44,004 bases of DNA from Anaerolineales bacterium (GCA_037382465.1 JARRPX010000019.1:1-44004); one strand, 5' to 3'. Shown: positions 1 to 44,004, counted from the first letter of the stretch. Made by a program: numbers and translations. The notes: generated by a model not told the origin, from the letters alone.

Positions 1-617
1 AATCCTCCGATATGGGCGAAGAACGCAACTCCGCCTCCCGACGAAGTGTTTACGCCGATGGAAAAAATGCCGTTGAAAAGCTGCAGCACGAACCACAACG
101 CCAGCACCGACCACGCCGGCCATTCAGAAAGCCGCGAAAACAAACCCAAAGGAACGATGCCCTGCACTCTTACGCCAGGGAACAACACCAGATAACTTCC
201 CAATACGCCAGCGATCGCACCGCTTGCGCCAACGAGAGGAACAGTCGATGAGGGACTGGCCAGAATCTGCGCAATCGCCGCTGTGAATCCGCTGGCGAAA
301 TACAAGAACAGGTACATGATTTTTCCCAACCGGTCTTCGACGTTATCCCCAAATAACCAGAGGTAGAGCATGTTACCGATCAGATGCGCCCAACCGCCGT
401 GGAAAAACATGCTGCGCAGGATGTCCAACAATGATTCGGTACTGAACGGCGCAGCCGCAACTTGAGCCGGCACGACGGACAAGTTCATGAACATCGATTG
501 CAGTTGGCCCTTGGGGAGACTGTCCTCCCACAAGAAAATCAAGACGTTCATGGCGATCAAGGTATAAGTGAGGATGGGAAAACGACGGGTGGGATTTATG
601 TCTCGCAATGGGAGCAT
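1..617 (-). CDS. Rhomboid family intramembrane serine protease (partial, C-terminus off the window)
   Basis: Membrane-embedded serine protease that cuts transmembrane helices. This ORF runs off the window edge, so I translated it from the reverse strand: about 205 residues start at an ATG at 617 (MLPLRDINPT), directly preceded by an in-frame TAG. The family HGGWAHLIGNM motif lies near residues 73-83. The catalytic serine sits in VGASGA (about S132). The catalytic histidine sits in FAHIGG (about H202), just before the edge. Hydrophobic segments alternate as expected for a six-helix rhomboid. The stretch before the start shows no clear Shine-Dalgarno sequence. Only the last helix or helices should be missing. 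Substrate unknown. Confidence 0.88.
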   Translation of the reverse strand, partial: MLPLRDINPTRRFPILTYTLIAMNVLIFLWEDSLPKGQLQSMFMNLSVVPAQVAAAPFSTESLLDILRSMFFHGGWAHLIGNMLYLWLFGDNVEDRLGKIMYLFLYFASGFTAAIAQILASPSSTVPLVGASGAIAGVLGSYLVLFPGVRVQGIVPLGLFSRLSEWPAWSVLALWFVLQLFNGIFSIGVNTSSGGGVAFFAHIGG

Positions 618-751
618 CTACAACCTCGCATCAGTCTTCGATCACGTGATGCCTGAAATCCGAAATGCGCAGCGGAATCACATTCCTCTTAATCCATTCT
701 AACCGACGCCCAGCTGCGCATACAAGCTCTCGCACTTCGATTGCGGCGAAA

Positions 752-1939
752 CTACACGAGATGGCACACCAGACCCTTCAGGTAGCGGCCTTCCGGAAAA
801 TGAAGCAATACGGGATGATCCTCTGGCTGATTCAACCATTTTACGATTTGCGCCGAGATCGCCGCATCGATTGCTGCACCTGCGACGATTTTTTCGAACA
901 ACGCCGGAGATACGCCGCCGGAACACGAAAAGGTGATCAGCGTCCCGTGCTGCCGCAGAAGCTTGAAGGCCAACAAGTTGATGTCCTTGTAGGCGCGCGC
1001 TGCCCTCTGTTTCGTCGAAGCCGTCGGCGCAAAGCGCGGCGGGTCGAGAATGATGGCGTCGAACGATGCCCCTCGATCCCGGAACGCACGCAATTCGGTG
1101 AACACATCAGCCTGTATCCAATCCCATTCACCCGTGGAATATCCGTTCAGTGAAACGTTCCGCCGAGCCAACGCCAGTGCATTTTCCGAAGAATCGACCG
1201 AAATCACGTGCTTTGCCTCTCCCGCCAACGCGGACACCGTGAAACCACCCGTGTAGCAAAAACAATCGAGCACCTCCTTCCCGCGTACGAGTGAGCGAAC
1301 GATGCGTCGATTTTCACGCTGGTCCAGGTAAAATCCCGTTTTTTGCCCTTGGCGCACATCGACGAGAAATTGCAGGCCATTTTCCAGGATGACCGTTTCT
1401 TCGACCGGTTCATCCCCGAACGCCGCGAGTGTCCGCTGCAGCAGTCCTTCCTTCTCACGCGCCTCGCTGTCTGAGCGTTCGTAAATGCCGGCGCACTTGC
1501 CGTTGGAGGCCAATATCGAAACGATCGCATCCCGCCAAGCCTCGACGCCGGCCGTCAAGAACTGCACAACGCGAAGATCAGCGTAGCGATCGACGATCAG
1601 ACCCGGCAGCCCATCCGATTCAGCATGGATTTCTCGATAGGCGTTCACGTCGGAGTCGTCGCGAAGGGCGCTGCGTGCATTAACGGCCGCATCGATCCGA
1701 TGTTTGAAAAACCCTTCGTCGATACGCTCATCTGCATTCCAGGTCCAGATTCGAGTCCGAATGCTTGAAACAGGAGAATATGCGCCCCTTGCCAACCACG
1801 CGCCCGCGTGATCGAACACTTCGACCGTATCGCCGGATTGCGGATCCCCTTCGACGCGATCGATCGCTCCGGAAAATATCCACGGATGCCTGCGCATTAC
1901 AGAACGTTCTCGGCCGCGCTTCAATCTAATTCTTTTCAT
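752..1939 (-). CDS. rlmI: Class I SAM-dependent rRNA (cytosine-C5) methyltransferase, RlmI-like
   Basis: Probably methylates C5 of a cytosine in 23S rRNA. The N-terminus is a PUA-like RNA-binding domain (RHPWIFSGAIDRVEGDP, then DTVEVFD). A linking domain follows, then a Rossmann methyltransferase core with motif I at VLDCFCYTGGFTVSAL and motif IV at DAIILDPPRFAP, which is characteristic of the RlmI/RlmK/L group. From the ATG at 1939 the protein is 395 residues, close to the usual RlmI length. A GTG at 1951 would add four residues, and neither start has a strong ribosome site. The exact target base is inferred from the family. Confidence 0.85.
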   Translation of the reverse strand: MKRIRLKRGRERSVMRRHPWIFSGAIDRVEGDPQSGDTVEVFDHAGAWLARGAYSPVSSIRTRIWTWNADERIDEGFFKHRIDAAVNARSALRDDSDVNAYREIHAESDGLPGLIVDRYADLRVVQFLTAGVEAWRDAIVSILASNGKCAGIYERSDSEAREKEGLLQRTLAAFGDEPVEETVILENGLQFLVDVRQGQKTGFYLDQRENRRIVRSLVRGKEVLDCFCYTGGFTVSALAGEAKHVISVDSSENALALARRNVSLNGYSTGEWDWIQADVFTELRAFRDRGASFDAIILDPPRFAPTASTKQRAARAYKDINLLAFKLLRQHGTLITFSCSGGVSPALFEKIVAGAAIDAAISAQIVKWLNQPEDHPVLLHFPEGRYLKGLVCHLV

Positions 1940-2053
1940 CAGCGTATACACAGGGAGACAGGTTGGATCCTACTGCGCGGAGGGCATTCTTGCAGCAACC
2001 ATTCCTCCTCGAAAACAGGAAACCTGCATGCTCCGGGCGCTTAGAATGCTGTA

Positions 2054-5015
<2,962 letters not shown>

Positions 5016-5084
5016 GGGCAATCCATCCGAATCGTCAATAAAATCTTGTTGTAAATCATGGCGCAGTAACAATTATACGTGCAA

Positions 5085-5840
5085 TTAAGCCGGTTTCACC
5101 CCGCCGCTGTTTCGGCGCATGCGGTATGCGAATCCGACCATCTTCAAGAAGCGCAGCGAATCGTGCCATGGATGGAAATAGCTCTTTTTCCCAGTACCAT
5201 AAATCGTGCGGATATCGACCCAGTCCAATTGGAATCCTTTGCAGACCGCCGTAACGAGCAGTTCCACTTCAAGTTCGAATCCCGTCGCCTGCAGATCCAG
5301 GGACTGCAGCAGTCGCCGGGTGTGCAGGCGGAATCCACTCTGATTGTCGAATATCCGCTGGTGCAGGGCCAGTGAAAGTAGAAATGAGCCGATACGGTTG
5401 GCGAAATTGTTGGGAAATGGCATGCGGCGGAAGTCACGCCGCCCGATGATCAAATCCGCACCGTGAAGCTCGTACCTGTCGATGAAATTAGGGATTTCCC
5501 GGGGATCGTGCTGGCCATCGGCGTCCAGGGTAATGACCAGATCGTATCCGTTGTCGATGGCCCACTTGAATCCGGTGACCAGGGCAGTGCCCTTGCCCAT
5601 GTTCTTCTCGTGACTGACCACCGTTGCGCCCAATTCTTCCGCGACTTGCGCCGTAGCGTCCGACGAACCGTCGTCCACGACGAGCAACGGGAAATTTGAT
5701 ACTGTCGCGGAAACGATGGGTGCGATAAAATCCACCTCGTTCCATGCTGGAATTAGGGCCAATACTTGCAAGTTTGCCAAGGGGAAACCACCTGTCGTTG
5801 AAACGCCTGCATCGGGAGAAATCTTTACAAGCTGTATCAT
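5085..5840 (-). CDS. Family 2 glycosyltransferase, dolichol-phosphate-mannose-synthase-like
   Basis: Transfers a sugar from a nucleotide donor, probably to a polyprenyl phosphate or glycolipid. GT-A fold signatures are present: LALIPAWNEVDFI at the nucleotide-binding strand, VVDDGSSDATA, and the metal-binding DADGQHDPREIP. Then come IIGRRDFRRMP and the acceptor-region motif DNQSGFRLHTRR. No transmembrane extension follows, so this is the short soluble type (251 residues). The ATG at 5840 lacks an obvious ribosome site, and the conserved domain begins about 28 residues in, so a later start is possible. It is the first gene of the minus-strand group and is divergent from the zinc-ribbon gene. 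Confidence 0.88.
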   Translation of the reverse strand: MIQLVKISPDAGVSTTGGFPLANLQVLALIPAWNEVDFIAPIVSATVSNFPLLVVDDGSSDATAQVAEELGATVVSHEKNMGKGTALVTGFKWAIDNGYDLVITLDADGQHDPREIPNFIDRYELHGADLIIGRRDFRRMPFPNNFANRIGSFLLSLALHQRIFDNQSGFRLHTRRLLQSLDLQATGFELEVELLVTAVCKGFQLDWVDIRTIYGTGKKSYFHPWHDSLRFLKMVGFAYRMRRNSGGVKPA

Positions 5841-5911
5841 TCTAGCGTAGTCGGGCTGGACGTCAAGCCTGCCGTCGAGTGGGTATCATGACAAACCCAG
5901 ACAAACGTCTA

Positions 5912-5940
5912 TTGTCTCGGAACGCATGATTTGCTAGACT
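5912..5940 (+). promoter_or_regulatory. Candidate sigma-70-type promoter of the Cys-Ala tail/radical SAM cluster
   Basis: TTGTCT and TAGACT are separated by exactly 17 bases in the divergent gap between the glycosyltransferase and the zinc-ribbon gene. Each hexamer matches four of six consensus positions. A good ribosome site (GGGAGG) follows before the ATG at 5971. Read by eye only. Confidence 0.4.
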
Positions 5941-5970
5941 GAGGCAGGTCATCCGAAAGAGGGAGGCAGC

Positions 5971-6327
5971 ATGTCTTCAGGAAAAATCATAGCGTACATC
6001 GCGGCAGCGATACTGATCTTCTTCGGCGTTCTTTTTCTCCTGGGTTCCGGCGCCAGTTCTCAAGGCGTACTCTGGATCATCATCGGCGTAATTCTCGTCG
6101 CCAGCGGCTTCGGCCTGATCTGGTTTGCCGGCCGGGCAGATAAACAAAAAACCGAATTGATTCAAAAAATCGAACTCTCGGGGGACATCAATTTGGAAAC
6201 ACTCACATGCCGAAGCTGCGGCGGTACGCTCACGGCCGACAACGTGAAATTGCTCGCCGGCGCTCCGGTCGTCACCTGCCCGTACTGCGGCGCGAGCTAC
6301 CAGTTGAGTGAAGAACCAAAATGGTAA
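5971..6327 (+). CDS. Small two-helix membrane protein with C-terminal zinc ribbon
   Basis: Not a named family that I recognise. The 118 residues start at an ATG with a GGGAGG ribosome site. Two hydrophobic helices occupy about residues 8-27 and 32-52, joined by a short glycine-serine turn. A soluble tail carries a zinc ribbon made of CRSCGG and CPYCGA, about 22 residues apart, ending EEPKW. With both ends on the same side, the ribbon most likely sits in the cytoplasm. It is the first gene of a five-gene run and lies only 36 bases before the Cys-Ala tail protein. That position suggests an accessory or scaffold role for the same system, but this is inference. Confidence 0.75.
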   Translation: MSSGKIIAYIAAAILIFFGVLFLLGSGASSQGVLWIIIGVILVASGFGLIWFAGRADKQKTELIQKIELSGDINLETLTCRSCGGTLTADNVKLLAGAPVVTCPYCGASYQLSEEPKW

Positions 6328-6363
6328 GCACCCTGTCCTTTTCCCGATTGTGAGGTAAATCGT

Positions 6364-8055
6364 ATGCGACGTCTTCATAAGATTCTCCGACTTGCGCTGC
6401 TAACTGCCGTTCTTCTCGTTCCCCTATCTGCATATGCGCAGACCTACTCCTTTAGTCTGGACAAAATGGACGTTGACGTTTTTTGGGAAGATGACGGTAG
6501 TATGCGCCTCGAATATCTAATGGTATTTACGAACGATGCCAATGCTTCCCCGATCGACTACGTCGATATCGGGTTGCCGACGCAGTATTACAATCTCTCC
6601 AGCGCAGAGGCCAGCGTGGATGGACATCCGATCGGACACATCGCGCCTTCTGCTTACGTTGATTACGGCGTCGAACTGGGCCTTGGTGAGAATGCAATCC
6701 GGCCAGGCGACACCGGCACGGTTCATTTCACGATATCCGGCATACAGGACGTTCTATATTACGACGATGATGACAGCGAATACGTCAGCGCAGTTTTTTC
6801 GCCGCATTATTACGACCGTGACGTTGTACACGGCACTACGGATCTGCTCGTCGTGTTCCATCTACCACCCGGCGTTCAACCGGATGAGCCGCGTTGGCAC
6901 AAATCACCTTCGGGATGGCCATACGATAGCCCCTACACCGACATCGACTCTCAAGGGCGAGTTGTATACGCCTGGGAAAACAAAGACGCCAACGGGTATA
7001 CCCAATACAAATTTGGCGCTTCGTTCCCCCGCAAATACGTCCCCCAGGACGCGATTCTCACACCGAGTATCAGCTATCAATTGGGAATTTCCGAGGAGAC
7101 ACTCTACGGCGGTTTGTGCTGCGGCGGCTTCGTTCTCGTTTTCGGCGGCTTCATCGCACTCGCTACGGTCTTCGCCCGCCGGCGAAAGCTCGCCTACCTG
7201 CCGCCCAAGATCGCCATCGAGGGCCACGGTATCAAACGCGGCCTCACGGCCATAGAAGCGGCTGTTTTGCTCGAAACACCACTGGATCGAGTACTCACCA
7301 TGATCCTGTTTGCCACCATCAAAAAGAACGCCGTGCGCGTCGTTAAAGAGGATCCCCTTGAACTAGAACGCTTGACGCCGAAACCGGAAGGTTTGCGTCC
7401 CTACGAGGAAGAATTCTTGAAAGCCATGATCGACGAAAAACCTCGCAAACGAAAATCGGCGCTCCAGAAATTGATGATCGATCTGGTCCAGGCCGTTCAG
7501 AAGAAGATGAAGGGTTTCAGCCTGAAGGAAACCCGCGATTATTACAAATCGATCATGGAAAAAGCCTGGAAACAGGTCGAGCAGGCCGAGACTCCCGAAG
7601 TTCGATCGCAGCGTTTCGACGATGGGTTGGAATGGACGATGCTCGATCGCGACTTCGACGACCATACACGCCGCACCTTCCGTACGGGGCCCGTATTCGT
7701 ACCTATCTGGTGGGGCAATTACCGTCCATCATACCGGCCTGCAGGAACGAGCGTCCCCAGCACTGGACGCGTGCCGAGTGCGGCACCTGGCCGAGGGATG
7801 ACCTTGCCCAAGCTGCCGGGTTCGGAATTCGCAGCCTCGATCGTAAACGGCGTACAGAATACGGCGAAAAACCTGGTTTCCAACGTCACCTCGTTCACGG
7901 ACGGTGTCACCAAGACGACGAATCCACCGCCGCCGCCTTCCCGCTCCACCCGCAGCTGGTCCTCCGGCGGTGGCGGGGGAGGCAGCAGCTGTGCCTGTGC
8001 CTGCGCATGCGCCTGCGCGGGCTGCGCTTGTGCGTGCGCCGGTGGTGGCCGATGA
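6364..8055 (+). CDS. DUF2207-like membrane protein ending in a Cys-Ala repeat tail (candidate modified substrate)
   Basis: 563 residues. A signal peptide covers about 1-25 (LALLTAVLLVPLSAYAQ), and an extracytoplasmic beta-rich domain runs to about 245. One transmembrane helix follows at about 250-270, ending in ARRRKL. The cytoplasmic part has a winged-helix-like stretch (about 290-330) and a basic helical region. The end is Pro-rich, then Gly-rich, then eight cysteines alternating with alanine (residues 543-559), then GGGR. The layout matches the DUF2207/YciQ type, whose C-terminus is usually Gly/Ser-rich; the Cys-Ala version is the odd part. With an N-out topology the tail faces the cytoplasm. 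The stop overlaps the start of the radical SAM gene (ATGA), so the two are translationally coupled. Function unknown. Confidence 0.85.
   Translation: MRRLHKILRLALLTAVLLVPLSAYAQTYSFSLDKMDVDVFWEDDGSMRLEYLMVFTNDANASPIDYVDIGLPTQYYNLSSAEASVDGHPIGHIAPSAYVDYGVELGLGENAIRPGDTGTVHFTISGIQDVLYYDDDDSEYVSAVFSPHYYDRDVVHGTTDLLVVFHLPPGVQPDEPRWHKSPSGWPYDSPYTDIDSQGRVVYAWENKDANGYTQYKFGASFPRKYVPQDAILTPSISYQLGISEETLYGGLCCGGFVLVFGGFIALATVFARRRKLAYLPPKIAIEGHGIKRGLTAIEAAVLLETPLDRVLTMILFATIKKNAVRVVKEDPLELERLTPKPEGLRPYEEEFLKAMIDEKPRKRKSALQKLMIDLVQAVQKKMKGFSLKETRDYYKSIMEKAWKQVEQAETPEVRSQRFDDGLEWTMLDRDFDDHTRRTFRTGPVFVPIWWGNYRPSYRPAGTSVPSTGRVPSAAPGRGMTLPKLPGSEFAASIVNGVQNTAKNLVSNVTSFTDGVTKTTNPPPPPSRSTRSWSSGGGGGGSSCACACACACAGCACACAGGGR
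7990..8040 (+). repeat. Cys-Ala dipeptide repeat tail: (Cys-Ala)x5, Gly, (Cys-Ala)x3
   Basis: Translated tail of the upstream membrane protein. Cysteine is written as both TGT and TGC, and alanine as GCC, GCA, GCG and GCT, in mixed order. The regularity is therefore in the protein and not in the DNA, which argues for selection on the peptide and against a recent slipped microsatellite. The tail is flanked by Gly6-Ser2 and GGGR. Confidence 0.9.
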
Positions 8056-9437
8056 TGTTGTTCCGACGCGCGGCTTCCGGAATCGGAAACAACGACCCGA
8101 AACCGGACCTCTATGACTATACGAATAGGCGTGGTCGGGATCGAGTCCGCATTCACCTGCGCGTGCACCCAGACGGCAGCGGTCTGCTGCTCATCAACGC
8201 CCAACGCGCTTTTCATCTCAACCCCACCGCAGCATTCATGGCGTGGCTGCAGCTCGAGGGCTTCTCACAAGACGACGCTCTCCACGCCCTGCGTAAACGC
8301 TACCGGGTTGGCCCACGACAGGCGCTGCAAGATTTCTGCGACGTACGCGCCATGATCGACCAGATCATCGATCCAAACGGCGCCTGCCCGGTCTGCGATC
8401 TCGAACTCGATCTGCTGCCGCCTTTCTCCGAAATACCCTCCGCCCCATACCGCATGGACCTGGCGGTCACGTACCGCTGCAACGCCAACTGCGCCCACTG
8501 CTACAACGCAAGGCCGCGCAACTATCCCGAGATCGATACGCAAGCCTGGTTCTCCATCATCGACCGCATCCACGAGATCGGGATTCCCCACATCTGCTTC
8601 ACGGGCGGCGAGGCCACGCTGCGCGAAGACCTGCCGCAGCTCATCCACCGCGTGCAATCCCACGGCCAGATTGCAGGTTTGCTCACGAACGGCCGCCGTC
8701 TGGCAGACATGGCCTTTCTCGATCGACTCATCGACGCCGGCCTCGACCACGTCCAGATCACGCTCGAATCACACATTCCGGAAATTCACGATCGCATGGT
8801 GCGTGCACCGGGCGCCTGGAACGACACAGTTCGAGGCATACGCAACGCCGTGGATCGGGATCTCTACATCATGACCAACACGACGCTGCTGCTGGATAAC
8901 GCCCCACGGATCGGCGAGACCATCGCTTTTTTGTCCGAATTGGGCGTACCGACCGTTGGATGCAACGCCTTGATCTTGTCCGGCCGCGGGAAACAGGTCG
9001 GTACGGGAATCCCGGAAGACCAACTCGTACCCTTGCTGGAGGAAGCCCGCGAACGTACGCAGCGCTACGGGCAGCGGCTCATCTGGTACACACCGACACA
9101 GTATTGTCATTTCGACCCCATCCAGATGGAACTCGGCGTCAAAGCATGCACGGCGGCGATGTACAACATGTGTGTCGAACCGGACGGCGCGGTGATCCCC
9201 TGCCAGTCCTTCTACCAATCACTCGGCAATATGCTCGACGACTCCTGGGAAAGCATCTGGGAGCACGAACTTGCCGTGTGGCTGCGCGAACGGCGCTATG
9301 CGCCGGATAAATGCCAGGTCTGCGACGTATTCAACGAATGCGGCGGGGGCTGCCCTTTGACGCTGCTGCACGAGGAACAAACCCCCATGCCTCAGAATCT
9401 CGAGGCACCCTTCGTGCTGCTGAAAAATGAGTCTTGA
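8052..9437 (+). CDS. Radical SAM/SPASM peptide-modifying enzyme with N-terminal PqqD-like domain
   Basis: Predicted to cleave S-adenosylmethionine reductively and modify a ribosomal peptide. The frame is open from 7632, but the start is the ATG at 8052, overlapping the preceding stop; anything earlier lies inside the tail gene in another frame. The result is 461 residues. Residues about 32-105 form a PqqD/RRE-like domain (LLLINAQRAFHLNPTAA ... ALRKRYRV). A CPVC pair follows at 112-115. The radical SAM cluster is C143, C147 and C150, with the glycine motif FTGGEATLRED. The C-terminal SPASM domain has seven cysteines: C-X7-C-X9-C, then CQVC-X5-C-X3-C. An RRE fused to a SPASM enzyme is the plan of RiPP maturases. 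The Cys-Ala tail is its most likely substrate. Confidence 0.9.
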   Translation: MMLFRRAASGIGNNDPKPDLYDYTNRRGRDRVRIHLRVHPDGSGLLLINAQRAFHLNPTAAFMAWLQLEGFSQDDALHALRKRYRVGPRQALQDFCDVRAMIDQIIDPNGACPVCDLELDLLPPFSEIPSAPYRMDLAVTYRCNANCAHCYNARPRNYPEIDTQAWFSIIDRIHEIGIPHICFTGGEATLREDLPQLIHRVQSHGQIAGLLTNGRRLADMAFLDRLIDAGLDHVQITLESHIPEIHDRMVRAPGAWNDTVRGIRNAVDRDLYIMTNTTLLLDNAPRIGETIAFLSELGVPTVGCNALILSGRGKQVGTGIPEDQLVPLLEEARERTQRYGQRLIWYTPTQYCHFDPIQMELGVKACTAAMYNMCVEPDGAVIPCQSFYQSLGNMLDDSWESIWEHELAVWLRERRYAPDKCQVCDVFNECGGGCPLTLLHEEQTPMPQNLEAPFVLLKNES

Positions 9438-9454
9438 CGGAAAGGAACACGCCG

Positions 9455-10609
9455 ATGAATTCGATTCTTGAGCGTTTCTTTGCACCCGCTGCAATCCCCG
9501 AACCATTAAAACCCGGGCTTTATCAATGGAAAACGCCCGACGACGCACCCGTTCAGTATCGCCTTCACCTGCGCATCGAAGATGAGGGAATGGGCGTTTT
9601 GATCGTCAATGCGGCGACGGTCCTGCACCTGAACCAGACGGCCACCGAACACGCATACCTGCTCGTTCAAGGCGTCAGCGAAGAGGAAGCCGCCCGGGTT
9701 ATATCCGAGCGCTACCGCGTCAGCTACAAGCAAGCACTCAAGGACCACCGCGAGTTCCGGGATCAAATCGAAACCCTGGCGACCAATCCCGAAGTCGATC
9801 CGGTGATGTTCCTCGATTTCGACCGTAAAGAGCCGCTCGACGTAACGCCCTCCGCACCGTACCGCATGGACCTTGCGTTAACCTACCGCTGTGACGCCAG
9901 CGGCAAAATCGATCCCCTTGCCAAACACCGTGTGGATCGAGAGTTGACGACGGAAGAATGGGAGTCGATCCTGGATAAAATCTGGGATGCCGGCGTGCCC
10001 CACGTCACCTTCACGGGTGGAGAACCCACGTTGCGGGATGACCTGCGCGAATTGATCGCCCACGCTGAAAAACTCGGTCAAGTCACCGGGCTGCTGACCG
10101 ATGGGAAACGTCTGGCCCAGGCGGCGTATCTGGAAGACCTCGCGCAGGCCGGCCTGGATCACATTCTCGTGGCCATCGATCTTTCCGATTCAAAGAGCGA
10201 AGCGGGACTGCGAAACGCCGTCGCTTCGGATGTCTACACGGCCGCACACCTGACGATCACGCCCGAAAATTCCGCATCTATCAACGACAATCTCAAACAC
10301 CTGGCCGATCTCGGCGTGCCGGCGGTTTCTCTCTCGGCATCGGATCGAAGCAAGGAGCTGGCCAATGCATTGTCCAGAGCGCGCGATCATGTCGCCATGT
10401 TGGGATTGGATTTGATCTGGGATCTGCCTGCGCCGCATTCCGCCACGAACCCGCTCGCACTCGAACTGGAAGCCCCGCCGGAAACCGCCGGACATGCATA
10501 TCTATACGTCGAACCGGACGGGGACGTCCTTCCCGCGCAAGGTTACGAAAAAACCATCGGCAATTTACTGACGGATTCCTTCGACAAGATTTGGGCGCAC
10601 GAAGCATAG
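9455..10609 (+). CDS. PqqD-like/radical SAM-fold protein lacking the iron-sulfur cluster ligands (probable pseudoenzyme)
   Basis: Paralogue of the preceding enzyme, 384 residues. The ATG at 9455 has a GGAAAGGA ribosome site; the frame is also open from a TTG at 9434. The PqqD-like part is well kept (LIVNAATVLHLNQTA ... ISERYRVSYKQAL). The barrel starts with the same APYRMDLALTYRC, but only C146 of the CX3CX2C motif remains. The other two positions are Gly150 and Asp153. The SAM-binding FTGGEPTLRDD stretch is retained. The end is shorter: where the paralogue has its SPASM cysteines this protein reads YVEPDGDVLPAQGYE and stops at IWAHEA. The frame is intact, so this looks like a maintained partner, perhaps for peptide presentation, and not a decaying gene. 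Confidence 0.85.
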   Translation: MNSILERFFAPAAIPEPLKPGLYQWKTPDDAPVQYRLHLRIEDEGMGVLIVNAATVLHLNQTATEHAYLLVQGVSEEEAARVISERYRVSYKQALKDHREFRDQIETLATNPEVDPVMFLDFDRKEPLDVTPSAPYRMDLALTYRCDASGKIDPLAKHRVDRELTTEEWESILDKIWDAGVPHVTFTGGEPTLRDDLRELIAHAEKLGQVTGLLTDGKRLAQAAYLEDLAQAGLDHILVAIDLSDSKSEAGLRNAVASDVYTAAHLTITPENSASINDNLKHLADLGVPAVSLSASDRSKELANALSRARDHVAMLGLDLIWDLPAPHSATNPLALELEAPPETAGHAYLYVEPDGDVLPAQGYEKTIGNLLTDSFDKIWAHEA

Positions 10610-10619
10610 ATCGAACGGC

Positions 10620-11393
10620 ATGAAGCACGATCCCGATCTCATCGAAATCCACAACCGCTACCTGATTCAAGCGAGGTGGACGGCCGCGATTCGCACGCAG
10701 TGGCTCGAGCGATTGGCGCCGCGGGCCTCGCAGCGCGTGCTGGAAGTTGGATCCGGAACCGGTGCGATCATTTTCGAAATCGCAGATGGATACAACTGTT
10801 CCACCTTCGGTTTGGATATTGATCCGCACGCTTCCCACTTCGCCCAGGCACACGATGCCAAAACCCGTTATACGATCGGCGACGGTATGGAATTGCCTTT
10901 CCCCGAAGCAACTTTCGACTTCACGATTTGCCACTTCCTTCTCTTGTGGCTCGAATCGCCCGTCCAGGCTTTAGCGGAGATGAGACGCGTGACCCGTCCC
11001 GGTGGTTGGGTGCTTGCCCTGGCCGAGCCGGATTACGGTGGGCGTATCGATTATCCCGATTCGCTTGCCGAAGTCGGCGCGCTTCAGGAACAAGCGCTGC
11101 AGCAGCAGGGATGCGACACACGCATCGGCCGGAAACTGAGGCGCTTGTTCCACGAACTTGATTTGACGGATATCTGCGTCGGCGTTCTCGGCGGCGAATG
11201 GCGTGCGTCGACGATAGCCGAGATGTTCGAATCCGAACGCCAGACGCTGGTCCACGATCTCGAGCCGATCCTTCCTCCCCATGAGATCGAAAGGCTTCAG
11301 CGGATCGATCAGCGTGCATGGCACGATGGCCAACGCCTGCTTTTCGTCCCAACGTTTTATGCCGGAAGCCAGGTTCCGAAACCGGAACTGTGA
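10620..11393 (+). CDS. Class I SAM-dependent methyltransferase
   Basis: 257 residues. Motif I is VLEVGSGTGAI (about 40-50), followed by the acidic residue after strand 2 (GLDIDPHA). The post-motif is GDGMELPFPEATFDFTICHF and motif III is RVTRPGGWVLALAEP. This is the UbiE/Methyltransf_11 type, which methylates small molecules or peptides. It starts 10 bases after the pseudoenzyme and is the last gene before a terminator, so it belongs to the same transcription unit as the radical SAM proteins. It may act on the same product or on a small molecule; the sequence alone does not decide. Confidence 0.85.
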   Translation: MKHDPDLIEIHNRYLIQARWTAAIRTQWLERLAPRASQRVLEVGSGTGAIIFEIADGYNCSTFGLDIDPHASHFAQAHDAKTRYTIGDGMELPFPEATFDFTICHFLLLWLESPVQALAEMRRVTRPGGWVLALAEPDYGGRIDYPDSLAEVGALQEQALQQQGCDTRIGRKLRRLFHELDLTDICVGVLGGEWRASTIAEMFESERQTLVHDLEPILPPHEIERLQRIDQRAWHDGQRLLFVPTFYAGSQVPKPEL

Positions 11394-11430
11394 CCGTATT
11401 CTTCCAGGCGATCTGGTGAGAGAAACAAAA

Positions 11431-11465
11431 AAACATCCCGGTGGCGGATCGTCACCGGGATGTTT
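11431..11465. terminator. Bidirectional intrinsic terminator between two convergent genes
   Basis: A perfect 13-base-pair stem (AAACATCCCGGTG with CACCGGGATGTTT) surrounds a 9-base loop. On the minus strand the stem is followed by a T-rich run (complement of AAACAAAA at 11423-11430), which suits the end of fhs. On the plus strand only a short T run follows, so termination of the methyltransferase transcript may be weaker. Confidence 0.85.
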
Positions 11466-11511
11466 CGTGATACGTGAGTTCCGCTTTTAGAACAAACCGA
11501 CGATCTTGCCG

Positions 11512-13326
11512 TCATCCAGATCGAGGTCGATCGCCATGTACGCCGGGTAGGTAGTAAGACCGGACCTCGCGAATGGGCACGGTAAAACCGGTCGGTACGC
11601 CCTTTAGCGTTGGATCGTGGCTGAAGCTCAAGTGGGTCTTCGCCATACACATCGGCAGTTTCCCGAATCCCGCCTTCTCGTACGATTCGATTTGCTCTTC
11701 CGCCAAAGGCTCGTAGCTGACGCCGTCCGCGCCGTAGAATTCCTTGCAGATGTATTCGATCTTCTGCTTGATCGACCAATCCAGCGGATACAGAAACTGG
11801 AAGTTGCTCGACTGTTCGCATGCGTCGACGACCGCCTGGGCGAGTTCTTTCGATCCGGCGCCGCCGTCCATCCAGTGCGTGCTCTTCACGGCTGCGAAGG
11901 CGCCTTTCTCTTCGGAGTATTTACGCACCATTTCCATTTCAGCGGCCGTGTCGTCCTTGAAACCATTGACCGCGACGACCACCGGAATTCCGAATCGCAG
12001 GGCGTTCTCGATGTGCTTGCCGAGATTGGGCAGCCCGGCCTCGAGCAGCTCGAGATTTTCTTCCGTGTAGGCGCGATCGAGCGGCGCTCCGGGCGTCACT
12101 TTAGGGCCGCCGCCGTGCATCTTCAGAGCCCGCACGGTCGCCACCAGGACGACCGCATTGGGAATGAGTCCCGAATAACGGCACTTGATGTCGAAGAACT
12201 TTTCCATGCCGATGTCGGCGCCAAATCCGCTTTCCGTGACGACGTAATCCGCGAGTTTCAAGGCAATCTGATCGGCGATGATCGACGAGTTGCCGTGGGC
12301 AATGTTGGCAAAGGGTCCGGCGTGCACGAAGGCAGGTTGGCCTTCGAGTGTCTGCATCAGATTCGGCATGAGCGCATCCTTCAGCAGCACCGTCACTGCG
12401 CCGGCCACACCGATGTCTTCCAGATTCACCGGATCGCCCTGCTTGTTCAGACCCACCACGACCCGGCCAACGCGCTCGCGCAAATCCCTCAAGCTGGTGG
12501 CCAGAGCCAGGATGGCCATTAATTCGGATGCGACGGTGATATCTTCGCCGGTCGCACGCGGGAAAACCGGACTGGGCGAACCATCTTTCAATTTGGCGTC
12601 GTTGAAGCCGATTTTGATGCTGCGCATGCTGCGGTCGCAGACGTCGACGACGCGGTTCCAGGTAATCGTTTCGGGATCGACGTCGAGACGCGCGAAACGA
12701 GTGATCTCGTCGTCCGTCAACGAGTCGGGATCCGTCTTCTTGATTCCCAATTTCTCCAGGCGGCGCAATTGGGTCGGAAGGAATTCACGCTTGCCGTCTT
12801 TTTCTGGGACCAATCGCTTGTAAAGACCGTGATCCGATTGGCGGGTTTCATGATACATGCGGGTATCCAGCGCTGCGGCGACGAGGTTGTGCGCCACGCT
12901 GATGGCGTGAATATCGCCGGTGAGGTGCAGGTTGAAATCCTCCATCGGAATGACCTGACTGTAACCGCCGCCTGCGGCGCCGCCCTTGATGTTGAAGGTC
13001 GGTCCCATACTGGGTTGGCGGATACAGACGATCACATTCTTATTTAAGTGCGTACCAAGCGCCTGAGTTAAACCGAGGGACGTCGTTGTTTTTCCCTCTC
13101 CCAGCGGTGTGGGCGTGATCGCGGTGACATCGATGTACTTTCCCTGTGGGCGATCCCCCAGGCGCTCGAGCACATCCAGGTGTACTTTGGCCTTGTATTT
13201 TCCAAACAGATCCAGATCGTCTTCAGTGAGGCCGATTTTGGCAGCGATCTCCTTTATCGGGCGAATATCTGCTTCCTGAGCGATCTCGATATCCGATGGA
13301 ACGGGCCGCTTCGGTTTAAGCACCAT
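11512..13326 (-). CDS. fhs: Formate-tetrahydrofolate ligase, C-terminus altered by a deletion and frameshift
   Basis: Makes 10-formyl-tetrahydrofolate from formate, ATP and tetrahydrofolate, the entry of the Wood-Ljungdahl methyl branch. Start ATG 13326 ([12 protein letters not shown]) has AGGAGG six bases upstream; earlier in-frame codons lack this. Key stretches are the ATP loop [32 protein letters not shown]-like residues and HLTGDIHAI. The long form resembles the eukaryotic C1-synthase domain. The end is abnormal: after VPIREVR the frame reads [15 protein letters not shown] and stops at 11512. In the other frame, 11561 down to 11487 encodes a normal end ([14 protein letters not shown] ... 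KIVGLF). About 18-20 expected residues between these parts (GAGF...TMP) are absent. Real mutation or assembly error cannot be told apart here. Confidence 0.93.
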
Positions 13327-13637
13327 AACGCATCCTCCTATGAGTCTTATCACGACAGTACGATTGTGAAGGTTCGTACTAAATAGTGTGCATCGGTTGA
13401 CGAGAAAAGGCAAGCGACATTTTTCACAAACGCCTATGTCATCCATAACAATCACATTGGATGCGGTGAAACGCAGTCTTCAATATAAAGACATCAACGC
13501 GGATAAAATCTGCAGATTGAGATCAAATGAAAACTGGGGTAGATTCGTACGTAGTCGAACCCATAGAATAATGCCAGCGCCTCATCGTATTGTGGCGCAC
13601 GATTTCTAACCAAGCTGCTCACCTGGGGTATACAACG
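13327..13637. other. Divergent intergenic region between fhs and a histidine kinase
   Basis: About 310 bases hold the promoters of both divergent genes. I see the AGGAGG ribosome site of fhs, a TATAAA at 13484-13489 that could be a -10 element for the kinase, and AT-rich stretches. No convincing paired -35 box at normal spacing, no RNA gene and no GTTAC repeat was found. A riboswitch for fhs was not recognised. Confidence 0.4.
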
Positions 13638-15719
13638 ATGAAACGTATGAAACTGAATCTCTCCGCTCAATTGGTACTTGGTTTTGTGGTCCTGGCATTG
13701 CTTACAACCGTTGCTATCGGAATACCCGCAATCCAATTACTCGACGAACGCCTGGAGCAACAAGCCTGGGCCCAGGTCGACCAGGGAGCGAGGGCGTCCA
13801 AAGCCTTATTATCGGCCACGGAAAACGACGTTCAAAATCTGGCCAGATTGACAGCACAACGCCCCACCCTATTGGAACTCCTCGCAGAATCGGAGCAAGC
13901 AGCTTTATCCGAATACCTCAACACGTTACGGCTTACGACCGGCCTGGACATGATTCTCCTTTGCGACAACGAGAATCGCTTGCTAACGATGAATGAGGAC
14001 TTCGCCCTTTTTCCCCAATGCGAGGACATCATCCTGCCGGGTTACCACGTTCTAACGAGCACTGGAAATCCAGATGTGATGCTGACGGACACGAGCGTCG
14101 TATATTCAGGAGAGCATGTAATCGCCAGGGTGGTCGTGGGAATGCAGATGGATACCGCATTCATGGCAAGGATGAAATCCCAAACGGATATGGAACACTT
14201 GCTCTGGGTGAACGGCGTGTTGGCCGCGACCAATTTCCGGGTGGTGGACGAACGATCTGAGTTTAACAGCCCGAGGCAAGACGATGGTATTGCCCAGGAT
14301 GGTTTTCGAACCAGCTTTTCATTAATGGACAATCTCTACTACGCCACTTCCTATACCATCCAGCAGACTCAATTGGAAATGGAAGTCGCCCTCGATGTAA
14401 CCGACATCCTCACCACCCGCCGGCAGTTGGTGTGGAGTTTAATCGGCATTATTTTCGTCATCGCGGCGATAGGTTCAACATTGGGAACGATTCTGGCCAG
14501 AGGCATAGGAAAATCGTTTCAAAATCTTGCCGCTGCTGCCGCAAGGATCAGTGAGGGCGATCTTTCAACCCCCGTGCGCTTCGAATCTCACGTGCGGGAG
14601 GCGGCACTCGTTGCACAAACGCTGGAAAAAGCTCGTCTGGATCTAAATCGAACCGTGACGGAATTGCGTGCCGAAAAAGCCTGGGGCGACCATCTTCTGG
14701 AAGCGATCGTGGAAGGGATCGTCACGCTGGATTCGGACAACAACATCACCTTCTTCAGTTCGGGCGCGGAGAAGATCTCGGGCTGGTCTGCAGGAGAAGT
14801 ACTCGATCGCCAATGCGACATGTTCTTCAAACCCATCGATCACGATCAGACCTTCACGGAACTCATCCCATCTCCCGGTCAACGTCGCCGGTTTCGCGTC
14901 GAAATGGCAGCCAACAAGACTGCCATGCTGGCGATTTCAGGCGCCAGGCTCGCTCCTTCGGAGGCGCACGGCGCCGAGGTCGTCTTCGTGTTTCGGGACA
15001 TCAGTGAGGAGGATTCGGTTCATCGTTTGATGGGGCACTTCATGGCCAACATATCTCACGAATTTCGTACGCCCCTCACAGCCGTAGCGGCTTCGGTCGA
15101 ACTCCTTTTAGAAGAAGCTGACGATCTTAGTCCGGGCGAGCTGCAGCAGTTGCTGAATTCCCTTCACCTGGGCCTGTTGAGTCTGCAAACTCTGGTCGAC
15201 AATCTCATCGAAAGCGCAAGCATCGAGACCGGACATTTCCGTGTGTCACCCCGTGCTGCAGAACTCTCGAATATCATCGGGGAAGCCGTGGCGATAATGC
15301 GACCCCTTCTCGAGAAGTACGAACAGAGTCTTGACGTTCAACTTCCTCCCGATCTGCCACTGGTGAGAGCCGACCCACGGCGGTCTACGCAGGTCATCGT
15401 CAACTTGCTGTCGAATGCCAATAAATACGCGCCGACCGGATCGCATATCGATCTGCGGGCGACCGAGGAGGGAAACCACATCAAAGTCGAAATTGCCGAT
15501 CGCGGCCCCGGCATTCCGGATAAATATCGAGATGGAATTTTCCGACGATTTGCCTACCTCGTCCAGGACGATCAGGCTTCAGCGCAATACGGAGCTGGCC
15601 TGGGCTTATCCGTGGTGAAGGCGATCGTCGAAGCACAAAGCGGCGCCACCGGCGTCGCAGACAATCCCGAGGGAGGTTCGATCTTTTGGTTTACGCTGCC
15701 GATCCAGGAGGCGATTTGA
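13638..15719 (+). CDS. Membrane sensor histidine kinase (periplasmic sensor-HAMP-PAS-HisKA-HATPase)
   Basis: 693 residues from the ATG at 13638; the frame is open from a TTG at 13590. Transmembrane helix 1 is about 9-30 and helix 2 about 265-287, enclosing a Cache-like extracytoplasmic sensor. HAMP spans about 288-340 and PAS about 350-460. The phospho-acceptor is H474 in NISHEFRTPLTAV. The ATPase has the N box (LLSNANKYAP), G1 (ADRGPGIPD) and G2 (GAGLGLSVVKAI). No response regulator is adjacent. The kinase core closely resembles that of the soluble kinase at 17761, so both may feed the OmpR-type regulator at 18858. The signal is unknown. Confidence 0.92.
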   Translation: MKRMKLNLSAQLVLGFVVLALLTTVAIGIPAIQLLDERLEQQAWAQVDQGARASKALLSATENDVQNLARLTAQRPTLLELLAESEQAALSEYLNTLRLTTGLDMILLCDNENRLLTMNEDFALFPQCEDIILPGYHVLTSTGNPDVMLTDTSVVYSGEHVIARVVVGMQMDTAFMARMKSQTDMEHLLWVNGVLAATNFRVVDERSEFNSPRQDDGIAQDGFRTSFSLMDNLYYATSYTIQQTQLEMEVALDVTDILTTRRQLVWSLIGIIFVIAAIGSTLGTILARGIGKSFQNLAAAAARISEGDLSTPVRFESHVREAALVAQTLEKARLDLNRTVTELRAEKAWGDHLLEAIVEGIVTLDSDNNITFFSSGAEKISGWSAGEVLDRQCDMFFKPIDHDQTFTELIPSPGQRRRFRVEMAANKTAMLAISGARLAPSEAHGAEVVFVFRDISEEDSVHRLMGHFMANISHEFRTPLTAVAASVELLLEEADDLSPGELQQLLNSLHLGLLSLQTLVDNLIESASIETGHFRVSPRAAELSNIIGEAVAIMRPLLEKYEQSLDVQLPPDLPLVRADPRRSTQVIVNLLSNANKYAPTGSHIDLRATEEGNHIKVEIADRGPGIPDKYRDGIFRRFAYLVQDDQASAQYGAGLGLSVVKAIVEAQSGATGVADNPEGGSIFWFTLPIQEAI

Positions 15720-15885
15720 ACGTGCCGATTTTCGACCACGATCGTGAGACAGCCGAAGTGAAACCCTTGATCCTGCGGTGGGAAAACACATAAACCGTTC
15801 GAGTCTAAACCGGCAAATTGACATTGATGCAAGAATAGAAGCACCATTCGGTCCCATCATTTGAGATAAAATCCCATTCATTTTT

Positions 15886-15912
15886 GTTACCGCGTCGTTA
15901 CAACTTCGTAAC
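15886..15912 (+). promoter_or_regulatory. GTTAC repeat box ahead of the stress-protein/transporter/kinase operon
   Basis: GTTAC occurs at 15886 and 15897, exactly 11 bases apart, and GTAAC follows another 11 bases on at 15908. Eleven-base direct repeats are the usual binding pattern of OmpR/PhoB-family regulators, and such a regulator is the last gene of the operon downstream. The last two copies also form an inverted repeat, GTTAC-N6-GTAAC. The box lies 55 bases ahead of the ATG at 15967. Confidence 0.45.
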
Positions 15913-15966
15913 GCTTCTTATCACCACCTTCGCCAACAATTCTTAAAAAGGTACAACGGTGGTGAT

Positions 15967-16962
15967 ATGACGAAATCGCAAGCGTTAGATTTCCCCAACA
16001 TCACCCTTGACGATTTTGAAGTGGATCTGCAATTGGTCCGCAGATACCCTGCCGATCTCGCTTACCGTTTCCACAGCATCCCGATTGCAGAGACGGAAGA
16101 TCATTTCACCGTCGTCATGGCGGAACCCGAAAATCGAGCTGCACGCGCCGCGATCCAAAAAGCTTACCGCAAGCGTGCACATCTGCTGCGCGGCGATCCG
16201 GAAATCGTCGATGCATTGATCCACAAGTACATCCCCAAAACCCGGAATGGTCGAATCCTAATTTGCTGTGGTGCGGATCGAACGCCCAGCTTGGACGAAT
16301 ACGCACACACATTCGACCCGATAATCGAGGCCGAGATCGTCGACCATTGTCAAATCGAATCTACGGCCGGCCTGACGGATGAATTCATTGACAACGCCAA
16401 CGGTTACCAACTCGTCTTTCTTTCCACACCGCCATCGTCGTTATCCGAAAGGATCGTGCACGGATCGTGGGAACTGCGTGCAATAGAACGTCTGAACACT
16501 TCCTGCCTGATTCCACGCTCGCCGCGCCTGCCCATACGATCGCTCATGGTCTTGCTGCACTGCGGTGACGACGTGGTCGCGACTGCGGATCTCGTCGGAC
16601 GTATCGCCTCCTCGACAAACGCCGGGGTCGTCATTCTCGTCGTGCTGCCGCAGGTGCCGCTGATGTATCGGGGCTTGAGCAAAATGAGATTGTCCCTGTC
16701 GGACATCCTGCAATCGCAGTCCACACTCGGCTGCCAACTGCGGGAGATTTCAAGAATACTGTGCCAGGAGCCGATCCGTGGAGAGATACGCCTGCACCAA
16801 GGACTGCCCGATCACGCAATTCAGGAGGAAATTTCGGAGTCGAAAATTGATCTCATCGTCACGGCCAAACCCAGGAAACGCCGTTGGTCATTCATGCACG
16901 AGGACGACACCGTCGGCCGTTTGCTGCGCTGGATCGAACGGCCCGTGCTGCTTACGGCGTAA
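15967..16962 (+). CDS. MshEN-like N-terminal domain fused to universal-stress-protein domains
   Basis: 331 residues, starting after GGTGGTG. The first 80 residues resemble the MshEN/type II secretion ATPase N-terminal fold (LVRRYPADLAYRFHSIPI ... HFTVVMAEPENRAA), which in other proteins can bind cyclic di-GMP. The rest resembles USP-type alpha/beta folds: one possibly degenerate copy (GRILICCGADRTPS), then a clearer copy (SLMVLLHCGDDVVATADLV ... IDLIVTAKPRKRR ... IERPVLLTA). The typical G-2X-G-9X-G(S/T) ATP motif of USPs is not evident. It is the first gene of a four-gene operon with a transporter, kinase and regulator, so a signalling role is likely. The ligand is not known. Confidence 0.7.
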   Translation: MTKSQALDFPNITLDDFEVDLQLVRRYPADLAYRFHSIPIAETEDHFTVVMAEPENRAARAAIQKAYRKRAHLLRGDPEIVDALIHKYIPKTRNGRILICCGADRTPSLDEYAHTFDPIIEAEIVDHCQIESTAGLTDEFIDNANGYQLVFLSTPPSSLSERIVHGSWELRAIERLNTSCLIPRSPRLPIRSLMVLLHCGDDVVATADLVGRIASSTNAGVVILVVLPQVPLMYRGLSKMRLSLSDILQSQSTLGCQLREISRILCQEPIRGEIRLHQGLPDHAIQEEISESKIDLIVTAKPRKRRWSFMHEDDTVGRLLRWIERPVLLTA

Positions 16963-16994
16963 AACCGGCCCCAATCGTATTGGATTGAAAGACC

Positions 16995-17747
16995 ATGCAC
17001 ATCATCTTTCCCATCCTTCCCCTCGCCTTCATTTGCGAGTTGGTCGATTCCTCGTTGGGCATGGGATACGGGACCACGCTTACGCCGGCCCTTCTACTTC
17101 TCGGATACGAACCGGTGGTGATCGTGCCCTCGGTGCTGTTTTCCGAATTCATCACAGGCCTGTTGTCGGGGATATTTCATCAGGAATTCGGAAACACCAA
17201 TCTCCGTCCCGGAACACGCGATTTTAAAATCACACTCATCCTCAGTCTGCTCAGCATCTTCGGCGTCGTCGCCGCAGTTTTCATCACATTGAACATACCC
17301 GCCTGGGTCGTCAAAGCCTACATCGGCATCATCGTGACGGGAATCGGCATCATCATCCTGGTGCGCCGTTCCAAGGACGCAAGATTTTCCTGGAATCGAC
17401 TTGCCTGGCTGGGAACGCTTGCGGCTTTCAACAAGGGCTTAAGCGGTGGGGGTTATGGACCAGTCGTGACCGGAGGCCAACTGCTCGTCGGAGTCGAAGG
17501 CCGCAACGCAATTGCAATCTCGGGCGTCGCAGAAGGGGTAACGAGTGCGGTAGGTGTGCTTATCTTCATACTCAATGGAGTAGCGCTTGATCCAAGTTTG
17601 ACGCCGAGTTTAACCATCGGTGCGGTACTTTCGGTTCCGGCCGCCGCATACATCGTCAGTAAACTGTCCGTAAAGAGAATCACGTCCGCAATCGGAGGCA
17701 CGATGCTTGCGCTGGGCGGCTACACACTGATACGAATTTTGATCTGA
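16995..17747 (+). CDS. TauE/SafE-family membrane transporter
   Basis: Sulfite-exporter/TSUP family permease, 250 residues and roughly eight hydrophobic segments, the normal size. The two family half-signatures are ELVDSSLGMGYGTTLTPALL near the N-terminus and FNKGLSGGGYGPVVTGGQL in the middle. Family members export sulfite, sulfoacetate or other organic anions, or move sulfur compounds. The substrate cannot be read from sequence. It lies 32 bases after the stress-protein fusion and 13 bases before the kinase, so the transporter is probably under the same control, or informs the kinase. Confidence 0.9.
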   Translation: MHIIFPILPLAFICELVDSSLGMGYGTTLTPALLLLGYEPVVIVPSVLFSEFITGLLSGIFHQEFGNTNLRPGTRDFKITLILSLLSIFGVVAAVFITLNIPAWVVKAYIGIIVTGIGIIILVRRSKDARFSWNRLAWLGTLAAFNKGLSGGGYGPVVTGGQLLVGVEGRNAIAISGVAEGVTSAVGVLIFILNGVALDPSLTPSLTIGAVLSVPAAAYIVSKLSVKRITSAIGGTMLALGGYTLIRILI

Positions 17748-17760
17748 TCCGTGATACGCC

Positions 17761-18861
17761 ATGTTCAAAACCAAGAAATCCAAACGGTCCGTAGAAACAT
17801 CGACGCCCATAAAAATGTGGCTCGAGAACCTCATCCAGGGTTCAGCGGAGAACGTGATTCACCTCGACGCTAACGGCAGGATCACTTCACTCAACCCAAA
17901 TGCGAGGCATACCACAGGATGGGGAAGAGATCGGATTTTAAACATCACTTCCGACGAGATGGTTTTTCCCCTCAAGGTTGAAGACGAACGGCATACGCAA
18001 GCCGGAACGGCAGCAACTGAGAGGACGCCGGAAACCATCTCGCAGATGCAAGAAATAGAACTGGCCATCATCGAAATTGCAAAGGCTTACGTGCCTCCCG
18101 CCGGCGAGGGCGAAGAAAAGGTATTCTTCATCCTGCGCGACATCACGGAGGAAAAAGCCGCCGACAGCCTGCGTTCCTACTTTTTAGGCAACATCACCCA
18201 CGAATTTCGGACCCCGCTTTCTGCGATCAACGCTTCGGTCGAAGTTCTCCTGGAAGAGATCGAAAACCTCTCGAAAGAAGATTTGAGCGGACTACTCGGC
18301 TCGATCCATTTAAGCGTTTCCGGATTGCAGACCCTGATCGACAACCTGCTCGAGAGCATCAGCATCGAAGCCGGTCATTTCCGCATTCACAAGCGGCCGA
18401 CCAGATTGGATGCCGTTCTCGTCGATGCGATGCGCGTAATGCAGCCGCTGCTCACACGCCGCCGGCAGCAAGTCCTCATCCGCAAACCGAAGCGTTTGCC
18501 AACCATACTGGCGGACCCAACCCGCCTGACGCAGGTTCTGGTCAATTTGATATCGAACGCCAGTAAATACAGTCCGATTGGAACCCAGATCGAGCTCACG
18601 CTGGAAAAAATCGATGGCAAGATGATGCGCGTTACGATTGCCGACCGAGGCGATGGAATTCTGGGGAAGGATAAAGAGCAGGTTTTTCATCGCTTTATCA
18701 GACTTGGCAACAGCGATGGAACGCAGTATGGTATTGGTTTAGGATTATCCGTCGTGAAAGCCATTATCGAAGAACACTGCGGAGAAATTGGCGTGGAAGA
18801 CAGGCGAGATGGTGGATCGATCTTCTGGTTCAAACTCCCCATCAACGGACGGCAGACGTGA
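17761..18861 (+). CDS. Soluble PAS histidine kinase
   Basis: 366 residues with no transmembrane segment. A PAS domain (about 20-130: NVIHLDANGRITSLNPNA ... FFILRDITEEKA) leads into HisKA with H147 in NITHEFRTPLSAI. The HATPase domain follows with N box LISNASKYSP, G1 ADRGDGILG and G2 GIGLGLSVVKAI. It overlaps the response regulator by four bases (GTGA), which marks the pair as cognate. The kinase core is a close paralogue of the membrane kinase at 13638 (shared EFRTPL, SVE(V/L)LLEE and GHFR stretches). Being cytoplasmic, it would sense an internal cue such as redox state, but no haem or flavin ligand is obvious. Confidence 0.93.
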   Translation: MFKTKKSKRSVETSTPIKMWLENLIQGSAENVIHLDANGRITSLNPNARHTTGWGRDRILNITSDEMVFPLKVEDERHTQAGTAATERTPETISQMQEIELAIIEIAKAYVPPAGEGEEKVFFILRDITEEKAADSLRSYFLGNITHEFRTPLSAINASVEVLLEEIENLSKEDLSGLLGSIHLSVSGLQTLIDNLLESISIEAGHFRIHKRPTRLDAVLVDAMRVMQPLLTRRRQQVLIRKPKRLPTILADPTRLTQVLVNLISNASKYSPIGTQIELTLEKIDGKMMRVTIADRGDGILGKDKEQVFHRFIRLGNSDGTQYGIGLGLSVVKAIIEEHCGEIGVEDRRDGGSIFWFKLPINGRQT

Positions 18862-19538
18862 AGGCTCTGATTGTCGACGATGATCTTGCTCTAGCTGACG
18901 TGGTTTCATTCACCATGCGGAGAGCCGGATTCGAAGTCATCGTCGCCCACGACGGTCAAACCGCTTTGGATCGTTGGCGTGAGGCCGAACCCGACCTGAT
19001 CATTCTCGACATCAACCTGCCGAAACTCAATGGGCTAGCCGTTTGCCAGCGTATTCGTTCCGAAGCTTCGACCCCCATCATCATCCTCAGCGTGCGCGGC
19101 GAAGAAGACGACGTCGTTAAGGGACTTGAATTGGGTGCAGATGATTACATCGTAAAACCATTCAGTCCCCGGCAGCTCGTTGCCAGATCTGAAGCCGTGC
19201 TGCGCAGATCAGAAACGAAACCGATTTCAAACGCCCCGCTGACGGCCGGAGATCTCACTCTGGATCTGACCCGCAACGAAATCAAGTCTAGTGATAAGGC
19301 GCCTATCAGACTGACAAAACTCGAGACTCGCCTGATGGAAATCATGATGATCAATCCCGGTCAGGTTCTCCATTTCGACATGTTGATCGACTCGATATGG
19401 GGCCCGGCCTCCGGCGATCGAGTGATGCTCAAGCAGCTCGTCTACCGGCTGCGCCGCAAGGTCGAGCCTGACCCGGCAAAACCGTGTCTTCTCATCACGA
19501 TCAGCGGCATCGGATATTCGTTGGAAGTTACCAAATAA
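18858..19538 (+). CDS. OmpR-family response regulator
   Basis: 226 residues from a GTG that overlaps the kinase stop. The receiver domain has acidic residues VDDD near residue 8, phospho-acceptor D51 in LIILDINLP and conserved K100 in YIVKPFSP. The C-terminal winged-helix DNA-binding domain (ITSS-like start, LTKLETRLMEIMMINPGQ ... SIWGPASGDRVMLKQLVYRLRRK) is of the Trans_reg_C type. Such regulators bind tandem repeats at about 11-base spacing. GTTAC repeats of that spacing occur ahead of its own operon and ahead of the hydrogenase region that starts downstream, so it is a candidate regulator of both. Confidence 0.95.
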   Translation: MKALIVDDDLALADVVSFTMRRAGFEVIVAHDGQTALDRWREAEPDLIILDINLPKLNGLAVCQRIRSEASTPIIILSVRGEEDDVVKGLELGADDYIVKPFSPRQLVARSEAVLRRSETKPISNAPLTAGDLTLDLTRNEIKSSDKAPIRLTKLETRLMEIMMINPGQVLHFDMLIDSIWGPASGDRVMLKQLVYRLRRKVEPDPAKPCLLITISGIGYSLEVTK

Positions 19539-19600
19539 CCGAACAGAAATCCGAGACTCCTCACAGCGATTCGTCAATCCCGTTCATAAATCCGCCTAAA

Positions 19601-19665
19601 GTTACGCTCTGTTACTGAATTGTTACCCAGGCACAACCGGGCCTGTTACCGCGAGTGCCTACACT
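19601..19665 (+). promoter_or_regulatory. GTTAC repeat box and possible promoter upstream of the hydrogenase region
   Basis: GTTAC occurs at 19601, 19611, 19622 and 19645 (spacings 10, 11 and 23, about one and two helical turns). A -10-like TACACT follows at 19660, ten bases after the last copy, the geometry seen for OmpR/PhoB-type activation. It lies directly after the OmpR-type regulator gene and about 170 bases before the first hydrogenase gene. The rest of the 294-base gap holds a small ORF (listed separately) and nothing else I recognise. Confidence 0.45.
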
Positions 19666-19749
19666 GCGTTTGACGAAACGAACCCATCTTGACCGCATAT
19701 CTGCGTATGAGGAAAACCATCCTGCAGTAGATATTGCAAGGAATTAACG

Positions 19750-19842
19750 ATGCCCAACGAACGAAAAGCGTCGCGCCGCCGAGAACATTTCCTTTCGACT
19801 AATATCTTCGCTGTTGATTCGAAGGATTTCTCATGGAGATGA
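19750..19842 (+). CDS. Possible 30-residue leader peptide ahead of the group 4 hydrogenase operon
   Basis: ATG at 19750 has AAGGA about eight bases upstream and encodes MPNERKASRRREHF and 16 more residues, rich in Arg/Lys at the front. Its TGA lies ten bases inside the next gene (start 19833), which would couple translation. No similarity to a known leader was recognised. It may be a chance ORF. Confidence 0.3.
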   Translation: MPNERKASRRREHFLSTNIFAVDSKDFSWR

Positions 19843-20426
19843 TTTCAATACACGCGGTGCTGATATTTGCCGCATTGCTGTGCGCGCTGCAGGCCATCCG
19901 CTCGGTACGTCTCCTGACCTCAGCACTATGGCTCGCCGGCCTCAGCGCATTACTTTCCATTCTCTTCTACATTCTTGGCGCCGAACGAGTCGCCGTGATT
20001 GAACTCAGCGTCGGCGCCGGGTTGGTTACGGTCCTGTTTGTGTTCGCCATTAACGTTGCCGGCGATCAAGAACTCAAAGGTCGAGAGATCATCCCCATCC
20101 CCTTCGCTGTGGGGCTCGTACTGATCGGCATCGTGCTCTTGATCCGCTTCATCGTTCCTTTAGAACCCCCGCTGCGTACTTCTCGACCTGAATCGTTCGT
20201 CGAAACCCTATGGGGATTGAGAGGCTTGGACACGCTGGTGCAAATCGTGCTGATCTTCTCCGGCGTACTGGGCTTGTTGGGGATCCTGGCCGAGGCAAAA
20301 GCGCCTCTCGATGGTGCCGCCACGGAGGAAGTGGCTGCACTGCGGGAACGTGACCTGCAGGCGCTCGCTCACCAATCCACTGCAGCTACCGAGAGAATTT
20401 CGCAGACGACACCCGAGTCATTGTAA
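19833..20426 (+). CDS. Group 4 hydrogenase membrane subunit, MbhD-MbhE-like (DUF4040 type)
   Basis: 197 residues with about five hydrophobic helices. The first half matches the MnhB/MbhD DUF4040 pattern (AERVAVIELSVGAGLVTVLF; the family reads near APDVALTEAAVGAG). The second half has RGLDTLVQIVLIFSGVLG, resembling the RGYDTLGE stretch of MbhE/MnhA C-termini. It therefore looks like a fused MbhD-MbhE that would form part of the ion-translocating membrane arm, in the place NuoJ holds in complex I. A hydrophilic 40-residue tail follows. The ATG at 19833 has GAAGGA seven bases upstream. It begins a tightly packed run to 28429. Confidence 0.75.
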   Translation: MEMISIHAVLIFAALLCALQAIRSVRLLTSALWLAGLSALLSILFYILGAERVAVIELSVGAGLVTVLFVFAINVAGDQELKGREIIPIPFAVGLVLIGIVLLIRFIVPLEPPLRTSRPESFVETLWGLRGLDTLVQIVLIFSGVLGLLGILAEAKAPLDGAATEEVAALRERDLQALAHQSTAATERISQTTPESL

Positions 20427-20461
20427 GGAGCTAGCGTGAAGGAACAATCGAAGGAGACGTC

Positions 20462-20773
20462 ATGGAACTTTCCTCGTTGAACGTCTTATTTATCGGGGTA
20501 GCAGCCTTGCTGGGGATTGGGTTGTACGGCATGTTGGTCAGCCACAACCTGATCAAAATCGTGGTCGCGCTTCAAATTCTGGTGAAGTCCGCTTTGCTGG
20601 CGCTGATCAGCGCCGGCTTGGCGCGTGACGAAATCCAACTCTCACAAAGTCTCGCGCTGACCGTCATCGTCGCCGACACGATCGTTGCCGTGATCGGCAT
20701 CGCCCTCGCCGTTCAAGTACGCCGCCGAATCGGTTCGCTCGACGTGCGGGACATGAGCCAGTTGAAGGGATAA
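20462..20773 (+). CDS. NuoK/MnhC/MbhG-like membrane subunit
   Basis: 103 residues and three helices, the usual size for NuoK-type proteins. Conserved features are GLYGMLVSHNLIKIVVALQIL in helix 2 and the DTIVAVIGIALAVQVRRR end of helix 3. In complex I and Mrp antiporters this subunit carries part of the proton path; the glutamate normally found in helix 2 is not evident here. It has an AAGGAG ribosome site and lies three bases before the antiporter-like subunit. Confidence 0.88.
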   Translation: MELSSLNVLFIGVAALLGIGLYGMLVSHNLIKIVVALQILVKSALLALISAGLARDEIQLSQSLALTVIVADTIVAVIGIALAVQVRRRIGSLDVRDMSQLKG

Positions 20774-20776
20774 TCC

Positions 20777-22525
20777 ATGGCCGTCGTCTTCGTCTCGCTC
20801 TGTATTGTTCTACCCTGGATTGGCTCGATCACCGTCTGGCGCTGCGGCAACGATCGACCTGGGTTGCAGCATGCATTGGCCTCTGTTTTCGCCGTCGCAG
20901 CAGGAGTAGTGTCGCTCCTGATGCTGCTCGGACCAACGGAGGCCCCCGTGGTACGCATTCCCATGGGAGACTTTTTCGGCGAACTCACTCTCGTACCTGA
21001 CGGCCTGGGAATCATCCTGGCGATCATCGCATCGGTCGTAGGCAGTCTGGCGGTCGTTTTTTCAATCGATTACATGCGCGGCGATGCACAGCTCGGTCGC
21101 TACTACGCCTTGATCCTTTTCTTCATCGGCGCCATGTCGGGACTAGGCCTTTCCGGCAGTATGTTGTTGATGTTCTTCTTCTGGGAAATTACGGCATTCT
21201 GCTCTTACGCCCTGATTTCATTCCACAACGACGACCCCAAAGCTGTCGCCGGCGGCGTGAAAGCGCTGATCGTCACACAGTTTGGCGGGATCGGCCTTCT
21301 CATCGGCGCGCTGATCATTCGTTCCCACACCGGCAGCTATCAAATCCGCGATTTTCTCGAAACCGCTCCGGCGTTCGAATCGGGTCTACTTAGTGCCATC
21401 GGATTTGGGTTCCTGCTTGCAGCCATGGCGAAATCCGCGCAGTTCCCGCTGCATACCTGGCTGCCGGATGCCATGGAAGCGCCCACACCCGTCACGGCGC
21501 TCATTCACGCCGCCACGATGGTTAACGCCGGCGTCTATCTGCTGGCGCGCTTCTACCCGGCGTTCGAAGACGTAGCCGGTTGGAAAACGAGCGTGATGAT
21601 CGTAGGACTGCTGTCTGCCCTCCTGGCAGCGTTGATGGCGACGAGAGCCAACGATATCAAGCGGGCTCTGGCGTATTCGACCATCAGTCAATTGGGCTAC
21701 ATGATCTATGCAATTGGAGTCGGGGGGATCTTCGCCAGCATGTTTCACCTGCTCAGCCACGCCGTATTCAAGGCGCTGCTGTTCCTGGGCGCCGGTGCGG
21801 TCATCCACGCCGCCGGTACGCGTGACATGCGGCGTATGGGCAATTTATCCAAGAAAATGCCCGTCGTCCATGCAGCTTTCATAATTGGAGGGCTGGCGCT
21901 CGCCGGTCTACCCTTCACCAACGGATTCTTCAGCAAAGAATTGATTTTGGAAAACGGGCTTCTGCGTGGCCCGCAGTGGGCTTTTTTATGCATGCTCGCC
22001 GGCGTCGGTTTGACCGCGTGGTACACACTGCGTATCTACGCCATGACATTTCGCGGTCAATCTGACGAAACTCGCCTCGTTCACGCTGCGCCGCGCGCCA
22101 TGAAAACCTCGCTCATGATTCTCGCCGCAGGCGCGCTTACGACCTGGCTGTTTGCTGCCGGTTTCAGCTCGCTGCTGGCGGAGTCCCTGCCCTATCACGG
22201 CATTCACGCAACGAGCAATATCTCGCTCATACGTGAAATCATAAGTGCCCCCTTGACCTACGTCGCGCTGCTTGTGATCATCGCCGGTGGCGCAATCTGG
22301 CAGTTCCGCGAGCGCGTGGCAAAGGTATTCCGTATACCCGCACCGGTGACGCAGTTCGTCGATTCGGGCTACGGAATTGAAATACCTTACACGGCCTTCG
22401 TGCGTATCACGCAGCAGGCGTCCAGGTTTCTGCGCGCAACGCACAGCGGGCAGCTCAATTTGAATGTTGCGGGTATCAGCGCCGCACTGTGCATCCTGCT
22501 GGCACTCCTTCTGGCCGGAGTTTGA
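20777..22525 (+). CDS. NuoL/MnhD/MbhH-like proton-translocating membrane subunit
   Basis: 582 residues with many helices. The antiporter-family core is clear: YMRGDAQLGRYYALI and FWEITAFCSYALI early, then the hallmark KSAQFPLHTWLPDAMEAP-TPVTALIHAATMVNAGVYLL. The latter carries the helix 7/8 lysine and histidine region, followed by KRALAYSTISQLGYM. The C-terminal part beyond about residue 450 is hydrophobic and less conserved. In Mbh, Ech and complex I this subunit pumps H+ or Na+ when electrons flow from ferredoxin to protons. No long lateral helix typical of NuoL is obvious. Confidence 0.92.
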   Translation: MAVVFVSLCIVLPWIGSITVWRCGNDRPGLQHALASVFAVAAGVVSLLMLLGPTEAPVVRIPMGDFFGELTLVPDGLGIILAIIASVVGSLAVVFSIDYMRGDAQLGRYYALILFFIGAMSGLGLSGSMLLMFFFWEITAFCSYALISFHNDDPKAVAGGVKALIVTQFGGIGLLIGALIIRSHTGSYQIRDFLETAPAFESGLLSAIGFGFLLAAMAKSAQFPLHTWLPDAMEAPTPVTALIHAATMVNAGVYLLARFYPAFEDVAGWKTSVMIVGLLSALLAALMATRANDIKRALAYSTISQLGYMIYAIGVGGIFASMFHLLSHAVFKALLFLGAGAVIHAAGTRDMRRMGNLSKKMPVVHAAFIIGGLALAGLPFTNGFFSKELILENGLLRGPQWAFLCMLAGVGLTAWYTLRIYAMTFRGQSDETRLVHAAPRAMKTSLMILAAGALTTWLFAAGFSSLLAESLPYHGIHATSNISLIREIISAPLTYVALLVIIAGGAIWQFRERVAKVFRIPAPVTQFVDSGYGIEIPYTAFVRITQQASRFLRATHSGQLNLNVAGISAALCILLALLLAGV

Positions 22526-22526
22526 G

Positions 22527-24044
22527 ATGGCTTCGATTGCATTTCGTTGGCTCGTCGCAATTCCCCTGATCGCCTCGCCTTGTATCTACCTGGCAGGTCG
22601 TGTCGGATTGCGTATGAAGTGGAACAAAGTCGCGCAAGTTGTAGGCTTTGGTTTACTCACCGCGGCCTGGATCCCGTTTCTGTTGTCGGCGAACGACTAC
22701 GCCGCCTCGGGAACACTCTCACTCCGCATCGGAAGCATCTCACTCCAAATGGACGGTTTGAGCCTGCTCTTTATCGGAATCACTCTGATTCTGGGAACCC
22801 TCGTGGCTCTTTTCTCACAATCGTACATAGCGAGGGAAGAAGGACGAGATAAATTCTTCGCCATGCTCGCGGCCATGATCGGCGTGATGATCGGCCTCGC
22901 CTGCGCCGCCGATCTGTTCAACCTGTGGATCTGGTTCGAGGCGATGGCCGTCACCTCGTATCTACTTGTCGCCTTCTACCGCGAAATGCCTCATTCTCTG
23001 GAAGCCGGCGTGAAGTATCTCGTGCAAAGCGCCGTAGGCTCGACGCTGGTATTGATCGGCATCAGCCTCGTCTTCTCGCAATACGGCGACCTCAATCTTG
23101 CTGTGATCCGTCAGAATGCGGCGACCTCCCCCATCCTTCTCGCGGCCGGCGGTCTTTTCATTATCGGCTTCGGAGTGAAGACGGCGCTCGTGCCGCTTCA
23201 CACCTGGCTGCCCGACGCGCACTCCCAGGCGCCGAGCGGGATCAGTGCCATGCTCTCTGGAGTGGTCATCGAAGCAGGTTTGATTGCACTACTTCGATGT
23301 CTGAGTTCACTGTCCGACATTTCATCGACGTGGGGCGCGCTGCTGATGGGCTTTGGCTGCTTGAACATGCTCGCCGGGAATCTTCTCGCACTGGGGCAGA
23401 AGCAGGTCAAGCGTATGTTTGCCTATTCTTCCGTCGCGCACATGGGCTACATGCTCCTCGGCCTGGGAATTTCGTATTACACCAACGATCCCAATGGAGC
23501 ACAGGGAAGCCTCTTTCATCTGATCAACCACGGAATTATGAAAGGTCTGGCTTTTCTGGCTGCCGGATCACTACTCTATGCGCTGCATATCGTGATGGAT
23601 CGGCATTCGCCCCTGCATATCGAAGACCTGGCTGGCGCCGCCCGGCTTTACCCCATTCCGGCCCTGGCACTCAGCGTCGCCGTACTCAGCCTGGGCGGTC
23701 TCCCACCACTGGCGGGTTTCACGTCGAAGTGGCAAATTTTCGTTGCCGGATTCGAGACGAAAAACACGCTCATCATCCTGCTGATCGGCTTTGCGGCATT
23801 GAACAGCGTCCTGTCCCTGGCGTACTACGTGCCGCTGGTGAACATGCTCTACAGGAACAGACCTTCGAAAGGAGTGCTTGTCGGCGGTCGCATCCCGTGG
23901 AGCATGAACTTGCCGTTGATCGCCCTTACGTTATTGATCCTCCTGCTGGGTGTATGGCCGACGCTCGCCGACGGCGTCACCATTCCGGCTGGACAAGCAG
24001 TCATGCGAGGCGTCATCGATGTATCGACCGTTGCACTTCCGTAG
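22527..24044 (+). CDS. Second antiporter-like membrane subunit (NuoM/NuoN/HyfF type)
   Basis: 505 residues from the ATG at 22527, one base after the preceding stop; the frame is also open from 22464 inside the upstream gene. Typical features are LFNLWIWFEAMAVTSYLLVAFY, the core KTALVPLHTWLPDAHSQAPS-GISAMLSGVVIEAGLIAL and KRMFAYSSVAHMGYMLLG. The GGLPPLAGFTSKW loop is the usual late signature. Together with the preceding gene it gives two pumping modules, more than the single MbhH of the archaeal Mbh complex. Confidence 0.92.
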   Translation: MASIAFRWLVAIPLIASPCIYLAGRVGLRMKWNKVAQVVGFGLLTAAWIPFLLSANDYAASGTLSLRIGSISLQMDGLSLLFIGITLILGTLVALFSQSYIAREEGRDKFFAMLAAMIGVMIGLACAADLFNLWIWFEAMAVTSYLLVAFYREMPHSLEAGVKYLVQSAVGSTLVLIGISLVFSQYGDLNLAVIRQNAATSPILLAAGGLFIIGFGVKTALVPLHTWLPDAHSQAPSGISAMLSGVVIEAGLIALLRCLSSLSDISSTWGALLMGFGCLNMLAGNLLALGQKQVKRMFAYSSVAHMGYMLLGLGISYYTNDPNGAQGSLFHLINHGIMKGLAFLAAGSLLYALHIVMDRHSPLHIEDLAGAARLYPIPALALSVAVLSLGGLPPLAGFTSKWQIFVAGFETKNTLIILLIGFAALNSVLSLAYYVPLVNMLYRNRPSKGVLVGGRIPWSMNLPLIALTLLILLLGVWPTLADGVTIPAGQAVMRGVIDVSTVALP

Positions 24045-24086
24045 TGTTTCGAAGACATCCATGATTCCCGGAACACGGAGCGAACG

Positions 24087-24401
24087 ATGGTTACCCTGAT
24101 CGTCTATCCAGTCGTTTCTTTCTTGATCTACCTTGGTCTTACTTCGCTTGTATATTTGATTGGCCGTCACCTGGCCGGCGCGGCGGTGAAAACAAACATG
24201 AAGTCGAGCACGTATGCCAGCGGCGAGGTCGCGCCGACGAAGATCGCGGCACCCGGATATCGACCTTTTTTCATCGTAGCATTGTTCTTCGCCATTTTGC
24301 ACCTGGGCACACTCATGCTGGGAAGCGGCGGGACGAACTCGATCACCAGTATCTATCTCGCAGGCTTGATTCTGGCCTTACTGGCTTTGATCCTGGGTTG
24401 A
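24087..24401 (+). CDS. NuoA/MbhI-like small membrane subunit
   Basis: 104 residues with three predicted helices. After helix 1, a polar loop carries YASGEVAPTKIAAPGYRPFF, which resembles the YECGxxP loop of NuoA near the quinone-side junction of complex I. The loop cysteine of NuoA is replaced by serine. Position just before the small hydrogenase subunit fits the nuoA-B-C-D order and also mbhI-J. Identification rests on topology, that loop and gene order, so homology is probable and not certain. Confidence 0.65.
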   Translation: MVTLIVYPVVSFLIYLGLTSLVYLIGRHLAGAAVKTNMKSSTYASGEVAPTKIAAPGYRPFFIVALFFAILHLGTLMLGSGGTNSITSIYLAGLILALLALILG

Positions 24402-24414
24402 AAGGTAGATCGAC

Positions 24415-24933
24415 ATGGATACGGACGGCAGATTGCGATGGCTGAATCTCGCCACGATGAAGATGTGGGCGCGGATCAATTCGCCCTGGGTTTTGCATTT
24501 CAACTCGGGTTCCTGTAACGGATGCGACATCGAAATACTGGCTACGCTGACGCCCAGATACGATCTGGAACGCTTCGGCGTAAAGCTGCAGGGCAGTCCA
24601 CGCCACGCCGATGTCCTCCTGGCCACGGGAGCCGTTTCGAGACAGGCGCGCGACCGTTTGCTGCGTATCTACGAACAGATGCACACGCCCAAATTCGTCG
24701 TTGCCATCGGTGCCTGTGCGCTGACCGGCGGCGTCTTCCAGGGCTGTTACAACACGCTTGGCGGTATCGATAAACTGCTCCCTGTCGATGCGTACATTCC
24801 CGGCTGTCCGCCTCGTCCGGAAGCAATCATCGACGGCGTCGTCAAATTGTTGAACAACCTGTGGGCACCTAAATTGGAGCAGGCGCGCAGCCACACATCC
24901 GTTTATGGAGCGCGGGACGATGAAAGATACTGA
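24415..24933 (+). CDS. Group 4 [NiFe] hydrogenase small subunit (NuoB/HycG/MbhJ-like)
   Basis: Holds the proximal [4Fe-4S] cluster that passes electrons to the NiFe site. 172 residues. The ligands are C34 and C37 (SGSCNGCDIEI), C101 (AIGACALTGG) and C131 (PGCPPRPE). CNGCDIE is the form typical of group 4 hydrogenases; complex I NuoB has adjacent cysteines instead. The N-terminal MKMWARINSPWVLHFN stretch is an amphipathic membrane-facing segment. Its end overlaps the next start by 14 bases. Confidence 0.95.
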   Translation: MDTDGRLRWLNLATMKMWARINSPWVLHFNSGSCNGCDIEILATLTPRYDLERFGVKLQGSPRHADVLLATGAVSRQARDRLLRIYEQMHTPKFVVAIGACALTGGVFQGCYNTLGGIDKLLPVDAYIPGCPPRPEAIIDGVVKLLNNLWAPKLEQARSHTSVYGARDDERY

Positions 24934-25411
24934 AAAAATACTGCAGCCCGCTTCTCAACTGCTAGAGCAGTGGATGTGGAAGACCGAGGTGGCGCATCCT
25001 GAAACGAACCGCCTGGATGTGCGCCTCAGTACGGTAGATGATTTGATTCCCATCGTCGCCGGTCTCCGCGTCCTTCGGCTGGGTTATCTGAGTGCCATTA
25101 CGGGCTTGGATCCCGGTATCGAAATTCCCGACTTGGAAGTGCTCTACCACTTCTGTATCGGCGAAGCCATCATTACGCTGCGCCTGAACGTACCGCGATC
25201 CGAAGGTCATCTACCCAGCCTGTACGAGATCATTCCCAGCGCAGAATCCTTCGAACGCGAACTGCAGGAGATGTTTGGGATACGTATCGATGGTCTGCGA
25301 AATCCATCGCGCCTCTATCTACCGGATGATTGGCCGGAAGACGTTTATCCGCTGCGTAAAGATCTCGATCAAAACAAACTCAGATCATCCATGACTTTGA
25401 GAGAAATTTGA
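24920..25411 (+). CDS. NuoC/MbhK-like subunit of the group 4 hydrogenase
   Basis: 163 residues from the ATG at 24920, which has GGAG nine bases upstream; an ATG at 24905 would add five residues without a ribosome site. It matches the 30-kDa-subunit fold of complex I: LSAITGLDPGIEIPDLEVLYHF, then the family end signature ELQEMFGIRIDGLRNPSRLYLPDDW-PEDVYPLRKD. It stabilises the small-large subunit interface. The stop overlaps the large subunit start (TGATG). Confidence 0.93.
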   Translation: MKDTEKILQPASQLLEQWMWKTEVAHPETNRLDVRLSTVDDLIPIVAGLRVLRLGYLSAITGLDPGIEIPDLEVLYHFCIGEAIITLRLNVPRSEGHLPSLYEIIPSAESFERELQEMFGIRIDGLRNPSRLYLPDDWPEDVYPLRKDLDQNKLRSSMTLREI

Positions 25412-26598
25412 TGGAAAAACAAACGACAAGGCAAAGCTTCACCGTGCCCATCGGACCGCAACATCCGGCGCTCAAAGAACCGTCCCACTTTCGCATCAGC
25501 GTCGACGGAGAGATCGTTACTGACGCCTCCGTACGACTTGGCTATGCGCATCGCGGCATCGAGAAAGCCACCGAAAGCAGGACCTGGATACAGAATCTGT
25601 ACCTGCTGGAACGCATCTGTGGTATCTGCTCCCACATCCACGGCATGACATACTGCCTCGCCGTCGAGCGCCTCGCCCAGACCAAAGCACCCGCCCGAGC
25701 TCAGGCAATCCGCGTCCTCTTTGCCGAACTCGAGCGCATCCACAGCCATCTGCTCTGGCTTGGCGTCACCGCGCACGAAGCCGGCTTCGACACGCTTTTC
25801 ATGTATAGCTGGCGAGATCGCGAAACGGTCATGGATATCCTGGAGCAGCTTTCCGGCAACCGGGTCAATTATTCCGCCAACGTACTCGGCGGCGTGAAAT
25901 TCGATGTGGAAGACGCGCATATCGAGCCCATCTTGAAGGGGATCGACTTCCTGGACGAACGAACGCGGTTCTATCTCGAAGTCGTCTCTACAGACGCCTT
26001 GTTCCTGCAGCGTACGCGGAACATCGGAACCATGAGCCGGCTGTACGCAGAAGTTCTGGGAACCGTAGGGCCGACCGCTCGCGCCTCCGGCGTCGATCGA
26101 GACATTCGCACCGAAGCGCCCTATGCGGCCTACGATCGCTTCCCCATCCAAATCACCCTGGACGATAAGGGCGATCTGGAAGCGCGCGTCCTGGTCCGCC
26201 TCAGAGAGCTGTTCGAAAGCTACCGGGTCATCCGGCAGATACTGGCAAACCTGCCTCCTGGCGAACTGACCGTCCGCATGCCGCGGCGCATCCAGCCAGG
26301 AGAAACGGTCATTCGAACGGAAGCGCCGCGCGGTGAATTGTTCTACTTCATCCGCAGCAACGGCAGCGACATGCCGGAGCGGGTTAAAGTGCGTACACCG
26401 ACGATCTGCAATCTGCTTTCGGTCGTTAAGCTTGCCGTGGGGCATCAATTGGCCGACGTGCCGATGATCCTGGCCGGGATCGATCCCTGTTTCTCGTGCA
26501 ACGATCGTATGGTGGTCATCGATCAGGCGAACCAAATCAGCCGGCGGTGGCAGTGGAAGGATTTGCGACAGCATGGAATTGAACACTATCAGCAGTGA
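25411..26598 (+). CDS. Group 4 [NiFe] hydrogenase large (catalytic) subunit, NuoD/HycE/MbhL-like
   Basis: 395 residues. It binds the Ni-Fe site through two cysteine pairs: L1 with C70 and C73 (ERICGICSHIHGM) and L2 with C360 and C363 (DPCFSCNDR). Complex I NuoD lacks these, so this is a true hydrogenase. A 29-residue extension follows the L2 motif and would be cut by the maturation protease encoded three genes later. Other conserved features are GPQHPALKEPSHF, ELERIHSHLLWLG and APRGELFYF. The subgroup within group 4 cannot be fixed by eye. Expected electron donor is ferredoxin, with H2 evolution coupled to ion export, or the reverse. Confidence 0.96.
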   Translation: MEKQTTRQSFTVPIGPQHPALKEPSHFRISVDGEIVTDASVRLGYAHRGIEKATESRTWIQNLYLLERICGICSHIHGMTYCLAVERLAQTKAPARAQAIRVLFAELERIHSHLLWLGVTAHEAGFDTLFMYSWRDRETVMDILEQLSGNRVNYSANVLGGVKFDVEDAHIEPILKGIDFLDERTRFYLEVVSTDALFLQRTRNIGTMSRLYAEVLGTVGPTARASGVDRDIRTEAPYAAYDRFPIQITLDDKGDLEARVLVRLRELFESYRVIRQILANLPPGELTVRMPRRIQPGETVIRTEAPRGELFYFIRSNGSDMPERVKVRTPTICNLLSVVKLAVGHQLADVPMILAGIDPCFSCNDRMVVIDQANQISRRWQWKDLRQHGIEHYQQ

Positions 26599-27514
26599 AC
26601 TGCGCAATCTGTTCGCGTTGGCCGTTTTCCCGGGAGGCTGCTTTCTCATCCTGCTCGGTCTGTCCTACGAGTGGGTGGATCGAAAGCTGTTGGCGCGTTT
26701 TCAGAACCGCATTGGCCCGCGTTGGTTTCAGCCGTTTGCCGACACGCTCAAATTGCTGGCGAAAGAAGAGGTGATCCCGGAGAACGTCGATCGGCGCCTG
26801 TTCGTCGGCCTCCCGATCGTCGCCCTGACCGGCGCGCTCACGGCCGGCCTTTACATTCCCGTCCTCGGCATGAAAACCACATTCGGTTTTCCCGGAGATC
26901 TGATCGTCACACTGTACATGCTGAGTCTGCTCACGCTTTGCATGGGTCTCGCCGGCGCAAATACGCTGGATCGCTTTTCTCTGATCGGAGCCACACGCAC
27001 CCTGAATCAACTCTTCTCGTACGAATCGCCGTTCCTGCTGGCGCTCCTGGGTCCGGCGTTATTCAGCGGGAGCTGGCAGATCTCCGAGATCATCGCCTCG
27101 GCCGGAGGCCGTTGGCTGCTGCTGTCACAACCCGTTGGTTTTCTCGCGGCCATGATCGCCCTGATGGGAAAATTGGAACTCCCGCCCTTCGACGCGCCCG
27201 AAGCAGAAACGGAGATCGTCGCCGGAGCCCTGACGGAATATTCCGGCCGCGGATTGGCGCTCTTCCGCCTCGGGAAAGGCGTCGAACTGGTCGTTGGCCT
27301 GACGCTCGTCTCCGCACTCTATCTCGGAGGGATTGACGATCCGCTCACATTCTTTATCAAGACGCTGGCACTGCTCGTAATCATCGTCGTGATACAAGCG
27401 CTGCTTACCCGCCTGCGCATCGATCAAACCGTCGGACTTTGGTGGCGTTACGGAGCGCTGCTGGTCTTACTGCAGTGGTTCGTCTTGATTTTGCTGCAAG
27501 GGAGTGCAACATGA
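26573..27514 (+). CDS. NuoH/HycD/MbhM-like membrane anchor subunit
   Basis: 313 residues with about eight helices. It links the hydrogenase module to the membrane. Family signatures are KLLARFQNRIGPRWFQPFADTLKLL-AKEEVIPE near the start, the acidic loop GKLELPPFDAPEAETEI and GALTEYSGRGLALFRLG. It starts 26 bases inside the end of the large subunit gene with AAGGA upstream, and its stop overlaps the next ATG. Confidence 0.95.
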   Translation: MELNTISSELRNLFALAVFPGGCFLILLGLSYEWVDRKLLARFQNRIGPRWFQPFADTLKLLAKEEVIPENVDRRLFVGLPIVALTGALTAGLYIPVLGMKTTFGFPGDLIVTLYMLSLLTLCMGLAGANTLDRFSLIGATRTLNQLFSYESPFLLALLGPALFSGSWQISEIIASAGGRWLLLSQPVGFLAAMIALMGKLELPPFDAPEAETEIVAGALTEYSGRGLALFRLGKGVELVVGLTLVSALYLGGIDDPLTFFIKTLALLVIIVVIQALLTRLRIDQTVGLWWRYGALLVLLQWFVLILLQGSAT

Positions 27515-27921
27515 AACTCGCCGCAATGATCGGGGACATCGCCTCCGCTTTCGTCCGTCCTCCGATTACCGAACGATACCCATTCAAACGTCGTGAGATC
27601 CCGCTGCGGTTGCGCGGCATGCTTCGTTGGGATTCGGAAAACTGCATCGGCTGCGGACTTTGCGCCAAGGACTGTCCAGCTGCGGCAATCGAATTGATCG
27701 TCCTCGACAAGAAAGCGAAGCGCTTCGTCATGCGCTACCACCCCGACCGCTGTACGTTCTGCGCGCAGTGCGTCTTCAGCTGTCGCCAGGAATGCCTGTC
27801 GCTGTCGAACACGGAGTGGGAACTGGCGGTCACGCAGAAAGCTGAGCTTATCCGTAACTATGGTGACGAACAAGATGTCGAAGAAGTGTTGGCTGGAGAC
27901 CTTGCGCGGGATTCTGGCTGA
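27511..27921 (+). CDS. NuoI/MbhN-like two-cluster ferredoxin subunit
   Basis: 136 residues from the ATG at 27511, overlapping the NuoH-like stop (ATGA); the frame is also open upstream from 27439. It carries two CX2CX2CX3C motifs, CIGCGLCAKDCP and CTFCAQCVFSCR, for two [4Fe-4S] clusters that accept electrons from ferredoxin and pass them to the small subunit. An N-terminal amphipathic region (RYPFKRREIPLRLRG) resembles the NuoI membrane contact. It is the last structural subunit of the group 4 complex. Confidence 0.95.
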   Translation: MKLAAMIGDIASAFVRPPITERYPFKRREIPLRLRGMLRWDSENCIGCGLCAKDCPAAAIELIVLDKKAKRFVMRYHPDRCTFCAQCVFSCRQECLSLSNTEWELAVTQKAELIRNYGDEQDVEEVLAGDLARDSG

Positions 27922-28429
27922 TCTCGAAGCACACGGTCGTGAAACGCGATTGGCGATCATCGGGATCGGCCACGAGCTGTGTGGCGATGATGGCCTCGGC
28001 GTGGCGATCTCTCAAGCATTGGAAATCGTCTTTCAGAATCACGGCCACGTACAGGTATTCACTGCAGGTCCGGCGCCGGAGAATCTTTGCGGACCGCTGC
28101 GGTGGTTTGCTCCCGATCTCGTCGTGTTGATCGACGCCGCGGACGTCGCGCAGAAACCCGGGGATATCCGCTGGCTCGATCTGCAGAAGACCGACGGCGT
28201 GAGTGCTTCGACGCACACTCTCCCCCTGCGAATTTTGGCGGATTATCTGATCGCCGAAATCGGCTGCAAGATCGTCCTGCTGGGCGTTCAGCCGGCGAAA
28301 CTTGCCTACGGGCCGATCTCCGAGGCCGTCGAAGAAAGCGTCCGGACGATCATCCAGGGCTTTCGCGGGCTGCTCACTTTCGAGCCATTCCTTTCCCGCC
28401 AAACGCATCGTTCAACGATTAACCGGTGA
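27860..28429 (+). CDS. [NiFe] hydrogenase maturation protease (HycI/HyaD family)
   Basis: Removes the C-terminal extension of the large subunit after nickel insertion. 189 residues. The nickel-probing acids are expected in IGIGHELCGDDGLGVAI and VVLIDAADVAQKPG, and the histidine in STHTLPLRIL, all present. The ATG at 27860 overlaps the ferredoxin-subunit gene by 62 bases; the ATG at 27875 is an alternative. Its place right after the group 4 subunits makes their large subunit the likely substrate. Confidence 0.92.
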   Translation: MVTNKMSKKCWLETLRGILADLEAHGRETRLAIIGIGHELCGDDGLGVAISQALEIVFQNHGHVQVFTAGPAPENLCGPLRWFAPDLVVLIDAADVAQKPGDIRWLDLQKTDGVSASTHTLPLRILADYLIAEIGCKIVLLGVQPAKLAYGPISEAVEESVRTIIQGFRGLLTFEPFLSRQTHRSTINR

Positions 28430-28444
28430 AGGAGTTTGAATTTC

Positions 28445-29512
28445 ATGTGTCTATACACGGTGGCTAAAAAATCGTTTTCGTCATGGATCGGATCTCTCAT
28501 CGGCCGCTACCGTTTCGTGGGTCCGACCGCTCGCCGGGATGACTTCGTGTTTGCCGAGATGACCGACGCTGCGCTTCTGGCTCTCGATTACACGACCACG
28601 GTACTTCCACCCAAAAAAATCTTGCTGCCCCCAAGAGAGACGCTGCTCGAATTCGAAAAAGGCACGCAGGGCACACGGGTCACGCCGATTTTTGACGATC
28701 GAACGACCATCATCTTTGGCATGCACACCTGTGACCTGCACGCCGTTCGACTCGTCGATCGTTTCTTCGAACAGGGTGCTGCGGATCAAACCTACCTGCG
28801 TAGAAGAGCGGCCACAACGATCGTCAGCATCGAATGTCTGCAACCGTGTTCGCCGTACTCTTTTTGTAAGAGCATGGGTACGTACACCATTCAGGAAGAA
28901 TACGACCTGCACCTCACGGACATCGGAAACGCATATGTATGCGAGGTGGGTTCCGATAAAGGATCTGCGCTGATCGATCTGTGTCCGGACGCACGCCAGA
29001 CCAGGGGGAGCGAAATCATCGAAATGAACCGTACGCTCAGCGAAAAATGGAGTCGCTTTCCCGATCACCTGGAAGCGGATCTCAACACGCTGCCCAGTAT
29101 CATGACACTCTGCTACGAGAACCCCCTCTGGCGGGAGCTTGGCGAGCGGTGTTTGGGATGCGGTGTGTGCAACATCGTTTGCCCGACCTGCTACTGTTTC
29201 GACGTGGTCGACGAGGTCGCGCTCGACCTGCAGCACGGCGAACGCTATCGTATTTGGGATTCCTGCCAAATCGACGCTTTCGCGGCTGTCGCAGGGGGGC
29301 ACAATTTCCGCCGCGAGCGCTCCGATCGTCTGCGGCATCGCTTCATGCACAAGGCGAAATATCAATACGAAGCTTTGGGATACCCCGGCTGCGTTGGTTG
29401 CGGAAGGTGCGCGCAATCATGTTTGGCGGAAATTTCGCCCCTCGACGTGTTCAACCGCCTGCATCACGCCGTCATTCCCGGCGCCGCCATTCATGAGGAG
29501 CTGGTCCGATGA
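28445..29512 (+). CDS. hydB: Group 3b hydrogenase beta subunit, 4Fe-4S protein
   Basis: 355 residues. I chose the ATG at 28445 because AAGGAG lies ten bases before it; a TTG at 28436 is too close. Two ferredoxin motifs sit in the C-terminal half: CLGCGVCNIVCPTCYC and CVGCGRCAQSCLAE. The N-terminal part (PPKKILLPPRETLLEF, FGMHTCDLHAVRLVDRFF) is the family's usual fold. It moves electrons between the flavin subunit and the hydrogenase small subunit. Gene symbol follows the Pyrococcus sulfhydrogenase naming (hydBGDA), whose order is the same here. Confidence 0.93.
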   Translation: MCLYTVAKKSFSSWIGSLIGRYRFVGPTARRDDFVFAEMTDAALLALDYTTTVLPPKKILLPPRETLLEFEKGTQGTRVTPIFDDRTTIIFGMHTCDLHAVRLVDRFFEQGAADQTYLRRRAATTIVSIECLQPCSPYSFCKSMGTYTIQEEYDLHLTDIGNAYVCEVGSDKGSALIDLCPDARQTRGSEIIEMNRTLSEKWSRFPDHLEADLNTLPSIMTLCYENPLWRELGERCLGCGVCNIVCPTCYCFDVVDEVALDLQHGERYRIWDSCQIDAFAAVAGGHNFRRERSDRLRHRFMHKAKYQYEALGYPGCVGCGRCAQSCLAEISPLDVFNRLHHAVIPGAAIHEELVR

Positions 29513-30360
29513 CGATACCGCTCACTAAAGACGTAAGCAGCGAGGCGCTGTATCTGCCGACGATGATGCCGATCCGCAGCGTCCGCTCCCTTACGCCCCA
29601 GGAGAAATTGTTCCAAATTGAGACGCCGGCCGCCGAAACGCTGGGACACACGCCGGGCCAATTCGTCAAGGTTTCCGTCCTGGGAATCGGCGAGGCGCCG
29701 ATCAGCATTTCCTCCTCACCCAGCCGAAGCACATCGACGTTCGAACTCTGCATCCGCCGTGCAGGATCGGTGACCAACGCCTTGCACGGATTGGGCGCCG
29801 GCGACGAAATCGGCGTTCGCGGCCCATTCGGGCAAGGTTTTCCGGTCGATCTCTTTCGCGGGCACGACATGCTCTTCATCCCCGGCGGCCTCGGCCTCGC
29901 ACCGCTGCGTTCTCTGATCAACGAGGTTTTGGATCACCGCGATCAGTTCGAGCGCGTGATCGTGCTGTACGGCGCCCGGCGGCCTGCCGAACTTCTTTTT
30001 CGAGATGAATTGGACGAATGGCAGGCACGCGAAGACGTCGAACTGCATCTGACGGTCGATCAAGCGGAAGACGATTGGCGAGGCAACGTCGGTGTGATCA
30101 CCACCTTGATCCCCGGCATTCGGCTGCATTCCAGGAACACCATCGCCGTGACATGCGGGCCGCCCGTAATGTACCGCTTCGTGTTGATGGAATTACTGGG
30201 CAAAGGCCTGTCGGAATGGAACATCTGGCTCAGCCTCGAACGCCGCATGAAATGCGGCGTCGGCAAATGCGGCCACTGTCAGCTCGATCACCTGTACACC
30301 TGCCAGGACGGTCCTGCCTTCCCTTATGCAAAAATCAAATACCTCAAGGAGGCTTTCTGA
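29509..30360 (+). CDS. hydG: Group 3b hydrogenase gamma subunit, FAD/NAD(P)-binding reductase
   Basis: 283 residues, ferredoxin-NADP-reductase fold. The FAD part has GQFVKVSVLGIGEAPISISS. The nucleotide part begins near MLFIPGGLGLAPLRSLI. A C-terminal [2Fe-2S] site is formed by four cysteines (MKCGVGKCGHCQL ... YTCQDGP). It exchanges electrons with NAD(P)H; whether NADH or NADPH is preferred cannot be judged here. It overlaps both neighbours by ATGA, so the four subunits are translationally coupled. Confidence 0.95.
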   Translation: MTIPLTKDVSSEALYLPTMMPIRSVRSLTPQEKLFQIETPAAETLGHTPGQFVKVSVLGIGEAPISISSSPSRSTSTFELCIRRAGSVTNALHGLGAGDEIGVRGPFGQGFPVDLFRGHDMLFIPGGLGLAPLRSLINEVLDHRDQFERVIVLYGARRPAELLFRDELDEWQAREDVELHLTVDQAEDDWRGNVGVITTLIPGIRLHSRNTIAVTCGPPVMYRFVLMELLGKGLSEWNIWLSLERRMKCGVGKCGHCQLDHLYTCQDGPAFPYAKIKYLKEAF

Positions 30361-31130
30361 TGATGAAATCCGCTCCGACAGTCGCCTTCTTCGATTTCGC
30401 CGGATGCGAAGGTTGTCAGCTTACGGTTCTCGACGCACTGCAAACCCACCCCGACCTGCTTTCGGCTATTGAGATCGTTGAATTTCGAGAGGCGATGAGC
30501 GAAAAGGCCGATTCCTATGACGTGGCCTTCGTCGAAGGCTCGTGCACTCGCGAGAGTGACGAAACGAGGTTGAGGCGAATCCGTGACCAGGCGACCATCG
30601 TCGTCGCCTTGGGCGCCTGTGCACACACAGGCGGCGTGAACGCCATGCGCAACGATCATGAAATTGACAATTTGAAACGAGTCGTCTACGCCGACGCGTT
30701 CGATCATTTCGAAGCGCATCAAACACGTCCGATATCGGAAGTCATCCGCATCGATGCCTTCCTACCCGGTTGTCCGATCGATCGTGAGGAATTCATCCGA
30801 GCGGTAAAGGCGCTTTGCCTTGGACGCATGCCTGTGATTCCTGAGGTCCCCGTCTGCATGGAATGCAAACTCAGTGAAAACGCATGCCTGCTTCAGCAGG
30901 GAAAACCCTGCCTCGGTCCCATAACGCGTGCTGGCTGCGGAGCCCTCTGCCCCAGTCTTGGCGTCGGCTGCGAAGGGTGCCGCGGAATGATTCCCAATCC
31001 CAACCTCGAAGCTTTGGAAACGATATTCTCCCAGAAACGATGCAGCCCACGTGAGCTGCGTTCTATGCTGAGCCTGTTCCTGACGCATCCACTTCAATCC
31101 GAAGAGGTCACGGCCTATGAAAGCAGTTAA
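30360..31130 (+). CDS. hydD: Group 3b hydrogenase small (delta) subunit
   Basis: 256 residues. The frame is open from 30018, but the start is the ATG at 30360 (overlapping the gamma stop) or the next codon at 30363. The proximal cluster ligands are in FAGCEGCQLTVLDAL, LGACAHTGG and LPGCPIDRE. The C-terminal part has further cysteines (VCMECKLSENACLL, RAGCGALCPSLGVGCEGC) for medial and distal clusters. There is no twin-arginine signal, so the enzyme is cytoplasmic. It overlaps the large subunit gene by 14 bases. Confidence 0.95.
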   Translation: MMKSAPTVAFFDFAGCEGCQLTVLDALQTHPDLLSAIEIVEFREAMSEKADSYDVAFVEGSCTRESDETRLRRIRDQATIVVALGACAHTGGVNAMRNDHEIDNLKRVVYADAFDHFEAHQTRPISEVIRIDAFLPGCPIDREEFIRAVKALCLGRMPVIPEVPVCMECKLSENACLLQQGKPCLGPITRAGCGALCPSLGVGCEGCRGMIPNPNLEALETIFSQKRCSPRELRSMLSLFLTHPLQSEEVTAYESS

Positions 31131-32418
31131 AACGAAAGCCATCCAGATCGACATTCAGCATCTGACTCGTGCCGAAGGACACGGGAACATCGTCGTCGAC
31201 TTCGACAACGGGGAACTCAACAAATGCGCACTCGAAATCGTCGAAGCGCCGCGCTTCTTCGAGGCGCTGATGCGCGGAAAGCCCTATCGGCAGGCCTCGC
31301 ACATCGCCTCCCGCATCTGCGGGATCTGCGCGGTGACGCACGCAACTGCCTCGCTACGCGCCAGCGAAAAGGCACTGGGGATCGTGCCCAGCCCGCAAAC
31401 CACGCGGCTGCGGAAACTCAACATTCTCGGTGAAATGCTAGACAGTCACATCCTGCACGTCTACATGCTCGTGGCTCCCGATTTGTTGGAAGTAGGGAGC
31501 GTCATCCCGCTGGCCAGCTCTGCACCCGAGCTCGTGCTGCGTGCGTTGAAAATGAAAAAAGTTGCCGGAGACCTATGCCAGCTCATCGGTGGACGCCACA
31601 CCCATCCCATTTCGATGGTTACGGGCGGCTTCACGCATTATCCGTCAAGAGAAAGCCTGGTCGAACTCTATGATCGCCTGGTAGACCTGCGTCATGAGAT
31701 GGATGCCACCGTCGACACGTTTCAAGACCTCCATTTCCCCGAATTCGAAAACGAGACGGAATACTTGGCCCTCCACACCGAGGGAGAATACTGCCTTATC
31801 GATGGAGAGATTATCAGCAGCGACGGTGGTTCCTGGCCGGTCGAGGAATACCTTGAGGTGACAAACGAAACCGTCGTTCACCACTCCACTGCAAAACACT
31901 CACGCAACCAACGCCGCTCCTACCTGGTCGGCGCGCTGGCAAGGTTCAACATCAATTTCGCCGACCTCCATCCGAAAGCCCGCTCTGCGGCTTCTGCGCT
32001 GGATTTGAAGCCGAAATGCGTCAATCCTTATCTCAACACCGTCGCGCAGATCGTAGAGATGGTCCATTGCGTGGAAGAAGCGATCGCCATTCTTACCCGG
32101 ATCACGAGAGAAGGCCTGTCAGTCGAACTGCCCGTCGTACAGAAACGTCCTTCGGGCGAGGGTGTCGGCGCCTGCGAAGCCCCGCGCGGTACGCTCTACC
32201 ACCACTACGCCATCCAGGACGAAACGATATCGTTTGCGAATTGCATCACGCCCACCGCACAGAATCTGGCCAACATCGAAGCGGACATGCGCGCCCTCGT
32301 ACCGCAGTTCTGCGGACAAGGTAAAGAAACACTCAGCAGGCATTTGGAGATGCTGGTCAGAGCCTACGATCCGTGCATCTCTTGCTCGACACACGCTCTG
32401 GAGGTCCGTTTTATATAG
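31117..32418 (+). CDS. hydA: Group 3b [NiFe] hydrogenase large (alpha) subunit
   Basis: 433 residues. Catalyses reversible H2 oxidation with NAD(P); archaeal relatives can also reduce sulfur. Nickel-binding cysteines are C68 and C71 (SRICGICAVTH) and C420 and C423 (DPCISCSTHAL). Only a short ALEVRFI tail follows H426, the usual length removed by the protease. The N-terminal motif HLTRAEGHGNIVV and the APRGTLYHHY stretch are standard. The next gene encodes its probable maturation protease. Confidence 0.96.
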   Translation: MKAVKTKAIQIDIQHLTRAEGHGNIVVDFDNGELNKCALEIVEAPRFFEALMRGKPYRQASHIASRICGICAVTHATASLRASEKALGIVPSPQTTRLRKLNILGEMLDSHILHVYMLVAPDLLEVGSVIPLASSAPELVLRALKMKKVAGDLCQLIGGRHTHPISMVTGGFTHYPSRESLVELYDRLVDLRHEMDATVDTFQDLHFPEFENETEYLALHTEGEYCLIDGEIISSDGGSWPVEEYLEVTNETVVHHSTAKHSRNQRRSYLVGALARFNINFADLHPKARSAASALDLKPKCVNPYLNTVAQIVEMVHCVEEAIAILTRITREGLSVELPVVQKRPSGEGVGACEAPRGTLYHHYAIQDETISFANCITPTAQNLANIEADMRALVPQFCGQGKETLSRHLEMLVRAYDPCISCSTHALEVRFI

Positions 32419-32431
32419 AGGAGCCTATCCC

Positions 32432-33001
32432 GTGGGAGACACAGGATTCGATTCCATGCGACTACTTCAGTATGAAAGTTATCCCATCCAGCAAGCATTT
32501 AACACCCCTGGAAACCTTGTGCTTTCGCTGGGCAATCCGATGCGTGGCGACGACGGGATAGGCTCCCGAATCATCGAGTGCTTGAAAGACCATCCGCAAT
32601 TACCCGAGCACGTGACATTAATGGACGCCTCGATATTACGACCGGAGTACCTGCTCAGCTTGAATTCTTACGGACGAATCTTGATCGTAGATGCGGCAGA
32701 AATCGGCCGGCGTGTAGGAGACTGGATGAAGGTCGAAATCAAGACCGACGAGGCAAATCCACATCTTCTCAACAAGATGACTTCCTGCCACGACCTGTAT
32801 TTGACGGACATGATCCGCATGGGTCTTATCCTCGGTCTCTGGCCTGCGTTCGTTGAACTGTATGCTGTTCAACCCGCTCAATACGATTGGGGCGCTGGTT
32901 TAAGCCGGCAAGTTCGAGAGGCCGTCCCACTCCTGTGCAGCGAGATCATTCGCCAGCTCAATTCGCCGTTGTGCAAAGCCGCTCCGGACAAGATCATATG
33001 A
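32432..33001 (+). CDS. Second [NiFe] hydrogenase maturation protease
   Basis: 189 residues if started at the GTG at 32432, which has AGGAG eight bases upstream; the ATG at 32456 is the alternative. Family motifs are LSLGNPMRGDDGIGSRI, LIVDAAEIGRRVGDWM and TSCHDLYLTDMI. It follows the group 3b alpha gene by 13 bases. With the protease at 27860, each of the two hydrogenases has its own, as expected from the strict specificity of these enzymes. No protease is seen for the group 3c enzyme in this window. Confidence 0.93.
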   Translation: MGDTGFDSMRLLQYESYPIQQAFNTPGNLVLSLGNPMRGDDGIGSRIIECLKDHPQLPEHVTLMDASILRPEYLLSLNSYGRILIVDAAEIGRRVGDWMKVEIKTDEANPHLLNKMTSCHDLYLTDMIRMGLILGLWPAFVELYAVQPAQYDWGAGLSRQVREAVPLLCSEIIRQLNSPLCKAAPDKII

Positions 33002-33013
33002 TCCAGAGCCTCT

Positions 33014-33068
33014 GTTACCGGAATGATACCGAATCGAGACTGCAGTTGTTACTACCCGGGCTTAGATT
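33014..33068 (+). promoter_or_regulatory. Third GTTAC-type box, ahead of the pentapeptide-repeat gene
   Basis: GTTAC at 33014, GATAC at 33025, GAGAC at 33036 and GTTAC at 33048 give steps of 11, 11 and 12 bases. A -10-like TAGATT at 33063 starts ten bases after the last copy, the same distance as in the box at 19601. The middle copies are degenerate. The remaining gap to 33151 shows only the AAGGAGG ribosome site. Confidence 0.4.
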
Positions 33069-33151
33069 GAAAAAGAACCACGATACCGAACGGAAATCGA
33101 TTCACCACGCTACACCCGGATCGGTCCAAACGGAGTAACAAGGAGGCAGTC

Positions 33152-33748
33152 ATGAGCACGGTGATGCAGTTGATTCGGAAATTACGAAACCCGGAGAATA
33201 AAATCGTTTTGCAAGCTGTTGCGGAATTGCGGGCCAGGGGCTGGCTCGAAGACGGTTCCCTGAAAGGAATCCCACTCTGCTACGCCCATCTGCAGAATGC
33301 GGATCTGTTCAAGGCAAACCTGACCAAAGTCGATTTGCATCAAGCGAATCTGGAATCCGCCGACTTGAGTCTGGCAAATCTGCAAGACGCCAAATTGGCC
33401 AGGGCCAAGATGTGTAACGCCAATTTCGATGAAGCCTTCCTCCAGGGCGCCGATTTCTTCAAGGCCAATCTACACGGAGCCCACAACTTGAATGAACGGC
33501 AGCTCACTCAGGTAAAACGCCTTTGGGGTGCTATTATGCCGGATGGTGCGTCTTACGATGGACGCTACAACTTGTCCGGCGATTTGGAATTCGCCAGGTG
33601 GGGCAAAATCGATATCGCCGATCCGGAGGCAATGGCGGATTTCCTCGGCGTACCGTTGGAAGTCTACTTACGCGGCCAGGAACGAACCCGGCTCGTCGTC
33701 GAGGAGACTTCAGAACTGTTCATAGATCTCAGCGAAGAGATGCTGTAA
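33152..33748 (+). CDS. Pentapeptide-repeat protein
   Basis: 198 residues with a strong ribosome site (AAGGAGG). Residues about 45-110 are tandem A(D/N)LXX repeats (LQNADLFKANLTKVDLHQA continuing to GADFFKANLHGA), which fold as a right-handed beta-helix. Flanks are a short helical N-terminus (VMQLIRKLRNPENK) and a C-terminal part with the common LWGAIMPDGASYDGRYNL stretch. It has no signal peptide. It is the first gene before a receiver and a sensor kinase, so it may be part of that signalling unit. Molecular role unknown. Confidence 0.9.
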   Translation: MSTVMQLIRKLRNPENKIVLQAVAELRARGWLEDGSLKGIPLCYAHLQNADLFKANLTKVDLHQANLESADLSLANLQDAKLARAKMCNANFDEAFLQGADFFKANLHGAHNLNERQLTQVKRLWGAIMPDGASYDGRYNLSGDLEFARWGKIDIADPEAMADFLGVPLEVYLRGQERTRLVVEETSELFIDLSEEML

Positions 33749-33771
33749 TCCTTCAGAAAGGAATTGCGACC

Positions 33772-34188
33772 ATGTCCAAGATTCTGATTATCGATGACGA
33801 TCCCGATATTGTAACCGCCGTTCACATGGTTCTCGAAAATGCGGGCTACCAGGTGCTCGACGCCGCAAACGGAAAAGAAGGCGTCAAGGTCATCAAGGAG
33901 GACCGGCCCAATCTGATCATTCTCGACGTGATGATGGACACGGCCACCGAGGGTTTTCAGTTTGCGCTCAAACTCCGCAATCCTGATCCGGCGTCGGATT
34001 ATGCGGAATTCAAAGACATCCCCATTCTCATGTTGACGGCTATCCACAGCACGACCCCCTTGAAGTTCGAGCCCGACATCGAATATCTGCCCGTCGAGCT
34101 CTTCGTCGATAAACCGATCGATCCGGATGACCTTCTCGGAAAGGTGGAATGGCTGCTGGAGGCGCAGCAGGTATCAACAGCAGAGTAG
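33772..34188 (+). CDS. Stand-alone response regulator receiver
   Basis: 138 residues from the ATG at 33772, with GAAAGGA upstream; the frame is open from 33523 inside the preceding gene. Acidic pocket IIDDDPD, phospho-acceptor D52 (LIILDVMMD), a threonine in LMLTAIH and a lysine in LFVDKPIDP are all present. There is no output domain, so it acts as a phospho-relay or by binding a partner. It lies between the pentapeptide protein and a Cache-domain kinase, which is the natural phospho-donor. Confidence 0.93.
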   Translation: MSKILIIDDDPDIVTAVHMVLENAGYQVLDAANGKEGVKVIKEDRPNLIILDVMMDTATEGFQFALKLRNPDPASDYAEFKDIPILMLTAIHSTTPLKFEPDIEYLPVELFVDKPIDPDDLLGKVEWLLEAQQVSTAE

Positions 34189-34243
34189 GAACGGATCTTC
34201 CTGGATGTACCGATTCACGAGGGTCGAGAGTGGCGAATCATCC

Positions 34244-34299
34244 AGAGGGAACGCAGACAGCGAAGGGCTACATTGAGATTGCCGTCGACCGTTCCCTCT
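34244..34299 (+). other. Inverted repeat in the gap before the Cache-domain kinase
   Basis: AGAGGGAACG at 34244 and its exact complement CGTTCCCTCT at 34290 flank 36 bases and are followed by CTTCATTTTCC. This could be a weak terminator or attenuator between the receiver gene and the kinase. The long loop and imperfect T-run keep confidence low. The rest of the 217-base gap shows nothing recognisable. Confidence 0.3.
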
Positions 34300-34405
34300 C
34301 TTCATTTTCCGAATCGGCATCCGAGCCATTGAAGCGGACGAGGGATCGAGATTGCGATGTCTGTGCTAGCTTTCATGCTTTTCCAGAGACGGCGGGGTGA
34401 CTGAG

Positions 34406-36355
34406 ATGAGTCATTTTCTTCTGCGTTTGCTGGCAGGCAGAATGCAGGTCGTTTTGATCGGATCTATCGTGCTCATGGTCGCATTGACCTTGGGACTCAA
34501 TGCACTGGCGATCTCTACGGTGATCGATGATTATCTGAAATCCGCCGAAGCCGAACGCATCGATCGCGACATGGATTTGGCGAGCCAATTCTATCGCCTC
34601 AAGGCGGAGGACATCACGGACGTCGGCCAACGCATGTCGAAAGACCCTCGAGTGGTACAGGCTCTTCCCGATGCTCTGGAGGGCTTAGCAGAAGCGCTGG
34701 CGATACTGGATGAAGAAATGAGCAGGAAGATCACCGTTCCCAATCTCAGCGGCACACACTTTATTGGACTACTGGACGATCGGGGCAGCATCGTCCTGGG
34801 ACGGGTACTTTGGTCCAACGATCAACTCTCGGATCGGATCACAGGCGGAAATTGGGGGGAACTTCCCATCGTTGAACACGTGATGACCCAAAACACGGCA
34901 ATTACCGCTACCGAGATCATCCCGGAAGAATTCCTCTCTCAAGTGGGGCTTGCAGGGCAGGCTTTCATCCCGTTGAAAGAAACCCCAAAAGCCGCTTCGA
35001 CGCCGTATGACCTGCGGGAGGGAACGGCCGGTCTGGCACTCACGAGCGTTATTCCCATCGATCTCGAGGGCACAGCGAAGCGCGTAGCCGTGATCGTTGT
35101 CTATCTGTTCAACAATGATTTTACGCTCGTGGATCAAATCCGGGAGACTGCCGGCGTCGACACCGCCACCGTTTTTTACGGCGACCTGCGCGTATCGACG
35201 AACGTGCCCGACGAAAGCGGGGAGCGAGCCGTCGGAACACGTGTGTCCCAGGAAGTCTTTGACGTCGTACTCGCCGAGGGCCGGCGATACGAAGGGGAAG
35301 CCTTCGTCGTCAACGAATGGTACATTACGCGTTATGAACCTCTGATCGACCACCTCGATCAAGTAGTGGGTATCCTATACGTTGGCGCCAGGAAATTGTC
35401 CTTCGATAGCCTGATAGACGCCTTCAACCAACGCGTGATCGTGATTGCCTTCATCTGCATCCTGTGCGCGGCGGTCTTCACCATGCCGATCTCGCGTTTC
35501 ATCACCCGTCCGATTGCGGAACTCGTCGATGCAAACAAGCGTTTGTCCCGCGGGGACATGAGCGTGCGCGTGCAAACCCACGGCAGAGGTGAATTGAGCC
35601 TTCTGGGAGATTCCTTCAACGACATGGTGGAAAAGCTGGACGAGACGCAGAAGAAATTATTCCACCAGGAGAAACTCGCTTCCGTGGGCCAACTCGCCGC
35701 CGGCGTGGCGCATGAGATCAACAACCCACTCGGTACGATCCTTCTCCTGACAGACGTGATGTACAAGGAAACACCGGAAGATGACCCACATCACGAAGAC
35801 CTTGCGGTGGTCATCGAGGAAGCGACTCGTTGTAAAACAATCGTTGCGGATCTGCTCAATTTCTCGCGCCAACAAGATATTCTCACAACGAATACTGACA
35901 TCCACGCCCTGCTGGAGAGAGTCGTATCGGACGCACGCCGGAAACCGGGTCTCGATCAAATAGAGATCGTGACGCACCTCGATGGGGACGTTCCCAAAAT
36001 TCAGGCCGATCAGGATCAAATGCAGCAAGTCTTTACCAACCTGTTGAACAACGCGGCCGAAGCAATCGAAGGCAGGGGCAGAATCACGATATCGACGCAA
36101 GTGGAAAATGGCCAATGGCTGATCATCAAACTGGCCGATACGGGTTGCGGCATTCCGGAAGCGGACATGGGCAAGCTCTTCACGCCATTTTTCACCAAGA
36201 AAGCTTCCGGCAAAGGCACCGGGCTGGGTTTATCGATCGTATATGGCATCGTCAAAATGCATCGCGGCCAAATCCAGGTTCAAAGTAAAATGGGTGAAGG
36301 GACCAGCGTTTTCGTATCGCTTCCTATCCAGCACGCGCCCGATAGCGGAAGATAA
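34406..36355 (+). CDS. Membrane sensor histidine kinase (double Cache-HAMP-HisKA-HATPase)
   Basis: 649 residues from the ATG at 34406; a GTG at 34397 would add three. Transmembrane helix 1 is about 13-36 and helix 2 about 343-362. The large outer domain between them resembles double-Cache sensors (YITRYEPLIDHLDQVVGILYVG near its end). HAMP follows (RFITRPIAELVDANKRLSRG), then a coiled linker and H436 in GVAHEINNPLGTI, the NtrB-like form. N box LLNNAAEAIEG, G1 ADTGCGIPE and G2 GTGLGLSIVYGI are complete. It probably phosphorylates the neighbouring receivers. Confidence 0.94.
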   Translation: MSHFLLRLLAGRMQVVLIGSIVLMVALTLGLNALAISTVIDDYLKSAEAERIDRDMDLASQFYRLKAEDITDVGQRMSKDPRVVQALPDALEGLAEALAILDEEMSRKITVPNLSGTHFIGLLDDRGSIVLGRVLWSNDQLSDRITGGNWGELPIVEHVMTQNTAITATEIIPEEFLSQVGLAGQAFIPLKETPKAASTPYDLREGTAGLALTSVIPIDLEGTAKRVAVIVVYLFNNDFTLVDQIRETAGVDTATVFYGDLRVSTNVPDESGERAVGTRVSQEVFDVVLAEGRRYEGEAFVVNEWYITRYEPLIDHLDQVVGILYVGARKLSFDSLIDAFNQRVIVIAFICILCAAVFTMPISRFITRPIAELVDANKRLSRGDMSVRVQTHGRGELSLLGDSFNDMVEKLDETQKKLFHQEKLASVGQLAAGVAHEINNPLGTILLLTDVMYKETPEDDPHHEDLAVVIEEATRCKTIVADLLNFSRQQDILTTNTDIHALLERVVSDARRKPGLDQIEIVTHLDGDVPKIQADQDQMQQVFTNLLNNAAEAIEGRGRITISTQVENGQWLIIKLADTGCGIPEADMGKLFTPFFTKKASGKGTGLGLSIVYGIVKMHRGQIQVQSKMGEGTSVFVSLPIQHAPDSGR

Positions 36356-36398
36356 GTGGAACCGTCCATACAGCACAAATTGAGGTGACGATCTTTGT

Positions 36399-37565
36399 AT
36401 GACAGGTAAAGGAAGGATCCTCGTTCTCGACGATGAAGCGGGCATCCGCAGAGCCTGTCGCCGGGCTCTCGAGCCCCAGGGTTATCGTATCGAAACGGTA
36501 GGCACGATCGAAGAATTTTCTCGCAGGCTCGATGAAGAATCTTTCGATCTTGTCCTGCTTGACCTCATGCTGCCGGATGGCCGTGGAATCGATTTGCTTC
36601 CGCTGCTGAAGGAAAGGGACGAAGATATCGTCTGCGTCATTATTACAGGCTATGCAACCGTAGAATTGGCGGTAGACGCCATCAAACAGGGCGCTTACGA
36701 CTTCATTTCAAAGCCGTTTACTACCGATCAACTTCTCATGACCGTCGAACAGGGATTGGAGAAGCGGCATCTCTCCCTCGAGGCGAAGCGATTACAGAAC
36801 ATCGAGAAGAAAGCCGAAGGATTACTGCGTGCCAAACAAGACATGGAACGACTCGACGAGATGAAATCGACCTTCATGTTGACGGTGGCACACGAACTGC
36901 GCGCTCCCGTAAGCAGCGCACTTAGTCTGCTGCGTACCCTGCTTCATGGTTTGTCCGGCGATATGAACGAGAATCAGTCTGAAATCATGGATCGGATTGA
37001 GATACGCCTGGAGATGCTGCTTGATTTGATCAACGATCTGATCGAACTCTCAGCAAGTAAAACGCCGGCGCTGATGGAAGCGCAGGAGTCGATCGCCGTT
37101 CAGCCTGTACTGGAAAAGATAATCAATCATTTTTCAACAGAAGCCGAAAGTAAATCGATCTCGTTGAGTCTGCAAGCGCCCACGGATACGGCTTACGTAG
37201 AGGCCACAAAAAACGGACTTGAAAAAATCTTTGCCAACCTGATTCACAATGCCATTAAATACACACCCGCCTATGGGCGCGTCGAAATCGCGCTCGAAGA
37301 TACGGGCGGCAGAGTAAAAATTACCGTGGCAGACAGCGGCATCGGTATCCCGGAAGACGACATTCCGCGCTTATGGAACGAGTTCTTCCGCGCTCATAAT
37401 GCCCGTGCTTCGGGAATTTCAGGCACCGGCCTGGGGTTGAGCATCGTCAAACAGTACGTCGAGGAGTTCGCTGGTATCGTAGGGGTTGAAAGCGTCGAGA
37501 ACGAAGGCTCGACGTTCACCGTCGAACTCCCAAAATCGGAATCACCTCCCAATGACCATCTTTAA
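36399..37565 (+). CDS. Receiver-histidine kinase fusion
   Basis: 388 residues, cytoplasmic. The order is unusual: receiver first (about 5-120; acids VLDDEAG, D55 in LVLLDLMLPD, K105 in FISKPFT), then a coiled-coil linker, then HisKA with H165 in TVAHELRAPVSSA and the HATPase (LIHNAIKYTP, ADSGIGIPED, GTGLGLSIVKQY). Such proteins take a phosphate from an upstream kinase and adjust their own output. It follows the Cache kinase by 43 bases and ends the signalling run before the Hdr operon. Confidence 0.94.
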   Translation: MTGKGRILVLDDEAGIRRACRRALEPQGYRIETVGTIEEFSRRLDEESFDLVLLDLMLPDGRGIDLLPLLKERDEDIVCVIITGYATVELAVDAIKQGAYDFISKPFTTDQLLMTVEQGLEKRHLSLEAKRLQNIEKKAEGLLRAKQDMERLDEMKSTFMLTVAHELRAPVSSALSLLRTLLHGLSGDMNENQSEIMDRIEIRLEMLLDLINDLIELSASKTPALMEAQESIAVQPVLEKIINHFSTEAESKSISLSLQAPTDTAYVEATKNGLEKIFANLIHNAIKYTPAYGRVEIALEDTGGRVKITVADSGIGIPEDDIPRLWNEFFRAHNARASGISGTGLGLSIVKQYVEEFAGIVGVESVENEGSTFTVELPKSESPPNDHL

Positions 37566-37866
37566 TACGCAGCAAACCAAAAAACGCAGCTCCTAGCATT
37601 CGAAACCACCCATTTTCACGCCTGAAAAGCACATAGATAATTTCTATAATTAGTCATTGAATTTTTCTCTGACATTCGTCGGTTGAACGTATGCCCTCTA
37701 TCACTTCGATCTACGTGAGAAATTTCACATACTTATTTATGAAATTCACAATGTTTCCGGGGTGTTATGCAAGTCGAGCAGATGGTAAATCTAGCTCTGA
37801 TCCATTTTGCCTGTCTGCTTTCCCATTGCATGACGGGCTATATCCATTTCAGTAAAGAGGTGCCTT
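37566..37866 (+). other. Control region of the hdr-mvh operon
   Basis: About 300 AT-rich bases without an ORF of note. Visible elements are a TATAAT at 37645-37650 without a clear -35 partner, a CRP/FNR-like palindrome (listed separately), a related TGAAATTCACA 20 bases further on, and the AAAGAGGTG ribosome site of hdrC. No riboswitch or tRNA fold was recognised. Confidence 0.45.
37714..37729. promoter_or_regulatory. CRP/FNR-family-like palindrome ahead of hdrC
   Basis: CGTGA-GAAATT-TCACA matches the TGTGA-N6-TCACA pattern of CRP/FNR-superfamily sites at nine of ten positions. It lies about 140 bases before the hdrC start. Such regulators often respond to redox state, CO or nitrogen oxides. 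No CRP/FNR gene is in this window, so the regulator is unknown. Confidence 0.45.
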
Positions 37867-38427
37867 ATGAGTGTAGGCCAAACCAAGAATGACTTTCTTG
37901 CGGAAGTTATCGCCAAGACCCCAGGTGGTGAAACCCTAAAGACCTGCTTGCAGTGCGGTACGTGTGGCGGGTCCTGTCCTTCCGGGCCGGATATGGATCA
38001 CACGCCGCGTAAGCTATTTGCCATGATTCAGGCCGGCATGAAGGAAGAGGTCCTGCAGAGTAACACACCCTGGTACTGCGTTTCGTGCTATTACTGCATG
38101 GCGCGCTGCCCGAAAGATATCCCCATAACCGACATTATGTACACGCTGAAGAACATGGCCGTCGAAGCGAAGTACTACGACAGCAGCGATGCACCGGATT
38201 TCTCGGAGAGCTTTATCGGCTACGTCGAAAAATACGGCCGCAGTTTCGAGTTGGGCCTGGCAACTCGCTATCACCTGACCCATAAGCCCCTTTCGAAATT
38301 CTCCTACGGTCCATTCGCTTTGGGAATGTTGATGAAGAATCGCGTTTCGCTGACTCCGGAACGGATTGAAAACATCGATCAGCTTCGTGCCATTCTGAAT
38401 AAAGCAAAGTCACTGGAGGTCGTCTGA
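37867..38427 (+). CDS. hdrC: CoB-CoM heterodisulfide reductase subunit C homologue
   Basis: 186 residues. Two [4Fe-4S] motifs, CLQCGTCGGSCPSG (about 36-49) and CVSCYYCMARCPKDIP (about 77-92), relay electrons between HdrA and HdrB. The ordinary HdrC length is retained. The stop overlaps the hdrB start (TGATG). It is the first gene of a six-gene unit. The bacterial electron acceptor is not a methanogen heterodisulfide and remains unknown. Confidence 0.94.
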   Translation: MSVGQTKNDFLAEVIAKTPGGETLKTCLQCGTCGGSCPSGPDMDHTPRKLFAMIQAGMKEEVLQSNTPWYCVSCYYCMARCPKDIPITDIMYTLKNMAVEAKYYDSSDAPDFSESFIGYVEKYGRSFELGLATRYHLTHKPLSKFSYGPFALGMLMKNRVSLTPERIENIDQLRAILNKAKSLEVV

Positions 38428-39383
38428 TGCGATACGGCTACTACCCAGGATGTTCATTAGGCAGCACAGCCGCTGCATATGATCAATCTACAAAAGCAAT
38501 TGCCAAGCCACTGGGTCTTGAGCTCGAAGAAATTCACGATTGGAACTGCTGCGGCGCTACAGAGTATTTCTCGATTCAAAAGACGGCCGCCTACGCCCTG
38601 GTCGCCCGCAACCTCGCGCTTGCCGCCAACCAGGGCGGCTTGACCCAAATTACCGCGCCGTGCAGCGCATGTTATCTGAACTTGCGCAAGACGGACAACT
38701 ACATGGGCAAGTATCCCGAGATCAACGAACACACGAACGAGGCGCTCGCCGCAGGCGGGCTGTCCTATAAACCTGGCAGCTTGAAGGTGCGTCACTTGCT
38801 CGACGTGGTCGTCAATGACGTTGGCCTGGATGCCATCCAGGAGAAAGTGACCAGCCCGCTCAAGGGTTTGCGTCTGGCGCCGTATTACGGCTGTCTGCTC
38901 GTGCGCCCGACTCTCGGGGAGCAAGTGGACGACCCCGAGTATCCCACCCATCTCGATGAGTTGCTGGACGTGGTCGGTGCGACGGTGGTCGATTTTCCGC
39001 TCAAAGCGCACTGTTGCGGCGGGCACATGACGCAGATCAGCGCCGACACGGCATACGAGCTGATCCGCAGAATCCTGCAGAACGCCGCCGAATACGAAGC
39101 GGACGCCATCGTGACGGTCTGTCCCATGTGCCAGTTGAATCTCGATGCGTATCAATCGCAGGTCAACGGACATTTCGGAACATCCTTCAACCTGCCTATT
39201 CTCTACTTCACTCAAATCATCGGTCTTGCGTTTGGTATGAAACCAAAAGAACTTGGAATCGGTAAGGAAATCGTCTCGGCTTCCCCACTCCTGTCGAAAA
39301 TCGGCGCAGAAGTAGAAGAGCCCGAGGCGCGGCCAGCGCGCAGACGACGTGATGACAAATCATTGCCGATGCCAAAGATCTAG
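38427..39383 (+). CDS. hdrB: Heterodisulfide reductase subunit B homologue (CCG domains)
   Basis: 318 residues with both cysteine-rich CCG repeats complete. The first has YYPGCSLGS, NCCGATEYF and CSACYLNL. The second has YYGCLLVRP, HCCGGHMTQ and CPMCQLNL. In methanogen HdrB these form two noncubane [4Fe-4S] clusters that cleave disulfides, so this subunit probably carries the catalytic site for the unknown acceptor. A basic tail (RPARRRRDD) ends the protein. Confidence 0.95.
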   Translation: MRYGYYPGCSLGSTAAAYDQSTKAIAKPLGLELEEIHDWNCCGATEYFSIQKTAAYALVARNLALAANQGGLTQITAPCSACYLNLRKTDNYMGKYPEINEHTNEALAAGGLSYKPGSLKVRHLLDVVVNDVGLDAIQEKVTSPLKGLRLAPYYGCLLVRPTLGEQVDDPEYPTHLDELLDVVGATVVDFPLKAHCCGGHMTQISADTAYELIRRILQNAAEYEADAIVTVCPMCQLNLDAYQSQVNGHFGTSFNLPILYFTQIIGLAFGMKPKELGIGKEIVSASPLLSKIGAEVEEPEARPARRRRDDKSLPMPKI

Positions 39384-39391
39384 GAGGGCAG

Positions 39392-41419
39392 ATGACAGAA
39401 AAAGTTGGTGTATACATTTGCCACTGCGGGAGTAACATCGCCGGTGAGATCGACGTTGAAGGTCTCGCAAAGTGGGCAAAAGAAAACCTCGATGGTGTCG
39501 TCGTTGCGCGTGATTATAAATTCATGTGCTCGTCGCTGGGTCAAGAGCTGATCGAGGATGACATCAAGAACGAAGGCCTGACGCGTGTCGTGGTGGGCGC
39601 TTGTTCGCCGCACCTGCATGGAAAGACCTTCCGCCGTGCCTGCGCCAACGCCGGCTTGAACCCCTACCTCTGCCAGATGGCGAGCCTGCGGGAGCAGGTC
39701 TCCTGGGTCACCGAGGACAAGGAATTGGCCAACACGAAAGCCAAGGCACTCATCTCGGGCGCCGTTCATCGCGTTCAATACCAGAAAGAACTTACAGCGA
39801 CGGAGGTGCCGGTCAACCCCAATACCCTGGTCGTGGGTGGCGGGATTGCGGGCATCCAGGCTTCGCTCGAACTGGCGGACGCCGGTTATCAGGTCTATCT
39901 GGTGGAGCGAGAACCTTCCATCGGCGGACACATGGCGCAGTTCGACAAGACCTTCCCGACCCTGGACTGCGCGGCCTGCATTCTCACGCCGCGCATGTCG
40001 GACGTCGGTGCCCATCCGAACATCAACCTGCTGAGCTACTCGGAAGTGGAGGAAGTCAGCGGCTACGTCGGCAACTTCGACGTCCGTCTGCGGAAGAGAG
40101 CGCGCTACGTCAACGAAGACGATTGTACGGGCTGCGGGATTTGCATCGATAAATGCCCCAAGAAAGTCATCGACGACGTTTTTGAAGCCGGGCTCGGCTA
40201 CCGCAAGGCGGTCTACCGCCCGTTCCCGCAGGCCGTCCCCAAGTTCCCTGTGATCGATACGGAATCCTGTATCTACTTCGAGCGCGGCACATGCAAGGCC
40301 TGCGAGAAGTTCTGCCCCACGGGCGCCATCGACTTCGAGCAAGAAGATACGCTTCTCGACATCAAAGTCGGGAACATCATCCTCGCCACGGGTTTCGATC
40401 TCTTCGACACGCGGCGGATACCGCAGTACGGCTACGGCCGGCTGGCGAACGTCTTCACCAGCCTCGAATTCGAACGGCTATGCAACGCTGCCGGCCCCAC
40501 GGAAGGCAAGGTCGTAATGCGAGACGGGGTCACGCAGCCGAAATCGGTGGCCATCATCCACTGCGTCGGCAGCCGTGACGTACGCTACAATCCGTACTGC
40601 TCCGCGATCTGCTGTATGGCCTCCTTGAAATTCGGCCATCTGGTGATGGAGAAAACCGGCGCCGAAGTCTATTCCTTCTACATCGACTTGCGTACCAACC
40701 AGAAAGGTTATGAGGAGTTCTACAACCGCCTGCTCGAAGAAGGCATGCACTTCATTCGAGGCCGCGTCGCAGAGGTGACAGACGCCGCCCGGATGCCCGG
40801 TGAAGAAGGCAAATTAATCGTCCAGGCTGAGGACACGCTCCTCGGCACGCAGCGTCGCGTCCCGGTCGACATGGTGATCCTCATGGCCGGGCTCGAATCG
40901 CGCGCTGACGCACACGACGTGGCTTTGAAATTCGGGATCTCCTGCAGCATGGCAGGTTGGTTTACCGAACGCCATCCCAAACTGGCTCCCGTAGCTACGA
41001 TGACCGACGGCATCTTTATCGCGGGTACCTGCCAGGGGCCGAAAGACATCCCGGCCACCGTCGCACAAGGCGCAGCCGCCTCAGCGAGTGTGCAATCGAT
41101 GATCACTCGCGGAAAGGTGGAGATCGAACCGATCGTGGCCACCATTCACGAAGAGAATTGCTCCGGCTGTCGGATTTGCAATGACTTGTGCCCCTTCAAC
41201 GCCATCGACTTCGACGAAGAAAAGAAGGTCAGTGTGATCAACCAGGCGCTGTGTAAAGGCTGCGGCACTTGCGTCGCCGCCTGCCCCGCCCAAGCCATCT
41301 CGGGTGCACACTTCAGCAACGATGAAATCATTGCCGAGATCGAAGGTCTGCTCTTCGATACGGTAAGCGGCAACGGTGCAAAAGCCGCTGAGCCGGCCAA
41401 AGACTCGGTGCCAGCTTGA
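39392..41419 (+). CDS. hdrA: Heterodisulfide reductase subunit A homologue, FAD iron-sulfur protein
   Basis: 675 residues, preceded by AGGAGG. The electron-bifurcating flavin subunit. An N-terminal cysteine domain (VYICHCGSNIAGEID ... VVGACSPHLHG) is followed by the dinucleotide fold (VVGGGIAGIQASLELADAG, about 147-165) and the HdrA signature LDCAACILTPRM. Ferredoxin-type cysteines are CTGCGICIDKCP, a CKACEKFCP set, and the C-terminal pair CSGCRICNDLCP and CKGCGTCVAACP. Linked to mvhD-G-A, it would split H2 electrons between ferredoxin and the HdrB acceptor. Confidence 0.96.
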   Translation: MTEKVGVYICHCGSNIAGEIDVEGLAKWAKENLDGVVVARDYKFMCSSLGQELIEDDIKNEGLTRVVVGACSPHLHGKTFRRACANAGLNPYLCQMASLREQVSWVTEDKELANTKAKALISGAVHRVQYQKELTATEVPVNPNTLVVGGGIAGIQASLELADAGYQVYLVEREPSIGGHMAQFDKTFPTLDCAACILTPRMSDVGAHPNINLLSYSEVEEVSGYVGNFDVRLRKRARYVNEDDCTGCGICIDKCPKKVIDDVFEAGLGYRKAVYRPFPQAVPKFPVIDTESCIYFERGTCKACEKFCPTGAIDFEQEDTLLDIKVGNIILATGFDLFDTRRIPQYGYGRLANVFTSLEFERLCNAAGPTEGKVVMRDGVTQPKSVAIIHCVGSRDVRYNPYCSAICCMASLKFGHLVMEKTGAEVYSFYIDLRTNQKGYEEFYNRLLEEGMHFIRGRVAEVTDAARMPGEEGKLIVQAEDTLLGTQRRVPVDMVILMAGLESRADAHDVALKFGISCSMAGWFTERHPKLAPVATMTDGIFIAGTCQGPKDIPATVAQGAAASASVQSMITRGKVEIEPIVATIHEENCSGCRICNDLCPFNAIDFDEEKKVSVINQALCKGCGTCVAACPAQAISGAHFSNDEIIAEIEGLLFDTVSGNGAKAAEPAKDSVPA

Positions 41420-41439
41420 GTGTGAGGAGTATGAATTCT

Positions 41440-41937
41440 ATGAACACAGAAACGTTTGAACCCAAAATCGTGGGCTTTTTGTGCAATTGGTGTTCGTATC
41501 GCGCCATGGATTTGGCCGGGACCTCCCGCGTTAAATACGAACCGAATATACGCGTAATCCGGGTGATGTGCACAGGACGTGTCGATCCCACCTTCGTGCT
41601 CAAAGCGCTCGCCCTGGGCGCGGACGGGGTCATGATCGCCGGCTGCCATCCGGGAGAATGCCACTACCTGGAGCAGAACTACAAAGCCATGCGGCGCTTT
41701 CAGATGCTCAAGCATACGCTGCAACAATTCGGCGTGGAAGATGACCGCGTGCGCCTGCAGTGGGCGTCCGCCGCAGAAGGTGTGCAATTGGCTGCAGCGA
41801 TCGACGACATGATCGAAAAGGTCCGTGCACTTGGCCCACTGAACTGGTCCGAGAATTATTCTCAAAACGGTAAAGTGGAAGCTGCCATCCAGCAGCTTGC
41901 CAAAGAGCACGCCGAAGCCATGGAGGTGCCCGCATGA
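41440..41937 (+). CDS. mvhD: Hydrogenase/Hdr linker iron-sulfur subunit D
   Basis: 165 residues. I chose the ATG at 41440 because AGGAG lies ten bases upstream; earlier in-frame codons at 41416 and 41431 are less well placed. The [2Fe-2S]-type cysteines are in FLCNWCSYRAMD, VMCTGRVDP and AGCHPGECHYLEQN. This subunit connects the hydrogenase to HdrA. It overlaps mvhG by ATGA. Confidence 0.95.
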   Translation: MNTETFEPKIVGFLCNWCSYRAMDLAGTSRVKYEPNIRVIRVMCTGRVDPTFVLKALALGADGVMIAGCHPGECHYLEQNYKAMRRFQMLKHTLQQFGVEDDRVRLQWASAAEGVQLAAAIDDMIEKVRALGPLNWSENYSQNGKVEAAIQQLAKEHAEAMEVPA

Positions 41938-42920
41938 GTGAAAAAGGAAAACTTGCACTGTATTGGGCCGCTTCCTGCGGCGGCTGCGAAATCGCAGTAC
42001 TGGGGATCAACGAAAAGATCCTCGACGTAGCTAACGCCTTCGATATCGTTCTCTGGCCTGTAGCCGTGGATGCCAAAGTGCGCAGCATCGAAAAAATGGC
42101 CGACAAGAGCATCGACCTGTGTCTCTTCAACGGCGCCATTCGCACGAGCGAACAGGAGTATATGGCTCGCTTGCTGCGCCAGAAATCGAAAGCCCTCGTG
42201 GCCTTCGGTTCCTGCGCACATGAAGGATGCATTCCCGGGCTGGGAAACGTTGCCAATCGCGAGGAAATTTTCCAGGTCGCCTACCAAGATACACCGAGTA
42301 CGGACAACCCGGACGGTGTCCGTCCGCAGACCGAGACCCAGGTCGAAGAAGGCACGCTCTACCTCCCGCTCTTCTACGACACGGTCAAGACCCTCGATCA
42401 ATGTGTGGACGTCGATTACTACTTGCCGGGATGCCCTCCCGAGCCGGAACGTATCTGGGACGCCATCGTGGCGATCCTGGAAAACAAACTGCCGGCGCCC
42501 GGTTCCGTGATCGGCGCGGAAACCACCGTTTGCCACGAGTGTCCTCGGACGCGGTCGGAGAAGAAGATCACGGAATTCAAGCGAACCTGGGAGATCATTC
42601 CCGACCCGGATGTGTGTTTGCTCGAACAGGGTCTGGTTTGCTGCGGTATCGCCACGCGTGCCGGCTGTGGCGCTCTCTGCCCGACGGTCGGTTCACCCTG
42701 CATCGGCTGCTATGGTCCCAATGAAGATGTGATCGACTTCGGCGCTCGTATGATGACCGCGCTGGCTTCGGTGATCGACTCGGAAGATCCGGAAGAGATC
42801 GACCGCATCATCAAAGAAGGCATTCCCGATCCAATCGGAACGTTCTATCGTTTCAGCTTGGCGCACGGCCAACTTCGACGCAGCGCCCTCAGTGGAAACG
42901 GTAAATCCGTTCAGGCCTGA
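41934..42920 (+). CDS. mvhG: Group 3c hydrogenase small subunit
   Basis: 328 residues. Proximal cluster cysteines are in ASCGGCEIAVLG, FGSCAHEGCIPG and LPGCPPEPE. Two further sets, TTVCHECPRTRSEKK and the CCGIATRAGCGALCPTVGSPCIGCYG region, hold the remaining clusters. No export signal, so cytoplasmic. The order hdrCBA-mvhDGA is that of the H2-dependent bifurcating complex. Confidence 0.95.
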   Translation: MSEKGKLALYWAASCGGCEIAVLGINEKILDVANAFDIVLWPVAVDAKVRSIEKMADKSIDLCLFNGAIRTSEQEYMARLLRQKSKALVAFGSCAHEGCIPGLGNVANREEIFQVAYQDTPSTDNPDGVRPQTETQVEEGTLYLPLFYDTVKTLDQCVDVDYYLPGCPPEPERIWDAIVAILENKLPAPGSVIGAETTVCHECPRTRSEKKITEFKRTWEIIPDPDVCLLEQGLVCCGIATRAGCGALCPTVGSPCIGCYGPNEDVIDFGARMMTALASVIDSEDPEEIDRIIKEGIPDPIGTFYRFSLAHGQLRRSALSGNGKSVQA

Positions 42921-42934
42921 GAGGAGAAGTAAAC

Positions 42935-43963
42935 ATGAAGCGAATTTCAATTGATCCCATTACCCGACTCGAGGGCCACGGAAAAATCGACATTTTCCTC
43001 ACCGACGAAGGGGAAGTGGCGAACGCATATTTGCAGGTTCCAGAACTGCGCGGTTTCGAACGTTTTTGCGTCGGCCGCCTGGCCGAGGACATGCCCAACA
43101 TCACCGACCGCATCTGCGGCGTGTGCCCCGAGGCGCATCACATGGCCTCCACCAAGGCTCTCGACGCGCTGTTTCACGTCGATCCCCCACCGACGGCCAA
43201 GAAGCTGCGCGAGTTGTTCTACAGCATCTTCTACGCCACCGATCACACGACCCACTTCTACGCGCTCGGGGGTCCGGATTTCGTGATGGGACCCGATGCC
43301 CCCGTCGCTGAACGAAACATCCTGGGCATCATCAAGAAAGTCGGCATGGATATCGCCGGTAAAGTGCTCAAGATGCGCCACGACGGCCACTATCTGATCA
43401 AGATGATCGGCGGCCGACCGGTCCATCCGAACTGGGGCCTTCCCGGTGGAGTCAGCCGCGGCATCACCGAAGAACAACGTGATGAGATCGAAAAGCTGGG
43501 AAAGGACGCCATCGAGTTCGCCAAGTTCTCGATCCAGCTTTTCAACGACATCGTGCTGGGTAACACGGCTTACGTCGACCTGATCAAAAACGACGCCTTC
43601 GTTCACCGCACGTACAACATGGGCACGGTGGACGAGAACAACCACGTGAACTTCTACGATGGCAAGATCCGTGTCGTTGGTCCGGACGGCAAGGAACACG
43701 CCAAATACGATCCCAAAGATTACCAGGACTACGTCGCTGAACACGTCGAGCCCTGGTCGTATCTCAAATTCCCTTACCTGAAGAAAGTCGGCTGGAAGGG
43801 ATTTGTGGACGGTGAAGATTCGGGCGTTTACAAAGCCACCCCGCTGTCACGTCTCAACGCGTCGGACGGCATGGCCACGCCGCTGGCGCAGGCGGAGTTC
43901 GAGCGCATGTACGAAACGCTCGGCGGCAGTCCGGTCAACCACACCCAGTGCTCCGTTGCGTAG
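42935..43963 (+). CDS. mvhA: Group 3c [NiFe] hydrogenase large subunit, truncated by an inverted segment at the window end
   Basis: The 342 residues visible carry the first nickel site, C61 and C64 in DRICGVCPEAHHM, and the N-terminal ITRLEGHGKIDIF. GGRPVHPNWGLPGGVSRG and TPLAQAEFERMYETLGG are standard for the family. The reading then fails: after SPVNHT the frame gives QCSVA and a TAG at 43961. The reverse complement of the last 59 bases encodes HTLATHWARLIELLYATEH, which is the expected continuation. The real gene therefore almost surely runs past the window, and the second nickel motif DPCxxC lies outside. A good ribosome site (AGAGGAG) precedes the ATG. Confidence 0.93.
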   Translation: MKRISIDPITRLEGHGKIDIFLTDEGEVANAYLQVPELRGFERFCVGRLAEDMPNITDRICGVCPEAHHMASTKALDALFHVDPPPTAKKLRELFYSIFYATDHTTHFYALGGPDFVMGPDAPVAERNILGIIKKVGMDIAGKVLKMRHDGHYLIKMIGGRPVHPNWGLPGGVSRGITEEQRDEIEKLGKDAIEFAKFSIQLFNDIVLGNTAYVDLIKNDAFVHRTYNMGTVDENNHVNFYDGKIRVVGPDGKEHAKYDPKDYQDYVAEHVEPWSYLKFPYLKKVGWKGFVDGEDSGVYKATPLSRLNASDGMATPLAQAEFERMYETLGGSPVNHTQCSVA

Positions 43964-44004
43964 AGCAGCTCGATCAAACGCGCCCAGTGTGTCGCCAGGG
44001 TGTG
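43946..44004. other. Inverted terminal segment inside mvhA (probable template-switch or assembly artefact)
   Basis: Seven-base arms CACACCC (43940-43946) and GGGTGTG (43998-44004) are complementary and bound the flipped part. Turned over, the segment restores the mvhA reading frame with the conserved THWARLIE stretch. The window stops exactly at the end of the second arm, as expected if the sequence would next fold back on itself. Confidence 0.85.

Follow-up and report, generated by a model that had tools for sequence, protein, structure and literature searches.

Near-obligate pairing of Cys-Ala-tailed membrane proteins with a radical SAM/SPASM enzyme: a candidate protein modification system

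The window analysed here, a stretch of 44,004 nucleotides from an Anaerolineales bacterium, harbors between positions 5971 and 11393 five genes that ORF calling placed on the plus strand throughout, with intergenic gaps of 36, -4, 17 and 10 bases (Table 1). This is the closely spaced, same-strand arrangement that the initial annotation had described, including the ATGA at 8052-8055, in which the start codon of the radical SAM gene (RSAM) overlaps the stop codon of the tail gene, and the methyltransferase as last gene. None of these window proteins reached an NCBIfam cut-off, and no MNIO (DUF692) enzyme is encoded among the five genes. PADLOC matched only generic elements, a viperin-like barrel and a methyltransferase, and a defence system was rejected on this ground. 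A homologue of the zinc-ribbon protein is found in 41 of 59 loci that have both tail protein and RSAM, among the matches listed, and an analogous protein is present in the CHSAC-type operons described below. The methyltransferase gene and a formate-THF ligase-like gene converge, and between them a near-perfect hairpin lies at about 11431-11469. It had been taken as the terminator that closes the operon; a hairpin is indeed present, but its long T-run is on the minus strand (seven Ts versus three on the plus strand), so that it fits the convergent gene no worse; probably it terminates the minus-strand gene or acts in both directions.

Table 1 Genes of the operon and predicted parts of the tail protein in the window
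Feature	Position	Strand	Description
Zinc-ribbon membrane protein	5971..6327	+	118 aa, two predicted TM helices, CxxC...CxxC
Tail protein, putative modification substrate	6364..8055	+	563 aa, single-span membrane protein
Extracytoplasmic beta-sandwich (predicted)	6439..7035	+	aa 26-224 of tail protein
TM helix (predicted)	7093..7191	+	aa 244-276, ARRRK at its end
Cytoplasmic helical, winged-helix-like domain (predicted)	7225..7743	+	aa 288-460; conserved in CHSAC-type proteins too
Juxta-tail segment, conserved	7810..7932	+	aa 483-523, FTxxVTxxTNPPP
Cys-Ala tail, proposed modified core	7990..8052	+	aa 543-563, CACACACACAGCACACAGGGR
RSAM, putative maturase	8052..9437	+	RRE (PqqD-like) / radical SAM / SPASM
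PSAM, ligand-less RSAM paralogue	9455..10609	+	RRE-like part kept, CxxxCxxC gone
Class I SAM methyltransferase	10620..11393	+	Methyltransf_11, 7e-20

The AlphaFold model of the tail protein (mean pLDDT 84) comprises a signal peptide, a beta-sandwich, a TM helix and a cytoplasmic helical domain; a conserved helical segment comes next, and the tail itself is disordered. Because the TM helix ends with ARRRK, everything downstream of it, the tail included, is predicted to be cytoplasmic, which would place the tail on the same side of the membrane as RSAM. Among known structures the beta-sandwich is most like residues 227-442 of Ost1/ribophorin I, its second luminal domain (Z 17.6, rmsd 2.8, 184 aligned residues; next group at about 12.7). 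This likeness in fold is confined to residues 26-224, and the Ribophorin_I profile (PF04597) matched 0 of 47 tail-protein members. A separate PF04597 protein is encoded in all five Asgard genomes tested, and the tail protein was rejected as an Asgard 'ribophorin I' on that basis. A PDB sequence search with the tail protein gave nothing significant, and at E 0.1 the window protein had no Pfam match. The protein had been called a DUF2207-like precursor, but the profiles lend no support to this: they were silent for the window protein at 0.1, and DUF2207 (PF09972) matched none of the 47 members at E 0.01. A relationship to DUF2207 was rejected on these profiles; the ectodomain resembles ribophorin I/Ost1 instead. 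The TIGR04222 domain was likewise not matched in the window protein (E 0.1) or in a CHSAC-type protein (0.01).

The C terminus of the window protein reads SCACACACACAGCACACAGGGR, that is (CA)5-G-(CA)3-GGGR (7990-8052); the (Cys-Ala)5-Gly-(Cys-Ala)3 end noted at the outset is found in the translation and is followed by GGGR. In Cys-Ala-type homologues from the class genomes the C termini have the general form (CA)2-5-G-(CA)3-4-GGGR. This tail is invariant in 47 of 47 aligned homologues, whose overall identity to the window protein is 29-63%, and no other long stretch reaches 100% in every column; the flanking linker drifts. Hits of a whole-protein search, unselected for the tail, have the same end motif wherever the C terminus could be read. 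Synonymous codons differ at every tail position, wobble codons and the Arg codon being free to vary. Since the codons vary between species while the protein stays constant, an assembly artefact and a simple DNA repeat were both rejected as origin of the tail. The tail is no accident.

RSAM matches the Pfam profiles Radical_SAM (PF04055, 2.6e-22) and SPASM (PF13186, 7.3e-9), and PqqD (PF05402) at 2e-4 with 22.1 bits, just under the Pfam cut-off of 23.4; the PqqD-like/radical SAM/SPASM plan read from the sequence at first is recovered in this way. The cysteines of the CxxxCxxC motif (C143, C147, C150) and the seven SPASM cysteines (C352, C366, C384, C421, C424, C430, C434) are invariant in 28 sequences, and the cluster cysteines are unchanged across tail types. 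In the AlphaFold model of RSAM (pTM 0.86) residues 19-106 form a unit of beta-strands and three helices, so that an N-terminal PqqD-like RRE is found by the near-threshold profile and the model together; with the profile score below the cut-off, its assignment rests partly on the model, a point against the main reading given below. The structures nearest to the model are SkfB (Z 29.3) and SuiB (Z 28.3), in alignments that begin at residues 32 and 23, respectively, and so include the RRE. CteB (Z 25.6), PqqE (25.1), EpeE (18.8) and anSME are also among the matches. By sequence, RSAM is about equally close to the PqqE and NirJ2 profiles. SkfB forms thioethers; PqqE and NirJ2 carry out chemistry other than thioether formation, and the sequence closeness of RSAM to them counts against the main reading.

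PSAM retains the plan of RSAM with weaker Pfam scores. As had been noted, it is a second protein of that plan devoid of cluster ligands: the CxxxCxxC motif and most SPASM cysteines are gone, the RRE-like part is kept. We found 43 such ligand-less homologues across two tail types, on which ground a decayed pseudogene was rejected; most of the type-1 homologues share the same truncated C terminus. In a tree of 121 RSAM and PSAM sequences PSAM makes clades of its own, among type-1 Chloroflexota as well as in type-2 operons. It is possibly a scaffold or a substrate-presenting partner. One genome (G192, 97% complete) has a PSAM gene (L102:2598-3743) but gave no RSAM and no tail; this PSAM is either an orphan partner or the product of an assembly gap. 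The methyltransferase adjoins RSAM in Hod- and Heimdallarchaeota and in three of the four genomes read in which the tail gene lies elsewhere. At three archaeal and Coatesbacteria loci (L235, L236, L238) RSAM and methyltransferase are adjacent and the tail gene is unlinked. As it stays with RSAM where no tail gene is linked, the methyltransferase is tied to the enzyme, not to the tail gene.

The pairing of tail and enzyme was followed through 199 genomes of the class. Homologues of the tail protein, searched with the whole protein and without selection for the tail, occur in 31 of these, and all 31 are RSAM-positive. With a threshold for RSAM of E < 1e-100, which gives 26 genomes, the pattern CAGCACACA matches in 22 of the 199, all of them within the 26; the reversed pattern, used as control, had no match in the 199 genomes. 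The hypergeometric chance of this 22/22 overlap is 1.5e-25 if kinship is ignored, the counts not being phylogenetically independent. The four RSAM genomes without tail (G005, G006, G128, G157) are 68-93% complete, and in the last three RSAM is at or near a contig end. A search across the phylum gave 14 further RSAM-positive genomes, each with a tail adjoining RSAM, and in that set the tail was absent from all six genomes that lack RSAM.

A scan for the tail pattern over 84,980 species genomes yielded at least 119 stretches, and in 80 loci examined among the matches listed the exact motif is the end of a protein in at least 71. RSAM is adjacent in 58 of these 71 tail loci, among the matches listed, many of the others being cut by locus ends. 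Six genomes with no RSAM in view were searched whole and five of them encode it elsewhere; these unlinked enzymes, those of Loki- and Sigynarchaeota included, are 46-56% identical. Tail and enzyme apparently keep company even when unlinked. In the sixth genome (G203, Armatimonadota, with a type-2 tail) RSAM was not matched in the whole-genome search, which counts against the main reading. The expectation that the enzyme is adjacent to the tail holds for most loci; that it is always adjacent does not. Tail proteins commonly occurring without a radical SAM neighbour, the observation set beforehand as decisive against the proposed modification system, were looked for and this was not borne out, as all 22 tail genomes of the class have RSAM. 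A tail that is widespread without the enzyme is rejected by the class-wide, phylum and whole-genome searches alike: the tail is tied to this RSAM family in a near-obligate association.

Among the matches listed, a C-terminal CAGCACACA(CA)GGGR was found in Chloroflexota, Armatimonadota, Planctomycetota, Aminicenantes, Zixibacteria, Coatesbacteria, Fermentibacterota, Acidobacteriota and Edwardsbacteria, and in Asgard archaea of the Hod-, Heimdall-, Loki- and Sigynarchaeota groups. Many of the bacteria are uncultured; Ornatilinea apprima and Leptolinea sp. HRD-7 are among the cultured hosts. Another type of tail, (CHSAC)n with VSRF or VGRF at its end, is borne by proteins of the same membrane architecture (L094-L101, L103, L233; for example L101:5886-7790 and 7794-9206), and all 20 genomes with this tail have RSAM, 19 at E <= 1e-40 and the twentieth with RSAM beside the tail. 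The longer operon of this type also encodes glycosyltransferases (GT4, WecG/TagA), a mevalonate kinase and an InhA-like metalloprotease, besides the zinc-ribbon protein and a 400-aa protein. Operons of type 2, in which the tail ends with GCACACACAGGGR (L086, L087, L091, L092, L118, L132, L152, L154), encode an active RSAM and a ligand-less one that mostly retains the C-terminal SPASM cysteines; the f51 genomes (L086, L092) have two tandem tail proteins. In the tree of 121 sequences the CHSAC enzymes are one fully supported clade and the type-2 Cys-Ala enzymes another, including three loci scored as type 1. The tail-type labels change 10 times on this tree versus a mean of 54.5 after shuffling. 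At the level of sequence, tail type is thereby shown to co-diverge with enzyme clade.

These data are best accommodated, with a probability of about 70%, by an RRE/radical SAM/SPASM maturation module that acts on the cytoplasmic C-terminal tail of a membrane protein. The substrate would be the end of a single-span membrane protein rather than a small secreted peptide. The RRE of RSAM would dock the conserved segment that directly precedes the Gly/Ser linker, and the radical SAM site would then modify the (CA)n-G-(CA)3/4 core; most likely, sulfurs of the cysteines would be joined to carbons of nearby residues in several thioether links. PSAM would help to hold or present the substrate, the methyltransferase would act afterwards on the product or the C terminus, and the mature protein would remain membrane-bound, its cytoplasmic end rigid, modified and rich in sulfur. 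The steps differ in strength. That the adjacent RRE/radical SAM enzyme has the tail as its substrate, as the initial annotation had proposed, is a strong inference on which co-occurrence, co-divergence and kinship to SkfB and SuiB all agree. Thioether chemistry on the tail is suggested with moderate confidence, by analogy to SkfB, SuiB and CteB and by the invariant cysteines. The FTxxVTxxTNPPP segment may be a leader-like docking site for the RRE, the single Gly might form a hairpin turn and methylation might follow the modification, all three being weak suggestions. In a hairpin around the Gly every paired Cys faces an Ala in all (n,m) combinations tested, Ala and Gly being the only core residues besides Cys. 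Known acceptors in sactipeptides and ranthipeptides are usually larger than Ala or Gly, which counts against the main reading. It is tempting to speculate, if on balance doubtful, that the product is a ladder of Cys-Ala thioethers, a nested hairpin around the Gly, possibly lanthionine-like via the beta carbon of Ala, which is then methylated and serves as a membrane-anchored, sulfur-rich prosthetic group in an ancient and widespread module.

RSAM could also modify the tail in another way, by epimerisation to alternating L and D residues, by carbon-carbon links or by desaturation or decarboxylation. Its fold is common to several chemistries, with anSME, PqqE and EpeE among the matches, its nearest relatives by sequence are PqqE and NirJ2, and the strict alternation of the tail would fit epimerisation of every second residue. 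However, the best full-length structural neighbour is the thioether-forming SkfB, EpeE being far behind (Z 18.8 versus 29.3), and epimerisation leaves the invariant Cys at every second position unexplained; we consider such chemistry unlikely.

Still less probable is an unmodified tail that binds metal or an Fe-S cluster as a string of thiolates (CxC, as in metallothioneins), with RSAM acting elsewhere or only aiding assembly. Cu(I) or Zn could be bound well by seven or eight thiols in C-x-C spacing or, in CHSAC tails, by C-x3-C together with His, and the zinc-ribbon partner is conserved, but neither the strict link to an RRE-bearing enzyme, which extends to unlinked genomes, nor the invariant alanines and GGGR would be accounted for. 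That RSAM matures a separate, overlooked small peptide, with the tail protein as a co-inherited partner such as a sensor or exporter, would accord with the short precursor peptides on which most RRE/radical SAM enzymes act. It is very improbable here: the operon gaps leave no room for a peptide gene, the tail type tracks the enzyme clade, and a tail at 100% identity per column is not expected from a protein whose partner has another substrate. The conserved gene set contains no exporter and no leader peptidase, which together with the wide distribution argues against a secreted product as well. That an almost invariant tail has been retained in several phyla and in Asgard archaea speaks for a basic function in the cell, not for an antibiotic.

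Most of what is known of radical SAM peptide maturases concerns secreted peptides, along with a few enzyme subunits. The maturation of the tail, if true, would give these enzymes a new class of substrates and perhaps a new chemistry of cross-links to alanine, and the pairing of tail and enzyme is suggestive of a type of protein modification not described before. For finding the system in genomes, CAGCACACA(CA)GGGR at the C terminus is a simple marker. No published or curated family with these tails and no link of DUF2207 to a radical SAM enzyme was found in the literature searched, most subscription journals being outside it.

The maturases SkfB, SuiB and CteB share with the system described here the RRE, radical SAM and SPASM plan and fold, a Cys-rich core and a leader-like segment. 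In contrast, the candidate substrate here is a tail carried by a membrane protein of 563 aa, the core is (CA)n, and exporter and leader peptidase are missing; the short precursor peptide of sactipeptides and ranthipeptides has no counterpart, since no small gene fits the gaps. PSAM, which lacks the cluster motif, resembles the TIGR04347-type proteins annotated as pseudo-SAM/SPASM, but PSAM has an RRE-like part and scores 58 bits versus a cut-off of 525. For thioethers that a radical SAM enzyme makes in a protein, not in a peptide, QhpD is the precedent; it introduces several of them into QhpC, a functional subunit of quinohemoprotein amine dehydrogenase (PMC8172795). There, however, Cys is linked to Asp or Glu in a small enzyme subunit that has no (CA)n tail, and the system is restricted to the amine dehydrogenase (PMC8172795). 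The nearest analogue is the TIGR04222 membrane proteins with their MNIO (DUF692) enzymes, for which a modification was inferred and in which a Gly/Ser-rich, Cys-bearing C-terminal tail is encoded beside a RiPP-type modifying enzyme (PMC12452194). That system differs in that the enzyme is an MNIO and not a radical SAM protein, the tail is predicted to be periplasmic, the Cys spacing is irregular and the association is loose, with 490 of 1372 genomes lacking MNIO genes (PMC12452194). Compared with these systems, the enzyme follows a known plan; what is new is the candidate substrate, together with its placement and distribution.
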